From positions 1 to 63,139 of the forward strand of contig NZ_CALEMI010000018.1 of the NCBI RefSeq assembly GCF_937910895.1: DNA of 63,139 nt. The letters are read 5' to 3'. Source of the DNA: an uncultured Dokdonia sp. (GTDB taxonomy: Bacteria > Bacteroidota > Bacteroidia > Flavobacteriales > Flavobacteriaceae). Shown here in pieces: positions 1 to 63,139 of the stretch. Positions within the stretch are counted from its first letter, which is position 1, and the number at the start of each line of letters is the position of its first letter. The notes beneath the pieces are model-generated. The model did no database searches and was not told the DNA's origin. It saw only the letters and a program-made list of their open reading frames with translations. The position numbers and the translations under genes were made by a program.

Positions 1-43
1 AACTGAGTTAAAAACTGAAAGAACCAAAATCTTCAAAATATAA

Positions 44-82
44 AAGACCGCCTAAATTGTTTTTAGACGGCCTCTTTTTTTT
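44..82 (+). terminator. Rho-independent terminator of an upstream gene
   Basis: A stem of about nine pairs with one mismatch (CCGCCTAAA against TTTAGACGG) is followed by nine T residues on the plus strand. It should end a plus-strand gene lying left of the window. Confidence 0.65.
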
Positions 83-155
83 GACTTAAATTACTGATTT
101 TTCTAACAACAATCTTCTTCTTATTTATTTTATACACACTACCTTTTCAATTTTG

Positions 156-163
156 TAACTTTG
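156..163 (+). promoter_or_regulatory. -7 promoter element (TAACTTTG)
   Basis: This matches the Bacteroidota sigma-A -7 consensus TAnnTTTG. It predicts transcription starting near 170, just ahead of the TTG start at 181. No clear -33 TTG is seen at the usual distance. Confidence 0.5.
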
Positions 164-180
164 CACCAAATTAATTTTCA

Positions 181-630
181 TTGGATAAAAAGACCATAGC
201 TGTAGATTTTGACGGGACTATTGTAACAAATGCATATCCCGATATTGGGAAGCCTTTATTGTTTGCTTTTGAGACCTTAAAAAAATTGCAAAATGAAGGG
301 CATACACTTATTTTATGGACGTATCGCTCTGGACTTAAATTGGAAGAAGCAGTCGCTTTTTGTAAAAAAAACGGCATTACTTTTTATGCAGTCAACAAAA
401 GTTACCCAGAAGAAGAAATGAGTCCTAATATAAGTAGAAAGATAAACGCTGATGTGTTTATAGATGATAGAAACATAGGCGGTATGATGGGTTGGGGAGA
501 GATATATCACACACTTACTATAAAAAATGATCCATCCATAAAAGCAACCCTTAAAAAGAAAAAAAGAAAAAAAGGATTCTTATCTCGTATGGAAGATATG
601 TTTAAAGACCAAAACAATACAGACGCATGA
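181..630 (+). CDS. HAD-family phosphatase, BT0820-like
   Basis: A 149-residue haloacid dehalogenase-fold hydrolase. Motif I is DFDGTIV near residue 10, with the nucleophile and general-acid aspartates, and an acidic FIDDRN motif lies near residue 93. The body resembles the compact Bacteroidetes BT0820 phosphatase family; the substrate is unknown. The C-terminus adds a short Lys-rich tail (KKKKRKK). The start must be TTG: no ATG lies between the promoter and the DFDGT motif, and the predicted leader is very short. The stop overlaps the start of map by four bases (ATGA), so the two are probably translationally coupled. Confidence 0.8.
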   Translation: MDKKTIAVDFDGTIVTNAYPDIGKPLLFAFETLKKLQNEGHTLILWTYRSGLKLEEAVAFCKKNGITFYAVNKSYPEEEMSPNISRKINADVFIDDRNIGGMMGWGEIYHTLTIKNDPSIKATLKKKKRKKGFLSRMEDMFKDQNNTDA

Positions 631-1445
631 TTATTCAGAAGACTAGAGAAGAAATAGAATTGATGAGAGAAAGTGCGCTTGTTGTTTCTCGTACATTGGG
701 GATGCTCGCTGGTGAAGTAAAACCAGGTGTGACCACCTTATACTTAGATAAACTTGCCGAAGAGTATATACGAAGTCAAGATGCGATTCCAGGGTTTTTA
801 GGATTATATGATTTTCCAAACACCTTATGTATGAGTCCTAACGAGCAAGTCGTACATGGGATTCCTAACGACAAACCGCTAGTAGAAGGAGATATTATTT
901 CTATAGATTGTGGTGCCGTAAAAAATGGCTTTTATGGAGATCATGCCTATACCTTTGAAGTTGGCGAAGTAACACCTGAAGTAAAAAAATTACTAGAGAT
1001 TACCAAGCAATCCCTCTATGAAGGGATCAAGGAATTTAAAATTGGCAATCGTGTAGGAGATGTAGGTTATGCCATTCAAAAATACACAGAAGATCATGGA
1101 TATGGTGTGGTACGCGAACTCGTAGGTCACGGGCTTGGTAAAGTAATGCACGAAGCACCAGAAATGCCTAACTATGGTAAACGCGGACGAGGCAAAAAAT
1201 TTATAGAAGGGATGGTCGTTGCTATAGAACCAATGACCAATCTAGGAACAAAAAACATTAAGCAACATAGCGATGGGTGGACTATCACCACACGCGATAA
1301 TCAACCAAGTGCTCATTTTGAACATGATGTTGCCATTCTAGACGGGAAACCAGAACTACTCTCTACCTTTGCTTATATCTATCAAGCACTAGGGATAGAA
1401 AGCGATGAGGAAACTCCTTTTCGTCAACAAGCATTGGTACTCTAA
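627..1445 (+). CDS. map: Type I methionine aminopeptidase
   Basis: A cytosolic metalloprotease of 272 residues that removes the initiator Met from nascent proteins. Visible metal-ligand motifs are SIDCGA and GDHA (Asp pair), LVGHGLG (His), AIEPM (Glu) and FEHDVAI (Glu), the full set for the pita-bread fold. The length matches stand-alone bacterial type I enzymes. It overlaps the upstream phosphatase by four bases and is followed three bases later by a methyltransferase, so the three form one transcription unit. Flavobacterial genomes often carry a second map near ribosomal genes; this copy lies outside that context. Confidence 0.93.
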   Translation: MIIQKTREEIELMRESALVVSRTLGMLAGEVKPGVTTLYLDKLAEEYIRSQDAIPGFLGLYDFPNTLCMSPNEQVVHGIPNDKPLVEGDIISIDCGAVKNGFYGDHAYTFEVGEVTPEVKKLLEITKQSLYEGIKEFKIGNRVGDVGYAIQKYTEDHGYGVVRELVGHGLGKVMHEAPEMPNYGKRGRGKKFIEGMVVAIEPMTNLGTKNIKQHSDGWTITTRDNQPSAHFEHDVAILDGKPELLSTFAYIYQALGIESDEETPFRQQALVL

Positions 1446-1448
1446 TAC

Positions 1449-2213
1449 GTGAAAAAGCTTTTTAAATTTTTTCTAAATGCTATCCCAAGGCCATTACTCA
1501 TCAGATTGAGTTATGTGATTCGGCCTGTATTTGCTTTATTTTTAAAAGGATCTCGATACAAAGATCCTATTGATGGTAAAGGTTTTCAGAAATTTTTACC
1601 TTATGGATATGTGAATCAACGGGAGAATATCCTCTCCCCTTCTACGCTTTCATTAGAGAGACATCGCTTATTATGGTTATGGCTAAAACAGGAAACTGAT
1701 TTTTTTTCAAAACCAGCAAAAGTACTCCACTTTGCACCAGAGCAAGCTTTTTATAAGCGTTTTCGAAAACTAAAACATCTGGACTATACTACTACAGATC
1801 TCAACTCTCCACTTGCTGATGTAAAAGCAGATATTTGTAATTTGCCTTTCGGCGAAAATGAATACGACATCATTTTCTGCAATCACGTCTTAGAACATAT
1901 TCCCGACGACACCAAAGCCATGCAAGAATTATATCGTGTACTGAAACCTGGAGGAATGGCGATACTACAGATACCTCAAGAGTTACATCGCGCGACAACT
2001 TTTGAAGATGATACCATTACAGATCCTGTGGAGCGTGCTAAGATCTTTGGACAATATGATCACGTACGCATTTATGGTCGTGACTATTTTAATAAACTCA
2101 GAAGCATAGGCTTTACTGTAGATGAAGTAGATTACACCGCTGTGCTTTCTCCTGAAGAAGTCGATTTGTATAGGCTCGCTCAAGGCGAAATTTTACCTGT
2201 GTGTAGAAAGTAA
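1449..2213 (+). CDS. Class I SAM-dependent methyltransferase
   Basis: 254 residues. The Methyltransf_11 core runs from about residue 90 to 200. It has an FAPEQAF loop in place of the glycine-rich motif I, an acidic TTDLN, DIIFCNHVLEHIPDD for motif II, and VLKPGG for motif III. The N-terminal 35 residues are basic and hydrophobic (about residues 1-30) and may be peripheral to the membrane. GTG is the only plausible start, three bases after the map stop, which supports co-transcription. The acceptor substrate cannot be told from sequence. Confidence 0.8.
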   Translation: MKKLFKFFLNAIPRPLLIRLSYVIRPVFALFLKGSRYKDPIDGKGFQKFLPYGYVNQRENILSPSTLSLERHRLLWLWLKQETDFFSKPAKVLHFAPEQAFYKRFRKLKHLDYTTTDLNSPLADVKADICNLPFGENEYDIIFCNHVLEHIPDDTKAMQELYRVLKPGGMAILQIPQELHRATTFEDDTITDPVERAKIFGQYDHVRIYGRDYFNKLRSIGFTVDEVDYTAVLSPEEVDLYRLAQGEILPVCRK

Positions 2214-2238
2214 GAATGTTCTATTTAATATTCAAACG

Positions 2239-2748
2239 ATGATAAAATACATATTCCTTTTCCTAATACTAGCCACCACACCGATGACGGCACAAACAGA
2301 TACAGTAATCATCCAAAAAGAAATAGATCAAACGGTTTGGAAACCTTTTCAAAAAGCCTTTGAAACATTAGATGGTAATGCTTTAAACGCCACGTATGCA
2401 GATCAGGTGTTGCGAGTCACTCCACAAGGCATGGATACAGAAAGTGCCTTTAAGAAAGCAAACAAAGAGCGCTTTGCTTCCAATCGTAAAAATGGAGATA
2501 AAATCACTTTAGATTTTTGGTTTGATCGTCGAAACGCAAATGAAACGACTTCCTATGAAGTTGGGTTTTACCGCATAGGATTTACCTCAAAAGAAGGGGA
2601 AACTCAATACAGTTATGGACAATTTCACATCGTTCTGGAAAAGATAAACGGTGAATGGAAAATTACCCAAGATTGGGATACCGCCACCATTGCTGGCAGC
2701 CCTATTACCGCTAAGGAGTTTGATAAGAAAGAAGCGATACGTTTTTAA
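2239..2748 (+). CDS. Secreted NTF2/SnoaL-like protein
   Basis: 169 residues. A signal peptide (hydrophobic from residue 4, ending near TAQT) precedes a cone-fold domain of the DUF4440/SnoaL type: helix-rich first half, then strands ending in GEWKITQDWDT. Such domains bind small ligands or act as isomerases or hydrolases; no catalytic assignment is possible here. The gene follows the methyltransferase by 25 bp and converges on apbE with only five bases between the stops. Confidence 0.65.
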   Translation: MIKYIFLFLILATTPMTAQTDTVIIQKEIDQTVWKPFQKAFETLDGNALNATYADQVLRVTPQGMDTESAFKKANKERFASNRKNGDKITLDFWFDRRNANETTSYEVGFYRIGFTSKEGETQYSYGQFHIVLEKINGEWKITQDWDTATIAGSPITAKEFDKKEAIRF

Positions 2749-2753
2749 AGTTA

Positions 2754-3764
2754 CTACTCAACTATCAACTTCTCAAACCCATCAGTCACATACGTTTCTA
2801 TTGAATTCTCTCCGTCAGAAAACACCAAATATGCTTCGATTTCTTTTTGAGTAATGAGAATCTCTTTAGATCGCTCTAGTCCCATCGCCATAAAAGCAGT
2901 TGCCCAAGCATCTGCTTCGGCACAGGTAGGCGCAATGACATTGGCACTCAAAACATCACTCTTTTCTGCACTTCCCGTCAGCGGATTGATGGTATGTACA
3001 TATTGTTTCCCCGTAAGGGAATCTATTCTATTTTTACGATAATTTCCAGAACCTGCCATCGACTGATTATTCAGTCGTACGGCTACTGTCGCTTGCCTAT
3101 TATCTATAGAAGAATCAATACGTTCTACACCTACCGTCCAAGGTTTATCTTTTACTATATGTTTCCCTTGTGCACGGATCTCACCACCTAATTCAATGAG
3201 AAAATCGGTTGTATTTTCTTCTTGCAAAAAAGCAGCAATACGATCAATACCATAGCCTTTGGCGATCGCGTTAAAATCAAAATAGATTTCTGGATATTCT
3301 TTTTGTATGGTGCCTTTCGGCGAAAGTCTGACCTTATCAAAACCCACATAACGCATCATCGAATCCAAGGTGACGCTATCAATTACGGCGAGAGGTTTGG
3401 TGTCGCCAAATCCATAGGCGTTTCGTAATCCGCCGACGGTGGGATCAAAATAACCGTTTGTTAGGATATGGAGCTTTCGCGAAAGCGCAAAAACGTCTTT
3501 AAACATAGCGTCTACAACAATGGTACTATCGCCTCTATTAATTTTTGAAATATCACTCTGCGGAATGTAGGTACTCATTGATTTATTGACAACCTGTATC
3601 ACCGAATCAATTCCTTTTTTGATACGAGGGGCTACTGCTGCTTCACCAAAATACGTTACTGCGTATGTTGTGCCAAAGGCTTCTCCCTGAATCGTGATCT
3701 CATCAGGAATTTCTTGTGAGCAGGATACAATACATATAAGTAGTGCTAGTAAGATCTGTTTCAT
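2754..3764 (-). CDS. apbE: FAD:protein FMN transferase lipoprotein
   Basis: 336 residues. It attaches FMN covalently to threonines of NqrB and NqrC outside the inner membrane. The start gives a lipoprotein signal peptide with lipobox IVSC at residue 15. ApbE hallmarks are an N-terminal GTTY, FDFNAIAKGYGID in the middle (FAD/Mg binding), LIELGGEI, and a C-terminal CAEADAWATAFMAMG. Its products are needed by the nqr operon about 4 kb away, though that operon is transcribed separately. A dispersed palindrome lies in the coding sequence (3473-3486), read as LSRK. Confidence 0.92.
   Translation of the reverse strand: MKQILLALLICIVSCSQEIPDEITIQGEAFGTTYAVTYFGEAAVAPRIKKGIDSVIQVVNKSMSTYIPQSDISKINRGDSTIVVDAMFKDVFALSRKLHILTNGYFDPTVGGLRNAYGFGDTKPLAVIDSVTLDSMMRYVGFDKVRLSPKGTIQKEYPEIYFDFNAIAKGYGIDRIAAFLQEENTTDFLIELGGEIRAQGKHIVKDKPWTVGVERIDSSIDNRQATVAVRLNNQSMAGSGNYRKNRIDSLTGKQYVHTINPLTGSAEKSDVLSANVIAPTCAEADAWATAFMAMGLERSKEILITQKEIEAYLVFSDGENSIETYVTDGFEKLIVE
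3473..3486. repeat. Dispersed palindrome GCTTTCGCGAAAGC inside apbE
   Basis: A perfect 14-bp self-complementary copy in the apbE coding sequence, contributing LSRK in its reading frame. Confidence 0.9.
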
Positions 3765-3826
3765 CTATTCAAATTTTGGCTGATGCCTTCTTTTCTTCTC
3801 TAATTCCTCATGATGGATTTTCATCA

Positions 3827-4186
3827 TCAAATTTCTTGAAGTCCGTTATAAATCATTGTGTATGGCACATCCTTTTCGGCAGGATGTTGATAGTTATCAC
3901 CATGTCCTAAGCCTACTCCTGCATAAAAAGTACGCGCTTCAAATTTGAGTGCATGTGCTTTCATTTTTTGCATAAAAGCTTCGTCATAGGTATTGGCATT
4001 GTCTGGAAAGGTAATCGCGCGTACAATGACAAAGTGTAATTTTTTATTCTTGAGTGCTACAAATTGAGGATCTTTTTTGAGTTTTGAATTGACGCCCATA
4101 AACTCATATCCCTGATCTTCTAAATCCTTGCCAACAATATTCATTGCAAGGTTATGTAACTCTTGTTCTGTAAGAAAAACTGCCAT
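3827..4186 (-). CDS. Conserved small flavobacterial protein of unknown function
   Basis: 119 residues, no signal peptide or membrane segment. It contains VALKNKKLHFVIVRAITFPDN and ends in PYTMIYNGLQ, a compact alpha/beta pattern. Homologues that I recall in flavobacteria are sometimes annotated as an NQR subunit F by association, but nothing here resembles NqrF (no Fe-S cysteines, no flavin motif). It lies 62 bp upstream of apbE on the same strand and may share its transcript, which could explain the NQR label. Confidence 0.65.
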   Translation of the reverse strand: MAVFLTEQELHNLAMNIVGKDLEDQGYEFMGVNSKLKKDPQFVALKNKKLHFVIVRAITFPDNANTYDEAFMQKMKAHALKFEARTFYAGVGLGHGDNYQHPAEKDVPYTMIYNGLQEI

Positions 4187-4288
4187 AGTACAAAGGTAAT
4201 ACCTATGACCGAATTATACTTTTACTTTTACAATAAAAGAAGTTGATTTTGTGTTCTAAATACATAGGTATGTGTCTTACATATACTA

Positions 4289-5161
4289 CTATTTAAATCG
4301 TACCATTTCAAAGCTTGAAAAAGTATAAATAGGTGTCTCCAAAGTTGTTTTATCTTTAATATCATACCAAGGACTCATCTTGGTATTGGATCCATTTTTA
4401 ATGATGTGTACGCTTTGTGCAGGGGTATTTCCTTGAAAAAAGGCAAAACGCCGTTCTCCTTGTTCGTTTTCAATAATATCTCCCACCATTATGACATGAC
4501 CTGGAAAACCGGGATATATCAAAAGATCACCTATTCTTATTTCTGAATGGTTTGCTACCTTTTTTAATTCTTGAGATAGAGAGTAGGTGCCTGCATAGGT
4601 ATAGATAAGCGTAAGATATTTGTAGAAATTTTCTTTGGAATCATTAGGTGTCGCTGTCTTAGAAAATGTCACTGTGTTCCCGCTGATTTTAGGACGATAG
4701 CCTTCTGCATATTTTTTCCATGAGCAGTAGTGACCGCTTGTAAACTTAAAACCTATTTCATCTTTTCTATTGGTAGACCACAGATATTCTGATCGGATTC
4801 TAATGAGTGCATCGGCACATTGTTGCAATCCGTTGGAAGGAACGGGGACTTCCAACACACCTACGTGACCCGCTTGATAGATGTAAGGATTTCCATCATA
4901 ATTAATGACTTGGGCACTGGCTTCTTTAAGTTGGTAATTTTGAATATAATGAGAAAACGTTTGTTCTTCGGAAACTACTCTTGCAAATCCTTCAGGAACT
5001 TTAATCCGTGTTTTTATGGTGATGCCTTCTTTATGAATTAGGGTAGTGGGTACTACATACGTGACCGCTACTTCTTTTATAGCGATTCCCTTTTTAGAAA
5101 AATTAAAGAATACGAATGCGCCTAAAACCAAAAAAACTACAAAGAGTATTGTCTTTTTCAT
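4289..5161 (-). CDS. DUF4846 family exported protein
   Basis: 290 residues. One N-terminal hydrophobic segment (residues 4-21) serves as signal or anchor. The remainder matches DUF4846 as I recall it: a QQCADALIRIRSEYLW block, then GDLLIYPGFPGHVIMVGDI, reminiscent of the His-containing half of NlpC/P60-like folds. A Cys (GHYCSW) and a His (GHVIMV) are plausible active-site residues, but I know of no assigned activity. It stands alone, facing away from the 5486 gene. Confidence 0.7.
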   Translation of the reverse strand: MKKTILFVVFLVLGAFVFFNFSKKGIAIKEVAVTYVVPTTLIHKEGITIKTRIKVPEGFARVVSEEQTFSHYIQNYQLKEASAQVINYDGNPYIYQAGHVGVLEVPVPSNGLQQCADALIRIRSEYLWSTNRKDEIGFKFTSGHYCSWKKYAEGYRPKISGNTVTFSKTATPNDSKENFYKYLTLIYTYAGTYSLSQELKKVANHSEIRIGDLLIYPGFPGHVIMVGDIIENEQGERRFAFFQGNTPAQSVHIIKNGSNTKMSPWYDIKDKTTLETPIYTFSSFEMVRFK

Positions 5162-5485
5162 ACAAAGTATAACGCTAACAAAGTTGATTTTGTTATGCAG
5201 GTGAGTACGCTTTCGCGAAAGCGAATCATAAAATCAACATACTGCATATCAGTATTTTATAACTTAAAAAGAAAGGTCTTCATTTATAAACGCAGACTCT
5301 TCATTCATAAATGCCTGACAAACAATGCTTTGAAACGTGATCAAAAATAGGAACATTTGACTCATCAAAATATTTCTAAAAGCATACGGTCATAAGGGAC
5401 TGACCCTCCAATAGCAATGTAGTATATAAAATTGTAGTAATTAAATAACCATTAGAGATAACCATCTCTTTAAAAATCAAAAATC
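5162..5485. other. Intergenic region between divergent genes
   Basis: 324 bp without a gene. It contains one dispersed palindrome (5208-5223) and, just ahead of the 5486 start, a small hairpin AGAGAT-AACC-ATCTCT (5454-5469) that would lie in the leader of the Cys-rich peptide gene. No tRNA or other RNA was recognised. Confidence 0.6.
5208..5223. repeat. Dispersed palindrome, intergenic copy
   Basis: CGCTTTCGCGAAAGCG, perfect over 16 bp, immediately upstream of the DUF4846 gene start. Confidence 0.9.
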
Positions 5486-6160
5486 ATGAAAAATATTTTA
5501 AAAACATTATTTGTAATTATTTTAAGCATTCTTTGCTTTTCTTTTACAACAAACAACGGAAAAGAAAAATCAGCTACATCTATTCAAGACTTAAGTTCAG
5601 ATGCGCGTTTTATTAGCCTGGCAGAAGATCAGATGAAGGCTATGGACAATGTAACAAATTTTGACGCATTTGAATCTTTTATCAAAAAAGATAACCTGAC
5701 CAATTCAGATATTAATCAGATTGCAAGCCTCTTAGGATATCCTAACAGGGCTGCTTATGATACTTATATAAGCAATAAAAATGCAATCATTGAAGCGCTA
5801 GACGAAGATTACAATCTAAGTCAATATACGCAAGCGCAGTTAACTCAATTAAGTTTAGATGTTTTGAATAATTCTAGATCGCAATTTAGATCTAAATCTA
5901 CAAATAAAATTGAGACTCCTATAGATCCAGAGCCTACAGGAGAAACGAATGAATGTGAGGATCTTTGTGAAGAAGTACGAAAAGCGTGTATCCTAGAAGT
6001 TGGGGCTGCAGCTGTAGCTGCCCATATAGGCTGTGGTATTGCAGATATAACTGTTCTCGCAGGAATTGCTTGTCATAGCGGTGTCCTTATTGCACAAGGA
6101 TTTGGAAATAGAAAATGTAACAAAGAATATGACAAGTGTATTTATGACTGCAGACATTAA
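5486..6160 (+). CDS. Secreted protein with Cys-rich, glycine-rich C-terminal peptide
   Basis: 224 residues. A signal peptide (about residues 1-22, ending FSFTT) is followed by a polar helical region of about 125 residues. After a Pro-rich hinge (IDPEPTGE) comes a terminal domain of about 70 residues with eight cysteines: two (CxxxC) plus a third at its start, CGI, then AC in a hydrophobic Ala/Gly helix, and a closing KCxxxxxKCxxxC. The layout suggests a disulfide-bonded exported peptide with a propeptide, as in bacteriocin-like precursors, but this is inference and I do not recognise a named family. A strong terminator follows. Confidence 0.7.
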   Translation: MKNILKTLFVIILSILCFSFTTNNGKEKSATSIQDLSSDARFISLAEDQMKAMDNVTNFDAFESFIKKDNLTNSDINQIASLLGYPNRAAYDTYISNKNAIIEALDEDYNLSQYTQAQLTQLSLDVLNNSRSQFRSKSTNKIETPIDPEPTGETNECEDLCEEVRKACILEVGAAAVAAHIGCGIADITVLAGIACHSGVLIAQGFGNRKCNKEYDKCIYDCRH

Positions 6161-6203
6161 AAAAATCTATTTTTTAACTTAAATACTTGAGAAACTATAA
6201 ATC

Positions 6204-6244
6204 AAAAGGTGTCTTAGAATAAACAATACTAAGACACCTTTTAT
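6204..6244 (+). terminator. Strong hairpin terminator
   Basis: A 14-bp perfect stem (AAAAGGTGTCTTAG and complement) with an 11-nt loop and a T-rich 3' side, between the 5486 and 6257 genes. It isolates the Cys-rich peptide gene from the next two. Confidence 0.85.
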
Positions 6245-6256
6245 AAAAAACTCATT

Positions 6257-6703
6257 ATGAAATATCTACTATTCTTCTTTCTATCTTTTATACCTAGTCT
6301 TATTTTTGGACAAATTGAAACAAACAACAATAGCATAACGGCAAAAACTAGCTTTAATGGCAGACATTGTAGAGGAACTCATGGATTATGTAGTTTTGAT
6401 GATACTGCAAGAACTATAGACACCAATAGTACGATAACTTATAATGAAGTAGGTAATACGATTATCATTGAGGTTAATCGTTCTAGAATAAACTCGAATG
6501 AGCACTTTCAAATACTACGGGAAGATCCTCAAAACTATATAGAGAACACTCAAATATACTATCTAATGGAAGATGATTTTATGATTCCAAATAGTATCTC
6601 TCAGCAACTTCACATATTTAGGCAAGATGTCAAGATAAACAGTGGGATGTATCCACTAATCATGACCGAAAATACCATTACCATCACATTTAATTTAGAA
6701 TAA
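6257..6703 (+). CDS. Unrecognised secreted protein
   Basis: 148 residues. A clear signal peptide (residues 1-19, ending IFGQ) precedes a mature part with two cysteines in CRGTHGLC, likely disulfide-linked, and mostly beta-type sequence. No family recognised. The stop at 6703 and the start of the next gene at 6705 are almost fused (TAATATG), so the two genes form one operon. Confidence 0.65.
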   Translation: MKYLLFFFLSFIPSLIFGQIETNNNSITAKTSFNGRHCRGTHGLCSFDDTARTIDTNSTITYNEVGNTIIIEVNRSRINSNEHFQILREDPQNYIENTQIYYLMEDDFMIPNSISQQLHIFRQDVKINSGMYPLIMTENTITITFNLE

Positions 6704-6704
6704 T

Positions 6705-7874
6705 ATGATACTATATTTAAAACATATCATCTTAATGTTGTTTATATGTATAAGTGGCAATATATATTGTTCTAGTACAACTAACAATGACACACAAGAG
6801 AAGATCAATAGCATCCTTACAGAATGGTCTCACGAAGTTATGGAGATTTCAATACATTATGAAGGTATTAGAAATGGTATTCAGAGTCAACTATATCAAG
6901 TTTCTTCATCGTTAAACAATAGCTCTTCTATAGATGAACAAGTAGCTTTATTGATCTTAAAAAATCAACTTCAAGAACGGTTAGAATTCACCAAGCTATC
7001 AGAAGTATCTGATCTAAGTAAAATAAGATATCTCAAAGGATTACAAATCATCAAATTGCTTTATGAAAAGATGTTATCATTAGATCATCACTTTGCCTCT
7101 GTGGCAACTTTTAATGAGATAAATAACTTAAGCAACCCTAATCATTATCCAAGATTTGTAAAGCATAAGCAGACTATTAAAAATAATGCTAGTAAAAAAC
7201 AAGGTTTTAATTTAACAAATATATTAGGTGATAATATATACACCTCTATCATGCATTCTTTGGTTTCGTTATTTACAAGCAACACCTCAAAAGGAGAAAA
7301 AGAAACAAGCATAAAAGAGATCGAATGTATTTTAGATTTTACCTTACGTATGCATACAGATCTAAAAACCATCTATTTTGAAACCGCCTTTTTACAAAAA
7401 AGCAATGATAATACGATAGAGCAACTAGAGCAACTATTTGTAGATTTCACAAAACCTATTAAATACAGCGTCGCGCTAAAAGAGTGCAGAAATACAGATG
7501 ATTGGTCTAGTATTCACGACAATTTAAACACCTATATAGACGCTCTAAATAAAGCCATTTTGAATGATAGCGAACGGTATAAAGCTCATAAAATGCAGGT
7601 TAATCTAGAGTTTCCTATTGATCGTCTTTTACAATTTATTACCCAATACAATAGCTTTATTGACCAAGGAGGTAAGTTCTATGAAAAGTTTGGTATTATG
7701 CTTAACAGCTATGAAAATGAAAAACAATGTGCTACTCAAATCCCTATTGAGTATAGAAAATTAAAAGAAAATATCACGGTCGCCATAGAAAAATTCAACA
7801 CAGCCTATAAGCCTGTTGAAATCAACGGAAGTAAGATGAAAGAAATATTATATGGAATCAGTGAATATGATTAA
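6705..7874 (+). CDS. Unrecognised exported helical protein
   Basis: 389 residues. The first 22 residues are hydrophobic and look like a signal peptide ending near YCSS; the Cys lacks a good lipobox. The rest is predominantly alpha-helical and charged, with no catalytic motif that I recognise. Co-transcribed with 6257. The bidirectional terminator at 7948-7985 ends this operon. Function unknown. Confidence 0.65.
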   Translation: MILYLKHIILMLFICISGNIYCSSTTNNDTQEKINSILTEWSHEVMEISIHYEGIRNGIQSQLYQVSSSLNNSSSIDEQVALLILKNQLQERLEFTKLSEVSDLSKIRYLKGLQIIKLLYEKMLSLDHHFASVATFNEINNLSNPNHYPRFVKHKQTIKNNASKKQGFNLTNILGDNIYTSIMHSLVSLFTSNTSKGEKETSIKEIECILDFTLRMHTDLKTIYFETAFLQKSNDNTIEQLEQLFVDFTKPIKYSVALKECRNTDDWSSIHDNLNTYIDALNKAILNDSERYKAHKMQVNLEFPIDRLLQFITQYNSFIDQGGKFYEKFGIMLNSYENEKQCATQIPIEYRKLKENITVAIEKFNTAYKPVEINGSKMKEILYGISEYD

Positions 7875-7947
7875 AACGTATATGTCATATACACTTTCGT
7901 ACTACGGCAAACTCAACATCAACTTCACTTGCGTGAAAGCGTACTCA

Positions 7948-7985
7948 ACAAAAAGCCCGATACAAGAGAGTATCGGGCTTTTTGT
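7948..7985. terminator. Bidirectional terminator
   Basis: A 16-bp perfect stem with core AAAAAGCCCGATAC, a 6-nt loop, and A/T tracts on both sides. It serves the plus-strand 6705 gene and the minus-strand nqr operon, which ends at 8015. Confidence 0.9.
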
Positions 7986-8014
7986 ATAAGATTTCCACTT
8001 TCGTGGGAATGAGT

Positions 8015-9322
8015 TTATCCTCCAAAGTCATCAAATCTGATATTCTCATCAGGAATACCAAAATCTTCTCCCATTTTCTGAACAGCATTGTTCATTAATG
8101 GAGGACCACAGAAATATAATTCAATATCTTCTGGAGTTTCATGTTTGCTTAAATACTGATCTATCACTACTTGGTGAATAAATCCTACAAACCCATCTCC
8201 TTCTGCATCTGTAGTCTCTTTTACTTTCCAATTATCTTCTTCTAAAGGTTCTGAAAGTGCTAAATAGAATTTGAAATTAGGAAATTCTCTTTCTAACTCA
8301 CGGAAATGCTCTAAATAGAATAGTTCACGCTTAGATCGACCTCCATACCAATAGGTAACAATACGTCCTGTTTTTAATGTTTTAAATAAGTGATATAAAT
8401 GAGAACGCATAGGTGCCATTCCTGCTCCACCACCAACATATAACATTTCTGAATCAGATTCGTTAATGAAAAACTCTCCATAAGGTCCAGAAATAACTAC
8501 TTTATCTCCTGGTTTTTGAGCAAATATATATGAAGAAGCAACGCCTGGATTTACATCCATCCATTGATTTTTAGCTCTGTCCCATGGCGGAGTCGCGATA
8601 CGAACATTTAACATAATCTCACGCCCTTCTGCTGGAAAAGAAGCCATAGAATAGGCTCTCTCAACAGTTTCATTATTCTTCATCGTTAATGGCCATAAAC
8701 CGAATTTATCCCATTCTGCTTGAAACTTATCTGGTTTGTCATGCTCTTCAGGATGAGCTGTAATATCAATATCTGAATACTTAATCTCACATTGAGGGAT
8801 TTCAATTTGAATATATCCTCCAGCTTTGTATCCCATATCTTCTGGAATCTCAACAACAAATTCCTTGATAAAAGAGGCAACATTATAATTACGTACAACC
8901 GTAGCATCCCATTTTTTAATTCCAAAAACTTCTTCTGGAATCGTAATGTTCATATCCTGCTTTACTTTTACTTGACAAGCAAGACGTGCTCCTTCTGCTA
9001 ATTCTTTACGACTAAAGTGCGGAGTCTCCGTAGGCAACGCTTCTCCACCTCCTTCAAGAACGTGGCATTCACATTGAATACAAGTTCCACCTCCACCACA
9101 GGCAGACGGTAAGAAAATTTTATTGTTTCCTAATGTAGATAATAAGGTGCTTCCTGAAGCAACCTCTACTTCTCTCTCCCCATTAATGGTGATTTTTACA
9201 GGTCCAGAAGGAGATAGTTTTTGTTTTGTAAATAATAGTAATCCCACTAACAATAGGGTAAGTACTAAAAAGGCAACAATCGTGGCGATTACAACGCCAG
9301 ACATACTAGCAACTAATAACAT
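8015..9322 (-). CDS. nqrF: Na+-NQR subunit F (NADH dehydrogenase)
   Basis: 435 residues. The NADH-oxidising subunit of the sodium pump. One N-terminal membrane helix (residues 9-31) is followed by a 2Fe-2S domain with ligands C75, C81, C84 and C116, an FAD domain with the RAYSMAS motif, and an NADH-binding domain with GGGAGMAPMRS. The C-terminus YFCGPPLMN is typical of ferredoxin-reductase folds. It is the last gene of nqrABCDEF, four bases after nqrE. Confidence 0.96.
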   Translation of the reverse strand: MLLVASMSGVVIATIVAFLVLTLLLVGLLLFTKQKLSPSGPVKITINGEREVEVASGSTLLSTLGNNKIFLPSACGGGGTCIQCECHVLEGGGEALPTETPHFSRKELAEGARLACQVKVKQDMNITIPEEVFGIKKWDATVVRNYNVASFIKEFVVEIPEDMGYKAGGYIQIEIPQCEIKYSDIDITAHPEEHDKPDKFQAEWDKFGLWPLTMKNNETVERAYSMASFPAEGREIMLNVRIATPPWDRAKNQWMDVNPGVASSYIFAQKPGDKVVISGPYGEFFINESDSEMLYVGGGAGMAPMRSHLYHLFKTLKTGRIVTYWYGGRSKRELFYLEHFRELEREFPNFKFYLALSEPLEEDNWKVKETTDAEGDGFVGFIHQVVIDQYLSKHETPEDIELYFCGPPLMNNAVQKMGEDFGIPDENIRFDDFGG

Positions 9323-9326
9323 ATGA

Positions 9327-10055
9327 TTATTCTTTTTCGTTTGTAGTTAAAACTAATTCTTCACTAGCTTCTTTTGTTATTTCTTCTATTGGTGTCACTT
9401 CTGATACAGGTGTTGTTTCTTCTTCTTCATCTCCACCAGTTAACATTCCTCCAAAACTCATAAATCCAATAGCCATCAATCCAGTAATGATAAATGTAAT
9501 TCCTAAGCCTCTAAGCGGAGCTGGGACATTTGAATAACGTATTTTTTCTCGTATAGCAGCAATAGCTAGGATTGCTAAAAACCATCCTATACCAGACGAT
9601 ATTCCATAATTTAAGGCTAAGCCTGCAGATTGGATATCTCTAGATTGCATAAATAAAGAACCTCCAAGAATTGCACAGTTTACAGCGATAAGAGGTAAGA
9701 AAATACCTAATGAGTTATACAATGAAGGTGAAAATTTCTCTACCACAATTTCCACCAATTGAACCATTGTCGCAATGGTTGCAATAAAAAGAATAAATGA
9801 TAAGAAACTCAAATCATAATCAGCATATTCAGGTCCTAACCAAGTTCCTAAAGCACCATCTCTCAATATATATTGATCCAGATACCAGTTTAAGGGAACT
9901 GTTACGGCAAGTACAAATATGACCGCAGCTCCTAATCCTACTGCTGTACTTACTTTTTTAGATACGGCGAGGTAAGAACACATCCCAAGGAAGGTTGCAA
10001 ATACCATATTATCTATAAAAATGGATTTAAAAAATAATTCTACGTGTTCTAACAT
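9327..10055 (-). CDS. nqrE: Na+-NQR subunit E
   Basis: 242 residues with six membrane segments. Conserved NMVFATFLGMC and NCAILGG carry the cysteines that bind the intramembrane iron centre shared with NqrD. A flavobacterial C-terminal acidic extension of about 40 residues (DEEEETTPVSE) follows the last helix. It is separated from nqrD by 73 bp containing a REP-like motif, the longest gap in an otherwise tight operon. Confidence 0.95.
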   Translation of the reverse strand: MLEHVELFFKSIFIDNMVFATFLGMCSYLAVSKKVSTAVGLGAAVIFVLAVTVPLNWYLDQYILRDGALGTWLGPEYADYDLSFLSFILFIATIATMVQLVEIVVEKFSPSLYNSLGIFLPLIAVNCAILGGSLFMQSRDIQSAGLALNYGISSGIGWFLAILAIAAIREKIRYSNVPAPLRGLGITFIITGLMAIGFMSFGGMLTGGDEEEETTPVSEVTPIEEITKEASEELVLTTNEKE

Positions 10056-10084
10056 ATCTTTTATTTTTGAAGTTTACGCTTTCG

Positions 10085-10103
10085 TCCTTCGGCATGCTCA
10101 GGA
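10085..10103. repeat. REP-like repeat between nqrE and nqrD
   Basis: TCCTTCGGCATGCTCAGGA has complementary ends and a central GCATGC. It belongs to the same loose family as the copies at 29074-29096 and inside metH. It is preceded by a partial copy (ACGCTTTCG) of the dispersed palindrome. Confidence 0.6.
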
Positions 10104-10128
10104 TAAACTCTAGCGCTATAACATCATT

Positions 10129-10776
10129 TTAATTTTCTTCTATTAATGCCTTATTACGTGAACGTTGTACCCATATAATGAGTCCAACAACAATAAGTGC
10201 CATGGGTGATAACAACATAAATCCGTTGTTTTCATAGCCTATACTATATAATCCTGTTTTTTCAATAGGATCTCCTAAAACTTTAAAACCAAGCAATGTT
10301 CCAGAACCTAGTAACTCTCTGAAGAAACCAACGATAATTAAAATTACACCGTATCCAAGTGCATTTCCTATTCCGTCAAGGAATGATCTCCATGGTCCGT
10401 TTCCTAAAGCAAAAGCCTCAAAACGACCCATAATAATACAGTTTGTAATGATAAGACCTACAAAAACAGAAAGTTCTTTACTTAACGTGTACGCATACGC
10501 TTTTAATACTTGGTCTACTATAATTACAAGTGTTGCTACAACCACCAGCTGCACAATGATTCGGATTTTAGAAGGAATGATATTTCGCATAAGCGAGATC
10601 ACTACATTTCCTATACCTAATACAAAGAGTACAGATATTGCCATCACGATAGATGCCTTTAACTGTGCTGTAATTGCTAATGCAGAACAAATCCCCAATA
10701 CTTGTATTGTGATTGGGTTATCGTCTGCTAACGGATCAAAAATTAATTTTTGGTCTTTTTTTGATAGTAATCCCAT
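10129..10776 (-). CDS. nqrD: Na+-NQR subunit D
   Basis: 215 residues, six membrane helices, paralogous to NqrE. The Cys-bearing motifs LGICSALAIT and NCIIMGRFEAFA are present; these line the sodium and electron path. It starts four bases after nqrC ends and carries no unusual feature. Confidence 0.95.
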   Translation of the reverse strand: MGLLSKKDQKLIFDPLADDNPITIQVLGICSALAITAQLKASIVMAISVLFVLGIGNVVISLMRNIIPSKIRIIVQLVVVATLVIIVDQVLKAYAYTLSKELSVFVGLIITNCIIMGRFEAFALGNGPWRSFLDGIGNALGYGVILIIVGFFRELLGSGTLLGFKVLGDPIEKTGLYSIGYENNGFMLLSPMALIVVGLIIWVQRSRNKALIEEN

Positions 10777-10780
10777 AATA

Positions 10781-11518
10781 TTATTTCAAGTTTTGAATAT
10801 GAGGAATATATGATTTTAAGGTGCTTTTTATCATAGCACTTACACCATCTCCTGTGATGGTTGCTCCTGCTAAAGCATCTACTTCATTATCATCTTTCGT
10901 ATTATTTACTGGATCGTTATTTCCTTTGGCAACAGTAATTCCTTCATATTTACCAGCTTCCATAACATATTCTCCAATAAAATCATCCATAAAGTAACGC
11001 TCTTTAATATTGGCTCCCAATCCTGGCGTTTCCCCTTTATGATCAAAATAAGCGCCTTGAACAACCAACTCTTGATCAAGTGCAATATATCCCCAGATAG
11101 CATCCCATAATCCTTTTCCGTACATTGGGATCACATAAAATTTCTTTCCTTCACGTTCTCCTACAAAAAGAGGCATTTTACGTTCACTTTTAGGAAGCTT
11201 ACTCTGCTTTTTCATATCTACAGTAAAGGCTTCTTCGCTTTCAGTTAATTTCCCATTTTGAAGAATGTAGCTCTGCTTGATATACTTTTTATATTCTCCT
11301 TCTACTCGCTCGGTTGGAATAAAATTTACAGAACCTGTATCATCACCATTTTCGTGAACTCCCATCGCGTAGAGAATATTTTGTTGCTTCTCATAGCGTT
11401 CATTCTCTTTAATCGCTGGTTTTAAACCTTGAGCTAACCCAGCTAAAATACCTCCTACAACAATGACCATCACTGTTGCAAAAATTAAAGTATATATATT
11501 TCCGTCTGTTTTTGCCAT
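10781..11518 (-). CDS. nqrC: Na+-NQR subunit C
   Basis: 245 residues. One N-terminal membrane helix (residues 10-28) and a periplasmic FMN-binding domain. The covalent FMN site is AGAT with T220, within DALAGATITGDGV; GETPGLG around residue 163 is also conserved. FMN is attached by ApbE, encoded at 2754-3764. Two bases separate it from nqrB. Confidence 0.95.
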   Translation of the reverse strand: MAKTDGNIYTLIFATVMVIVVGGILAGLAQGLKPAIKENERYEKQQNILYAMGVHENGDDTGSVNFIPTERVEGEYKKYIKQSYILQNGKLTESEEAFTVDMKKQSKLPKSERKMPLFVGEREGKKFYVIPMYGKGLWDAIWGYIALDQELVVQGAYFDHKGETPGLGANIKERYFMDDFIGEYVMEAGKYEGITVAKGNNDPVNNTKDDNEVDALAGATITGDGVSAMIKSTLKSYIPHIQNLK

Positions 11519-11520
11519 GA

Positions 11521-12738
11521 TTACGCTGTTTTTACTTTTAGACGTTTCATTCTTCGTTTCACATTACCCTGAATCACATAATGATCAATAGTAGGAGCAA
11601 ATACGTTCATTAATAAGATAGCGAGGAATACCCCTTCTGGGTATGCTGGATTAAATACACGAATCATAATGGCAATAAAACCAATAAAGAAACCATAAAT
11701 CCATTTTCCTTTATTTGTTTGTGAGGCTGTCACAGGATCTGTTGCCATGTATACCGCTCCAAACAAAATACTTCCTATAATAAGGTGTTGCCAAAAAGGA
11801 ACACTCATTAATCCATAAAATTTACTACTCTCACTAATCCAACCTGCATCTACAACTCCATTAAACATAAGACCCATGACTACAGCTCCAATGATCGTAC
11901 TAAGCATAATTCTCCAGCTTCCTATTTTTGTGAAAATCAAAAATAATGCGCCTATAATAATCAAGAATTTGGATGTTTCTCCAACAGAACCAGGAATGTA
12001 TCCCCAGAACATATCTGCATAGTCATATCCTAAGCTTCCGCTATTTTGAGCATAGGCTCCTAAAAGAGTTTCTCCAGAAATAGCATCTGGTGTTCCTGCT
12101 AAATCTACAGCTTCTGCCACCCATACTTTATCTCCAGACATCCACGTAGGATATGCAAAGAATAAGAAGGCACGTATGGTAAGTGCTGGATTCAGGATAT
12201 TCATTCCCGTTCCTCCAAAAACTTCTTTACCGATAACAACGCCAAAAATAACTGCTACAGCGAGCATCCATAAAGGAATATCAATAGGTACGATAAGCGG
12301 CACAAGCATTCCTGTGACTAGATATCCTTCTTCTACTTCGTGACCCTTGATGACTGCAAAAATAAATTCTACCAAAAGACCAACGCCATAAGAAACAATA
12401 ACGAGAGGCAATACTTTCCAAGCACCTAGAGAGAAGTTTTCCCAAGTAATAAAATTACCCCAAATAGAAAGTTCTCTTGTGATACCATTTGCAGCATCTA
12501 CCGCTGCATAATGTTGATATCCTGCGTTAAAAATACCAAAAATCAAACACGGCACTAATGCTATGATTACCGTATTCATGGTACGCTTTAAATCATCTAC
12601 AGCTCTAATGTGACTTCCATTGTGGGTTGTCTCATTTGGACTATATAAAAAAGTATGTAATGCATTAAATGCAGGGGCCATTTTCTTGCCCTCATACTTC
12701 AATTTAATTTTATGTAAGTTTTGTTTTAATCCCATCAC
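11521..12738 (-). CDS. nqrB: Na+-NQR subunit B
   Basis: 405 residues, ten or so membrane helices. The covalent FMN motif reads SGET (T224) where the Vibrio enzyme has SGAT, so the acceptor Thr is kept and the preceding residue differs. It also has GGTGMNILNPALTIRAFLFF and the C-terminal NVFAPTIDHYV. Its start abuts the nqrA stop with no gap, implying coupling. Confidence 0.95.
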   Translation of the reverse strand: MMGLKQNLHKIKLKYEGKKMAPAFNALHTFLYSPNETTHNGSHIRAVDDLKRTMNTVIIALVPCLIFGIFNAGYQHYAAVDAANGITRELSIWGNFITWENFSLGAWKVLPLVIVSYGVGLLVEFIFAVIKGHEVEEGYLVTGMLVPLIVPIDIPLWMLAVAVIFGVVIGKEVFGGTGMNILNPALTIRAFLFFAYPTWMSGDKVWVAEAVDLAGTPDAISGETLLGAYAQNSGSLGYDYADMFWGYIPGSVGETSKFLIIIGALFLIFTKIGSWRIMLSTIIGAVVMGLMFNGVVDAGWISESSKFYGLMSVPFWQHLIIGSILFGAVYMATDPVTASQTNKGKWIYGFFIGFIAIMIRVFNPAYPEGVFLAILLMNVFAPTIDHYVIQGNVKRRMKRLKVKTA

Positions 12739-14085
12739 TTATCCTATTTCATTATACATCAAGTCAAGACCTTTTCTAATAATATCTTGGTGTGGTTGTT
12801 TTGATACGCAAATAAATTCTGTAAGTGCAAAATCTTCTGGCGCTACTTCATACATTCCTAAAGCTTCCATTTCATCAAGGTCATTGACCATACAGGCTTT
12901 TAAGATCTGTAATGGAAAAATATCTAAAGGAAATACTTCTTCATAATTTCCTGTGACTACAAAAGCACGATGTTCCCCATTGGTATTGGTATCAAGATCA
13001 TATTTTTTATTAGGTTGCATCCAAGAGAAGGTTAATGCTCTAGAAGGCGATATTTTATCAAATACAGGCTTGTTCCAACCAAAGAATTCATAATCATCTC
13101 CTTCTGGAATCGCTACAAATTCATGTGCATAGTATCCTAAAGCACCGTCAGGTTGTACTTGAGTTCCTGTAAGAACATTTCCTGAGATAAAACGGTTGGA
13201 ATCACCATCGACACCTGCATCATACGCAAACGTAGACACCTCTGCTCCGATAACCGTTTTATAATAAGATGGCTTTTTTACACCAGATCCTGATACTGAT
13301 ACCATACGAGTCGCATCAAAATGACCTGTAAGAAACAAGGTTCCTATAATCACTAAATCTTGAGCAGCGACTGTCCAAACAGTCTCTCCTTTATTGACAG
13401 GATTTATTTTATTAATAAGTGTTCCTACATTTCCAGCTGGATGAGGTCCTTTTACAGTATGAGTAACAATATCACTCATTCCTGAAAATATAGAACTACT
13501 AGACCCTACAGAAACGTGTACCCCACCAGAGGTAAGTGCATTCAATGCGGATAATGCTGCCTGCAACGCTGCTTCTTTTCCAGAAAGAACAAAATCCAAA
13601 TCTGGTGCGAGTGGTGCTGTATTATGCCCAGAAATAAATATAGCCTTAGGCTCCTTATCTGGATTTGCAATCACATCATACGGACGTTGTTTTATAAAGG
13701 GCCATAATCCACTGGATAATAGTTTTTCTTTAATAGCTTCTGGAGATGCAGAAGCACTAAGTTTTGCGAAGTCTTTGGAACCTCCTGAATGATCCGCCTC
13801 AATAACAAGACCTGTGATGACACGACGTGCACCACGCTTAATCTCAACGAGTGTACCTGCAACAGGAGATACAAAACGTATTTGTTCTTGTGATTTTGAG
13901 AAAAATAGTTCGTCGCCAGCTTGAAGTTTTGCTCCTTCTTTGACAACCATTTTAGGAGTAACCAGATGAAAATCTGAAGGTTTGATAGTGATAGTTCTGG
14001 ATTGTGGCCCCTCAGAAATACTTTTTTCTGCCTCGCCCACCAATCGTATATCAAGACCCTTTTTTATTCTAATGTCTTTTGACAT
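12739..14085 (-). CDS. nqrA: Na+-NQR subunit A
   Basis: 448 residues. A soluble cytoplasmic subunit involved in quinone interaction. Recognised by the N-terminal IRIKKGLDIRL, a biotinyl-lipoyl-like section (FFSKSQEQIRFVSPVAGTLVEIKRG), and GHNTAPLAPDLDFVLSG. It is the first gene of the operon, so the promoter at 14133-14140 drives all six subunits. Confidence 0.95.
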   Translation of the reverse strand: MSKDIRIKKGLDIRLVGEAEKSISEGPQSRTITIKPSDFHLVTPKMVVKEGAKLQAGDELFFSKSQEQIRFVSPVAGTLVEIKRGARRVITGLVIEADHSGGSKDFAKLSASASPEAIKEKLLSSGLWPFIKQRPYDVIANPDKEPKAIFISGHNTAPLAPDLDFVLSGKEAALQAALSALNALTSGGVHVSVGSSSSIFSGMSDIVTHTVKGPHPAGNVGTLINKINPVNKGETVWTVAAQDLVIIGTLFLTGHFDATRMVSVSGSGVKKPSYYKTVIGAEVSTFAYDAGVDGDSNRFISGNVLTGTQVQPDGALGYYAHEFVAIPEGDDYEFFGWNKPVFDKISPSRALTFSWMQPNKKYDLDTNTNGEHRAFVVTGNYEEVFPLDIFPLQILKACMVNDLDEMEALGMYEVAPEDFALTEFICVSKQPHQDIIRKGLDLMYNEIG

Positions 14086-14132
14086 ATATCAGTAGATTTT
14101 TGTTATCTAAAACCTTACTCTTTTAAGGTGTG

Positions 14133-14140
14133 CAAATTTA
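14133..14140 (-). promoter_or_regulatory. -7 element of the nqr operon
   Basis: CAAATTTA on the plus strand reads TAAATTTG on the minus strand, matching TAnnTTTG 48 bp ahead of the nqrA start. No convincing -33 TTG is seen. Confidence 0.45.
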
Positions 14141-14306
14141 CAAATTTCTATGCGTATTTTAGACTCGTAAAAAGGGGATCATATTATTTATAATAATTCT
14201 AAATAAGTAAATACCAAGATGTCTAAACAAATTACAAAGATATCCTATGTTTAAAGCCCTTTATTAATAACAAATTAACTATTTACGATATATTTGTTTA
14301 AGGGTA

Positions 14307-14322
14307 CGCTTTCGCGAAAGCG
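14307..14322. repeat. Dispersed palindrome between nqrA and the T9SS plug gene
   Basis: Perfect 16-bp copy. It lies about 40 bp upstream of the promoter of the plug gene. Confidence 0.9.
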
Positions 14323-14359
14323 TGTAAAAAATGAATCTTTTCTCGGTATAGAATTTGAT

Positions 14360-14367
14360 TATATTTG
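14360..14367 (+). promoter_or_regulatory. -7 promoter element (TATATTTG)
   Basis: Perfect TAnnTTTG match. It places transcription near 14374, which rules out the upstream TTG at 14365 as the start codon of the plug gene and favours ATG at 14386. Confidence 0.6.
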
Positions 14368-14385
14368 ACCAACAACTATCATTTT

Positions 14386-15645
14386 ATGAAAGCTTCCTTA
14401 CTACCATTTTTCTTTTGCACTATTTTTTTCTCTAATTTTTCATTTGCACAAGTTGCCGTAGAAACCCCTGAGCCCGCTTATATTAAATCGGTACAGTTTA
14501 GAGGAGATACCTTTTTAAGTGAGTTACCCACCATAAAACTAGGAACTCCACTACAGCTAAGTTTTGACGATATTATTGGAGATGAACACGATTATTATTA
14601 TAAGATTACCCATCACGACGCCGATTGGACTCCTAGCAAATTAGCTCGCTCCGAGTTTATGAGAGGTATGGATAATGTCCGAATATTAGATATTGAAAAC
14701 TCTGTCGCAACTTTACAGCTCTATTCTAATTATCAATTACAGATTCCTAATCAGTTTACGCAAGGACTTACACAGACTGGAAATTATTTAATTAGTATTC
14801 ATAATGAACAAGGAAAACTTGTTTTTTCTAGAAAATTTATGATCTACAATCCGTTATTTGCCGTTGGTGTGCAAATTAAAAGATCGAGAGATCTTACGTA
14901 TGTGAATGAAAAGCAAGTGCTTCGCTTTTTTGTAGATGGCGGCGAGCAACTGATTATTAATCCAAAACGAAATGTAAAGGTTGTTCTTATACAAAACAAT
15001 AATCTAAAAAATATCATTACCGGAGTTGAACCTCAATTTACTATAGGAAATAAGTTAGAGTACCGGTATGATCAAGAAACTGCTTTCTGGGGAGGAAATG
15101 AGTTTTTTAATTTTGAAAATAGAGATATCCGAGGGGCTACGGCTGCCATACGCCGTATTGAACTTAAGAGCTTATATCATAATTACCTATACACAAATAT
15201 TGCACGTTACGACACTCCTTACACATTTAATCCTGACATCAATGGAAACTTTGTGATTACCACCTTACAGGGAAGAACACCAAGGTCAGAAGCTGAATAT
15301 GCTTGGATTCATTTTAGTTTGGAGTATTCAAAACTTGAAGAAGGTCAAAAAATTCATGTGTATGGTAACTTTAATAATTATGTCATCGATGAATCTACAG
15401 AACTTATTTATAATCCAAGGAAATACATATATGAACGTCCCATCCTTTTAAAGCAAGGGTTTTATAATTATAAGTATGTTCTCGTTAATAAGGATGGCAC
15501 TATTGATAGAGAAAATGCCATAAGTGGTAATTACTGGCAAACTGAAAACGATTATCAGGTGTTGGTGTACTATCGTCGTCCAGGAGGTCGTTTTGATGAG
15601 TTAGTAGGTGTAGGAAGTAGTAATTCTTCTGTGATTACTAATTAA
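14386..15645 (+). CDS. Type IX secretion system plug protein (DUF5103)
   Basis: 419 residues from the ATG chosen here; the signal peptide (FFFCTIFFSNFSFAQ) starts at this Met and a promoter overlaps the longer reading frame. The mature part is all-beta and matches the DUF5103 family, described as the periplasmic plug that seals the SprA translocon of the type IX system. Typical stretches are ITHHDADW, GNYLISI, a C-terminal VYGNFNNY and a Tyr-rich FYNYKYVLVNKDG. The T9SS-tailed protein at 27298 shows that the system has clients here. Confidence 0.82.
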   Translation: MKASLLPFFFCTIFFSNFSFAQVAVETPEPAYIKSVQFRGDTFLSELPTIKLGTPLQLSFDDIIGDEHDYYYKITHHDADWTPSKLARSEFMRGMDNVRILDIENSVATLQLYSNYQLQIPNQFTQGLTQTGNYLISIHNEQGKLVFSRKFMIYNPLFAVGVQIKRSRDLTYVNEKQVLRFFVDGGEQLIINPKRNVKVVLIQNNNLKNIITGVEPQFTIGNKLEYRYDQETAFWGGNEFFNFENRDIRGATAAIRRIELKSLYHNYLYTNIARYDTPYTFNPDINGNFVITTLQGRTPRSEAEYAWIHFSLEYSKLEEGQKIHVYGNFNNYVIDESTELIYNPRKYIYERPILLKQGFYNYKYVLVNKDGTIDRENAISGNYWQTENDYQVLVYYRRPGGRFDELVGVGSSNSSVITN

Positions 15646-15668
15646 TACAAAACCCCTATATTTATAGT

Positions 15669-16820
15669 ATGGAGGAAACTTTGATAAAATCAAATAGCCG
15701 AAAAGCCATAAAATATCGTGGGGTTGAATGTCTTAATTGTAGTCATCCTCTTGACCTTACCGATCGTTTTTGTTCCTATTGTGGACAACTCAACACCACA
15801 AAACGACTCACTCTTAAAGACTTTTTTAGTGAGTTTGCCTTGAGTATATTTACGTACGACTCTCGTTTTAGACACACCTTGAAGGATTTATTATTTAAAC
15901 CAGGAACTATTACTAGATACTATGTAGAGGGTAAACGCTTTCATTATGCAAATCCATTTCGTTTTTTTCTAAGTGCTAGTATCGTTTATTTTATAATATT
16001 AGGATTTGCAGATTTTGTTTCTGACGACACCAATAATAATTTTCAAATTAATGCTGACCCTGATGGAGTAGAAAAAGGGCTTGCTATTGCAGATTCTATT
16101 CAAAACCAAGTTCAAAAAAATAGTGATAAAAAAATTGACTTCTCAAATGTTGAAGAAGGCATCAATAAGGCAATCCTAGCTTCAAAAAAACAAGATTCTA
16201 TAGATAATTTAAAACCTTTAGGTAGTAATTACGAACCAGAGGATTCTATTTTGAAAAGAAAAATTTGGATAGAAAAAATGATACGAAAGGGAGTCGTTTT
16301 TTATAGTTTTTATAAGAAAACAGAGATTAAAGATCCTGACAAAGCATTGGATAGCATGGAATATGGTAAAACAAAAACTAATATTTGGCTGTATCAAAGA
16401 AATGACACTTACAAGAGAATTGAAGACGACCCTGTTCGCTTTTTTAAATACCTATCTTCCAAAACTCCTTTTTTCTTATTCTTTCTAGCACCCTTCTTAG
16501 GCTTGTTTTTCTGGCTGATCTACTCTAATAAGAAATATAGCTATATGGAACATCTCGTTTTTATCTTCCATATTTTCAGTTTTGTGTTTATATGTCTACT
16601 CTTGGCATACATTCCTGACGCCCTTATTGGACAAGATATTTTTGCTGGAATATTGATGGGAATTATAGGACCATTTTACTTTTATAAGGCGCTACGCAAT
16701 TTTTACAAACAAAATCGTGTTATTACATTAATAAAATTTGTATTTTTAAATACTGTTTATTTATTCCTTGCTTCTATAACAGCATTGGTGTTTTTTGCAG
16801 TAACAGCAGCTTTTTACTAA
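15669..16820 (+). CDS. DUF3667 membrane protein with zinc ribbon
   Basis: 383 residues. An N-terminal zinc ribbon (CLNC at about residue 21 and CSYCGQ at about 36), then the DUF3667 signature KDFFSEF...DSRFRHTLKDLLFKPG, one membrane helix, a long polar insert (about residues 120-255), and three or four helices at the C-terminus. Function unknown. It follows the plug gene by 23 bp and precedes apaG by five, so the three may be co-transcribed. Confidence 0.75.
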   Translation: MEETLIKSNSRKAIKYRGVECLNCSHPLDLTDRFCSYCGQLNTTKRLTLKDFFSEFALSIFTYDSRFRHTLKDLLFKPGTITRYYVEGKRFHYANPFRFFLSASIVYFIILGFADFVSDDTNNNFQINADPDGVEKGLAIADSIQNQVQKNSDKKIDFSNVEEGINKAILASKKQDSIDNLKPLGSNYEPEDSILKRKIWIEKMIRKGVVFYSFYKKTEIKDPDKALDSMEYGKTKTNIWLYQRNDTYKRIEDDPVRFFKYLSSKTPFFLFFLAPFLGLFFWLIYSNKKYSYMEHLVFIFHIFSFVFICLLLAYIPDALIGQDIFAGILMGIIGPFYFYKALRNFYKQNRVITLIKFVFLNTVYLFLASITALVFFAVTAAFY

Positions 16821-16825
16821 AACAG

Positions 16826-17212
16826 ATGGTACAACAGGTCACAAGAGGCATTAAAATTTCGGTAGAAACTACCTTTGAAGGCACGTTTTATAAAAACTAT
16901 AAAATGCACTTTGCCTTTGGATATCGTGTGACTATTGAAAATCAAAGTAAAGATTCTGTGCAATTAATGGCACGTCACTGGAAGATTTATGATTCTTTGA
17001 ACGCTCCTGAAATTGTAGATGGTGAAGGTGTTATTGGAAAAAAACCTGTTATAAAGCCAGGAGAAAAGCATACATACAGTTCTGGTTGTTTACTCACCTC
17101 TCCTTTTGGAGCTATGAAAGGATACTACCACATGGTAAATTTCACAACTACTCGGAAATTTAGAGTAAAAATACCTACATTTAAGCTAAGTGCTCCCTTT
17201 GCGCTAAATTAG
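16826..17212 (+). CDS. apaG: ApaG domain protein
   Basis: 128 residues covering the whole fibronectin-III-like ApaG fold. It has FAFGYRVTIENQS, LMARHWKIYD, GEGVIGKKPVIKPGE and the terminal SPFGAMKGYYHMV. ApaG is linked to Co/Mg resistance and diadenosine tetraphosphate in enterobacteria and binds pyrophosphate-containing ligands; the exact role here is unknown. Its 3' end overlaps the convergent gene at 17181 by 32 bp. Confidence 0.9.
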   Translation: MVQQVTRGIKISVETTFEGTFYKNYKMHFAFGYRVTIENQSKDSVQLMARHWKIYDSLNAPEIVDGEGVIGKKPVIKPGEKHTYSSGCLLTSPFGAMKGYYHMVNFTTTRKFRVKIPTFKLSAPFALN

Positions 17213-18191
17213 AAACCATCGGTTTTCTAATTAAATCAAATCGATACGTTTTTTCAGCTTGTTGTATCGTGCAATACGAACAATTGCTATCATATACAAA
17301 CCTATACTTTTGAGTAATATCAAACCCTAATGGAATCTCAGCAATTCCTTTACAGTCTGGAATACCTGCTTCTGTATATCTTGTAATAAGAACCTGATTT
17401 TTAGTTGTTTTTTCTAAATAAAACCAAGCACCACATCCTATCCCTGTTAATAATTGAGCTCCTTCTGGGAGTATGATATCATCTTTACCATCTTGGAGGT
17501 AGGTTTCTGGCACCTTCTTATCAAAATAATTGGTTAAATTTTCTCGTAAAGCGGTCGAATTATAATCATAAATAGCACCGTTATGTACTTGATATACTTT
17601 ATCAGAAGCACTTTTTTCTACGTTACCTACCGTACTTGGTGTGAATTTTTTATTATGTTTAAGCGCTTTGATAATGTGCCTTTCTTCTGTACAAGCAAGA
17701 ATCGTTTCTGTCACAAAACGCGCACAATTACTCCCCAGATTTCCAAAAGCTCTATAAGGAATACTCCCCTGCTCTTGCAATTTTTCTATATACTCGTATG
17801 CTTTTTCAAAATACACATGCTCATTTAAAGAAGCAACGAGTCTACCAGATCCATGTGTTTTTTCAGGATGTGCATTTAGCCAAAGTAAAAATTCATCTAG
17901 ATTTTCAAGGATATTATTTTTAATAATAGCTTTAAAAGGAATTTCTAATTCTGCATCTGTATTAGCCCCTCTCACTCTTCCAGAACCTTCAGGAGTTACA
18001 TAACGTCCAAAATCATAATAAAGAGCATTGCCTGTAGCATTCTCTATAAGTACAAGTGCGGCATGTCCCGCTTTAATATGAGTACGTGTCCCTAAACCTA
18101 CAAGAGGTAATATTTTACACATCAACTCATCAGACATTTTTACAAAAGTGTCTGGAAAAGCTAAAACAATTATTTTACCATTATATCTCAC
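17181..18191 (-). CDS. DUF6695 family protein
   Basis: 336 residues. It fits the DUF6695 family as I recall it: AGHAALVLI, YYDFGRYVTPEGSGRVRG and GSNCARFVTETIL, a papain/NlpC-like set with a His and a Cys that could be catalytic. No signal peptide. It overlaps the NRDE gene upstream by four bases (ATGA), suggesting they act together. Activity unknown. Confidence 0.6.
   Translation of the reverse strand: MRYNGKIIVLAFPDTFVKMSDELMCKILPLVGLGTRTHIKAGHAALVLIENATGNALYYDFGRYVTPEGSGRVRGANTDAELEIPFKAIIKNNILENLDEFLLWLNAHPEKTHGSGRLVASLNEHVYFEKAYEYIEKLQEQGSIPYRAFGNLGSNCARFVTETILACTEERHIIKALKHNKKFTPSTVGNVEKSASDKVYQVHNGAIYDYNSTALRENLTNYFDKKVPETYLQDGKDDIILPEGAQLLTGIGCGAWFYLEKTTKNQVLITRYTEAGIPDCKGIAEIPLGFDITQKYRFVYDSNCSYCTIQQAEKTYRFDLIRKPMVSNLAQREHLA
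17208..17231. terminator. Bidirectional hairpin at apaG/DUF6695 convergence
   Basis: ATTAGAAACC pairs with GGTTTTCTAAT with a one-base bulge and a 3-nt loop. It overlaps the 3' coding ends of both convergent genes. Confidence 0.5.
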
Positions 18192-18904
18192 ACTGTCACT
18201 GTATCAAATTCGGTACGATGTACCTCATCCTTTTGCAAATCGTAATAGGTCATCACACAGTCATCGGCTGTTTTTTCTACCTGAGTAATACTTACTGTTT
18301 TAAGAAGTCCACGATCCATACAAACATCTACATTTTTATCTCCTTCACCTGCAGTAGTATGAAAGCGGTATAAATCTTTTTCTTCAAACGCGTCTTTATT
18401 TAAAAAAGTGCCAAACCAATCTCGACGTTTTTGCTTCATAGTAGCATCATATAAGGTAGAAGACGACCATATTTTTGGAGTATCTGGTAAGACTGTAATA
18501 TGTGCTTTATATCCATCCCATACCAACTCTGTCGCTTTTAGTCCTGAACTCCAATCTATCGCTATAATCGTAAATGGTTCGATTCCATTATAATTAAAAG
18601 CATTAATTGCAGCACTTAAATCATCTGCTTTTAAAAGCTCTTTGACAACAACACCACGACTCATTTTATAATTTTCTACTCGAATGTGATTTTCAAAACC
18701 TCCATTAAGCAAACAGATCATACTGTTTTTTTCAGAAATTCCAATCCAAGACCCACCTGCAACCGCATCTTTTGGGAATAACATTTTAATCCCATCTACT
18801 GTATAAAAATCTGGCACTAACGTAGTACGACCAATGGCTTCATCACGATTGGAAGTAAGAATAAAATTAGAATTTCCTTTAGGAATATAGGTTACTGTAC
18901 ACAT
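18188..18904 (-). CDS. NRDE/TANGO2 family protein
   Basis: 238 residues from the Met preceding Cys (MCTVTYIP); the five codons upstream are dropped because the family exposes Cys2 after Met removal as a putative N-terminal nucleophile. The name-giving motif is TSNRDEA, followed by AGGSWIGI and LLNGG. TANGO2 homologues are implicated in heme and lipid handling; the substrate here is unknown. Coupled to DUF6695. Confidence 0.8.
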   Translation of the reverse strand: MCTVTYIPKGNSNFILTSNRDEAIGRTTLVPDFYTVDGIKMLFPKDAVAGGSWIGISEKNSMICLLNGGFENHIRVENYKMSRGVVVKELLKADDLSAAINAFNYNGIEPFTIIAIDWSSGLKATELVWDGYKAHITVLPDTPKIWSSSTLYDATMKQKRRDWFGTFLNKDAFEEKDLYRFHTTAGEGDKNVDVCMDRGLLKTVSITQVEKTADDCVMTYYDLQKDEVHRTEFDTVTV

Positions 18905-19025
18905 GGGCAAATAGTCCAAAAATTAAGTCGCAACTTACAAAAAATTCTACGAATAGTGAGAACAACAAATCACATAGATGGAAGATATGTACGCTTTCGC
19001 ACTTCAACGGGTTCTGTATAAACTT

Positions 19026-19041
19026 CGCTTTCGCGAAAGCG
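19026..19041. repeat. Dispersed palindrome in the pruA promoter region
   Basis: Perfect 16-bp copy that occupies the place where the -33 element of the pruA promoter should lie (its -7 element is at 19054). It is preceded 40 bp upstream by a half copy, ACGCTTTCGC. Confidence 0.85.
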
Positions 19042-19053
19042 TAAACAATTTCG

Positions 19054-19061
19054 TACCTTTG
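19054..19061 (+). promoter_or_regulatory. -7 promoter element of pruA (TACCTTTG)
   Basis: Perfect TAnnTTTG match 31 bp before the pruA start. The in-frame Met at 18978 lies upstream of this promoter and cannot be the start on this transcript. Confidence 0.6.
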
Positions 19062-19091
19062 CATCTCTTAAAATTTAAAAATAAAACACCT

Positions 19092-20720
19092 ATGGGAAAA
19101 GGATTTTTTCAAGTACCAATTGCTGTCAACGAACCTGTAAAAGGATATGCTCCTGGCTCTCCTGAAAGAGAAGACGTAGTCGCAGCGTATAAAACACTTT
19201 TTAATGCGCATACAGAAGTACCGATGTACATCAACGGAAAAGAAGTACGCACAGGAAATACAAGAACCATGTCTCCTCCTCACGATCACAAACACATTGT
19301 AGGAGAATATCACCTTGCCGAAAAGTCACACATAGAAGAAGCGATTGCTGGTGCTTTAGAAGCAAGAACAGCGTGGGCAGAGCTTCCTTGGGAGCAACGT
19401 GCAGGTATTTTCTTAAAAGCAGCTGAGCTTATTGCGGGGCCTTACCGTGCTCGCATTAATGCAGCAACGATGATTGCACAGTCTAAGACCGTACAACAAG
19501 CCGAGATAGATGCTGCTTGTGAACTTATAGATTTCTTGCGTTTTAATGTACAGTTTATGACTGACATTTATAACGAGCAACCAGAATCTACTTCAGATGC
19601 TTGGAACCGTTTAGAATATCGCCCATTAGAAGGATTTATCTACGCGATTACGCCTTTTAACTTTACAGCGATTGCGGCTAACTTGCCTGCAAGTTGTGCA
19701 ATGATGGGGAATGTCGTGGTATGGAAGCCATCGGATAGTCAAATGCTTTCTGCTAAAATTATCTTAGATATTTTCCGTGAAGCGGGTGTTCCTGATGGCG
19801 TGATCCAAGTTGTACACGGAGACCCTGTGATGATTACCGATACGGTACTCGCAAGTCCAGATTTTTCTGGATTACACTTTACAGGATCTACACACGTATT
19901 TAAAGACCTTTGGGCAAAAATAGGAAGCAATATTCACAACTATAAAACGTATCCTCGTATTGTTGGAGAAACAGGAGGAAAAGATTTTATCGTTGCACAT
20001 CCATCTGCAAAAGCAGATCAAGTGGCTACGGCTATTGTACGTGGTGCTTTTGAGTTTCAAGGACAAAAATGTAGTGCCGCAAGCCGTGCCTACATTCCAG
20101 CTAGTTTATGGCCAACGGTTAAAAAACAAGTAATAAAAGACGTCAAATCTTTTAAAATGGGATCGCCAGAGGATATGGGCAACTATATTACAGCGGTCAT
20201 TCACGAAGGTTCTTTTGATAAACTTGCCTCTTTTATCGATCAAGCAAAAGAAGATGCGGATGCAGAAATTATCGTAGGAGGTGGTCATGATAAATCAAAA
20301 GGATATTTTATAGAACCTACGGTTATTGTAGCAAAAGACCCAAAATATTCAACGATGTGTACAGAGCTTTTTGGCCCTGTGATGACCATATACGTATATG
20401 AAGATGCAGATTGGAGCGCTACCCTAAAGCTCGTAGATGAAACCAGTGAGTACGCCTTAACAGGTGCTATCCTTTCTACGGATCGCTATGCGATTCAAGA
20501 AGCGACTAAAGCACTTCAAAATGCTGCGGGTAACTTCTACATCAATGACAAACCAACAGGTGCTGTTGTAGGACAACAACCTTTTGGAGGCGCAAGAGCT
20601 TCTGGAACCAATGACAAAGCAGGTTCTGTTTTAAACTTATTACGTTGGGTAAGTCCGCGTATGATTAAAGAAACATTTGTAACGCCTGTAGATTATAGAT
20701 ATCCGTATTTAGGAGAATAG
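19092..20720 (+). CDS. pruA: L-glutamate gamma-semialdehyde (P5C) dehydrogenase
   Basis: 542 residues from the Met beginning MGKGFFQVP. Oxidises pyrroline-5-carboxylate/glutamate semialdehyde to glutamate with NAD, the second step of proline catabolism. Visible are the Rossmann FTGSTHVFKD, the general-base Glu in VGETGGKDF, the nucleophile Cys in GQKCSAASRAY, and QQPFGGARASGTNDK near the end. Length fits the stand-alone single-domain group. No proline dehydrogenase gene is adjacent. Palindromes and a terminator flank it. Confidence 0.93.
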   Translation: MGKGFFQVPIAVNEPVKGYAPGSPEREDVVAAYKTLFNAHTEVPMYINGKEVRTGNTRTMSPPHDHKHIVGEYHLAEKSHIEEAIAGALEARTAWAELPWEQRAGIFLKAAELIAGPYRARINAATMIAQSKTVQQAEIDAACELIDFLRFNVQFMTDIYNEQPESTSDAWNRLEYRPLEGFIYAITPFNFTAIAANLPASCAMMGNVVVWKPSDSQMLSAKIILDIFREAGVPDGVIQVVHGDPVMITDTVLASPDFSGLHFTGSTHVFKDLWAKIGSNIHNYKTYPRIVGETGGKDFIVAHPSAKADQVATAIVRGAFEFQGQKCSAASRAYIPASLWPTVKKQVIKDVKSFKMGSPEDMGNYITAVIHEGSFDKLASFIDQAKEDADAEIIVGGGHDKSKGYFIEPTVIVAKDPKYSTMCTELFGPVMTIYVYEDADWSATLKLVDETSEYALTGAILSTDRYAIQEATKALQNAAGNFYINDKPTGAVVGQQPFGGARASGTNDKAGSVLNLLRWVSPRMIKETFVTPVDYRYPYLGE

Positions 20721-20726
20721 TTTTTA

Positions 20727-20742
20727 TGCTTTCGCGAAAGCG
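20727..20742. repeat. Dispersed palindrome downstream of pruA
   Basis: GCTTTCGCGAAAGC core, between the pruA stop and its terminator. Confidence 0.9.
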
Positions 20743-20756
20743 TATACTAGAATATT

Positions 20757-20784
20757 AAAGGCTGCCGAGAGGTGGCCTTTTTTT
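20757..20784 (+). terminator. Terminator of pruA
   Basis: A 10-bp stem (AAAGGCTGCC with GGTGGCCTTT, two G-T pairs), GAGA loop, then a T tract. Confidence 0.75.
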
Positions 20785-20852
20785 ATTCTATATCCAATGA
20801 ATTAAAAATCGTAGGAAACTAGATTATTATATAATACTAACTATAATTATTT

Positions 20853-21521
20853 TCAAATAATCACCAACTCTTGCTTAAGCGCATAAACCACAAGTCCTGC
20901 TACATTACGCACTCCTAGCTTGATAACTAAATTTTTGCGATGTCCCTCTATGGTTCTAGCGCTAAGACAGAGAATGTCTGCGATCTCACTTGTTGTATGC
21001 TCTTTACAAATAAGTTCTAGTACTTCTTGCTCTCGAGAAGTGATAGAAACAGGGATGTCTTTATCTTCAGAATTATTCCCTTTATAGCGGATCACTTTCT
21101 GCAATAATGTATTTATTTTATCATTAAAATAATAGTCTTGCTGCATGACCATTTTGATGCTTTCTACGACTTCTTTTGGTCGTGTATTTTTTAGTAAATA
21201 TCCATTAGCACCAAGTTCTATCATTTTAATAATATGCCGGGCTTTATCGTGAACACTCAATATAATTATTTTAATGGATGAGAAATTTTTTGTAAGCATC
21301 TTAATGGTCTCAAATCCGTCCATCACAGGCATTCTAATATCTAGTAAAATCACATCTGGAAGTTGTCGATATTTTTCTATTTCTTGTAGCAATGCTTCTC
21401 CATGGGGAGCTTCAATAATAACATCAAAATCTTTGTATTCTTGTAAAATTTTCACAATCCCAATACGGAATAATTCATGATCATCTGCAATGGCTATTTT
21501 TATGGTTGTGTCCAAATTCAT
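20853..21521 (-). CDS. NarL/FixJ-type response regulator
   Basis: 222 residues. Receiver domain (residues 1-125) with the DD pair in IADDHEL and the phospho-acceptor Asp in VILLDIRMP, then a LuxR-type HTH (about 150-215) with TSREQEVLELICKEHTTSEIADILCLS. It starts one base after the kinase stop. With the kinase and the membrane protein upstream it forms a three-gene signalling operon. Targets are not evident from context. Confidence 0.9.
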   Translation of the reverse strand: MNLDTTIKIAIADDHELFRIGIVKILQEYKDFDVIIEAPHGEALLQEIEKYRQLPDVILLDIRMPVMDGFETIKMLTKNFSSIKIIILSVHDKARHIIKMIELGANGYLLKNTRPKEVVESIKMVMQQDYYFNDKINTLLQKVIRYKGNNSEDKDIPVSITSREQEVLELICKEHTTSEIADILCLSARTIEGHRKNLVIKLGVRNVAGLVVYALKQELVII

Positions 21522-21522
21522 G

Positions 21523-22287
21523 TTATCTCTTTAAAATTAAAGTAGCTTTTGTTCCTTTTTCTATCTCACCTCTAATATCGAGACTGGCTCCTACTATCTT
21601 TGCTCTATTGATCATATTTTTAATGCCGCTGCCTCTTGCTATCGTATCTTCACTATATCCTTTTCCATCATCCGTATAATCTACGTTAAGAGAATATTGT
21701 TTATAGCTGACTGACAATGTAATAAGATTTGCTTCGGCATGTTTAATAGTATTCGTAATAAGTTCTTTTACAATCCTATAGATAGCTAATTCTGTTGAAA
21801 ATGGAAGCCGATCTTCGTTTCCATTACAAACAAAATCTATTTGTAATTGTCCGCTTTCTTGAACTTGATAGCATATATCACTCAAAGTAGCAACGAGTCC
21901 GTAGGTTTCTAGGGTGTAGGGTGTGATATTATAGGAAATTTCGCGTACACTATTTAATAAGTTATCTAATTGTTTTTGAATATTCTTAATTTTTATAGAC
22001 TCTGTTTGGTTGTTTTCATACTCTTGTTCTAGGCTAGACATTGATAATAATATGGTAGAGATACCTCCTCCGATTTCATCGTGTAAATCTGCTGCAAAAC
22101 GTTTACGCTCTTCTTCTTGAATAGCTACACCGGTTTCTACCAATCGCTGTTGATGAATTAATTGTGCTTCTATAATTTTTCTTTTATAAACAAGCACAAA
22201 TACGATAATGGAGAGGGCAAGAATAAACATACCTATCATGCCAATACCAAGTACTAATGAGAGATTATCTGTTCCGGTTTGATCCAT
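21523..22287 (-). CDS. Sensor histidine kinase (HisKA_3 type)
   Basis: 254 residues from the internal Met (MDQTGTDNLS), preferred because the longer frame would overlap the upstream gene by 91 bp and add a non-hydrophobic leader; this start leaves a 34-bp overlap. One membrane helix (residues 8-32), a phospho-acceptor in FAADLHDEIGGG, then an ATPase domain with ELITNTIKHAEA, DDGKGYS and GSGIKNM. No sensor domain of its own, so sensing may depend on the neighbouring membrane protein. Confidence 0.85.
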   Translation of the reverse strand: MDQTGTDNLSLVLGIGMIGMFILALSIIVFVLVYKRKIIEAQLIHQQRLVETGVAIQEEERKRFAADLHDEIGGGISTILLSMSSLEQEYENNQTESIKIKNIQKQLDNLLNSVREISYNITPYTLETYGLVATLSDICYQVQESGQLQIDFVCNGNEDRLPFSTELAIYRIVKELITNTIKHAEANLITLSVSYKQYSLNVDYTDDGKGYSEDTIARGSGIKNMINRAKIVGASLDIRGEIEKGTKATLILKR

Positions 22288-22916
22288 AAACCAATAGTTA
22301 TTAATAGGTAATGCATACAGAGAAAAAGTGCGTGAATAACCCAAACTTCTTTAATCTCATAACTATTAGACTGTAACAAAAGATTGCTAAATCCAAATAA
22401 TAAAAAAGAACCTGAAAAATAAATAAGGGCTGCTGAGTTTAACCAAAAAAGATCATTCCTTTCTAAGTAAACAACTTTTTTTTCTTTAAAAATTTTAAAA
22501 AAATAAGTGATTGAAAGTCCTACAAGGATAATGCTCTCTAATGAACGACTATTAGAATTAAAAGTGGATAAGGGTTGTAAAAAAACACTATTAACTACTG
22601 AAAAAACAATAAAACTTATTCCTAAAACAAATAGTATTTTTTTCATAATCACACTTTCAAAAAGCAGATAATATATTACAATCCATCCACAAAATTCAAG
22701 CACTGTATAAAAATGTAAAAGATATAAGTTATTTTCTTTCAAACCCCATAAATACCTAGAAAACAATGCTACGATTACAGAAATAGTTAAGAGAATAAAA
22801 AGGATATATTTTATAGTATTAAAAGACTTAAAACGAAAAAAAATACCGACTAGCAAAGGCACCAAAATAGACATTTGAGCTGTTTTGAAAATAATATCGA
22901 AATAATCTTTTAACAT
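22254..22916 (-). CDS. Polytopic membrane protein, putative sensor partner
   Basis: 220 residues with about seven predicted membrane helices and short loops, and no catalytic motif. It overlaps the kinase start, so translation is probably coupled. The arrangement (7TM-like protein, short kinase, NarL regulator) suggests that it supplies the signal-input function; this is inference from context only. Confidence 0.7.
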   Translation of the reverse strand: MLKDYFDIIFKTAQMSILVPLLVGIFFRFKSFNTIKYILFILLTISVIVALFSRYLWGLKENNLYLLHFYTVLEFCGWIVIYYLLFESVIMKKILFVLGISFIVFSVVNSVFLQPLSTFNSNSRSLESIILVGLSITYFFKIFKEKKVVYLERNDLFWLNSAALIYFSGSFLLFGFSNLLLQSNSYEIKEVWVIHALFLCMHYLLITIGLWIKPEQIISH

Positions 22917-22946
22917 TGTCTATAGGTTCAAGATACTAGTTTACAA

Positions 22947-23639
22947 CTAAACACCGTGGTATAAAGGGCTTTTTTCATTACAACTAGAAGAGAATTCATT
23001 CTCTTTACTACAAAGTGTTGTTTTATTTATTTGAAGAATCTTAGTAACATCATCTTCCCCTTTACTATTTACACCCACCATAATCGAAAAAGGAAGTTTG
23101 TTATTTGATTCGTCCAAACCAAAATAAACTCTAATACTAGCAGATTCTGTACGATCCATTGCTATTGCTAATTGATTCAAATCATATAAAAATGATTTTA
23201 GTGGATGTTGTTTTTGCCAAGCAAGCGTCCAAGTAATTGCTGTGTTCAAGGAAATTTCTTGTAGTCTTTCAATACAACTTAAATTTTCAGGAGGCACTCT
23301 AAATGTTACTGGATTATTTTCTATGACTGCACCATGATATAACGGACTACGCATATCACAAGTAGATGGGCACGGCATTGCAAAATTATATATTTTACTA
23401 TTGGTATCATTCCCAATAATATCTTCACCATCACCTGCTACACCGACAGCAATCATCTCAACAACACCTTTATTCAAACCAAAATAAAAATGTATTTTTT
23501 CTGCATCCTTTTCTGCACGAATGCAGGCTATCTCATTGCGGTGAAACAAAAAAGCCTTTAAGGTATTTTGCTCTTGCCACTTTGCTGTTAATAAAGTTGC
23601 TTTTTCCGAAGTGATTATATTCCATTGATTCATATTCAT
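22947..23639 (-). CDS. Unrecognised protein made of two tandem repeats
   Basis: 230 residues from the Met at MNMNQW; the upstream 15 codons add nothing conserved. Two copies of a module of about 110 residues are visible. Each has a W-Q helix (LTAKWQEQ / TLAWQKQH), then LKAFLF or LKSFLY, then HFYFGL or RVYFGL, then VGVAGDGEDI or VGVNSKGEDD, and ends with CDMRSPLYHG or CNEKSPLYHG. No signal peptide. I do not recognise the family. It is divergent from the 23837 gene. Confidence 0.65.
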   Translation of the reverse strand: MNMNQWNIITSEKATLLTAKWQEQNTLKAFLFHRNEIACIRAEKDAEKIHFYFGLNKGVVEMIAVGVAGDGEDIIGNDTNSKIYNFAMPCPSTCDMRSPLYHGAVIENNPVTFRVPPENLSCIERLQEISLNTAITWTLAWQKQHPLKSFLYDLNQLAIAMDRTESASIRVYFGLDESNNKLPFSIMVGVNSKGEDDVTKILQINKTTLCSKENEFSSSCNEKSPLYHGV

Positions 23640-23836
23640 AGTGCACGTATTATATGTAATTATATATTCATTTAAAACATACAATATTAGATAATTATTT
23701 CATTGATAACAATAAGGTAATTCCCTTGAATTTACCCCCGTATTTTCCCGTACGAAAATTCAGCAACTTTTACTCTTTTCAAAAGCTTAAGGTTTTATAA
23801 AATTTGTAATGGAGTTATTGATGTACTTGCTAGTGT

Positions 23837-24253
23837 ATGGATCCTAAGTACATAAACAACTCAGAAAAAATAAGTACTAATATAAAATCACTACTAATGA
23901 GTAAGCATTCTATTCAAATCAATTCAATTTATTGTGGCGGCACCTCAGAGACTGGACATGACGAAGTATATCTCGTGTGTCAAGCAGATGCAGGACTTCC
24001 TATCCATATTCCATCAGGTATAAACACTGCAAACAGTATGGCAAAAGGAGATACGTGGACCTTCGATAAAATTATACTCAACTTTGAGTATGAGGTACTA
24101 GTTACCTTGTGGGATCGTGATGTAAGCTACGACCCCAACCTAGCCACCTACCTACAGAGCAATGATTTTCAGCCTGGAAGCGGTACAGGTTCGATACAAT
24201 TAACTAATCGCAATGGAGCAAATTATACTATCTATTATACATATATAGACTAA
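23837..24253 (+). CDS. Small beta-rich protein, paralogue of the 24297 C-terminus
   Basis: 138 residues, no signal peptide. After about 25 polar residues it has INSIYCGGTSETGHDEVYLVCQAD, GDTWTF, a hydrophobic strand LVTLWDRDVSYDP and a terminal IYYTYID. The order of these motifs matches the last 120 residues of the next gene. The acidic WDRD...DP loop recalls C2-like calcium-binding sandwiches, but the fold assignment is inference. Confidence 0.6.
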   Translation: MDPKYINNSEKISTNIKSLLMSKHSIQINSIYCGGTSETGHDEVYLVCQADAGLPIHIPSGINTANSMAKGDTWTFDKIILNFEYEVLVTLWDRDVSYDPNLATYLQSNDFQPGSGTGSIQLTNRNGANYTIYYTYID

Positions 24254-24296
24254 TTGCAACTAATTTATTTTAACTAGTAATAAATAATTAAACATC

Positions 24297-25391
24297 ATGA
24301 ATACTACAATAAATACACAAATTGCAAATTATGCTGGAATATATCAATCCATGTCTTCGCCAGCTGTTGCAAAATCAAAACAACCCTATACACCAACTGA
24401 CGCTGAAAAAAAAGTTTTTACAGAAGCGAAATATGCTTGGGAAACGTATAGCAAATCTGCTGCTGGAAAAGCAGAACTAAAAACAATTGCCGCTATGGAT
24501 GTTCCTGCGGCTAGATCTTCTGTAGGAGACATCTTAGACAATCCAGCATTTGCAAAACTTTTACAAATGTTAAATACATTAGACCTTCCTGCAAGTAGTT
24601 TCTCTTTTGGCGTTACTATGGAGTTAGAACTTATTTTAGGATTTGAAGCTGTTCTTGGAGTAGCAATCGGCATAGGAGATTCCAAAAATCTAGCATCATC
24701 AGAGTTCTTGACATTAGGATTAACAGAAGGTATAGATGAAGGCGGATTAGTTGGTGTTCAATTTGGACTTTGGAAAAACGCTCCAGCTGATATTGGAGGT
24801 TACTCTTGGAGTACCGAAATAGATTTAGGGTTAGGCGCTGAAGTAGAAGTGGCTGGTTCTTATACTGCGTCAGGAGGAATACTAGGAGCTACACTTACCA
24901 TAGGTGGCGGAGAAGAAGATGGTGCAGATGAAGAAGAAAGCTACACATTTATTTTAGGTAATCAAGAAGGAGATGGATATTTAAAACCCGTTTATCAACC
25001 TCGAAAAAATAATTTCCTTATTATCACAAGTATGAAATGTGACAGTACGCAAAGTGATGGTGCTGGAAGTGCTAATGAAGTGTATTTTACATTTCAAGCA
25101 GATGGAGACACACTATATCATTACCCTACTTACGATTATTTATCTATGGAAAGTGGTGATACTTGGAATTGTGGTCGCTCTGTATGGTTTAATGAGACTG
25201 TCCAGGTTAATGCGTATGATGAAGATGATACTAGTGGTGATGATCCTATTGGAAATTTCACAATAAATATTTCTGATTTAACTCTAGGAGGAACTAAAAC
25301 GTTTAATAGTACTAAAGACTATTCTACAACTTTTGACACTGTGAAGTATACTATTAATGTGAAATTAGTAGCTCAAAATGTGCAAAACTAA
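24297..25391 (+). CDS. Two-domain protein: glycine-rich beta domain plus C2-like domain
   Basis: 364 residues, no signal peptide. Residues 1-95 are helical. Residues 98-220 alternate hydrophobic and small residues (FGVTMELELILGFEAVLGVA, VGVQFGLW, LGLGAEVEVAGSY), as in beta-meander proteins. An acidic linker (EEDGADEEES) follows. The C-terminal 120 residues match the 23837 protein: ITSMKCDST, NEVYFTFQADGD, SMESGDTW, FNETVQVNAYDEDDTSGDDP. No function recognised. The gene is followed by a strong terminator. Confidence 0.6.
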   Translation: MNTTINTQIANYAGIYQSMSSPAVAKSKQPYTPTDAEKKVFTEAKYAWETYSKSAAGKAELKTIAAMDVPAARSSVGDILDNPAFAKLLQMLNTLDLPASSFSFGVTMELELILGFEAVLGVAIGIGDSKNLASSEFLTLGLTEGIDEGGLVGVQFGLWKNAPADIGGYSWSTEIDLGLGAEVEVAGSYTASGGILGATLTIGGGEEDGADEEESYTFILGNQEGDGYLKPVYQPRKNNFLIITSMKCDSTQSDGAGSANEVYFTFQADGDTLYHYPTYDYLSMESGDTWNCGRSVWFNETVQVNAYDEDDTSGDDPIGNFTINISDLTLGGTKTFNSTKDYSTTFDTVKYTINVKLVAQNVQN

Positions 25392-25420
25392 TTTTTCAAA
25401 TAGTATATAATAAATTGTTT

Positions 25421-25468
25421 AAGTGGCAATCAGATGAATTTTTAAATTCATCTGATTGCCACTTATTT
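25421..25468. terminator. Very long perfect hairpin terminator
   Basis: A perfect 20-bp stem (AAGTGGCAATCAGATG and beyond) with a loop of 2-4 nt, between the convergent genes at 24297 and 25511. It has T- and A-rich flanks on both sides. Confidence 0.85.
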
Positions 25469-25510
25469 TAAAATAATATATCTATTTTTTGATGATCCGT
25501 ACATCATAAA

Positions 25511-27127
25511 TTACTCCTTCCTAAACAAATTCACCGTCACCGAAGCCAACTCTGAATTTGGAAATTTCTGCCCCAAACGCTGATCTGGAAATAATCCTGC
25601 TTCTCCTAAAATTTTATGAAAAACAGGTACTTCCAAAATATATTGATCTGAAAAACCATGGGTCGCATCATACGCTGTGACGGCTGTTTTGCCAATATGC
25701 TGTGATGCAATTTCTGGCGGAACGGTGTGCAACTCGATGACTAGTAATCCAAACGTAGCTACATAAGGTGCCCATCGTTCAAAATGTTCTAACAACGAAT
25801 CTTCCACCAGATGATTTGGGATCCGCTCCCCTTCATACGCATACGCACCTGTAGAATCACTGACCCGTAATGAAGTTCTTGACGTAGGCGTTTTCCAAAT
25901 ACGATTATGATCTAGGAAAGAACGCACATTTAAGAGTTCGCTTAAAGAAACCCCATACTCATCTTGAAGGTCTTTTGCTAATCGATCTGGATCGCCAATA
26001 TCTCCCCAAACCACTTTGGCCCAGATTTCGGCTTGTACTAGATTGCCTTTGGTAATATTTAATGCAGCTTCATTATAATCGGCACCTACCAAAATAAGCG
26101 GATGTTCGTCTAACATGCGTCCGCGCAAGGTTTGTTTTTCAATGACATTAAAGAGATGAATCAAAAACGCACCGTTGCCACATCCCATATCGAGGATTCC
26201 CTTCGGTTGCTCTTCTATAGGTTTATTAAATAAATGAATAATAATTTCATCTACTACTTTAAAATAACTTGCGTGTGCACCTCCACTTCCCCATACATTC
26301 ATCGCCCGATCGACATGCCCTTCTTTATGTCCATCTCCAGCTTCTTTGGCAGCTTTAGGATTTCCAAAAAGTAGTTCATCCAAGGTACGTAAGGTTGGAA
26401 TATAGGATACGGTCACACCATACGCACTGGCACGTTTGGCATAAAAAAGTCCTTTTTCTGTAAATTGATACGTTCCGTGATGAGACGTAAACAACTCAAA
26501 ATAACATAAGATATCTAATAAATCTTTAAAATTACTTCCATCTTTATGGAATTCTTCAGGCTTAAAACTAGCCTGCATAAAGTATTTATGAAACATCCCT
26601 CCCATCGCTAGATGTACTAAGGTAGGTCCTAAAATAATCCCTTCAATATGTTTTAAAACCTGATGCTGAATTGTTGCTATGTGTTCATCATCTGCAATGG
26701 TAAGTCCATAATTATTTTGAAAGGCGTTGAAAATATTTTTCAACATTTGAAAAGGTTCTTTTTCAAACTTCCGATCATGAAATTTTGCTGAAAATTTTTG
26801 AAGATTGACTACATCTTCATACAAAGGAAAGAGACGAAAAGCAATCTCACTAGAGGAGGTTATATTATATGTTACATCACTTCCATCCCCATCTATAGAT
26901 TGGGTAAGCCATCCCTGAGAACATAGTATTCTTAAAGCCACATTGAGATAGCCTTCATTGGCATGATACGCGCTTGTCAACTCAGACAACCTACACGTTT
27001 TTTCTTGAAGTAATTGAGTTGTTATTCCTTTAGTATATAACTCATACGCAACAGGAGCTGTAACAATCCCATCCAAGTGTCTAAATAAATCTGAACGGTA
27101 TAGGGTATAATTGTTTTTTGTAGTCAT
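25511..27127 (-). CDS. Large class I methyltransferase with winged-helix N-terminus
   Basis: 538 residues. N-terminal about 130 residues look like a winged-helix dimerisation region (CRLSELTSAYHANEGYLNVALRIL), a middle segment repeats a similar helical pattern, and the SAM domain starts near residue 310 with ILDMGCGNGAFL, followed by LVGADYNEAAL and VWGDIGDP. NVRSFLDHNRIW is distinctive and reminds me of methyltransferases related to the AprA domain of polyketide loading modules, but that is recollection. No polyketide genes are nearby. Substrate unknown. Confidence 0.65.
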   Translation of the reverse strand: MTTKNNYTLYRSDLFRHLDGIVTAPVAYELYTKGITTQLLQEKTCRLSELTSAYHANEGYLNVALRILCSQGWLTQSIDGDGSDVTYNITSSSEIAFRLFPLYEDVVNLQKFSAKFHDRKFEKEPFQMLKNIFNAFQNNYGLTIADDEHIATIQHQVLKHIEGIILGPTLVHLAMGGMFHKYFMQASFKPEEFHKDGSNFKDLLDILCYFELFTSHHGTYQFTEKGLFYAKRASAYGVTVSYIPTLRTLDELLFGNPKAAKEAGDGHKEGHVDRAMNVWGSGGAHASYFKVVDEIIIHLFNKPIEEQPKGILDMGCGNGAFLIHLFNVIEKQTLRGRMLDEHPLILVGADYNEAALNITKGNLVQAEIWAKVVWGDIGDPDRLAKDLQDEYGVSLSELLNVRSFLDHNRIWKTPTSRTSLRVSDSTGAYAYEGERIPNHLVEDSLLEHFERWAPYVATFGLLVIELHTVPPEIASQHIGKTAVTAYDATHGFSDQYILEVPVFHKILGEAGLFPDQRLGQKFPNSELASVTVNLFRKE

Positions 27128-27264
27128 GTCACTAAATATAATGAAAAATGCTACATACCAGCTTTATATCCCTTATAAGAATGTTTCATCTTTTTTAAAA
27201 GGAAGTTTGCTCACTCAAAAGTACCGTTCCCTCATTGATCATTTTATAGCACATGAACTTCAAG

Positions 27265-27272
27265 TATGTTTG
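27265..27272 (+). promoter_or_regulatory. -7 promoter element (TATGTTTG)
   Basis: Perfect TAnnTTTG match 26 bp before the ATG of the T9SS-tailed protein. The nearest upstream TTG is too far away for a standard spacer. Confidence 0.45.
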
Positions 27273-27297
27273 ACCTAACTAATTAAATAATTATCTT

Positions 27298-27969
27298 ATG
27301 AAACAGATTACAATTCTCTTTATCGCATTCCATTTCTTTGGTCTTACTAATGCACAAACCTCTATTCATGGCTCCGTTTCAGATCGCATCGACCCTTTGC
27401 CTTGGGCGAATATTTACATTAAAAATAGCATTGTAGGAACCGTAGCTGACGAGGGTGGAAATTTCACCATAGACGCAAAAAAAGGGGACACACTTGCTAT
27501 CTCGTACACGGGATATCAAACCCAAGACATTGTCATAAACAATCAAAAAGAAATTGCTATCAAATTAGAAGGAGAGTCGTTAGATGAGGTTATTATTGTG
27601 TTTCAAGAAATTAAAATGGAGAGAAGACCTTTCGGTTGTTTTAGAAATTATTGTAACTACTGCACTTGCACCTCTACAGGCATTAAAATTGAAGCAACAC
27701 CCAATGATGAAGCATCAAAAAATACAAATCTATCTTTGTTTCCAAATCCATCGTCTGATGGTATATTCAACCTCAAGATGGCAAGCAGCTATAGAGAAGT
27801 CAATGTATATGTAACTAATTTGTTAGGGCAACAAGTAGCGTCAAGAGTATATCAAAACACCAACAACAGGATTACATTAGATGTATCGTCATTGCGTACA
27901 GGTATTTATTTAATAAATAGTGTGGCAGACGGAAAACCATTACCTACTCAAAAAGCAATTAAAAGGTAA
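27298..27969 (+). CDS. Secreted T9SS client with carboxypeptidase-regulatory-like domain
   Basis: 223 residues. Signal peptide (1-19, ending NAQ); a CarboxypepD_reg-like domain (about 22-98) with GSVSDRIDPLPWANIYIKN and GTVADEGGNFTI; a bridge holding the cluster CFRNYCNYCTC; and a C-terminal type A sorting domain (about 140-223) with LFPNPSSDGIFNL, VTNLLGQQV and LRTGIYLI. The first domain ends in SLDEVIIV, the sequence that in SusC/RagA receptors leads into the TonB plug, so this looks like a receptor N-terminus spliced to a secretion tail. The short Cys cluster might bind metal or form disulfides. Confidence 0.8.
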   Translation: MKQITILFIAFHFFGLTNAQTSIHGSVSDRIDPLPWANIYIKNSIVGTVADEGGNFTIDAKKGDTLAISYTGYQTQDIVINNQKEIAIKLEGESLDEVIIVFQEIKMERRPFGCFRNYCNYCTCTSTGIKIEATPNDEASKNTNLSLFPNPSSDGIFNLKMASSYREVNVYVTNLLGQQVASRVYQNTNNRITLDVSSLRTGIYLINSVADGKPLPTQKAIKR

Positions 27970-27981
27970 TGTTGAGGTATA

Positions 27982-27997
27982 CGCTTTCGCGAAAGCG
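27982..27997. repeat. Dispersed palindrome between convergent genes
   Basis: Perfect 16-bp copy, further extended by TA/TA on both sides, lying between the 27298 gene and the 3' end of metF. Confidence 0.9.
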
Positions 27998-28017
27998 TAC
28001 TATAATCTGTTACACTC

Positions 28018-28980
28018 TTAAAACACCGCGGCTGCAATCTGACGAATATTATCACTCTTTCCCATCGAATAATAATGCAATACAGGAACGCCAGCCGCTT
28101 TTAATTCTTTACTTTGCTGGATACACCATTCGATCCCTACTTGACGGATCGCTGCCGCATCTTTTGCATTGACCACTTCCATAACAAGCGCATCTGGCAC
28201 ATCTACGCTAAAACGTTGCGGGATCATGTTCAGTTGTTTTCTTGTCGCGAGCGGTTTTAATCCTGGGATAATAGGTTTTGTAATACCTGCGGCTCGACAT
28301 TTTTCAACAAAGTCAAAGTATTTCTGATTGTCAAAAAACATTTGTGTGACGACATAGCAAGCACCTGCCTCCAGTTTTTTCTTTAAAAAATGAATATCAC
28401 TTTCCATACTTGGAGCTTCTAGATGCTTCTCTGGATATCCTGCGACACCTATACAAAAATCTGTTTTGGCGCTGTTTTGTAAATCTTCATCTAAGTATGT
28501 CCCATGATTCAAAGCAACGATTTGCTCCACTAAATCCTGGGCATAGATGTTTCCGTTTTTATTGGGCTTATAATAGGTCTCACTTTTTACCGCATCACCC
28601 CGTAAGGCAACCACATTCTCAATCCCTAAAAAGTCCATGTCAATTAAGAAATTCTCTGTGTCTTCTTTTGAAAACCCACCACAGAGTACGTGAGGTACGG
28701 CATCAACACTATACTTGTTTTGTATAGCAGCACAAATCCCTACAGTTCCAGGACGTTTACGAACTACTTTCTTTTCTAAAAGTCCATCTTCACGTTCTTT
28801 ATAAATATATTCTTCCCGATGATAGGTCACATCGATAAATGGAGGTTTAAATTCCATGAGCGGATCTATATTATCAAAAATGGTGTTGATATTCTGTCCC
28901 TTGAGTGGGGGTAGAATTTCAAAAGAAAATTCAGTTTTGTTTGCCTCGATGGCTTTTGCTATATGGTCTCTTACTTTCAT
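28018..28980 (-). CDS. metF: 5,10-methylenetetrahydrofolate reductase
   Basis: 320 residues. Reduces methylene-THF to methyl-THF for MetH. TIM-barrel FAD enzyme: FSFEILPPLKG at the N-terminus (Glu proton donor), VTYHREE, NVVALRGDA, and CIGVAGYPEKH. It is 211 bp downstream of metH on the same strand, so it probably reads from the riboswitch-controlled transcript, although the gap is full of repeats. Confidence 0.93.
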   Translation of the reverse strand: MKVRDHIAKAIEANKTEFSFEILPPLKGQNINTIFDNIDPLMEFKPPFIDVTYHREEYIYKEREDGLLEKKVVRKRPGTVGICAAIQNKYSVDAVPHVLCGGFSKEDTENFLIDMDFLGIENVVALRGDAVKSETYYKPNKNGNIYAQDLVEQIVALNHGTYLDEDLQNSAKTDFCIGVAGYPEKHLEAPSMESDIHFLKKKLEAGACYVVTQMFFDNQKYFDFVEKCRAAGITKPIIPGLKPLATRKQLNMIPQRFSVDVPDALVMEVVNAKDAAAIRQVGIEWCIQQSKELKAAGVPVLHYYSMGKSDNIRQIAAAVF

Positions 28981-28997
28981 AAAATAATTTCATTTTC

Positions 28998-29176
28998 ATT
29001 TCCGCGAAGGCGGAAATCTTATTGCTTATTGCACTCGCAAAAGCCAGGTATTTTTTATTATTATATTCACCCACACACTTCGACAAGCTCAGTGTGACAT
29101 TCTTAGTAGGTTATTTTTTTATTGGAAGCTTTCTCTATAAAAACACCTCCCTCAATCCCTCCTTATTAGGAGGGAA
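28998..29176. repeat. Cluster of three different hairpin repeats between metH and metF
   Basis: Three imperfect palindromes sit in a row: ATTTCCGC-GAAG-GCGGAAAT (28998-29017); CACAC-TTCGACAAGCTCA-GTGTG (29074-29096), a REP-like type also inserted in metH; and CCCTCC-TTATTA-GGAGGG followed by AAGTTTT (about 29154-29176), structurally like the terminal repeats of the DUF559 insertion. They could attenuate metF expression or stabilise the upstream mRNA. Confidence 0.6.
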
Positions 29177-29191
29177 GTTTTCTGTTATTTA

Positions 29192-32100
29192 TCAATCTGC
29201 AATGTTGGGGGCTAACCATTTTTCCGCTTTCGCGAAAGCAATCCCTTTCCGCTTAGCAAAATCTCTCACTTGGTCTTCTTTTATTTTTCCTAACCCAAAA
29301 TAACGTGCTTCTGGATGCGCAAAATAATACCCGCTAACACTTGCTGCTGGCCACATCGCCAAGCTATCGGTAAGCGTCACACCTATACTTTTTTCTACAT
29401 GTAATAATTCCCAAATCGTTTCTTTTTCTAAATGATCTGGACAGGCTGGGTATCCCGGTGCTGGTCGAATACCTTGGTATTTCTCTTTGATAAGTTCGTC
29501 GTTTGCGAGCGTTTCATCGGTAGCATATCCCCAATGTTTTGTGCGGACTTCTTTATGGAGGTATTCTGCAAAGGCTTCGGCGAGACGGTCTGCGAGTGCT
29601 TTGATCATAATGGCGTTATAATCATCTAATGCTTCTTCAAATTCTTTTGCTTTTTCTGCGGTTCCAAAACCTGTGGTTACACAAAAAACACCTATATAAT
29701 CTTGTAATCCGCTTTCTTTTGGAGCAATAAAATCGGCTAGGGCGATGTTTGGTTTTCCATCTGCTTTTTGAGATTGTTGGCGTAGGGTTCTGAATACTCC
29801 CTCTGTCCTCTTAGCTTGTCCTTCGACAAGCTCAGGGTGACAATTTGTACTCCTTTTTTGATGTGAGTTCTCGACTGCGCTCGAACGGACAAGAATATCA
29901 TCATCATTGACGGTGTTTGCTTCAAAGAGTCCGAATGTTGCTTTGGCGGTGAGCCATTTGTCATCAAAAATTTGTTGAAGCATTTCTTGAGCATCGGCAA
30001 ATAATTCGGTGGCTTGGTTGCCTACAACTTCGTCGGTTAAAATGTCTGGATATCGTCCGTGTAGATCCCAACTTCTGAAAAATGGACTCCAATCTATATA
30101 ATCTTCGAGTACACGGAGATCGAGTGCTGAAATGGTTTGTATTCCCAATTGTTTTGGCTTAACAATATCTTCTGCCTTCCACGTGATTGAAAATTTATTG
30201 CTCCGCGCCCTTTCTATCGAAACATATTTCTTAACGCGTTGTCTGTTGTTAAAGCTTTCGCGAAAGCGTGTATATTCTTCTTTTAAATCATTTTTAAAGG
30301 TGCCTTTGGAATCCTTTTTCAATAAATCTCCTACCACAGTTACCGCACGTGAAGCATCATGTACGTGTACGACCGCATTTTTATATTCTGGATCAATTTT
30401 TACAGCGGTATGTGCTTTGCTGGTGGTGGCGCCACCAATCAAGATGGGAATTTTAATATCTTGACGTTGGAGTTCTTTGGCGAGATACACCATCTCATCT
30501 AGCGACGGAGTGATCAATCCGCTTAATCCTATAATATCTACTTGATGTTCAATAGCGGCGGCAATGATTTTTTCTGGTGGCACCATTACACCTAGATCTA
30601 TAATTTCATAATTATTACAGGCTAAGACCACCGAAACGATGTTTTTTCCAATGTCATGAACGTCGCCTTTTACGGTTGCCATTAATACTTTACCGTGCCC
30701 CCCAACCCCCGAAGGGGGAGTTTCAGACTCAAGCGCTTCCAAAATCTCTTCCAGAACGGTGTCAATCTGATGTAGCACTTGATGATTTGTAAAACGAATA
30801 ACTTTAAAACCCTTAGCTTCTAACCAATCCGTTCGTTCTTGATCACTCGTTTTATTTTCGGGTAATTGATGGATTGATCCATCTACTTCAACAATCAAAT
30901 TCTTTTTAAGACATACAAAATCAGCAATAAACTGACCTATAATATGTTGCCTTCTGAATTTAAATTCTTCTAAATTTTTACCAGCTAAAGCATTCCAAAG
31001 TATAGCTTCTGCCTCTGTAGGTTCATTACGCATTTTTTTTGCGTGGCTTTTAAGTAGCCCATACAAAACTGGATGTGCCGTTTGCCACGCTTGCAACTCC
31101 CCCTTTGGGGATCGGGGGGCTCTTTTTGCTTCTTCGATGTATGGTAAAAGGTACGCCACTGCTTTTTTCATGACTCTGGCACTTTTTACGACTTGTGGCA
31201 AGAACATCTTTCCGCTTCCAAAAAGGTCGCCTACCACATTCATACCTGTCATTAAATGTCCTTCGATTACTTGAATAGGCGCCGATACGGATACACGTGC
31301 TTCTTCTACATCTTCTACTATATATTTATCAATTCCTTTGACTAGTGCTCTTGTGATTCGGCTTTGAACGTCTTCTTCTCGCCAAGCTTCGGCTTCTTTT
31401 TCGGTGACTACTTTTTGACCTACGGTTTCAGCAAAATCTAATAAACGTTCGGTGGCGTCTTCTCTTCGGTTGAGAATAACATCTTCCACACGTTCTAATA
31501 AATCTTTTGGAATATCATCATATATCTCAAGCATCGCAGGGTTGACAATTCCTATGTTCATTCCTGCTTTAATGGCATGATATAAAAAGACAGAGTGCAT
31601 GGCTTCACGCACAGCATTATTTCCGCGAAAGCTAAAAGAAACGTTACTCACTCCTCCACTCACACTACAATGTGGTAAGTTAGTACGCACCCATCGGGTG
31701 CCTTCTATAAAATCAATCGCATTTAATTTATGTTCATCCATTCCTGTTGCGACAGGAAATATATTGAGGTCAAAAATGATATCTTCTGGCGGGAAGTTGA
31801 CCTCATCTACAAGTATATCATAACTGCGTTTTGCAATTTCTATACGTCGGTCGTAGTTGTCTGCCTGTCCTACTTCATCAAATGCCATAACAATCACCGC
31901 AGCGCCATATCTTTTGATAAGCTTTGCTTGCTGTTTAAATTGTGTTTCTCCTTCTTTAAGACTTATGGAATTTACGACACATTTTCCTTGCACTACTTGA
32001 AGACCCGCTTCTATGATTTCCCATTTGGAGCTGTCGATCATAATAGGAACACGCGAAATATCTGGCTCGGCAATGACAAGGTTTAAGAACTTGACCATCG

Positions 32101-32341
32101 CTTCTTTGCCATCAATCAATCCGTCATCCATATTGATATCGATGATCTGAGCGCCATTTTCGACTTGATCACGTGCAACGGATAGTGCTTCATCAAATTT
32201 TTCTTCTTTAATGAGTCGTAAGAACTTTTTTGATCCCGCTACATTGGTACGCTCACCTACGTTAATGAAGTTACTTTCTGGCGTAATTATTAAAGGTTCT
32301 AAACCAGAAAGCTTTAAATATCTTGGAGTTTCTTTGCTCAT
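29192..32341 (-). CDS. metH: Methionine synthase large subunit with two in-frame insertions
   Basis: 1049 residues carrying the methyl-THF (pterin), cobalamin and reactivation domains of MetH. Pterin domain about 20-290 ([13 protein letters not shown]). Helical cap about 310-405. Cobalamin domain about 550-680, with the cobalt-ligand His in GDVHDIG (H562) and [13 protein letters not shown]. AdoMet activation domain after about 720. Residues about 407-549 are a DUF559 endonuclease-like domain absent from normal MetH, and 819-849 are a translated REP-like repeat. Two dispersed palindromes are also read through (RFRES at about 693, AFAKAE near the end). Ordinary equivalents need about 170 fewer residues. 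It overlaps the small subunit gene by four bases. Whether the enzyme works with the insertions is untested, but every frame is intact. Confidence 0.92.
29226..29239. repeat. Dispersed palindrome in the 3' end of metH
   Basis: Translated as AFAKA near the C-terminus of MetH. Confidence 0.9.
29795..29887. repeat. REP-like insertion inside metH coding sequence
   Basis: Contains CTTCGACAAGCTCAGGGTGAC (29821-29841) and a second unit, TTCTCGACTGCGCTCGAACG (about 29869-29888). Translated as RSSAVEN...CHPELVEG, it interrupts the conserved run between the ANTVNDDDI strand and [10 protein letters not shown]. coli MetH has only about ten residues here. Confidence 0.75.
30254..30267. repeat. Dispersed palindrome in the metH interdomain linker
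   Basis: Read as RFRES between the cobalamin and activation domains. Confidence 0.9.
30698..31119 (-). mobile_element. 422-bp DUF559 element with 25-bp terminal inverted repeats, inserted in metH
   Basis: The two ends (30698-30722 and 31095-31119) are inverted copies matching at 22 of 25 positions. Each is itself a hairpin (CCCCC-GAA-GGGGG and CCCC-AAA-GGGG) flanked by CCCCCC and AGTT. Between them, in frame with metH, lies a DUF559-type PD-(D/E)XK endonuclease-like domain: [30 protein letters not shown] (Asp near 474), [11 protein letters not shown] (Glu 485, Asp 487, His 491) and GFKVIRFTN. The predicted catalytic residues are intact. No intein splice motifs are seen at the ends. The reading frame stays open through both terminal repeats. 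Confidence 0.8.
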
Positions 32342-33333
32342 AATGCTATCGGTCTTGGGGTGACTCCTTCTACAATACTAGCAATCGCTTTGATATGTGC
32401 TGGGGTGGTGCCGCAGCAACCGCCTACAATATTTACTAGATTTTTATCTACGTACTTTTTAATTTGAGATGCCATTTCTTCTGGGGTTTCATCATATTCT
32501 CCAAAGGCATTGGGTAATCCTGCGTTAGGATGGGCTGAAATTCCAACTTCTGTTCTGGAAGCGATGGCTTCTAAATGGGGTTGTAATTGTTTGGCTCCTA
32601 GGGCACAATTAAACCCTACAGACAACAACGGAATATGAGAAATAGAAATTAAAAAGGCTTCGGCGGTTTGTCCAGAAAGGGTTCTTCCTGAAGCATCGGT
32701 AATGGTGCCACTGATCATGACGGGAACATCACTATTACGCTCTTCTTTTACTTCTTCGATGGCGAAGAGACAGGCTTTTGCGTTGAGGGTGTCAAATACG
32801 GTTTCAACTAGGAGGACATCTACCCCTCCGTCTAGTAAAGCCTCCACTTGTTGTTTGTATGCGATACGGAGTTCGTCAAACGAGATAGCACGATATCCTG
32901 GGTCATTGACATCTGGCGACATACTGGCTGTTTTATTGGTAGGACCAATACTTCCTGCGACAAAACGTGGTTTGTGTGGTTCTTTTTCGGTAAAGGATTG
33001 TGCGACTTCTTTGGCAATTTTCGCGGAAGCGTAATTCAAATCATACACATAGGCTTCCATCTCATAATCTGCCATGGCAATCGTGGTACTTGAAAACGTA
33101 TTAGTCTCCACAATATCTGCACCTGCAGCAAAGTATTTACGGTGTACCTCGGCAATTGCTTCAGGCTGGGTGAGCGAGAGCATATCATTGTTTCCTTTTA
33201 CAGAAAGATGGAAGTCTTTAAAACGCTCTCCTCTAAAATCCTCTTCTGAGAATTTATAGGCTTGTAACATCGTTCCCATAGCGCCATCCAAGATAAGAAT
33301 GCGTTCTTTAAGAGCTTTATGTAGTGTATTCAT
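32338..33333 (-). CDS. metH1: Methionine synthase small subunit (homocysteine S-methyltransferase domain)
   Basis: 331 residues, the Hcy-binding module of MetH as a separate protein. It has DGAMGTMLQ at the N-terminus, [12 protein letters not shown], the zinc Cys in GFNCALGA and the zinc pair in [11 protein letters not shown]. Split MetH is common in Bacteroidota. It overlaps the large subunit by four bases, ensuring matched synthesis. It is the first gene after the SAM riboswitch. Confidence 0.92.
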
Positions 33334-33433
33334 TTTTAGTTTCTAGTCAATCATTAAGCGCAACAGATATTGAAAAGAAATAGAGATGCAACCCCTTTGG
33401 AGCTTACAGCTAAAAATATATATCAAGATGATG

Positions 33434-33452
33434 TATAGGTAATCGACCTATA
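33434..33452 (-). promoter_or_regulatory. Hairpin in the metH riboswitch expression platform
   Basis: TATAGGT-CGATT-ACCTATA follows the aptamer directly on the minus strand. There is no T run after it, so an intrinsic terminator is not obvious; it may work through an alternative pairing. Confidence 0.4.
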
Positions 33453-33457
33453 GTTGT

Positions 33458-33556
33458 GTTATCTATACCTAAAACGGATAGAATGTAGCACCTTCTTTCA
33501 AGGGAAAGGGTTGCTAAGGTTTCACAGGGTCTAATCCCTCCACCTTTCTTGATAAC
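33458..33556 (-). promoter_or_regulatory. SAM-I (S-box) riboswitch upstream of metH
   Basis: On the minus strand the conserved S-box elements appear in order: TTATCAAGAAAGGTGGAGGG, then GACCCTGTGAAACCTTAGCAACC, then AAGGTGCTA. The closing helix P1 forms from GTTATC (33551-33556) and GATAAC (33458-33463). It lies in the leader between the promoter at 33587 and the metH start at 33333. Binding of SAM should lower expression of metH and probably metF. Confidence 0.92.
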
Positions 33557-33586
33557 TTTTCAATATGTACTGAACTTTTGTGAGTG

Positions 33587-33618
33587 CAAATATTGCGATA
33601 TAAAAATGAATTATCCAA
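33587..33618 (-). promoter_or_regulatory. Promoter of the metH riboswitch operon
   Basis: On the minus strand, TTGG (33615-33618) and AATATTTG (33587-33594) are separated by exactly 20 bp. The same two elements with the same spacing occur before the second SAM riboswitch (49964-49995). Confidence 0.65.
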
Positions 33619-33686
33619 CCTTTATTAGAAAAAAAATCTATTGAAATCGAATAAGTGTGATTTTATAGAAATTTTTTCTTCAATTA

Positions 33687-34577
33687 TCACAATTCATAGA
33701 TTCCTGATGAGAGATATCGATCTCCTCGATCGCAGATAATGGCTACGATAAGTCCGCTGTCAATTTGTGCGGCTACTTTTAAAGCCACGGTTACAGAACC
33801 ACCACTACTCATTCCTGCAAAAATACCTTCTTCTCTTGCTAATCGTTGTGTCATGGCTGTGGCTTCTTGCTGACTTACTTCAATTACTTGATCTACTTTA
33901 CTCCGATTAAAAATACTTGGCACATATTCTGGTGACCATTTTCGAATCCCTGGAATTTTAGACCCATCTGTGGGTTGTCCTCCAACGATGGTAATTGCCG
34001 AATTTTTCTCTTTGAGATAGGTAGAAGTTCCCATAATGGTTCCTGTGGTTCCCATGGCTGATACAAAATGTGTTACTTTACCATCTGTGTCATTCCAAAT
34101 TTCAGGACCTGTTGTGGCATAATGTGCTTTCCAATTATCATCATTTCCGAATTGATCCAGCATAAAATAGCCTTTTTCGTCTCTATATTGATTGGCGATA
34201 TCACGTGAGCCTTCAATACCTCTATCTCCACCTGTCAGAACAATCTCTGCTCCATAGGCTGCCATGGTTTGTACACGTTCTCCCGTAGCTGTCTCTGGCA
34301 TTACTAACGTAATTTTCAAACCTAATACTGTTGCTACCATTGCCAGCGCGATTCCTGTATTTCCGCTTGTGGCTTCTACCAAATGATCTCCCTTTTTGAT
34401 ATCGCCTCTTTCTAATGCTTTTGAAATCATATTAAAAGCGGCTCTATCTTTTACACTTCCTCCAGGATTATTGCCTTCTAGTTTTAGGAGAAGTTGAACC
34501 CCTTCTTTTTGTAATAACCGCTGTGGTGCCACTAAGGGTGTGTTTCCGATCTGTCCTGTAATGGGATTAACTTGCAT
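33687..34577 (-). CDS. cysM: Cysteine synthase, CysM-like
   Basis: 296 residues. PLP-dependent O-acetylserine sulfhydrylase. The N-terminus has GNTPLV and NPGGSVKDRAA with the PLP lysine; EATSGNTGIALAM binds substrate; MGTTGTIMG holds phosphate; the C-terminus is CDRGDRYLS. The short length favours a CysM over a CysK assignment. It overlaps cysE by 11 bp, giving a two-gene cysteine operon. Confidence 0.88.
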   Translation of the reverse strand: MQVNPITGQIGNTPLVAPQRLLQKEGVQLLLKLEGNNPGGSVKDRAAFNMISKALERGDIKKGDHLVEATSGNTGIALAMVATVLGLKITLVMPETATGERVQTMAAYGAEIVLTGGDRGIEGSRDIANQYRDEKGYFMLDQFGNDDNWKAHYATTGPEIWNDTDGKVTHFVSAMGTTGTIMGTSTYLKEKNSAITIVGGQPTDGSKIPGIRKWSPEYVPSIFNRSKVDQVIEVSQQEATAMTQRLAREEGIFAGMSSGGSVTVALKVAAQIDSGLIVAIICDRGDRYLSSGIYEL

Positions 34578-35325
34578 AGTTGTTTCTTAATTTGGTTTTA
34601 ATGGCACTTTGATGACTTACAATCGTATTAGGTGGGATAGATTCTGTGATCCAAACATTGGCGCCTATAATACTATTTTCGCCTATCGTAATATCGCCAC
34701 CTAAGATCGTGGCGTTGGCATAAATGGTAACATGATCTTCAATAGTAGGATGCCTTTTTATATTAGCAAGCTCTTTACTCACCTGAACACCACCAAGAGT
34801 AACTCCCTGGTATATGGACACATTATTTTTAATTACTGATGTTTGACCAATGACAATACCTGTTGCATGGTCTATAAAAAAAGACGCTCCTATTTGTGCT
34901 CCTGGATGAATGTCTGTTCCTGTTACGCCGTGTGCATACTCACTCATCATTCGAGGTAAAATTGCTACATTCATGTTTAGTAACACATGACTCATCCTGT
35001 ATATAGCAATCGCATAAAATCCAGGATATGCTAGATATACTTCTTTAATACTTGTTGCCGCTGGATCTTTCTCAAAAGCAGCTTGTGCATCTAGGGCTAG
35101 TTTTTCTTGAATTTCAGGAAATTGTTTTATAAATCCATCCCAAATCTGTTGTGCATTGGTGTGATCTAAGGTCTCTAGAATCTCGATAAATTGTTTTTTG
35201 ATCTTTTGCGATTGTTTACTACCTACATTTGTGATTTCGTAGAGACTATAGAACAATTCTTTTGTGAATTTTTCTACTTCGCATTTAAGTCGTAGTGGCC
35301 AGTTGTGTATCGAGTCCATATTCAA
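34567..35325 (-). CDS. cysE: Serine O-acetyltransferase
   Basis: 252 residues. Makes O-acetylserine for CysM. N-terminal helical region, then a left-handed beta-helix of hexapeptide repeats: GTDIHPGAQIGASFFIDHATGIVIG, IYQGVTLGG, HPTIEDHVTIYANATILGGD. The catalytic His lies in DHATG. Met1 or Met3 may be the start. It sits only about 10 bp after the ferredoxin pseudogene stop, so it may be transcribed with the sulfite reduction genes. Confidence 0.9.
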   Translation of the reverse strand: MNMDSIHNWPLRLKCEVEKFTKELFYSLYEITNVGSKQSQKIKKQFIEILETLDHTNAQQIWDGFIKQFPEIQEKLALDAQAAFEKDPAATSIKEVYLAYPGFYAIAIYRMSHVLLNMNVAILPRMMSEYAHGVTGTDIHPGAQIGASFFIDHATGIVIGQTSVIKNNVSIYQGVTLGGVQVSKELANIKRHPTIEDHVTIYANATILGGDITIGENSIIGANVWITESIPPNTIVSHQSAIKTKLRNNYAS

Positions 35326-35334
35326 ATTCTTGTT

Positions 35335-35662
35335 TTAAACTTCTTGAGCTACTATTAGTTTTAATCCGTTGAGATGTTCTATGATAGGGATCTGACAACT
35401 TAATCTACTATTTTCCTGTACATGAAATGCTTCTGCAAGCATTGCTTCTTCATCATCTTCCATCTCATTCAATGGATGTTTTGATATGATGTAACATTGT
35501 CAGGGAGCACACATTGCCATACCTCCACAAACACCGATGGTACTTTCTGGAGCGAGTTCATACGAACGAACAACTTCCGTTAGATTCATAGCTATATCTG
35601 TAGGCGCTAACACTTTGTGTTGCACTCCTTCTCTATCTGTTATATACAGTTACATCTTCTAT
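35335..35662 (-). pseudogene. Broken 2Fe-2S ferredoxin gene with TGA at a cluster-ligand Cys
   Basis: The translated remnant is a plant-type-fold ferredoxin: TDREGVQHKVLAPTD, VVRSYELAPESTIG, VCGGMAMCAP[TGA]QCYI, EMEDDEEAMLAEAF and SRLSCQ. Three defects are visible. The codon where Met is expected (before EDVTV) is ATA. A loss of two bases (or gain of one) in the TATATA stretch near 35641-35646 shifts the frame between TV and YITD. TGA (35500-35502) replaces the third cluster Cys codon. It sits between cysE and the ferredoxin-NADP reductase gene, where a working copy would carry electrons to sulfite reductase. Confidence 0.85.
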
Positions 35663-35673
35663 ATCTCCAGCGC

Positions 35674-36729
35674 TTAGACGATTGCTCTTACAATAGCTTT
35701 CGGCGCTTCTTTTTTTGTTCCATCAAATCCTTCAACGCCTCCTACCGTGGTATACTTCATTACGTATTTTTTATCCGGAAAAATACGTTTATAAGCGCTT
35801 TGACACATTAAGGTAGCTTCGTGAAAACCACAAAGAATCAATTTTAATTTGCCTGGGTAGGTATTTACATCGCCTATAGCATACACTCCCGGAATATTCG
35901 TTTGATAGTCTAACGTATTATCAACTTTGATAGCATTTTTTTCTATCTCTAATCCCCAGTCTCCTATAGGTCCTAATTTTGGCGAAAGCCCAAACAAAGG
36001 TATGAAATGATCTGTATCTAAAATGAACGGATCTTCTCCTATCTTCTCCACAACGACTCCTGTTACATGAGTATCGCCTAAGATGCCTTTAATTTCTGCA
36101 GGCGTTACCAAATTAATTTTTCCTAAATTTTTTAATTCCTGTACTTTTTCTACAGAATCTAAGGCACCTCTAAACTCAGTACGTCTATGTACTAAGGTTA
36201 CTTCACTTGCAACATTGGACAAGAAAATACTCCAATCTAACGCTGAATCTCCACCTCCTGCAATCACGACTTTTTTATCACGGTATAGTTCTGGATCTTT
36301 AATAATATATTCCACCCCTTTATTTTCAAATTTAGAGAGCTCTTCTAGTAGTGGTTTACGAGGCTCGAAACTCCCGAGGCCGCCAGCAATAGCGACTATA
36401 GGTGCATGATGTTTTGTTCCTTTATTGGTGGTTACGACAAACGTCCCATCTTCTAGTTTTTCTAACGTTTCTGCGCGCTCTCCTAAGGTAAATTGAGGTT
36501 TGAAAGGTTCAATCTGTTTCATGAGATTATCGACCAAATCACCCGCTAACACGTCTGGAAAACCAGGAATATCGTAAATGGGTTTCTTAGGGTAAATCTC
36601 TGCGCACTGACCTCCTGGGATAGGCAATGCATCGATAAGATGGCATTTTAGTTTTAATAATCCTGCTTCAAAAACAGTAAATAATCCTGTAGGCCCTGCG
36701 CCAATTATTAATATATCTGTTGTAATCAT
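35674..36729 (-). CDS. Ferredoxin--NADP+ reductase, thioredoxin-reductase-like
   Basis: 351 residues. FAD/NAD(P) enzyme of the TrxR-like FNR class: IIGAGPTGLFTVFEAG for FAD, PGGQCAEIYPKKPIYDIPG, VIAGGGDSALDW for NADPH, and GVYAIGDVNTYPGKLKLI. No CxxC redox pair is present at the TrxR position, as expected for an FNR. Placed between the ferredoxin remnant and siroheme genes, it should supply electrons for sulfite reductase. Confidence 0.88.
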   Translation of the reverse strand: MITTDILIIGAGPTGLFTVFEAGLLKLKCHLIDALPIPGGQCAEIYPKKPIYDIPGFPDVLAGDLVDNLMKQIEPFKPQFTLGERAETLEKLEDGTFVVTTNKGTKHHAPIVAIAGGLGSFEPRKPLLEELSKFENKGVEYIIKDPELYRDKKVVIAGGGDSALDWSIFLSNVASEVTLVHRRTEFRGALDSVEKVQELKNLGKINLVTPAEIKGILGDTHVTGVVVEKIGEDPFILDTDHFIPLFGLSPKLGPIGDWGLEIEKNAIKVDNTLDYQTNIPGVYAIGDVNTYPGKLKLILCGFHEATLMCQSAYKRIFPDKKYVMKYTTVGGVEGFDGTKKEAPKAIVRAIV

Positions 36730-36734
36730 TTCTT

Positions 36735-37349
36735 TTAAGCTTTTTTTTCTATTAATCCTTTGGTAAACTCATTTAAGGTTTCGACTTTTTCTTCAAAATC
36801 ACCTTTGATGGTTTTCCTGTATTCGTTTAAATTCTGAACCAAATCATCTACTTTATCTGGGATCACCTCTTCAAAAAACTGACGTAGTCGTTTGGCTGTT
36901 GTAGGCGATTGCCCATTGGTAGAAATCGCTATTTTCACATGTCCTTTCGTCACAATACCTCCCATATAAAAATCACAATACGGAGGGTTGTCTGCTACAT
37001 TCACCAATTTATCTTTCTTTCGGCAATGCGTATACACTTTGATATTCACTTCTGGCACATCTGTCGTTGCAATGACTATATGTTTCCCTTTCAGAAGTTT
37101 CTTTTTATAAACGCCGTCTAGCATCGTTACCCGATACTTTCTTGCCAGTTTTATGGTCTCCTCACGATACATGGGTGAGATCATCGTCACTTTTGCATCT
37201 GGGCTGGATTTGAGCAAAAATCGTAGTTTTTCTTCGGCAACATTGCCTCCACCAACGATCAGCACATAAAGATTACGTACTTTTAAAAAGACAGGATATA
37301 AAGTATTGCGTTGATCGCCAACGAGCGTATGGTGTTGATCCCTATGCAT
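36735..37349 (-). CDS. Precorrin-2 dehydrogenase / sirohydrochlorin ferrochelatase
   Basis: 204 residues equivalent to the N-terminal half of CysG or yeast Met8. VGGGNVAEEKLRFLL forms the NAD site, and NPPYCDFYMGGIVTKGHVKIAISTNGQSP holds the catalytic region; the C-terminus is helical. It converts precorrin-2 to siroheme for the neighbouring sulfite reductase. It overlaps cobA by eight bases. Confidence 0.88.
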   Translation of the reverse strand: MHRDQHHTLVGDQRNTLYPVFLKVRNLYVLIVGGGNVAEEKLRFLLKSSPDAKVTMISPMYREETIKLARKYRVTMLDGVYKKKLLKGKHIVIATTDVPEVNIKVYTHCRKKDKLVNVADNPPYCDFYMGGIVTKGHVKIAISTNGQSPTTAKRLRQFFEEVIPDKVDDLVQNLNEYRKTIKGDFEEKVETLNEFTKGLIEKKA

Positions 37350-38124
37350 ATCTTAATGGGGTTTGATGATATCCTTTTTCTTCAATAGAAGCTACGGTTT
37401 CAGAGAGGATACTTCTATCTTCTACTACGTTCCCAATGACGATAATCGCTGGGGAGGAGAGTTGTTTTTCCTGCACTACTTTTTCAATGGTTTCAATAGT
37501 TCCAAAGCCTGTTTTCTCATCATTTCGTGTTCCGTTTTGGATGATGGCTACGGGTGATTTTTCTTTACCCGCTTTCGCGAAAGCGGAAACAATCTCACTC
37601 AATTTACTCATTCCCATCAGGATCGCAACGGTCGCATTAGATTGCGCTGCCAAGGCAATATCTGTAGATAGTCGGTGTGCTTTTGTGGTTCCTGTAATGA
37701 CCCAAAAACTCTCCGCACTTCCGCGCTTAGTCAACGGAATTCCTTGATACGCCGGCACTGCCAACGCCGATGAAATGCCAGGTACCATGGCTGTTTCTAT
37801 ATGATATGCACGCACATAATCCAACTCTTCAGAACCCCTTCCAAAAATAAACGGATCACCGCCTTTTAAACGTACCACATGACCATGACTCAAAGCTCGA
37901 CCTACAATTAAGTCGTTAATTTGCTCTTGCTGATAGCTATAACAGCCTTTACGCTTACCTACAAAGATCTTTTCGGCATTAGGAGCATAATCTAATAAGA
38001 CTGGATTTACCAAGGCATCGTATAACACGACATCTGCTGAAGCTAATGCTTTAATGGCTTTGATGGTGATCAAATCAGGGTCTCCTGGACCTGCGCCTAC
38101 TACGGTTAATTTTGCTGTTTTCAT
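37342..38124 (-). CDS. cobA: Uroporphyrinogen-III C-methyltransferase
   Basis: 260 residues. Makes precorrin-2 from uroporphyrinogen III with two SAM. Signature TVVGAGPGDPDLITIKA at the N-terminus, LVNPVLLDYAPNAEKIFVGKR, VRLKGGDPFIFGRGSEE and GISSALAVPAYQGIPLTKRG. A dispersed palindrome is translated as AFAKA at about residue 180. Coupled with the downstream siroheme gene. Confidence 0.92.
   Translation of the reverse strand: MKTAKLTVVGAGPGDPDLITIKAIKALASADVVLYDALVNPVLLDYAPNAEKIFVGKRKGCYSYQQEQINDLIVGRALSHGHVVRLKGGDPFIFGRGSEELDYVRAYHIETAMVPGISSALAVPAYQGIPLTKRGSAESFWVITGTTKAHRLSTDIALAAQSNATVAILMGMSKLSEIVSAFAKAGKEKSPVAIIQNGTRNDEKTGFGTIETIEKVVQEKQLSSPAIIVIGNVVEDRSILSETVASIEEKGYHQTPLRYA
37571..37584. 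repeat. Dispersed palindrome inside cobA
   Basis: Translated as AFAKA in a predicted surface helix region of CobA. Confidence 0.9.
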
Positions 38125-38141
38125 CTGTTCGTTTCATCCTT

Positions 38142-40232
38142 TTAGGACACCAATTCTGCAACTCGATAGGCTCTTACTTTTTGCAGAAATTGTGTTGCGT
38201 TTTTAATATAACTAGTGGCAAACTCCTTACTTGGAGCATATTCTTGTATCTGATATATTAAATCGTGAAACGAAGTTCCTAGGGGGATTTTATCAGTAAT
38301 CACATACAGTTCATCAAATTGTTTTACAATACCTGCTTGTGTGTTGGTACGCTCTCCATCTGAAATGAGAATTGCTTTTGAGGCATTTATCAACGAGCTA
38401 TATGCATAGTAAATCGCATTGGAATACACAGCATCTTTTAGGGATTGTCTTGCGTTTTCAATTTTCTCTTCACATTCTAAAAAGAGGGTTTCTATCAAAT
38501 CAATTACCACACCTGCACATTCTCCTACGCCTATTGCTTTTACATATTTCTCTTCTTCTCCCCAATCTATAAAGTCTTCTTGTGTGAGATTATCAATATT
38601 AGAAAGATCGGTTAAAAGCTGGTAGAAATACTTTTCGCCTTGAGCGGCATAATATTCCTGAAATGTTTTTTCGTCGGCATTTGCTTCAAAATCATTAAGG
38701 ATTCTTCGTAAGGCTTCGGGACCTCTTCTACTTGGAATTTTTACGACTTTATCAGCAAAAACGCCTTGTCCATTCCCATTGTTTCCACCACCTAAAAGTA
38801 CTTGTAAAGCTGGAGCAGTTAGCTTATCCTTGGTGCGAACAGACATTCCTTGAAAACCAATATTTGCCATATTGTGTTGTCCACACGCATTCATACAGCC
38901 ACTTATTTTAATCACCAGATCTTTATTTTCTAGGTAGTGTGGGTATTCTGTTTTGAGGACACGCTCTAACTCTTCAGCAATCCCGGTACTACTTGCAATC
39001 CCTAAGTTGCACGTATCTGTACCGGGACATGCTGTAATATCCACTGCTTTATTGTACCCCGTTTCTGCAAATCCAAGTTTCTTCAATTCTTGATAGAAAA
39101 ATGGAATCAAATCTTCCTTTACATACGGAATCACTATGTTTTGACGTAGCGTCAATCGAAGTTCACTCGCAGCATATTGTTGTACAAGGTCTGCGAGGAG
39201 TCGTGCTTTATCCGTATAAAAATCACCTAGTAACACTTTGATTCCTATGGCTACATATCCTTCTTGCTTTTGAGGAATGACATTAGTAGATTTCCAAAGA
39301 TTGAATGACTTTTGATCTTCTATGTGTACTTCAGGAATCGCGGTTACTTCTGCTGGAATCGTAGCAGAATATGTTTCAAAATCAATAGGCACGGTATGTT
39401 GTGAGAGCGCTTTCTGCTCTGCATCTATGAGTTCTTTAAAAGCATCGAGTCCGACGTCTTTGAGTAAGAATTTTAAACGTGCTTTTGCTCTACTTCTACG
39501 TTCGCCGTAGCGATCAAAGACACGAATCACACCTTCCATCATCGGAATGATCTTATCTGATGGTAAGAAATCATAAAGTACATCGGCATGTCTAGGCTGT
39601 GATCCTAATCCTCCTGCGAGCATCACTTTAAAACCTCGAATGTTATTTTCTATTTTGGCGATAAATCCTAGATCGTGCATATAGGACAGTCCCGTATCAC
39701 GATCTGACGAAGAAAATGAGACTTTAAACTTACGTCCTAATTCTTGACCAATAGGATTTCTTAGGAAGAATTTAAACACTGCATCTGCATACGGAGATAC
39801 ATCAAAAGGCTCTTCTGGATCAATGCCCGCGAGTTCAGAAGCGGTGACATTACGTACTGTGTTGCCACAGGCTTCTCGTAAGGTAATATCATCCTTTTCT
39901 AATTGTGTCCATAATTCTGGCGTACGATCCAGATCTACATAATGAATCTGAATATCTTGACGTGTAGTGATATGCAAGCGCCCTCTAGAATATTCATCAG
40001 ACACCTCACTTATTCTGTGTAATTGTGCACTTGAGACTTTACCATACGGAAGTTTAATACGGATCATTTGCACACCTGGTTGACGCTGTCCATACACACC
40101 TCTCGCCAGACGAAGACTTCTAAAACGCTCTTCGTCCAACTTCCCTTTATGAAAAAGTTCAATCTTATCGGCAAGTTCGATAATGTCTTTTTCTACTATT
40201 GGGTTTTCTATTTCTGTTCTAAAACTTTGCAT
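38142..40232 (-). CDS. sir: Ferredoxin-dependent sulfite/nitrite reductase with C-terminal HEPN domain
   Basis: 696 residues. Reduces sulfite to sulfide using siroheme and a 4Fe-4S cluster. Cluster ligands are C402, C408, C446 and C450 in TACPGTDTCNLG and KISGCMNACGQH. Arg/Lys substrate residues lie in GRLHITTRQDIQ. The ordinary reductase ends near residue 560. The last 120 residues form a helical HEPN-like domain (ARQSLKDAVYSNAIYYAYSSLINASKA), a fusion that I recall in other Bacteroidota and whose purpose is unknown. With cobA, siroheme and FNR genes downstream it forms the sulfite half of the assimilation operon. Confidence 0.9.
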   Translation of the reverse strand: MQSFRTEIENPIVEKDIIELADKIELFHKGKLDEERFRSLRLARGVYGQRQPGVQMIRIKLPYGKVSSAQLHRISEVSDEYSRGRLHITTRQDIQIHYVDLDRTPELWTQLEKDDITLREACGNTVRNVTASELAGIDPEEPFDVSPYADAVFKFFLRNPIGQELGRKFKVSFSSSDRDTGLSYMHDLGFIAKIENNIRGFKVMLAGGLGSQPRHADVLYDFLPSDKIIPMMEGVIRVFDRYGERRSRAKARLKFLLKDVGLDAFKELIDAEQKALSQHTVPIDFETYSATIPAEVTAIPEVHIEDQKSFNLWKSTNVIPQKQEGYVAIGIKVLLGDFYTDKARLLADLVQQYAASELRLTLRQNIVIPYVKEDLIPFFYQELKKLGFAETGYNKAVDITACPGTDTCNLGIASSTGIAEELERVLKTEYPHYLENKDLVIKISGCMNACGQHNMANIGFQGMSVRTKDKLTAPALQVLLGGGNNGNGQGVFADKVVKIPSRRGPEALRRILNDFEANADEKTFQEYYAAQGEKYFYQLLTDLSNIDNLTQEDFIDWGEEEKYVKAIGVGECAGVVIDLIETLFLECEEKIENARQSLKDAVYSNAIYYAYSSLINASKAILISDGERTNTQAGIVKQFDELYVITDKIPLGTSFHDLIYQIQEYAPSKEFATSYIKNATQFLQKVRAYRVAELVS

Positions 40233-40311
40233 TCTTTTTCTTTTTTAAAGCGTTTTCTTTCCCAAAAACTGTAATACTTTTCATAGCATTTCAAAGCACT
40301 TACATATCATT

Positions 40312-41559
40312 TTATGCTACAAACCCCACCCCTGCGGTGGTATTTGTATGCGCATCAATCAGTATAAAAGATCCCGAAATCTTATTCTGCATATAAGAAT
40401 CGTAGGCTAGAGGTCGACTCGTGAGAATATGTACATTCCCTACTTCGTTTAATTTTAAGGAATTTACAGTGGTATCTTCTCCAGAAAAATCGGTGTGAAT
40501 CACCCCTGATATTTCTTTTATTTTAACTAAAATTCGATTGCTCCCACTTTGTAAAAAATATTGAGTGCCTGTCTGTAATTCTTTGGTATCCATCCAGCAT
40601 ATTTTTGCCTGTAATTGTTTCCCTATATTGGGTTTTTCTGTATTCTTCACAATCATATCCCCTCTATTGATATTCAAATCATCTTTAAGGGTAATGGTAC
40701 ACGAACTTCCCCTTCCAGCTTTTTCAAATTTTTGATCAAAAAAGTAAATTTCCTTGATACGAGACGTTGTTAATGAAGGTAAAATGGTCACTTCATCTCC
40801 TACGGCAAGGTCATCTCCATATACCTTTCCCGCATATCCTCTAAAATCATGAAAGTCGGCTTGTTTAGGTCGGATGACCATCTGTACAGGAAAACGCATT
40901 TGAGATTGCTCGTATACATCTTGCGCTTCGAGTCCTTCTAGATGATCAAGAAGTGTGTTTCCTTTATACCAAGTAGTGTTTTCAGAAGAAATGACTACGT
41001 TATCACCTAATAATGCACTCACAGGAATGAAGGTGATATTTTGTTCTTTGTATCCACTTTTATCAATCATCTTCTGAAAATCTGCTTTGATCTCTTCATA
41101 TACAGATTCTGAAAAATCGACTAAATCCATTTTGTTAATCGCAACAATAATATCCTTTACACGCAACAGATTATTAATAAAAAAGTGACGATGAGTTTGC
41201 TCTATCACTCCTTTACGTGCATCTACCAAAATGATAGACGCCTGCGATGTAGAAGCGCCTGTCACCATATTACGTGTATACTCAATATGCCCTGGTGTAT
41301 CTGCTACGATATAACTCTTTGTTTTTGACGAAAAATAGATATGTGCAACATCAATCGTAATGCCTTGCTCCCGCTCTGCAATAAGCCCATCGGTGGCAAG
41401 TGAAAAATCTAAATAGTCAAATCCATTTGCTTTACTCTTTGCTTCGATCGCTGCTAATTTATCAGTTGTTAATGATTGTGTGTCGTATAGAATACGCCCT
41501 ATCAAGGTACTTTTCCCATCATCTACGCTTCCTGCTGTTGCTATTTTTAATACTTCCAT
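40312..41559 (-). CDS. cysN: Sulfate adenylyltransferase subunit 1 (GTPase)
   Basis: 415 residues. Regulatory GTPase of ATP sulfurylase. G1 GSVDDGKSTLIGR, G3 DTPGHIEY, G4 NKMD, then EF-Tu-like beta-barrels. No fused CysC kinase domain follows, and no cysC gene is in the window. It pairs with CysD, 88 bp upstream across a palindrome. Confidence 0.93.
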   Translation of the reverse strand: MEVLKIATAGSVDDGKSTLIGRILYDTQSLTTDKLAAIEAKSKANGFDYLDFSLATDGLIAEREQGITIDVAHIYFSSKTKSYIVADTPGHIEYTRNMVTGASTSQASIILVDARKGVIEQTHRHFFINNLLRVKDIIVAINKMDLVDFSESVYEEIKADFQKMIDKSGYKEQNITFIPVSALLGDNVVISSENTTWYKGNTLLDHLEGLEAQDVYEQSQMRFPVQMVIRPKQADFHDFRGYAGKVYGDDLAVGDEVTILPSLTTSRIKEIYFFDQKFEKAGRGSSCTITLKDDLNINRGDMIVKNTEKPNIGKQLQAKICWMDTKELQTGTQYFLQSGSNRILVKIKEISGVIHTDFSGEDTTVNSLKLNEVGNVHILTSRPLAYDSYMQNKISGSFILIDAHTNTTAGVGFVA

Positions 41560-41624
41560 GATATCTATATATAATGACCTTCTTCTTTTTAATCTGTTTG
41601 TCCTGTTTTCAAAAATCCTTTTTA

Positions 41625-41640
41625 CGCTTTCGCGAAAGCG
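41625..41640. repeat. Dispersed palindrome between cysD and cysN
   Basis: Perfect 16-bp copy six bases after the cysD stop, in the widest gap of the operon. Confidence 0.9.
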
Positions 41641-41646
41641 TACTCT

Positions 41647-42609
41647 TTAAAAATATCCTTGTTGCTTTCGTTTTTCCATGGCGGCTTCAGATCGTTTATC
41701 GTCGATTCTTGCGCCTCTTTCTGAAATGGTGGATACTCTTATTTCTTGTACCACTTTCTCTAAAGTTGCTGCATCAGAAAGTACCGCTGCCGTACAGGAC
41801 ATGTCTCCTACGGTTCTGAAACGCACCAAGCGCTCTTCAACAACCTCATCCTCTTCTCTATATACGGCTTTATCTGCCGACCAGATCATACCGTCTCTTA
41901 CAAATGTCTTGCGTGTATGCGCAAAATAGATGGAAGGAATCTCTATTTTTTCTTTGGCGATATAACTCCAAACATCCAATTCTGTCCAGTTGCTTATTGG
42001 AAATACCCGTACATTCTGACCGAGACTTATTTTTCCATTAAGGTGATCAAAAAGTTCTGGACGTTGATTTTTCTCATCCCATTGTCCAAAGTCATCGCGT
42101 ACAGAAAAAATACGTTCTTTGGCTCTTGCTTTTTCTTCATCTCTACGAGCGCCTCCAATCGCAGCATCAAACTTAAATTCGTCTAACGCATCTAAAAGCG
42201 TTGTCGTTTGTAAACTATTACGGCTAGCATATTTTCCTTTTTCTTCAATCACTTTTCCTTGATCTATCGAATCTTGTACGTAGCGTATAATCAATTCTAC
42301 ACCCAACTCTTTTACGAGTTTATCTCTAAAAGCAATCGTTTCTGGAAAGTTATGTCCCGTATCTATATGTAATAAAGGAAATGGGATTTTTGCTGGATAA
42401 AATGCCTTTTGCGCAAGTCGAACTAAAGTAATTGAATCCTTTCCTCCAGAAAAAAGCAGTACAGGTTTTTCAAACTGCGCAACCACTTCTCTAAATATAT
42501 AAATAGCTTCACTCTCCAAGGGATTGATTGCAAGTGTTGCCGTATTGTTCTCTGTTTCTATAGCTTCCAAAGTATCTACTGTCTTTATGTCTTTTGTTCC
42601 TATTTCCAT
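41647..42609 (-). CDS. cysD: Sulfate adenylyltransferase subunit 2
   Basis: 320 residues from the Met beginning MEIGTKDIK; the longer frame would run 68 bp into cysH and lacks conservation. PP-loop ATP pyrophosphatase with LFSGGKDSITLVRLA, HIDTGHNFPET and GGARRDEEKARAKERIFS. Catalyses APS formation with CysN. Thirteen bases separate it from cysH. Confidence 0.92.
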   Translation of the reverse strand: MEIGTKDIKTVDTLEAIETENNTATLAINPLESEAIYIFREVVAQFEKPVLLFSGGKDSITLVRLAQKAFYPAKIPFPLLHIDTGHNFPETIAFRDKLVKELGVELIIRYVQDSIDQGKVIEEKGKYASRNSLQTTTLLDALDEFKFDAAIGGARRDEEKARAKERIFSVRDDFGQWDEKNQRPELFDHLNGKISLGQNVRVFPISNWTELDVWSYIAKEKIEIPSIYFAHTRKTFVRDGMIWSADKAVYREEDEVVEERLVRFRTVGDMSCTAAVLSDAATLEKVVQEIRVSTISERGARIDDKRSEAAMEKRKQQGYF

Positions 42610-42622
42610 GTCTGTCTTACGC

Positions 42623-43246
42623 TTAATTACTGTGCAATCCACACTCGCGATGTTCCAGCACTTTTGTTGGATCAAAATAATCAAACTCATTAGGTAAGGC
42701 GTTTTCTTCTAGATATACATCAAGTTCTGTATCGCTGTAATAATAAAACGGACTTACTTTAAGCATACCATTTTTATCTTGACTTAGAATGTCTAATGTA
42801 TTTCTAAGTGCTGTTTGTCCTTTTCTTAAATTGGTAAACCATACATCAGGTTGTAATTTGCCCATCGCTCTTTTAAAAGGTTCTAGCTTTACTTGTTCTG
42901 TAAAAAGAGTATGCTTAGGATCATCTATGTCTGGAATCCCTATGGTTACAGCGCGATGTGCTACGGTTTGTTTGGGGACGTAAAGATGTACGTTGAGTTG
43001 TAATTTTTCTATGAGATTTTCAGCATGCGCATAGGTAGCGGGCGTATTATACCCAGAATCACACCATACGACAGGAATTTTAGGGCTCGCATTGACACAC
43101 GCAAATAAGATGGCGGCCTCATAAGGTCTAAAATTGGTGGTCACAATAGGATTTTTACCATAGGCAACTGCCCATTTGCAAATTTCCAACGGCGTCTTTT
43201 GTCTTAATTCTTTATTTATTTTCAGTAGTTCTTCTGTTGTTATCAT
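42623..43246 (-). CDS. cysH: Phosphoadenylyl-sulfate reductase family protein
   Basis: 207 residues. Thiol-dependent reductase releasing sulfite. The catalytic Cys is in the C-terminal RECGLHSN. It lacks the two CC pairs that hold a 4Fe-4S cluster in APS reductases, so by motif it is of the PAPS type, although no APS kinase is encoded nearby. First enzyme gene after the DUF2061 gene in the operon. Confidence 0.88.
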   Translation of the reverse strand: MITTEELLKINKELRQKTPLEICKWAVAYGKNPIVTTNFRPYEAAILFACVNASPKIPVVWCDSGYNTPATYAHAENLIEKLQLNVHLYVPKQTVAHRAVTIGIPDIDDPKHTLFTEQVKLEPFKRAMGKLQPDVWFTNLRKGQTALRNTLDILSQDKNGMLKVSPFYYYSDTELDVYLEENALPNEFDYFDPTKVLEHRECGLHSN

Positions 43247-43272
43247 TTTTCTATGTTTCTAGGTATGCACTA

Positions 43273-43539
43273 TTATTTACCCCATTTCACAAGATTCCAA
43301 ATCCGTTCATGAAAAAAGTATAAAATCATTTTTGTGACAAAATCAATCGACGCGATAGATGTGGCTATTCCTAATTCTCCCGTCAGGATATACGAAATGA
43401 TAAGGGTATCCAATGTGCCAATAAATCGCCAACTCAATGCTTTTACAACACTGCGAATTGGTTTTTCTGAGGATTTCACTTCTTTATAAGAAGGCTCTTT
43501 TACTTTATTTTTTGTAAGAATGAATTGGTCTAAAATCAT
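43273..43539 (-). CDS. DUF2061 small membrane protein
   Basis: 88 residues. The DUF2061 signature is present: RSVVKALSWRFIGTLDTLIISYILTG and VTKMILYFFHERIW, with two membrane helices. In Bacteroidota it often leads the cys operon. Function unknown; a link to sulfate or sulfite transport is only positional. First gene of the run, controlled from 43559-43601. Confidence 0.82.
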   Translation of the reverse strand: MILDQFILTKNKVKEPSYKEVKSSEKPIRSVVKALSWRFIGTLDTLIISYILTGELGIATSIASIDFVTKMILYFFHERIWNLVKWGK

Positions 43540-43558
43540 AATTAAAATTTAAAATACC

Positions 43559-43576
43559 TAATATCCTATAGGATTA
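43559..43576. promoter_or_regulatory. Candidate operator palindrome in the cys operon leader
   Basis: Contains ATCCTATAGGAT, a perfect 12-bp palindrome, and a further CTAGGAT half site just upstream on the minus strand. It lies downstream of the predicted transcription start, a roadblock position. The CCTATAGG/CTAGGA type resembles sites of Rrf2 (CymR/IscR) regulators; the regulator is not in the window. Confidence 0.5.
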
Positions 43577-43593
43577 CTAGGATAATAGAATAA

Positions 43594-43601
43594 CAAAGTT
43601 A
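43594..43601 (-). promoter_or_regulatory. -7 promoter element of the cys operon
   Basis: TAACTTTG on the minus strand, a perfect match, 55 bp ahead of the DUF2061 start. Confidence 0.55.
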
Positions 43602-43661
43602 AAATTTAAAGTCACATAGCATCCTAAAAATTTAATTTTTTTATGTTAAAGTTTAAAAAAC

Positions 43662-44834
43662 CTAGATGCTAACTAATGCTTTTTCAATGTCTTGTACGAT
43701 ATCCTCTATGTGTTCAAGCCCTACAGACACACGAATAAGACCATCCATAATCCCTACCTGTTGACGTTCTTCAGTGCTTAATTTTCCGTGTGTTGTACTT
43801 GCGGGATGACTCACAATTGTTCGCGTATCACCAAGGTTTGCTGTTAAAGAACACATCTCAATAGCATCCAAAAATGCACGTCCGCTTTCTAAACCTCCTA
43901 TTACTTCTATCGTGACAATATTCCCTCCTAGTCTCATTTGCTTTTGAGCCAATTCATACTGCGGATGCGATGGTAAAAAAGGATATCGCACTTGTTGTAT
44001 TTTAGGGTGTTTTTCTAATCGTATGGCAAGTTGCAATGCATTTTCACAATGCTTTTCGACTCGTACAGCGAGTGTTTCTAGACTCTTTGATAACGTCCAT
44101 GCATTAAAAGGAGATAATGCTGGTCCTGTTATTCTTGCAAAACGATATACCGTGTCTATGAGGTCTGCTTTTCCTACGGCAATGCCTCCCATCACACGCC
44201 CTTGTCCATCTAATAATTTGGTTGCAGAATGAATTACAATAGCAGCTCCAAACTTGATGGGTTGTTGCAAATACGGCGTCGCAAAACAATTATCTACAAT
44301 AAAAATCAGGTTATGCTTTCGCGAAAGCGTAGCCAACATCTCTAAATCCACAATATCAGTCGCAGGATTTGTAGGCGACTCCACATATAAAATCTTTGTT
44401 TCTGGTCGAATTAAACCTTCTAAATCTTCTAGTGATTTGACATTAAAATAGGTATGTGAGATATTCCATTTTGGAAAATATTTTGTAAATAAGGTATGCG
44501 TGTTGCCAAAAATAGAGCGTGCCGAAAGTACGTGATCACCACTATTCAATAAGGCAGCAAATGTGCTAAAAATAGCGCTCATCCCTGTGGCAAATGTTGT
44601 TCCCGCCTCAGCACCTTCCAGCAAGCACATTTTTTCTACCAACTCTGCACAGTTGGGATTGGTGTACCGGCTATAGATATTGCGTTGTTTTTCTTCTGCA
44701 AAAGAAGCTCTCATATCCTCGGCATCATCAAATACAAAACTTGACGTCAGATACACAGGCACTGAGTGCTCTTGATGTTGCGTACGTTCTGACTGTGTAC
44801 GTATGGCGATTGTTTCGGGGTTTTTATATTCCAT
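43662..44834 (-). CDS. metZ: Trans-sulfuration PLP enzyme, O-succinylhomoserine sulfhydrylase-like
   Basis: 390 residues. Cys/Met metabolism PLP fold with YSRYTNPNCAELVEKM, ATGMSAIFSTF and the PLP lysine in HSATKLLDGQGRVMGG. Length and pattern favour MetZ (direct sulfhydrylation), but cystathionine synthase or lyase activity cannot be excluded. It is the last gene of the metY-metX-thrA-metZ operon. Overlaps thrA by one base. A palindrome is translated as TLSRKH. Confidence 0.82.
   Translation of the reverse strand: MEYKNPETIAIRTQSERTQHQEHSVPVYLTSSFVFDDAEDMRASFAEEKQRNIYSRYTNPNCAELVEKMCLLEGAEAGTTFATGMSAIFSTFAALLNSGDHVLSARSIFGNTHTLFTKYFPKWNISHTYFNVKSLEDLEGLIRPETKILYVESPTNPATDIVDLEMLATLSRKHNLIFIVDNCFATPYLQQPIKFGAAIVIHSATKLLDGQGRVMGGIAVGKADLIDTVYRFARITGPALSPFNAWTLSKSLETLAVRVEKHCENALQLAIRLEKHPKIQQVRYPFLPSHPQYELAQKQMRLGGNIVTIEVIGGLESGRAFLDAIEMCSLTANLGDTRTIVSHPASTTHGKLSTEERQQVGIMDGLIRVSVGLEHIEDIVQDIEKALVSI
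44315..44328. repeat. Dispersed palindrome inside metZ
   Basis: Read in the LSRK frame, the same frame as the apbE copy. Confidence 0.9.
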
Positions 44835-47251
44835 TAGTTCAAGCTAGTCGCAATTTTTAAAATATCACCCAAAACACCTCTAGCGGTAACACTTGCACCT
44901 GCACCTGCACCCTGAATGATCATAGGATGATCTCCGTAAGATTCTGTATATATTTCGAATATAGAATCAGAGCCTTTTACTTGACCTAACGAACTATCTT
45001 TTGGTACAGATACGAGTTGTACATCTAAAATTCCTTTTTCCTGAGATAGGTCTCCGTGTAAATCTCCTATATATCGAAGTACGTGTCCTTGTTTTTGAGT
45101 TGCTTTTATTTGAGAAAATACCGCATCAAATTCATCCAACCTTTTTATAAATTCTTGTACAGTTCCTTCTCGAAGGTGTTCTGGGGTAAGATTATGAATC
45201 GTTACATCATCCATTTCATTTTTCAAATCCAATTCTCTTGCGAGGATCAATAATTTTCTTCCTACATCATTGCCACATAAATCTTCACGGGGATCTGGCT
45301 CTGTAAAACCACGGTTCATCGCTTCTTGCAATACCTCACTAAATGGGGTGTCTTGCTTTGAAAATGTATTAAATAAATAACTTAAGGATCCTGAAAACAC
45401 GCCTTTAATCCTGGTGATATTTTCTCCTGAAAGATGCAATAATTTTATGGTCTCTATTAATGGCAATCCAGCACCTACATTGGTCTCATATAGGTATTGC
45501 TTTTGATGATCGGCTAGCGTATTCCTAAGGGTTTTATAAAAAGTATAGTCCATCGTATTTGCTACTTTATTGGAAGACACCAAATCAAACCCGTGAGCTA
45601 TCAAGTGGGTGTAGTTATTAATAAACTCTTTACTCGCTGTATTATCAATGGCAATTAGATTTTCTAAATGATGTGTATTTGCATAGTGTATCACATCATC
45701 TACAGAATAGGGAATTCCTTCTTCTTTTAATGCCGTTTCCCATTGACCATCAACACCGTCTTTTTTTAATAGTATTTTTTTTGAGTTCGCTATTGCGAAA
45801 ATATGTAATTGGATGTTTTTCCTTTTTACAATCTCTTTTGTAGATGTCAAGATTTGATCTATCAAGGTACCTCCCACGAGTCCGTGACCAAATATAGCTA
45901 TGTTGATTTTTTTTGTGATTCCATAGATTTCCCCATGAATCACGTTAAGTGCTTTATGTAATTGGTTTTTAAGAATGACTAGACTTACATTCTTTCCTGT
46001 TGCCGAATTATTGAGTAATAATGGAACAATCTGATTTTTAATAAGCCTGTTATAAGGTTTGTGAAAGGTGCTCAAATCTTGTCCAATAATAGAAATAACA
46101 GACACCTCGTTTCTTACAGTGATTGTACTTACATCTTTTTTATAAATATCTGTTTTGAATTCTTCTTCTAATACTTCCTTTGCATTTATAGCTTTCTCCC
46201 GATCTACGATAAATCCAATACCTCTTTCAGAAGATCCTTGCGAAATAATACTAATACTAATATCTGCTTGCGCTAACGCCTGAAATATTCGAGCATCGAT
46301 TCCTACACGTCCCAAAAGACCTCTTCCCTCTAGGCTAATGAGAGATACATTTTCTAATACCGATAATTTTTTGATCCCATTTTCATTTTCTTCTGAAGTA
46401 ATAAGCGTACCCTCATTTTCTGAATCAAATGTATTGAGAATTCGTAACGGAATCTTCTTTTCAATAAGTGGAATAATGGTTTTAGCATGTAATATATTCG
46501 CTCCAAAATATGCCAATTCGTTTGCTTCTGTAAAGGATAGTTTTTTTATCTTTTTTGCATCTGGCACTAAATCTGGATTTACTGTATAAATTCCATCTAC
46601 ATGTGTAAAATTCTCAAGCTCTTCAGCATCCAAGAAATTCGCCAATAAAGAGGCTGTGTAGTTACTTCCATTTCTTCCTAATGTGGTGGTCTCTTGGTGA
46701 ATGTTTGAAGCTATAAAACCTGTGACTATATGTACGGTTGTGCCATTATACTTTTTAAAATGCTGCAATACATTTTCTTTTGATAAGACATCTAAAGGTT
46801 GTGCGTTTCCAAACTGATCATCTGTAATGATTAAAGATCTACTATCTGTAAAGTGTGCATTAACCCCTTTCTCTTTTAAAAGATGGGTGACCAATCGCGC
46901 AGATAACAACTCCCCTTGTGATAAGACTTTATCTTTAATTTTTTTACTATAATCTCCTAATAAAGAAACACCTTCAAAAATAGTATCTAGTAAGTGAAAT
47001 TCTTCCTTCGTATCTAAAGTTGAATCTGTTAAAAGTTGATAGCGCTTGAACGCTTCCAACTGGGCTTTATAATTTTCATTTTTGGATGCTTTTTCCAAAA
47101 TCTCTTCAAGCTCATTGGTAGAAGTTCCTCTTGCAGATAAGACCACAGTGATGGCTTCGCCATTTTTAGCTCTCTTTTCAATAATATTTACTACCGTTTG
47201 TATACCTTTTCCGTTAGCCAGTGATTTTCCTCCAAATTTTAGGATTTTCAT
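44834..47251 (-). CDS. thrA: Bifunctional aspartate kinase / homoserine dehydrogenase
   Basis: 805 residues. Kinase domain (1 to about 290) beginning KFGGKSLANGKGI; two ACT regulatory modules (about 300-440) with RGLLGRVG; then homoserine dehydrogenase from about 455, with the NAD site FGHGLVGGTLIDQI, KGVFSGSLSYLFNTF and GFTEPDPREDLCGNDVGRK. Supplies homoserine to MetX. Its start overlaps the metX 3' end by 38 bp. Confidence 0.93.
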   Translation of the reverse strand: MKILKFGGKSLANGKGIQTVVNIIEKRAKNGEAITVVLSARGTSTNELEEILEKASKNENYKAQLEAFKRYQLLTDSTLDTKEEFHLLDTIFEGVSLLGDYSKKIKDKVLSQGELLSARLVTHLLKEKGVNAHFTDSRSLIITDDQFGNAQPLDVLSKENVLQHFKKYNGTTVHIVTGFIASNIHQETTTLGRNGSNYTASLLANFLDAEELENFTHVDGIYTVNPDLVPDAKKIKKLSFTEANELAYFGANILHAKTIIPLIEKKIPLRILNTFDSENEGTLITSEENENGIKKLSVLENVSLISLEGRGLLGRVGIDARIFQALAQADISISIISQGSSERGIGFIVDREKAINAKEVLEEEFKTDIYKKDVSTITVRNEVSVISIIGQDLSTFHKPYNRLIKNQIVPLLLNNSATGKNVSLVILKNQLHKALNVIHGEIYGITKKINIAIFGHGLVGGTLIDQILTSTKEIVKRKNIQLHIFAIANSKKILLKKDGVDGQWETALKEEGIPYSVDDVIHYANTHHLENLIAIDNTASKEFINNYTHLIAHGFDLVSSNKVANTMDYTFYKTLRNTLADHQKQYLYETNVGAGLPLIETIKLLHLSGENITRIKGVFSGSLSYLFNTFSKQDTPFSEVLQEAMNRGFTEPDPREDLCGNDVGRKLLILARELDLKNEMDDVTIHNLTPEHLREGTVQEFIKRLDEFDAVFSQIKATQKQGHVLRYIGDLHGDLSQEKGILDVQLVSVPKDSSLGQVKGSDSIFEIYTESYGDHPMIIQGAGAGASVTARGVLGDILKIATSLN

Positions 47252-48221
47252 TTTGAGTTTTATTTTTAAAAATGTTTTTTAATATCTTATTAAGCTGTTC
47301 ATACTCGATCAAAAAAGCATCATGCCCATGAATAGAATGAATTTCATAATATGCTGTATCGACGTCAATTTTCCTTAAAGCAAGGTGTGTGTCATATATT
47401 TCATTTGCTAAAAAAAGACCGTCGGTATCAATAGCTACCAGATGAATTTTTGCTTTTATATTCTTTGTGATTTCTTGAAAGGATCTAACGCCTTCTGTAA
47501 TATCTGAACTGAGTAATAGCTGATTCATCAATTTATAAGACGCTAGCGAAAATCGCTCTGAAAGTCGGTTTCCATGATGGGTTAACCAACTTTGGATATT
47601 ATAGATTTTTTCATCCTTTTTGGTACGATTAAATTTCTGCTTAAATGACGCTGGAGTACGATAAAAAGTCATCGCGTGCATTCGTGCATCGTGAATAGGT
47701 TGGAGCGAATTATTCAATAAACTGTCCTGAATATGGCATTGAGCAATCACCCAATCTGTCGCTTTCCAATCTGAAGCTATAGGAATTAGGTGTTCTATAA
47801 GCGTAGGTTGTTGTGCTGCAAGCTCCCATGCAATTTGCCCTCCCAACGAACCACCAATGACGGCAAAAAGCGTATCGATCTGTAAGTGATTGAGCACTCT
47901 AATTTGAACCCGAGCAACATCTCGGTTATTGAATTGCTTATATTCAGTTATCAGATGATCGACCTCACCGCCATGCCCATTTCCAGGGATATCTATTGAT
48001 AGGATTGTATACTTATTGGTATCAATGGTTTTTCCCTCTCCTATAAGATTATTCCACCAACCGTTTTCTCCAGTGACCGAAGAATTTCCCGTAAGCGCGT
48101 GATTGACCAAAACGACAGGAGCTGTACCTAGCGCTTTACCAAATAATTGATAGGTCACCGATAGGTCACAGATATAGCCTGTGTGTGTTTGAAAAGATGG
48201 TATCGTAAGACGTTGTATCAT
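47214..48221 (-). CDS. metX: Homoserine O-acetyltransferase
   Basis: 335 residues. Alpha/beta hydrolase fold: nucleophile Ser in AVIGGSLGGQIAWE, Asp in AIDTDGLF, and His in IHGHDAFLIE complete the triad; NHALTGNSSV forms the oxyanion loop. Activates homoserine for MetY. Between metY and thrA. Confidence 0.9.
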   Translation of the reverse strand: MIQRLTIPSFQTHTGYICDLSVTYQLFGKALGTAPVVLVNHALTGNSSVTGENGWWNNLIGEGKTIDTNKYTILSIDIPGNGHGGEVDHLITEYKQFNNRDVARVQIRVLNHLQIDTLFAVIGGSLGGQIAWELAAQQPTLIEHLIPIASDWKATDWVIAQCHIQDSLLNNSLQPIHDARMHAMTFYRTPASFKQKFNRTKKDEKIYNIQSWLTHHGNRLSERFSLASYKLMNQLLLSSDITEGVRSFQEITKNIKAKIHLVAIDTDGLFLANEIYDTHLALRKIDVDTAYYEIHSIHGHDAFLIEYEQLNKILKNIFKNKTQNENPKIWRKITG

Positions 48222-48289
48222 AGTTTATCTTGTAAACAAAGCTGGAATTGCTCATTGAGAGTAGCGCCCGCTTTCCTAACTAACATTCA

Positions 48290-49582
48290 TTAAACCAATA
48301 CTTTTTTATCTACTTTAGAAAAAGCAGTTATAAGATCTTCTTTTAAGTCTTCTAGATCTTCCAAACCTACTGATAGACGAATCAAATCATTGGTTACTCC
48401 CGTACTTTCTTGCTCGGCTTCACTTAACTGTTGATGTGTGGTGCTTGCAGGATGAATGATAAGCGATTTGCTATCACCTATGTTGGCAAGCAAAGAGAAC
48501 AATTGTGTCTCGTTTGCAATGGTTTTGGCGCTTTCAAAGCCTCCTTTTACGCCAAAGGTGACGATCCCACTTTGCCCTTTTGGGAGGTATTGTTTTGCAA
48601 GTTGGTGGTAAGTACTTGTTTCTAATCCTGGATAGTTCACCCATACGACTTCGTTGCGAGTTTGTAACCACTTGGCAAGTGCTAGGGCATTTTCAGAATG
48701 TTTTTTGACACGAATGTCCAACGTTTCTAATCCTTGTAAAATCTGAAATGCGTTAAACGGACTCAGTGCCGCGCCGTGATCTCGTAAGCCTTCGATACGT
48801 GCTTTGGCAATAAAAGCGGCGGATCCTAAAGCATCGTGGTACACGAGGCCGTGGTATCCTGCAGAGGGTTCTGTGAATTCTGGGAATTTTCCGTTACTCC
48901 AATCAAAGTTTCCTGCGTCTATGATCACGCCTCCTAAGGAAGTTCCGTTACCGTTTATGTATTTGGTTAATGAGTGAATAACGATGTCTGCGCCGTACTC
49001 GATGGGGTTTAATAGTGCGGGAGTTGCTACTGTATTATCTACGATGAAGGGGACTTTATACGCTTTCGCGAAAGCGGAAATTCCTTTTAAATCCAACACG
49101 TCTAACTTGGGATTCCCTAACGACTCTACAAAGAAAGCTCTGGTATTTTCTTGTGTGGCTTTCTCAAAATTTTTGGGGTCTGAAGGATCCACAAAGGTGG
49201 TCGTGATCCCAAAACGTGGAAGCGTCACGCTCAATAAATTATAGGTGCCGCCGTACAAACTGCTGGATGCCACGATATGATCGCCTTGCTTCAACAGCGT
49301 TAATAAAGCGGTGTTGATGGCTGCGGTTCCCGATGCGGTCACAACAGCTGCAAGACCTCCTTCAATCTCGGTAAGACGTTTTTCTAAAATGTCATTTGTA
49401 GGATTGTTAAGACGGGTGTAAATAAAGCCTGGCTCAGATAGGTTGAAGAGATTTGCGGCGTGGTCTGCATCTCTAAAAACGTATGCTGTACTTTGATAGA
49501 TAGGTACTGCTCGAGTGCCTCCGTTTGCGGCGTAATCATGTCCTGCGTGCAACGCTTTGGTTGCTAATTTTTGTGTACTCAT
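48290..49582 (-). CDS. metY: O-acetylhomoserine sulfhydrylase
   Basis: 430 residues. PLP enzyme converting O-acetylhomoserine and sulfide to homocysteine. YTRLNNPTNDILEKRL, TASGTAAINTAL, and the PLP lysine in HSLTKYINGNGTSLGG; the length of about 430 is typical for MetY. First gene after the second SAM riboswitch. A palindrome is translated as AFAKA at about 171. Confidence 0.92.
   Translation of the reverse strand: MSTQKLATKALHAGHDYAANGGTRAVPIYQSTAYVFRDADHAANLFNLSEPGFIYTRLNNPTNDILEKRLTEIEGGLAAVVTASGTAAINTALLTLLKQGDHIVASSSLYGGTYNLLSVTLPRFGITTTFVDPSDPKNFEKATQENTRAFFVESLGNPKLDVLDLKGISAFAKAYKVPFIVDNTVATPALLNPIEYGADIVIHSLTKYINGNGTSLGGVIIDAGNFDWSNGKFPEFTEPSAGYHGLVYHDALGSAAFIAKARIEGLRDHGAALSPFNAFQILQGLETLDIRVKKHSENALALAKWLQTRNEVVWVNYPGLETSTYHQLAKQYLPKGQSGIVTFGVKGGFESAKTIANETQLFSLLANIGDSKSLIIHPASTTHQQLSEAEQESTGVTNDLIRLSVGLEDLEDLKEDLITAFSKVDKKVLV
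49062..49075. repeat. Dispersed palindrome inside metY
   Basis: Translated as AFAKA in a helix after LKGIS. Confidence 0.9.
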
Positions 49583-49779
49583 TTTTCTCTTTTTTTGAGT
49601 TTAATAATGTCCCAATCACCTCGTGTGAATGGATTAAAAACAAAAGCCAAATAAACTCGATACTATTTGATTATCAAGAGTAGAGATCCTGCTATGTAGC
49701 GGGACTAATTTGACTGCTTCATTTGAATGCGTTGCGATGCAACTTTTCAAAAGAACGTCTCATTAGAAAATATTATAAG

Positions 49780-49812
49780 AAAAAACATAAGCTCGCACTG
49801 GTGTGCTTACTC
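49780..49812 (-). terminator. Terminator of the metY riboswitch expression platform
   Basis: On the minus strand TAAGCAC-ACCA-GTGC..GCTTA folds into a bulged hairpin followed by six T residues, directly after the aptamer. It fits a SAM-induced transcription stop. Confidence 0.6.
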
Positions 49813-49815
49813 GTT

Positions 49816-49933
49816 GTTATCTATCCTCAAGTTTCGGTAATGAGCGATTCTTGGGTAGAATGTAGCACCTTCTTTCTAAGTGAAAGGGTTGCTAAGGCTT
49901 CATAGGGTCATTCCCTCTGCCTTTCTTGATAAC
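49816..49933 (-). promoter_or_regulatory. SAM-I (S-box) riboswitch upstream of metY
   Basis: On the minus strand TTATCAAGAAAGGCAGAGGG, GACCCTATGAAGCCTTAGCAACC and AAGGTGCTA occur in S-box order. P1 closes GTTATC (49928-49933) with GATAAC (49816-49821). It controls metY-metX-thrA-metZ. Confidence 0.92.
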
Positions 49934-49963
49934 ATTTCAATACGTTGTTGAACTTTGTAAGTG

Positions 49964-49995
49964 CAAATATTGCAACAGAAAAGTGTAGTATCCAA
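49964..49995 (-). promoter_or_regulatory. Promoter of the metY riboswitch operon
   Basis: TTGG (49992-49995) and AATATTTG (49964-49971) on the minus strand with a 20-bp spacer, matching the metH promoter in both elements and in the flanking GC-AATATTTG-CACT. Confidence 0.65.
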
Positions 49996-50014
49996 ACTTT
50001 TTATGAAAAATTTT

Positions 50015-50045
50015 CTGTTAAAATAAAATTATTTTATTTTAACAG
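50015..50045. terminator. AT-rich perfect hairpin
   Basis: 14-bp perfect arms (CTGTTAAAATAAAA) with a 3-nt loop, between the Rhs remnant and the metY promoter. It may end minus-strand transcription from the island, though it lacks GC pairs. Confidence 0.45.
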
Positions 50046-50077
50046 ATTTATTTTCTATAGAATTTAATTTTTTTAAA

Positions 50078-50356
50078 CTAATTTTCTGAGCTGATGTGAT
50101 TCTTATTTGGCAGTTGTACTGCGCTTACTTTTTTCATCTCATTAGCTAATGGATCAATATTCATCCATCGTCCTAATGCAGGGTCATAATTACGCGCAGA
50201 AATATCATACCAATCAAGTCCAAGTTCTTGTCCGTATTCTTTTCCTCCAAAGGCAAACTTCTCCGCCATGCGGTTAGCATTGGAGGTAACCACGTCGTTG
50301 TATCCTTTTTGTTGCAATCCAAAGGGATAGTAACTAAGGGTGTTTTTTGAGGGCTT
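50078..50356 (-). pseudogene. Rhs repeat-associated core remnant
   Basis: The frame reads SYYPFGLQQKGY, then FAFGGKEYGQELGLDWYDIS and ARNYDPALGRWMNIDPLA, the conserved end of an Rhs core, followed by only about 20 variable residues and a stop. Upstream the frame closes at a TAA beyond 50356, so the whole YD-repeat shell is missing. It is a leftover tip, possibly marking where an Rhs toxin locus once stood. Confidence 0.75.
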
Positions 50357-50412
50357 TTACCCTTTTTCAAACAATGCCTCAAACTAATAGAGGTTATTTC
50401 AATGAACAAGTT

Positions 50413-51000
50413 CTAAACAACAACCTTCTTTTCTTTACAGTTAATTTTATGTTTATCTATCACACAAAGAATTCTTAAGGACTTAGTAATAGTATAATAG
50501 GCTTTTGTAGTTTGTGAAAAATTCTCTTTTACACCAAATTGATTTTTAGCATGTTTCCACTTGTAGTACTGAATTGCTCGAATATAATTATAAGGAAATA
50601 AAGACTCATCTTTATTCTTAATTGCTAATTTTTTAAAAAACTCAATCCACTTATTGATTTCCCAAGATTTATATTTTGGTATTTTTTTTATATAAATATC
50701 ACGAAGACGGTCAAAATCCCTTATACTTTTAGTGTCATTAATATCTAAAAGATCTAACTCACTTATGTTTGCATCTAAAATTTTAATTGTAGAATAATCT
50801 TTATAATGAGTAGCTCCCCAATATTTTGCTGCTTCAAAATCTTCTTCATAAAAGTAGTACCCCTCTCCAAGAAAAGGAATGACCTTTACGTCTCCTCCTT
50901 TTTTCTTGATTACAGATTTAAAGGGTGCATTTCTTAATACATAAGCAGGCGTTCCTTTTTTACAACTATGATAATATGTCCTCGTAATAAAACTATTCAC
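50413..51000 (-). CDS. Putative ADP-ribosyltransferase-like toxin
   Basis: 195 residues, basic C-terminus (KEKKVVV). N-terminal YYHSCKKGTPAYVL, then FLGEGYYFYEEDFEAAKYWG and TIKILDANIS. The order H-S, G-x-G-[YF]-Y-[FY] with A-x-x-[WY], and a later acidic residue follows ART-like folds such as DUF3990; this is my pattern reading, not a confirmed family. It overlaps the SecB-like gene by eight bases, so the two are coupled. Toxin role is inferred from the chaperone pairing. Confidence 0.5.
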   Translation of the reverse strand: MNSFITRTYYHSCKKGTPAYVLRNAPFKSVIKKKGGDVKVIPFLGEGYYFYEEDFEAAKYWGATHYKDYSTIKILDANISELDLLDINDTKSIRDFDRLRDIYIKKIPKYKSWEINKWIEFFKKLAIKNKDESLFPYNYIRAIQYYKWKHAKNQFGVKENFSQTTKAYYTITKSLRILCVIDKHKINCKEKKVVV

Positions 51001-51406
51001 CCTCAGTATCTAAATCTACCATATTAGCAATAAGTTCTTCTTTATAGCCTGACAAATTCAATGTAGGTAGGGTAATTGTATTAAGTCCTGTTTGACTTGT
51101 AGTTGAAGCAATAAAGCTTCTTATATACGGAAATATTATGGCAGGACCATTAATAGATACAAAACTCAGTAATTCTTCCTCTCGATCTGTGTCATATTTA
51201 AAAGTTCCTATAGCTAAAATTTTCAGTATAAATTCACTTTCCAAATCTTTGATTTCTAATTTAATATTTATATGAAACTGTTCATTATTTCTACTAATAA
51301 AAGCAGTAGGTTCAAGAATAAGTTCATCTTTCTCTAAGATGAAAGTCTTTTCGAAGGCAAAACTTGGGACTATAAAGTCTACAAATGTCAGATTCGCTTT
51401 TTTCAT
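50993..51406 (-). CDS. SecB-like chaperone
   Basis: 137 residues. The signature is the central FPYIRSFIASTTSQTGLNTITLPTLNL, equivalent to the SecB stretch in which Phe-Pro-Tyr-x-Arg precedes a loop and a Pro-Asn motif. N-terminal beta strands with FAFEKTFILEKDELILEP complete the fold. Flavobacteria generally lack the canonical E. coli secB context, and solitary SecB-like proteins elsewhere act in toxin-antitoxin-chaperone systems. Its overlap with the ART-like gene supports that role. Confidence 0.7.
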   Translation of the reverse strand: MKKANLTFVDFIVPSFAFEKTFILEKDELILEPTAFISRNNEQFHINIKLEIKDLESEFILKILAIGTFKYDTDREEELLSFVSINGPAIIFPYIRSFIASTTSQTGLNTITLPTLNLSGYKEELIANMVDLDTEGE

Positions 51407-51421
51407 AATATATAATATTGA

Positions 51422-51700
51422 TTAAAATAAAAAAGAACCTGTTGAAGGTTCTTTTTGTAACATATCTCGATTTGGAATCACGATATTAGGTGGTTTATTA
51501 CTGTGTGACTTACTATTAAACATATCTAGCCAAGAACTATCTATACCTAATCCAAATATTAATGTATCATTCAAATTTGATTCTGATTCTAAAGCATCGA
51601 ACTCACTCATTAGTAAATCTAATTCTTCATTCGAAATACTATCAACAAAGCTTTGATGAGCTAAAACAGATTTATTTATTAGATTTTCTTTAGTATTCAT
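51422..51700 (-). CDS. Small acidic protein, candidate antitoxin
   Basis: 92 residues, no recognised domain. The N-terminal half is acidic and helical (NEELDLLMSEFDALESES). The C-terminal half is Pro/Asn-rich and ends in hydrophobic SFLF. A hydrophobic tail after a disordered stretch would suit a chaperone-addiction segment as seen in antitoxins of SecB-controlled systems, but no DNA-binding motif is present. First gene of the three-gene module, 15 bp before the SecB-like gene. Confidence 0.55.
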   Translation of the reverse strand: MNTKENLINKSVLAHQSFVDSISNEELDLLMSEFDALESESNLNDTLIFGLGIDSSWLDMFNSKSHSNKPPNIVIPNRDMLQKEPSTGSFLF

Positions 51701-52011
51701 AACTTGATTTTAAATTAGAGTTATTTAAGTTTTTGTATTGTTTTTAACATTAAAGCACTAATTCTAACGGGATGCAAATATACACAAATTCTATTTAAAT
51801 ATGTTTAAGAAAAAGTTCTTTTAAACGAGTATAACGCTCTGTTAGTCGATAAATTATAAGTTTTGTTACAATTTTGGATCAATTTAACAATTAATATGGC
51901 ATGTTTGATTATTAATTCTAATAGCTAATTAAATTTATAGATTTTTAATAAGTTTCAAAAATAAATTTTTTCTTAAAGGGATTCTTCATTGATAATAATA
52001 ATATCTTCTCT
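51701..52011. other. AT-rich intergenic region
   Basis: Holds the promoter candidate at 51775; beyond it I see no gene, hairpin or repeat worth naming. Confidence 0.5.
51775..51782 (-). promoter_or_regulatory. -7 promoter element of the SecB-like module
   Basis: TATATTTG on the minus strand, 75 bp ahead of the first gene of the module. The -33 side is unclear. Confidence 0.5.
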
Positions 52012-52152
52012 TTAACCAACATAGTCTTTTGGGAAAACAGTTAAAACATATCCTGCATCATCAATAACAAGTAATCCTGTGTCAGTTAACTTTAGAGCAT
52101 GCCCCTTTACTGTACGTAACTTTCTTCCCCCTTTGATAATAAACTCTTTCAT
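52012..52152 (-). CDS. Small 46-residue protein of unknown function
   Basis: ATG to TAA frame with a plausible folded composition: MKEFIIKGGRKLRTVKG, then LKLTDTGLLVIDDAG and YVLTVFPKDYVG. The ending recalls the last strand of small nuclease or DUF4258-type toxins, but it is too short to assign. A TATATTTG promoter-like element lies at 52352-52359 on the same strand. It could be a fragment. Confidence 0.4.
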   Translation of the reverse strand: MKEFIIKGGRKLRTVKGHALKLTDTGLLVIDDAGYVLTVFPKDYVG

Positions 52153-52202
52153 TATAGTTTAAATTATTTTAATTAATTACGAATTAATTTAATATAGTAT
52201 TT

Positions 52203-52256
52203 AAATTTACGATAATTAATTGATAATATATACTATCAATTAATTATCGTAAATTT
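52203..52256. repeat. Perfect 23-bp inverted repeat with 8-bp spacer
   Basis: Arms 52203-52225 and 52234-52256 are exact complements; the spacer is ATATATAC. The left arm TTTACGATAATTAATTGATA resembles the DNA at the 3' end of the recombinase copies (TTTACGTAATTGATTGATA at 52509-52527), which hints at a recombination site rather than a terminator. Confidence 0.6.
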
Positions 52257-52479
52257 TTAAATCTCATCCTACACAAATAACTTAGTCAAAAAATACAGTT
52301 TTCTATTTTTAGATTATCTGCTTTTTTAAATATTAATTAACTATATCACTACAAATATAACCAGAGATATAAGTAAATCGCAAACATATAGCGAACTGCA
52401 ATCTATAGCTTCAGCAGGTAATAATTTTATAATTAATAACAATTAGCATAACCTCCAGCAAAAACTGAGGCTTGCTTAG

Positions 52480-52727
52480 AGTAATACATTTAATTTAAGG
52501 AATGATAATTTACGTAATTGATTGATAGGATGCAAATCATCAATCATTTCTTGCAAGTTTTCAATATCATCTTGAGCAAATCGTTCAGTCGAAGAAATAT
52601 AGTTATGCCCACTCATATATTGCACTTCTAGTATGTTGGAAAGCCATAAAACAAATCTTCGAGTTTCTCATATTCTAAAAGGTTATGATTTAGTGTTCGT
52701 TTTGCTCCTCGTTTATTCATATTTTCC
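52480..52727 (-). pseudogene. Decayed tyrosine recombinase copy C (internally deleted)
   Basis: 52480-52636 matches the 3' end of the intact recombinase gene at 58558 (GHNYISSTERF...DIENLQEMIDDLHPIN). 52637-52727 then matches an internal segment (GAKRTLNHNLLEYE), with about 400 bp between them missing. The orientation is the same as the intact gene. Downstream DNA shared with copies A and B (AGAGTAATACATTTAATT) is kept, but the ATTACGG palindrome is not seen. Confidence 0.75.
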
Positions 52728-52743
52728 ACTCCTACGTTTACAT

Positions 52744-52884
52744 CTAATCATATGCTATTTCATTTAATAACATCTTAAATTTAAAGGGAGGCTCATTATA
52801 AAGTCTTGACAATAATAGTAATGTATTATTAGTCACAAAATTTTCTAATTGAGAATATCTTTGGAAATAGTGTACTGAACTCAT
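52744..52884 (-). pseudogene. N-terminal fragment of a larger defence-type protein
   Basis: A 46-residue frame starting at ATG, MSSVHYFQRYSQLENFVTNN, then TLLLLSRLYNEPPFKF, and stopping at TAG as it runs into the recombinase remnant. The YSQ.EN..TNN.LLLLSRLY pattern is one that I remember at the start of much longer PD-(D/E)XK-type proteins in bacterial defence loci, so this is probably a gene cut by recombination. It begins 29 bp after the AAA ATPase gene. Confidence 0.45.
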
Positions 52885-52912
52885 TAATGATATTTTTTAA
52901 TCTAAAAAGTTA

Positions 52913-55534
52913 TTACCCCCTTCTTTTTCTCAAAGCTCTAAGGTAGGTATCTAAAATTTCAATGTCTGTATTTACTTCGTCTGCATCTGGATAGCCTTCT
53001 ATAAGAGCTCCTGCGCTATCATGACCTTGAAAATAGGTAGAGCATTTAGACATGTTTTCTTCAATCATTTTATAGTCATCATCAGTCATATCAACAACTT
53101 TTTTTAATCTCTGAGTTTGAATTGCTCTACTGAATCTTTGAACTGCTTGATTAAGTAACACTTCTTCAATAAGTCGTTCCCAAGTTTCTCTTAATTTCCC
53201 ATAAAATGATTTCACCTCTTCTTTGTAAATATCCTCGGTTTCATTCAATTCAATTTTCTTTAATTGTTGATGGATATTTTTTAAAATTCCCACGCGTGAT
53301 GAAACCTTTAAAGCGTCCCAAGGTGGATTCAAGGCAGGAATTCCTGTTTCACTTTTTTTGCGAGTAAGACTTTTGATATTAAAATCACAACTTAGTTTTG
53401 ATGTATGCTCTTCTAACATTATCAGAAAAGTAATATCATGAGTAAAAACTATAACCTGCCTTTCTTTTGATTCTTCAGCGACCCTTTTCGCTATTTTATT
53501 TCTCCATTTATGATCTAGTGAAGATACAGGGTCATCAAATATAATTGCAGATTTATGCTCTGAAATTGAAAGTTCTGAAAGAAAAGTTGCTAATGATATA
53601 CACCTATGTTCTCCTTCGCTTAATATCTCTTTAAGACTAACACTAACGCCGTAAGAGGTATCTAATTCTAAATAATGAAATTGTCTTCCTCTAACACCTT
53701 TCGTAGCAGTATTTACACTAATATTCTTGAAACCAAGTTTTTTTAATTCATCTTTGAAATTATCTTTTAATGCATCAGTAATGTAGTTCTTAGTTATTAA
53801 ATTACTGAAAAGAGTTATACCTCTCGTATTACATTGATTAGTGCATTTATTTAAAGAAACAATAAGTTTCATTCTTTCAATTTCTCTCCAAACTTGTTCT
53901 TTATATTTTTGTAAATTTTTAATTGCGACGAGATTTACATACTCTTCTTCATATTTTTTTAGCTCTTTGTCAATAGATGTCTCTTCTAGAGTTTTATTTC
54001 TCTTCTCAAGAGAGTCAATAATACCATCTATAATAGTTATTGGAGTTATTCCGAATATTAAAACATTAATACTTTCCAAACTCTTTAGGTTTTCGAAATA
54101 CGAGAGAATTTCATTTTGTTTTTCTTGAAAGGCATATAAATATTCTTTTTGAATTCCATTAAAGTTTGCAGATAATTCTTCTAATTCATCGATTGTTGGT
54201 TGATTCTCTGTAAAATCAAAATTTAAATCTTTAAAATGCTTTTTAGCATTATTTATTTTTTCAGTTGCCTGATCTAATTGTCCCTGAATATCGGCTTTAA
54301 CAAATTCTTCAAAATTTTGAAATCTTATTTTTGCCTCTTCGCCAAGCACTTGAAGACATAAAGGACAGTTTGTCTCCTCTTCAATATTAGGGAACGAATC
54401 TTCTCCATATCCATAATCATAAAACTTTCTTGCACTTTCCCAAAGTCGTTTCCAATGATCGTTTCCAACACCATCAATTGAAAGATTAGAGAAAGCTTTC
54501 TGGGAAACAGTTTTAGAAGCTTCTGCTAATGAAATATAGCTATTAATAGCGGTAATTGTGGCGTTTAATATTTTTTCTGAAAATGCATCTTCTAAAATTG
54601 AATATTTGCTTTTTAACGCTATGAATCGCTGTATTTTCTTACTATTTTCTTTAGTTTCTTTTTCTGGGTTTGTTGCTTTTAACTCAGTAATAATTTTTGA
54701 AAGTTCCTCTATCCTCTTTTCTGATACATCAGTGTGATTTGAAATCTTATTAAGATCTGCTAATTCAGTTTTAGCATTTAGCCCTCTTAAAAATTTAGAT
54801 ACTTCTGTCTCATACTCATCCAATAAAAACGAGTAATTATAAGCTAATGCTCTTGAAGTTGATATTTCATAATTAATTATAGCTTCAATTTGATTACAAC
54901 ATTTAGCTAATTTCTCTAACACAGCCAACCCAGAAGGAATAAAAGCAATTTCATCCTCACCTTCTATATAATGATTTGCGCTATAGCTATCAAAAACATC
55001 AATTGTCTTCAATATACCACTATCCAAAGAGTTATCCTGCCAAGTAACAATGCTCTTTGAATCATCTTCTTTTAGATATTCGACTTGTGCTATTTGCCTC
55101 TTACTGCCACTATCTGCATTAAATAAATTAAAATTAATTTGAGGTTTTTTTCCTCTCGTATTACAAGTATTTTTTAGAATACTTACATAACTTGATTTAC
55201 CAGAACCGTTGTCTCCATATATAGTTGTTAAACCTTTTTCGGCAAAAGCAAGTTCCGTATTATCTTGTAATGCATTAATATTTTCATTATTAAATATTTT
55301 CGAAAGTCTGATATCTCCTTGCGTAATTGAACTTTGAACTAACTCTTTTAGATGTTGAATATTGACTTTTTCAAAATCAAAACCTAAATCCCCTTGTTCG
55401 GCTTTACATATTTCTGTCAGATCGATAATATCTTTTTCGGTTAGATTTTTATTGCTTATAATACGATTAATAGCTTCTTGCCAAAATTGCGGCTTATCCT
55501 CAACCCAATTAATTATATCTATTAAAATTGACAT
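52913..55534 (-). CDS. AAA/RecF-SMC-like ATPase with zinc hook (AAA_13)
   Basis: 873 residues. Walker A GDNGSGKS at 107-114. Long coiled coil interrupted by CPLC (C390, C393), a zinc-hook motif. ABC-type signature SEGEHRCISLATFLSEL, then Walker B IIFDDPVSSLDHKWR and a switch His in VFTHDITF. The C-terminus (LRETWERLIEEVLLNQAVQRF to LRALRKRRG) is basic and helical and may be an effector; the plan resembles RloC/PrrC-type ATPase nucleases, but I cannot identify a nuclease triad. Putative antiphage cargo, flanked by recombinase 3'-end copies B (upstream) and C (downstream). Confidence 0.82.
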   Translation of the reverse strand: MSILIDIINWVEDKPQFWQEAINRIISNKNLTEKDIIDLTEICKAEQGDLGFDFEKVNIQHLKELVQSSITQGDIRLSKIFNNENINALQDNTELAFAEKGLTTIYGDNGSGKSSYVSILKNTCNTRGKKPQINFNLFNADSGSKRQIAQVEYLKEDDSKSIVTWQDNSLDSGILKTIDVFDSYSANHYIEGEDEIAFIPSGLAVLEKLAKCCNQIEAIINYEISTSRALAYNYSFLLDEYETEVSKFLRGLNAKTELADLNKISNHTDVSEKRIEELSKIITELKATNPEKETKENSKKIQRFIALKSKYSILEDAFSEKILNATITAINSYISLAEASKTVSQKAFSNLSIDGVGNDHWKRLWESARKFYDYGYGEDSFPNIEEETNCPLCLQVLGEEAKIRFQNFEEFVKADIQGQLDQATEKINNAKKHFKDLNFDFTENQPTIDELEELSANFNGIQKEYLYAFQEKQNEILSYFENLKSLESINVLIFGITPITIIDGIIDSLEKRNKTLEETSIDKELKKYEEEYVNLVAIKNLQKYKEQVWREIERMKLIVSLNKCTNQCNTRGITLFSNLITKNYITDALKDNFKDELKKLGFKNISVNTATKGVRGRQFHYLELDTSYGVSVSLKEILSEGEHRCISLATFLSELSISEHKSAIIFDDPVSSLDHKWRNKIAKRVAEESKERQVIVFTHDITFLIMLEEHTSKLSCDFNIKSLTRKKSETGIPALNPPWDALKVSSRVGILKNIHQQLKKIELNETEDIYKEEVKSFYGKLRETWERLIEEVLLNQAVQRFSRAIQTQRLKKVVDMTDDDYKMIEENMSKCSTYFQGHDSAGALIEGYPDADEVNTDIEILDTYLRALRKRRG

Positions 55535-55595
55535 ACGTTATACTGTTCTAATTATATACTAAATAGATGAATTTAGATAAACTATTTATCTAACC

Positions 55596-55613
55596 ATTAC
55601 GGTTTCCCGTAAT
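55596..55613. repeat. 18-bp ATTACGG palindrome, copy B (candidate att site)
   Basis: ATTACGGTTTCCCGTAAT: 7-bp inverted arms with a TTTC centre. It marks the exact left limit of homology between repeat copies A and B; DNA beyond it, toward the AAA ATPase gene, is unrelated. Confidence 0.7.
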
Positions 55614-55890
55614 CAGAAGAGAATAAACAAATAATCCCCAAGGATATTGAGGTTTGTTTAGAGTAATACATTTAATTTATGGGATTACTAAGATATGTTA
55701 ATTAATTGATAGGGTGCAAATTATCAATCATTTCTTGCAAGTTTTCAATATCATCTTGTAGGAATCGTTCGGTAGAAGAAATATAGCGATGACCACTCAT
55801 ATATTGCACCTCACGTATATTATAAAGCTTTAACCAATGCGTAATAACCGATGCTCGTATCTGGTGTGCGTTTTTGATATTGAGGTTGAT
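55614..55890 (-). pseudogene. Tyrosine recombinase 3'-end copy B
   Basis: About 280 bp closely matching the last about 190 bp of the recombinase gene at 58558 plus its downstream flank. It translates to INLNIKNAHQIRAS, then MSGHRYISSTERFLQDD and a HPIN-stop end. Homology stops near 55890 and no 5' part is present. It lies directly upstream of the AAA ATPase cargo in transcription order. Confidence 0.85.
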
Positions 55891-55944
55891 TCTTAACCTT
55901 CCGTTAGTTAAAAAATAAAGAAACTCAATTTTTGATCTTAAAAA

Positions 55945-56060
55945 CAGTTAATTAGTAGGGTGCAAATTATTTATCACCTTCTGTAGGTTTTCAATATCAT
56001 TTTGTTGATGCCTCTTGATTGAAATAATATATCGATGCCCTACCACACATTGTGTTATCA
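55945..56060 (-). pseudogene. Tyrosine recombinase 3'-end copy D (more diverged)
   Basis: Translates to VVGHRYIISIKRHQQNDIENL and NLHPTN-stop, clearly related to but more diverged than copies A, B and C. It is adjacent to copy B and downstream of the Roc-COR gene, suggesting an older insertion. Confidence 0.7.
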
Positions 56061-56104
56061 TCCAAATTGCTAAAAAAAGAAATATTATAATTTTTTCTAA
56101 AATG

Positions 56105-58378
56105 TTAAATATTTATGGCTATAATTTTACCTAATTCTATTATTACGGCTCCAATAGCTGAATTTGATATATCACGTATATTTTTTGTGTAGAATGCATT
56201 TAAAATATTTAAAGCTGTTTGTTTTTCATCTCTACCTGTAGTTTTATAACTAAGAATATCTAATTGGGCTTTTAAATATTTAATTTCATCACGATTCTTA
56301 CTATACTCTTTTATGAAGTTAAAGAGCATATCAATCATTTGATAATATTGATCTTTTTCGTCTTCTTTATTAATTTGCAAAACCTTGTTTTCGTAATTTT
56401 TTGTAATTGAAGTGTTTTTGAGTTTTTCTATTCCAAATAATATTTTGTGAATACTTATGTTTTCCCAACTATTTTGACATTGAATAGTTTCAATCCCTTT
56501 TCTATTTGCCTCTTCTAATTTTTTCAAAATATATAATCCCCGAGTTTCACTATTAATACAAACATTACATATACAACCACACTTTTCTATAAAATCAGGA
56601 TTATTTAATGATGAGTGAATATCATTTATCATTAAACGAATTAATGTTATTAGTTTATCTTTTTCATTACCTATTACTCTTATAATTATCTTATCTTCAA
56701 ACGGTTTGTTTTCTATAAAAGCTTTTGACTTATATCCAGTTTTTACTATAACTCCATTTCTCCAAATCATTTTCTCATCCTCAATATATGTATTCAATTT
56801 CACCATCAATCTGGTAAAAATACCTTCAGGCATAAAAACATATTGATATTCTAAATGTAGTTCATCATTAGATTTCCACATAAAGTTATCTGGTTTATCA
56901 GGTCTTAGCAATTGAGGAATAACATAGTTCCTTGCATTATCATTAATAACTTCAAAACACATTTCAAATTTTTCCATTAATCGTATTAATTCAGCATGTT
57001 TTGTTACATAACCATTATCCTTCCAGATTTTCTCAATCTCTTTGTAAGATAACCTACCAAAACTATTCTTAGCTAAAGAATTGTCCAATAATAAGTATAC
57101 AGATTGTGTTGCCCATTCTGGCTTGAGTATAACCATCTCTTTCAAAAGAGGGTCTTCTGAAAAATGTAAGATAGAACCTAAATCATGAAGATAATCACTT
57201 AAAAATTCAGCCTTTACTTCATTTAATTTATATCTATTACAAATAGATATATAATGCTGATTAGTAATATAATTTTCTTCTATATTTTTTAAACTATTTC
57301 TAATTTCAATCCATACAGATGGTAGTAAATCTCCTACATGAGGTAAATTTAACATATGTTCTTCTAAGTGTTCTTTTAAAATATCTATTCCTCTATTAGA
57401 CTCACAACTAACCTTAAAGAAACCTGTTATATTATGGAACTTATCTTTTAATAGTTTTTGTTCAATTTCATCTATTCTTTCATCAATTTTATTTTGAACG
57501 ATTGCTACCGGGCTATTATTACTCAATAATTTTATAACATTTAACCAATACTTAAATGTATTATAATCTTCCTCTGATCTGGCATCCCAAACTAAAATAT
57601 AAAAAGATCTTTTAGTTAGAAAAAATTGATGTGTTTTGTAATAAATAGGCTGACCGCCGAAATCCCATATATTTACACGAAACTTTTTTGTTTCTTTTTT
57701 TGGAACATCAAAAGTCCAATTAATAATATCTATACCTTTCGTTGTATCCTCATTTTTTAATTTATAGCTAATATTTTTAATTTTATTAGCTAAAGAAGTT
57801 TTACCTACAGCTCCCCTTCCTACCAATAATAACTTTGCTTCAAATAGTTCATCTTCACCGTTTTCTAATGCCTCAAAATAATTAATAACAGAAACCAAGG
57901 AACTTTTATGAGGCTGTGTTTCTATTATTTCTAATGGTACATTATTTATATTATTATTAGCAATAAATAAAATCTTCATCTCTTTTAAAGATGCAATTTC
58001 TCTAGGAATATTTACAATTTGATTGTTATTCAAATATAAATGCTCTAACTTTTTGAGTTTTAAAATTACTTCAGGAAAAAATAACAACTTATTATTATCT
58101 AAGCGTAATCTTTTTAAGGATTGTAATGAACTAAAATTACTAGGTATTTGAGTTAGACTATTGTTATTTAGATCTAAAAACTCGAGATCAATTAAGATAT
58201 TTATTGAATCAGGTATTTCAGTTATTTTATTATGAGATAGTTTTAGATGCGTTATGCCTTCTATTGCTAGTATTTGTATTGGAAACTTTTCTAATCTCTT
58301 ATAAGAAAGGTCTATATTCTTTACTTGATCTTCTATAAGTTTATTAATTAACCTCTTTGTTTCTAAATCCATATTCAA
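56105..58378 (-). CDS. Leucine-rich-repeat Roc-COR GTPase (bacterial ROCO)
   Basis: 757 residues. About five or six leucine-rich repeats (residues 20-155, pattern LxxLxLxxNxLxxIP). Roc GTPase from about 180 with G1 GRGAVGKT (187-194), G3 DFGGQ (239-243) and G4 NKID (296-299). COR region about 350-570 (LPSVWIEIRNSL, LKPEWATQSVYLLLD). C-terminal part with a Cys group (KCGCICNVC, about 605-615) and a helical tail. Bacterial Roc-COR proteins are homologues of LRRK2. The effector is not obvious. It sits between repeat copies D/B and A, as cargo of the island. Confidence 0.88.
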   Translation of the reverse strand: MNMDLETKRLINKLIEDQVKNIDLSYKRLEKFPIQILAIEGITHLKLSHNKITEIPDSINILIDLEFLDLNNNSLTQIPSNFSSLQSLKRLRLDNNKLLFFPEVILKLKKLEHLYLNNNQIVNIPREIASLKEMKILFIANNNINNVPLEIIETQPHKSSLVSVINYFEALENGEDELFEAKLLLVGRGAVGKTSLANKIKNISYKLKNEDTTKGIDIINWTFDVPKKETKKFRVNIWDFGGQPIYYKTHQFFLTKRSFYILVWDARSEEDYNTFKYWLNVIKLLSNNSPVAIVQNKIDERIDEIEQKLLKDKFHNITGFFKVSCESNRGIDILKEHLEEHMLNLPHVGDLLPSVWIEIRNSLKNIEENYITNQHYISICNRYKLNEVKAEFLSDYLHDLGSILHFSEDPLLKEMVILKPEWATQSVYLLLDNSLAKNSFGRLSYKEIEKIWKDNGYVTKHAELIRLMEKFEMCFEVINDNARNYVIPQLLRPDKPDNFMWKSNDELHLEYQYVFMPEGIFTRLMVKLNTYIEDEKMIWRNGVIVKTGYKSKAFIENKPFEDKIIIRVIGNEKDKLITLIRLMINDIHSSLNNPDFIEKCGCICNVCINSETRGLYILKKLEEANRKGIETIQCQNSWENISIHKILFGIEKLKNTSITKNYENKVLQINKEDEKDQYYQMIDMLFNFIKEYSKNRDEIKYLKAQLDILSYKTTGRDEKQTALNILNAFYTKNIRDISNSAIGAVIIELGKIIAINI

Positions 58379-58451
58379 TTAAAATAATTCTCTTTTTATA
58401 ATATTATTAGACATTATAGTTGAGTAATATATAAGTATCTAATTTGTGATT

Positions 58452-58469
58452 ATTACGGTTTCCCGTAAT
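58452..58469. repeat. 18-bp ATTACGG palindrome, copy A (candidate att site)
   Basis: Identical to copy B in all 18 bases. It lies 89 bp beyond the stop of the intact recombinase gene and marks where similarity to copy B begins. Confidence 0.7.
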
Positions 58470-58557
58470 CAGAGGACAATAAACAAATAATCCCCAATGA
58501 ATATTGAAGTTTGTTTAGAGTAATACATTTAATTTAAGGAATGACTAATCTATGTAA

Positions 58558-59457
58558 TTAATTAATAGGATGCAAATTATCAATCATTTCTTGCAAGTTT
58601 TCAATATCATCTTGCAGGAATCGTTCGGTCGAAGAAATATACCGATGCCCTGCCATATATTGCACTTCACGTATGTTATAAAGTTTTAACCAATGCGTAA
58701 TAATCGATGCTCTTATCTGATGAGCGTTTTTGATATTTAGGTTAATGTTGCGGAGTTTCTTAAACAACTGACAAGCAACCGTAAAACGATCCGAATTTTG
58801 CGGTATAAAAGCCTCTGTGTGGCACGCTATAGCATTTTGCAGTACCTCTCTATCATTTTGTATATACTGGGCTAAGGAAAGCACCTGTGGCGATTTGATT
58901 TCTAGCTTGCGATAGTTGGTTTTAAGCGTACTTGGTACATAGATATTCCCTCGTTCCAGATTTACGTGTTGTATTTTGAGATGTTTGATAGAAGTGATAG
59001 AAAGTCCTTGATATACCATAAATCCTGTGATCACTTTATCGCGTATCGCCACCGACGGGCTATTAGGTAATTCTATATTTTGTGTTGGGAAGCTATAAAA
59101 CAAATCTTCCAGTTCTTCATATTCTAAAAGGTTATGATTGAGCGTTCGTTTTGCTCCTCGTATGTTCATATTCTCCATTGGATTATCGCCTCGATGGTTT
59201 TCTTCTATGAGGTATTTGAAGAATATTTTTAAAGCACCAATGCCTATTTTGGTGCTTTTCTTTGAAGGTCTTTTTCCTTTTACTGGACGCTGTAATTTCT
59301 TTGCGTAGAGTAAACAAGTTTTGTAATCAATCGTATAGGGATCATAGTCTTTTGACTCGCACCATTTGATAAACTTGTCGTGATAGATCAAATAGGTATT
59401 GATTGTTGATTTGGCATACGCCTGTTCATAGAGATAGGTATCAAAGGATTTTTTCAT
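58558..59457 (-). CDS. Tyrosine recombinase-like protein lacking key catalytic residues
   Basis: 299 residues. Phage-integrase fold with a SAM-like N-terminal domain (LYEQAYAKSTINTYLIYHDKF). In the catalytic domain HQIR (H246, R249) and GH (H271) are present. The first Arg is replaced (GLSITSI, S153, where active enzymes have GLRxxE) and the nucleophile Tyr position reads F280 in STERF. It is therefore probably a non-catalytic partner. It overlaps the active recombinase gene by 17 bp. Its 3' end is the sequence repeated at copies B, C and D. Confidence 0.85.
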   Translation of the reverse strand: MKKSFDTYLYEQAYAKSTINTYLIYHDKFIKWCESKDYDPYTIDYKTCLLYAKKLQRPVKGKRPSKKSTKIGIGALKIFFKYLIEENHRGDNPMENMNIRGAKRTLNHNLLEYEELEDLFYSFPTQNIELPNSPSVAIRDKVITGFMVYQGLSITSIKHLKIQHVNLERGNIYVPSTLKTNYRKLEIKSPQVLSLAQYIQNDREVLQNAIACHTEAFIPQNSDRFTVACQLFKKLRNINLNIKNAHQIRASIITHWLKLYNIREVQYMAGHRYISSTERFLQDDIENLQEMIDNLHPIN

Positions 59458-60382
59458 CGCTCATAGTTACTAAATGCGTGTATATCTGAGTTGATTCAAG
59501 TGAAGAGTGGCCTAAGAATTGACTAATAGATTGCATCGGCACTTTGTTCTGTAGTAAATGCGTGGCGATGCTATGACGTAAAGTATGCAGGGTAATATGC
59601 TTTGCTTGTATATCTTCATCCTCACAGGCTTCTATTATATAGTTTAAGCGTACTGCAATGGATTGATCGTTAATACGTGTACCTCGTTGTGAAATCAAAA
59701 ACGCATCAGTTTGATAGTTATTCTGAAACTCTGTTCGTCCTTCATAGAGATAGTCTTGAAGGATACTCAAATTGTAAGCGTTAATCGGTACAAAGCGTTC
59801 TTTGTAGTTTTTGCCTTTACGTACATAGATACGCCCTTTATCAAATAGGATATCTTCACAATTGATATGTACTGCTTCATTTCGCCTGAGTCCGCAACTA
59901 TAGAGTAATACTAATATCGCACGGTCACGCAGTTGGAAGTGTTCACTCATGTGGGAATAATCACAGGCTTTAAAGAGTCGTTTGATTTCATCTTGGGTAA
60001 GAATGACTTTATCCGTATTCTGATACGATACTTTCTCTCCTTTGAGATGTACTCCAAATTTGATATTAGCATTGTGTTCTTTTAAGTAGACCAAGAATTT
60101 CTTTAAGGCTTGTTGGTGTTTGTTTAAAAAGGCTTTTGATAATCCCCCGCCACGCCTTTGATTCCCTCTTTGTGATAATTGGGTGTAATATTCTTGGATA
60201 AGCTGAGTCGTTACTAAATCAAGATTACGATGTCCTCGTTTCTCCAGAAAATGAAAGAACTCTTTTAAATGATTCGGCAAATTGTAGACCGTCGTAGGAG
60301 CAAAGCCCAGTACGTCCAACCAATTGGTATATGAGTCCAGGAGTTCTCTAAATGTCTCGTTTTTAAGTAGTAGCTTTTTCAT
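59441..60382 (-). CDS. Catalytically complete tyrosine recombinase
   Basis: 313 residues. N-terminal core-binding domain (FRELLDSYTNWLDVLGFAPTT), then the catalytic domain with R166 in GLRRNEA, H266 and R269 in LHTLRH, H292 in FLGHSS, and Y301 in TQIYTH. Xer-like size. It is expected to cut and join DNA; its partner downstream is probably structural. Preceded by a palindrome and a GC-rich repeated stretch after the ATPase gene. Confidence 0.92.
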   Translation of the reverse strand: MKKLLLKNETFRELLDSYTNWLDVLGFAPTTVYNLPNHLKEFFHFLEKRGHRNLDLVTTQLIQEYYTQLSQRGNQRRGGGLSKAFLNKHQQALKKFLVYLKEHNANIKFGVHLKGEKVSYQNTDKVILTQDEIKRLFKACDYSHMSEHFQLRDRAILVLLYSCGLRRNEAVHINCEDILFDKGRIYVRKGKNYKERFVPINAYNLSILQDYLYEGRTEFQNNYQTDAFLISQRGTRINDQSIAVRLNYIIEACEDEDIQAKHITLHTLRHSIATHLLQNKVPMQSISQFLGHSSLESTQIYTHLVTMSDEKIL

Positions 60383-60417
60383 ATTTATTTTTCACGTAGT
60401 TGGGAATCTCTTTGTAT

Positions 60418-60431
60418 GCTTTCGCGAAAGC
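60418..60431. repeat. Dispersed palindrome upstream of the recombinase gene
   Basis: This copy lies inside the mobile module, about 36 bp before the recombinase start, showing that the repeat family has also invaded the island. Confidence 0.9.
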
Positions 60432-60510
60432 GTATAATTTATCTATACCCTTTTACATTTTCTTGTTTCTATGGCGAACCTCTCGTTCTGTTTTGTTTAT
60501 CAAACACTTA

Positions 60511-60567
60511 GCCTCGCCATTACACAAGTGGCGAACCACTGGCGAAGTGGCGGTGGCGAGTCGCCAC
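60511..60567. repeat. GC-rich cluster of GGCGA motifs with nested palindromes
   Basis: Repeated TGGCGAA/TGGCGAG units within 60 bp, including CCACT-GGCGA-AGTGG (60536-60550) and GTGGCGA-G-TCGCCAC (60553-60567). It is much richer in GC than its surroundings and lies between the ATPase stop and the recombinase start. A protein-binding array or structured transcript end is possible. Confidence 0.55.
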
Positions 60568-60573
60568 AGACGT

Positions 60574-62106
60574 TTATACTTTTGCTTCATTTTGCAATTT
60601 TTCGATGCACATATTTAACGCCATATCGATGGTCTTTTCTAAATTCTTGAACTCGTCTACATCTACGATTTCATAACAAAAGGATTCCTTTTGAATATCA
60701 GTTCTGCGTTTGATATATCCTTCTTGTAAGAGTAACTGATGATAGCGTCTCAAGGTTGATTCCTTAATCCGTAATTCCCTTCTGATTTCTTGATTGGTAA
60801 ATACCGTATTCTGTTTTTTACTCAAATGAGTCTTAAGGTTTTCTAGATAGTTTCTGGTTGCTCCATTGAGTGAGTCAGACTTACGAAGCAAAGTATCTTT
60901 GATAAGTGCATTTGCTATTTTGATATCTTCTAAACTTGTTTCGATATATTCCTCTCCTGTATGCACATCAAATTGTGATTCTCTTTGGTGTTGGCAATAG
61001 AAGGTAACGGCTTCAATGAATTGCAGGTAATGTGCATTGCTCCGTCTTGGTTTAAAAACTGATTTTGGTAATATCAAATGCTCTGCATACGGATTGATAA
61101 TACGTACCGGCTTTAAAAGGCGTTGTACGTTTTGCAATATCTTTTGTGCTTCACTCTGATCATCATAGTTTACCTTGCCTGCGGAGGCTCTCCGCTGATA
61201 TGACATGATACGTTCGTCTTGTTCTTCGCTCTCATCGATATAGAGTAAGAATGAACGATTACTATTATCTTCATAGATACTTTCTTGGGTAGTACATCCT
61301 GCAACACATATAGGTCCTTCTACGGTTAGACTTTTGGTCGTGCCTTCCCCACCAGTTCCTTTTTGTACGACAGACTTGGTAATACGTTTTTTGGTTTGTA
61401 ATTCTCGTAAGGGGTACAATACTTCTTCCGCACCATCCATGTCTTCAATAAGGATAAGCTTATGCTTGAGTTCATTTCTTTTGTAGTAATAGAAAGCATT
61501 GGCTGATAAGACCGTCATTTCTACCTTATCTTCATCAGGAATTAGTGATGCTACTTTGGATTGTAGATGCGTCTTACCAACACCCGAACTTCCAAAAGAA
61601 ATACAATGCAATGGATTCTGCATTTTACGAGACGTAAATATCAAATACATTAATAATCTATTATCAGTTTCTCCAATCACGCCACTTGCACCAATCAGCT
61701 TGTTTGTTCTTTCCATTAGCTTATCAGAACGTAGTATCGTCATTGCTTGCCGTCTCTCTTTTTGAGAAAGCTCATATTCAAATACCTCATCTGAGTTTTC
61801 TATTTCTAATAATTCTAATCGGTATGTTTCCAGTTTATGAATGAGTTCTTGCGAGGCACGTCGTATAATAGAGGTGCCTACTTCTAAAAATTCGGCAATC
61901 TTACGTACAAACTTTTCAAGAGCATTCGCATTATACAAATCAATGGTATGTCGCAAGGCGTGAAAAGGAGAATTAACCTTATGTATCTTTAAGGTTACTC
62001 GCATACGATCCAATCCTGCAATTGAAATACCACCGAGAATATGGAACTCCAACACTTCTGTGATATATGAGTAATGGTTCGGATTTGTCGTATTAAAAGT
62101 ATTCAT
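60574..62106 (-). CDS. AAA+ ATPase of the mobile module with C-terminal winged helix
   Basis: 510 residues from the Met starting MNTFNTTNP; the upstream 19 codons overlap the promoter. Walker A SFGSSGVGKTHL (about 172-179), Walker B LILIEDMDG, then VAGCTTQESIYEDNSNR as a sensor-like region. The C-terminus has a winged-helix motif (FTNQEIRRELRIKESTLRRYHQLL). I recall similar ATPases beside paired recombinases in Bacteroidota mobile elements, where a helper role in transposition or replication is likely but unproven. Confidence 0.78.
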   Translation of the reverse strand: MNTFNTTNPNHYSYITEVLEFHILGGISIAGLDRMRVTLKIHKVNSPFHALRHTIDLYNANALEKFVRKIAEFLEVGTSIIRRASQELIHKLETYRLELLEIENSDEVFEYELSQKERRQAMTILRSDKLMERTNKLIGASGVIGETDNRLLMYLIFTSRKMQNPLHCISFGSSGVGKTHLQSKVASLIPDEDKVEMTVLSANAFYYYKRNELKHKLILIEDMDGAEEVLYPLRELQTKKRITKSVVQKGTGGEGTTKSLTVEGPICVAGCTTQESIYEDNSNRSFLLYIDESEEQDERIMSYQRRASAGKVNYDDQSEAQKILQNVQRLLKPVRIINPYAEHLILPKSVFKPRRSNAHYLQFIEAVTFYCQHQRESQFDVHTGEEYIETSLEDIKIANALIKDTLLRKSDSLNGATRNYLENLKTHLSKKQNTVFTNQEIRRELRIKESTLRRYHQLLLQEGYIKRRTDIQKESFCYEIVDVDEFKNLEKTIDMALNMCIEKLQNEAKV

Positions 62107-62131
62107 ATTCTGGTTTTCAGCGTTATACACA

Positions 62132-62139
62132 CAAATATA
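62132..62139 (-). promoter_or_regulatory. -7 promoter element of the ATPase-recombinase operon
   Basis: TATATTTG on the minus strand, 26 bp before the ATPase start at 62106. Its -33 region falls inside the adjacent palindrome. Confidence 0.55.
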
Positions 62140-62155
62140 TAAATAAATTGCTTTT

Positions 62156-62186
62156 AAACACACTAAATATATAAATTAGTGTGTTT
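62156..62186. promoter_or_regulatory. Operator-like inverted repeat between divergent promoters
   Basis: AAACACACTAA (62156-62166) and TTAGTGTGTTT (62176-62186), perfect 11-bp arms with a 9-bp spacer. It separates and touches both divergent promoters, the expected place for binding by the HTH protein encoded at 62239. Confidence 0.6.
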
Positions 62187-62187
62187 T

Positions 62188-62218
62188 TTGGTGTTTATAG
62201 TCAAATGACCTACTTTTG
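62188..62218 (+). promoter_or_regulatory. Promoter of the HTH regulator gene
   Basis: TTGG (62188-62191), a 19-bp spacer, and TACTTTTG (62211-62218): a full Bacteroidota promoter placing the transcript start about 14 bp before the ATG. Confidence 0.7.
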
Positions 62219-62238
62219 AGGTAAACAAAACCGCCGTT

Positions 62239-62628
62239 ATGACCGAAGTACAACAATTACTGATAGATAACTTGAAGTTTTATAGAGTAGAAAAGAAGCT
62301 CACTCAAGCGAATGTTGCTAAAACCTGTGATATGCTTCCCAGTACCTATTCCCGATTAGAAACGGGACAGGTATCTCCGCAGTTGCAAACGTTGGAGCGC
62401 GTATGTGATGCAATTGGTATTCCTGTGGTGGATTTGTTTCGTTCTCGCGAAGTCAAGGATCAAACGATTATTGAGAAGTTGGAAGCCATAGCGGGATTGT
62501 CGGAGTACAACCGTAATGTGGTAGAGATCTTATTGGATTCTATTATTGAGAAGGATAAGCTGGAAAGGTCGCAAGAGGTTACTATGAAGAAAAGGTTGGA
62601 GGAACTTAATAAGGTACGTAATACTTAG
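62239..62628 (+). CDS. XRE-family HTH regulator
   Basis: 129 residues. HTH_3 domain at residues 8-65 (LTQANVAKTCDMLPSTYSRLETGQVSPQLQTLERV), then a helical, charged C-terminus that may mediate dimerisation. Divergent from the ATPase-recombinase operon, with an operator-like palindrome between them; likely controls the mobile module and itself. Confidence 0.88.
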   Translation: MTEVQQLLIDNLKFYRVEKKLTQANVAKTCDMLPSTYSRLETGQVSPQLQTLERVCDAIGIPVVDLFRSREVKDQTIIEKLEAIAGLSEYNRNVVEILLDSIIEKDKLERSQEVTMKKRLEELNKVRNT

Positions 62629-62644
62629 TATCAAATAATGGTTT

Positions 62645-63139
62645 TTAAAAATCGAAAATGAAATTATTCAAATTTGTCAATTCATTGAAACATACATTTA
62701 AATTACTAGGCAGATTCTCCTTAAACATAGTTAAAACAAACCAACTAATAGCAATTATTAACGAGATATATAATAAAACTAAAATGACTGATTTTCTATT
62801 AGAATAATCCACTTTTTTTATCTTTAAACTATATACATAACCAGCAAATAAGCTGATTAAAATAGAATAAATAACCACAGAAGAGTTAATTGAAAAATCA
62901 ATAAATAACTCAGGTGATAACGACAGTATTAGTATAAGTGGAATTAGTAATACATGTTTAATATTAATAGATTTGAATAGTCTCTTTATGGTAGAAATTA
63001 CATTCAGCTTGTTGATAATCAGATTTAAAAAAAAGAATACTCCTAAATAAACATAAAATAATAAATATGTGGATGAATAGTCTAAAAAGGGAATTTCACA
63101 GACAAGGAGGGTGTAAATTAAACTCTGTCTGAAATAAAT
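62645..63139 (-). CDS. Partial polytopic membrane protein, runs off the window
   Basis: The frame stays open from the stop at 62645 to the window edge (about 165 residues), so the start lies beyond 63139; the GTG at 62878 is internal. It contains about four or five hydrophobic segments (for example LLFYVYLGVFFFLN, VLLIPLILILSL, VVIYSILISLFAGYVY, SVILVLLYISLIIAISWFVL) separated by short basic loops. No family recognised. By position it may be cargo of the intact mobile module. Confidence 0.6.
   Translation of the reverse strand: MYFRQSLIYTLLVCEIPFLDYSSTYLLFYVYLGVFFFLNLIINKLNVISTIKRLFKSINIKHVLLIPLILILSLSPELFIDFSINSSVVIYSILISLFAGYVYSLKIKKVDYSNRKSVILVLLYISLIIAISWFVLTMFKENLPSNLNVCFNELTNLNNFIFDF

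Follow-up and report, generated by a model that had tools for sequence, protein, structure and literature searches.

The methionine synthase gene (metH) of the window, by which we mean the whole 63,139-nucleotide stretch of DNA analysed, from an uncultured Dokdonia sp., contains a 424-nt in-frame element (30697..31120, minus strand) in which a DUF559 coding unit lies between a palindromic end and an inverted copy of that end. We consider it probable, if far from settled, that this element belongs to a family of unspliced, protein-embedded, homing-like mobile elements of about 420 nt, copying mainly into the same site of empty alleles. Sequence comparison shows the anatomy of the element, its open frame, a local gain, recurrence at fixed sites, purifying selection, one transfer between species and a sister copy at a second site. 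A tolerated, unspliced and homing-like DUF559 element had been proposed in the initial annotation, and our searches support that reading, with units of the same family present in other genes and genera and no splicing domain found.

The left end, in the MetH sense (31092..31120, minus strand), is palindromic (AGCCCCCCGATCCCCAAAGGGGGAGTT...) and represents a sequence type that is dispersed in the genome; the right end (30697..30725, minus strand), CTCCCCCTTCGGGGGTTGGGGGGC, is its inverted copy. The two arms are 29 nt each and 86% complementary, slightly longer than the 25-bp terminal repeats with 22 matches that had been annotated for a 422-bp segment, and no other inverted repeat of at least 12 nt occurs in the 1101 nt that we searched. 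Each arm is a palindrome in itself, preceded by a run of C. Between them lies an endonuclease-like DUF559 domain with its conserved motif residues (30728..31051, minus strand; 129.6 bits, positions 4-109 of 109). In the 1049-residue MetH, Pfam places DUF559 (PF04480, 124 bits) at residues 431-538, flanked by B12-binding_2 (327-398) and B12-binding (550-643), in the linker before the cobalamin domain. This match and the retained motif residues bear out the apparently intact PD-(D/E)XK-like domain described earlier.

The element spans about 140 codons, in which Pfam finds DUF559 and its weak relative MTES_1575 and nothing else, and the MetH reading frame is open throughout across it. The in-frame position at the linker agrees with the initial annotation. 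One detail differs from a clean insertion: compared with congeners, a native linker of about 12 residues has been replaced rather than interrupted. In a structure model of full-length MetH (pTM 0.49, with domain placement uncertain), two of the four stretches with pLDDT below 50 are the element junctions, which fits the expectation for a looped-out domain.

The host gene (29192..32341, minus strand; 1049 amino acids including the element) encodes the folate, cap, cobalamin and activation modules. The homocysteine module is encoded by a separate open reading frame that overlaps the MetH start (32338..33333, minus strand; Pfam S-methyl_trans, 337.5 bits). MetH is thus split in the window, while the MetH open reading frames of Marivirga, Emticicia and others measure 1371-1645 amino acids and that of locus L197 is fused with the homocysteine module according to Pfam. 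The window's genome (G000) is 99.74% complete and has a single MetH, and a search of it with the Pfam profile PF01717 gave no MetE match. On these grounds the interrupted metH should make the working enzyme.

Our genus sample comprises 18 genomes including that of the window, and the MetH site is readable in 16 of them. The unit is present in the window only; in the other 15 a linker of about 12 residues takes its place. Close relatives do not share the domain, whereas all of them carrying it, with no terminal repeats, had been named in advance as an observation that would speak against an element. The host gene itself is closest to its congeners. In 14 of the 15, the N-terminal part of MetH is 0.86-0.92 identical to that of the window (best carrier of the unit, 0.859) and the C-terminal part 0.75-0.86, a part for which none of the 68 carriers from other genera exceeds 0.725. 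The exception, G006 (0.80/0.71), has a MetH no closer to the window's than the carriers' MetH. We used only identities to the window here and set aside a correlation of insert and host distances over 69 rows, which was distorted by short rows such as L213. With 15 of 15 congeners lacking the unit and a host gene that groups with them, the gene is native and the unit is not; the DUF559 unit is a local gain in the window's MetH.

These data bear on the idea that DUF559 is an ancient MetH domain that serves the cell and has been passed down vertically, with many losses. The wide occurrence of the domain in Bacteroidota and the similar dS of unit and host in several close pairs are in keeping with it, but the native linker in 15 of 15 congeners would require repeated precise loss, the same kind of unit occurs in unrelated enzymes, and among the matches listed DUF559 is found in MetH of at least 7 of 299 genomes in our family sample, in which at least 154 genomes carry DUF559 in some form. 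The left end, moreover, is maintained as DNA in two reading frames. Among MetH units at this first site, codon reading gives P-K-G-E/T for the left palindrome in 39 of 72 and P-K/E-G-G in 25, with eight ambiguous; the right core is read in one frame in 62 of 67. A sequence maintained for its peptide would not spread over frames, and we conclude from the codon readings that the left palindrome is kept as DNA and not for its peptide. We regard an ancient domain as very improbable.

Still less credible is removal of the segment by splicing, as an intein or intron, or its bypass by the ribosome. A nuclease inside a conserved gene is what inteins and introns would lead one to expect, and we counted in the same direction a DUF559 gene that a Thermosynechococcus paper (PMC9403480) mentions where it treats intein-containing genes. 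Against this, neither Pfam nor NCBIfam finds a splicing domain in MetH, Rfam gives no match up to E 1 in 29100-33500, and 71 of 74 MetH carriers have an open frame both before and after the unit. On the domain searches, the Rfam search and the open frames, intein, intron and bypass were rejected. The three other carriers comprise two that are cut by a contig end and one that is broken: in L179 (F. akiainvivens) the frame is lost at the right poly-G, which is either a real break or a homopolymer error.

The MetH carriers come from a scan of named genomes with a MetH-type profile. It yielded 491 confirmed stretches, and our counts refer to the best 80 of these. Among the best 79 loci, 74 lie in MetH, in Flavobacteriaceae, Marivirga, Emticicia and others; the five remaining loci have as hosts, by Pfam, a CoA transferase (three loci), a homocysteine S-methyltransferase protein and a urocanase. 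Pfam also gives examples of in-frame units in LeuRS, IleRS and RecG and, at the protein ends, in HisD (C-end) and HemD (N-end). In L197 the homocysteine domain of the fused MetH contains an additional DUF559. The search for such units inside other flavobacterial genes that the initial annotation had suggested thus turned up in-frame members of the same family in other genes and other genera. Three loci labelled Bifidobacterium breve, Nitrotoga and Saccharibacteria (L202, L225 and L232) have Bacteroidota-like MetH or urocanase units, and these labels are probably binning errors. N-terminal HemD fusions with palindrome types of their own occur in several genera (L002, L029, L030, L032, L038, L118, L131, L137, L157 and L158), with the HemD host confirmed by Pfam in L002 and L131.

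The nuclease is strongly conserved. Residues E16, E56, D58, H62 and D71 are present in 89 of 89 copies and D45 in 88. Of 14 pairs, 13 have a dN/dS of 0.04-0.22, some of them with high dS, and one gives no computable value. These figures show purifying selection on the DUF559 nuclease. A structure model predicted for the unit (pLDDT 81.7, pTM 0.75) gives as its top two Foldseek matches in the PDB 3hrl (1.2e-7), a DUF559 structure, and 3r3p (E 2.7e-4, TM 0.72 by target), the homing endonuclease I-Bth0305I. Mitoribosome chains, AbaSI (0.015) and Vsr (0.17) appear among the later matches, and a profile search likewise matches 3hrl, and 3r3p weakly (E 0.0012). The predicted structure therefore has an EDxHD/Vsr-like catalytic fold matching that of I-Bth0305I. 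As a candidate defence system the unit gave only weak PADLOC matches (a methyl-directed restriction enzyme, 8.6e-05; a homing endonuclease, 0.0037) and weak PHROGs matches, and this assignment was rejected.

Copies of the unit sort by host gene. On a tree of 76 DUF559 domains with seven host labels we count six changes of host, the minimum possible, against a mean of 40.8 after shuffling (0 of 200 shuffles as low). These labels were assigned by reading the sequences, and part of the host proteins are confirmed by Pfam; the tree has long branches and only 109 columns, so its finer forks are weak. The MetH copies form a clade (100/99), as do the HemD copies (100/98), and the 39 copies in genes other than HemD lie on one side of a branch. 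The LeuRS copies do not form one clade and account for three changes by themselves.

A second MetH loop, in the activation domain (site 2), is also in use, and Flavobacterium copies at site 2 form a separate clade (100/97). In the trees and AU tests of the MetH sites, from which L168 and L122 were left out, G199 has one unit at each site and the two are sister copies (99/90), and the closest partner of the L179 copy at site 2 is a copy from site 1 (99/90). A single origin of the ten site-2 copies taken together is rejected (AU p 0.004). From the sister copies in G199 and the rejected single origin, we conclude at the level of the phylogeny that the unit jumped to a second MetH site. Within the window, this same loop holds a second palindrome-derived in-frame insert, identified by alignment (29815..29893, minus strand), with two different palindromes, CCTTCGACAAGCTCAGG and TTCTCGACTGCGCTCGAA (at 29820 and 29868); a DUF559 unit stands at the site in other genomes. 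CCTTCGACAAGCTCAGG is found at 43 places in the genome at up to three mismatches, against none for the control, and one more copy lies in the window at 29077. At MetH site 2 of G017 (L055:2313-2358), two inverted copies of the CCCC palindrome stand in frame as a bare pair, with no nuclease between them.

DUF559 occurs in 14 of the 18 genus genomes, with 31 copies. Five congeners (G007, G011, G014, G015 and G017) have units in LeuRS, in frame just before the Pfam editing domain, at 50-59% amino-acid identity. The LeuRS site is readable in 16 genomes, and the 11 without the unit comprise eight with a plain short loop and three with another short palindrome. The latter are G000 (L095), G003 and G010 (L098 and L093 among the loci), in which a different short palindrome is in frame. 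With a DUF559 unit in five congeners and another palindrome in three, the same LeuRS loop hosts different palindrome families.

The clearest case of movement is the pair of LeuRS units in G015 and G017. They differ at 7 of 421 nt, while their flanks differ at 26 of 200 and 25 of 200 nt (~13%), with eight and nine mismatches already in the adjoining 50 nt, so that the high identity ends at the palindromes. At third codon positions the units agree in 99 of 102 and the hosts in 228 of 349 (p 8e-13), the best of 276 pairs. Our pair test covered 68 MetH and 24 LeuRS rows; site-2-only, contig-cut and non-MetH rows were left out. Pairs that pass the Bonferroni limit in the same direction number 3 of 276 for LeuRS and 3 of 2278 for MetH, and none passes in the reverse direction. 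The three MetH pairs represent one related trio (L203, L211 and L227). The remaining two LeuRS pairs join divergent sequences and could be explained by composition, which leaves G015/G017 as the one very clear pair. The contrast between 7 of 421 nt in the unit and ~13% in the flanks argues that units move, and by this comparison at least one whole unit has moved recently between species with its edges at the palindromes. Transfer across orders was considered for Marivirga, which a quick tree places inside Flavobacteriia, a placement that the data do not force (AU p 0.175).

Such a sharply bounded block of identity could also be expected if the unit were a passive passenger, swapped as a segment by natural transformation and homologous recombination with the palindromes as homology arms and the nuclease playing no part. 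Different palindrome families at the same loops fit that account as well. A dead passenger should nevertheless decay, whereas here every motif residue is kept in at least 88 of 89 copies, with low dN/dS, and we judge this explanation quite improbable.

The palindromic ends are found far beyond the MetH unit. With up to three mismatches allowed, the 4.8-Mb genome G000 has the end sequence at 21 places, the element's own two ends included, compared with none for the reversed control, and several of these places form inverted pairs without DUF559 (L005, L009, L015 and L018). An ungapped inverted-repeat score of at least 12 is reached around 61 of the 118 DUF559 copies inside genes and around 10 of the 26 standalone ones, but in only 6 of 459 control spans from the same loci and in none of 154 shuffles (Fisher p 6e-42 for intragenic and 2e-10 for standalone copies). 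Same-place duplicates (L168 and others) were left out, and L122 and L208, which are one sequence, were both counted, both scoring low. The threshold is missed by 57 of the 118 intragenic copies and is reached by only one of ten HemD fusions. Genome-wide dispersal and inverted repeats far above controls and shuffles speak against random hairpins, the other observation that the initial annotation had thought damaging to an element.

Both ends could be parsed in 61 of the 107 elements offered, with a median length of 425 nt. No consistent target duplication, a feature whose definition the initial annotation had recommended, was found among them: at equal offsets 47 of the 61 have no direct repeat of 3 nt or more, and the longest, of 6 nt, occurs once. 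GTAG or CTAC lies near an outer end in 4 of 61 and CGTC or GACG in 3 of 61. A classical insertion sequence was rejected on the lack of a consistent target duplication and on the content of the unit, which has DUF559 only and no transposase. Among the loci listed, L194 and L227 have a left MetH-unit end in which the loop of the CCCC palindrome apparently encloses a different palindrome.

The dispersal raises the chief rival to our explanation, in which the palindromic ends drive movement. The DUF559 protein would act on palindromes, as cruciforms or single-strand hairpins, and mobilise any pair of them, site specificity reflecting mere tolerance; RAYT transposases are thought to mobilise REPs in such a way. 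Many standalone DUF559 genes also lie between palindromes, with subfamilies having palindrome types of their own, the CCCC palindrome is dispersed in G000 with inverted pairs that lack DUF559, G017 has its bare in-frame pair, and the sole Y1 transposase match of G000 adjoins a different palindrome. Random palindrome jumps would not, however, give copies that sort by host gene with the minimum of changes. Across the genus, the number of palindromes is only partially associated with the cognate DUF559, with counter-examples in both directions. G007, G011 and G014 have LeuRS units, yet their palindrome matches are their own unit ends only; G002 and G013, with 3 and 12 palindrome copies, gave no sign of a unit in MetH or LeuRS (the LeuRS of G013 is not readable, and both have other DUF559). 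A second palindrome type is clustered in three genomes without its DUF559 subfamily and absent from one genome with it. The standalone genes and bare pairs thus favour this rival, while within the genus the number of palindromes does not track the nuclease in any simple way; we consider this rival unlikely, and the link of the unit to genome-wide palindrome dispersal only suggestive. Mobilisation of the CCCC palindrome by a RAYT was rejected on the single Y1_Tnp match in G000 being flanked by another palindrome. This match (L082:1416-1936), RAYT-like, has its own flanking palindrome, CCCCGAGGCTCTGCCTCGGG.

In the homing-like explanation that we prefer, a DUF559 nuclease of EDxHD/Vsr fold is enclosed by two inverted palindromic repeats, the whole element being in one frame with the host. 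The unit would be translated as an extra MetH domain in the flexible linker, with no removal at the RNA or protein level, and would spread for the most part by being copied into unit-free alleles at the same permissive site, as homing endonucleases do. The nuclease would cut either the empty site or an extruded palindrome, and repair would copy the unit with its palindromic ends; occasionally the unit may jump to a new loop. Splicing would not be needed, since the unit uses tolerant loops. Homing usually leaves a co-conversion tract. No co-conversion of flanking host DNA is seen in the G015/G017 pair, with its eight and nine mismatches in the adjoining 50 nt, which together with the small size of the unit and its palindromic ends argues against textbook homing. 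Of the homing-like mobility suggested initially, recent movement is thus borne out at LeuRS; DNA cleavage would be its presumed basis, and the expected pattern is only partly seen.

The units share with EDxHD homing endonucleases such as I-Bth0305I a catalytic fold, weak sequence kinship, site-tied lineages and empty alleles in relatives. They differ in having palindromic ends, no surrounding intron or intein and no extended DNA-binding region that we could see, while EDxHD homing enzymes are described as having extra DNA-binding regions and homing endonucleases as being freed to invade conserved genes by association with self-splicing introns or inteins (PMC3943268). Like inteins, the units stand in frame in conserved proteins, contain a nuclease domain and form site-specific lineages; unlike inteins, they have no splicing domain that we found, lie in loops and linkers and would be kept in the protein.

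With Rickettsia palindromic elements and intragenic REPs, as described (PMC3733652), the units share palindromic DNA that is tolerated in frame inside proteins and the presence of different palindromes at about the same site in relatives. In contrast to the elements described there, which have no enzyme, the units enclose a conserved nuclease between their palindromes and move in one piece. The REP/RAYT system (REPtron) is similar in having an enzyme gene between palindromes that are also dispersed, with inverted pairs, but its enzyme is an HUH tyrosine transposase rather than a PD-(D/E)XK-type DUF559, and the few GTAG or CTAC motifs near the outer ends are a further difference. Vsr and stand-alone DUF559 proteins belong to the same nuclease superfamily; VsrA of Caulobacter, by its description (PMC12907096), is stand-alone and tied to cytosine methylation, not to gene insertion.

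A description of such an element was not found among the matches listed in the literature searched (titles and abstract openings), nor was any account of a MetH insertion in a full-text search, both covering few subscription journals. The element resembles both palindromic elements and EDxHD homing enzymes, does not show the whole of the defining features of either, and has no description that we found; it may therefore combine two known kinds, and there is a real chance that it deserves a class of its own. More tentatively, palindrome-bounded nuclease units lying unspliced in essential proteins could constitute a new class of element in which DUF559 is the missing mobilising nuclease of palindromic repeats that lack a RAYT, a possibility that we would not yet favour. 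Such units seem to invade conserved genes without splicing, by way of tolerant loops. They would give DUF559 a role, would account for the additional domains of LeuRS, MetH, RecG and other proteins, and would offer a candidate enzyme for palindromic repeats without a known mobiliser.

A further palindrome, TTCGCGAAAGCG, occurs at 12 places on the plus strand of the window, from 3476 to 60421, and similar ones lie between CCCC pairs elsewhere.
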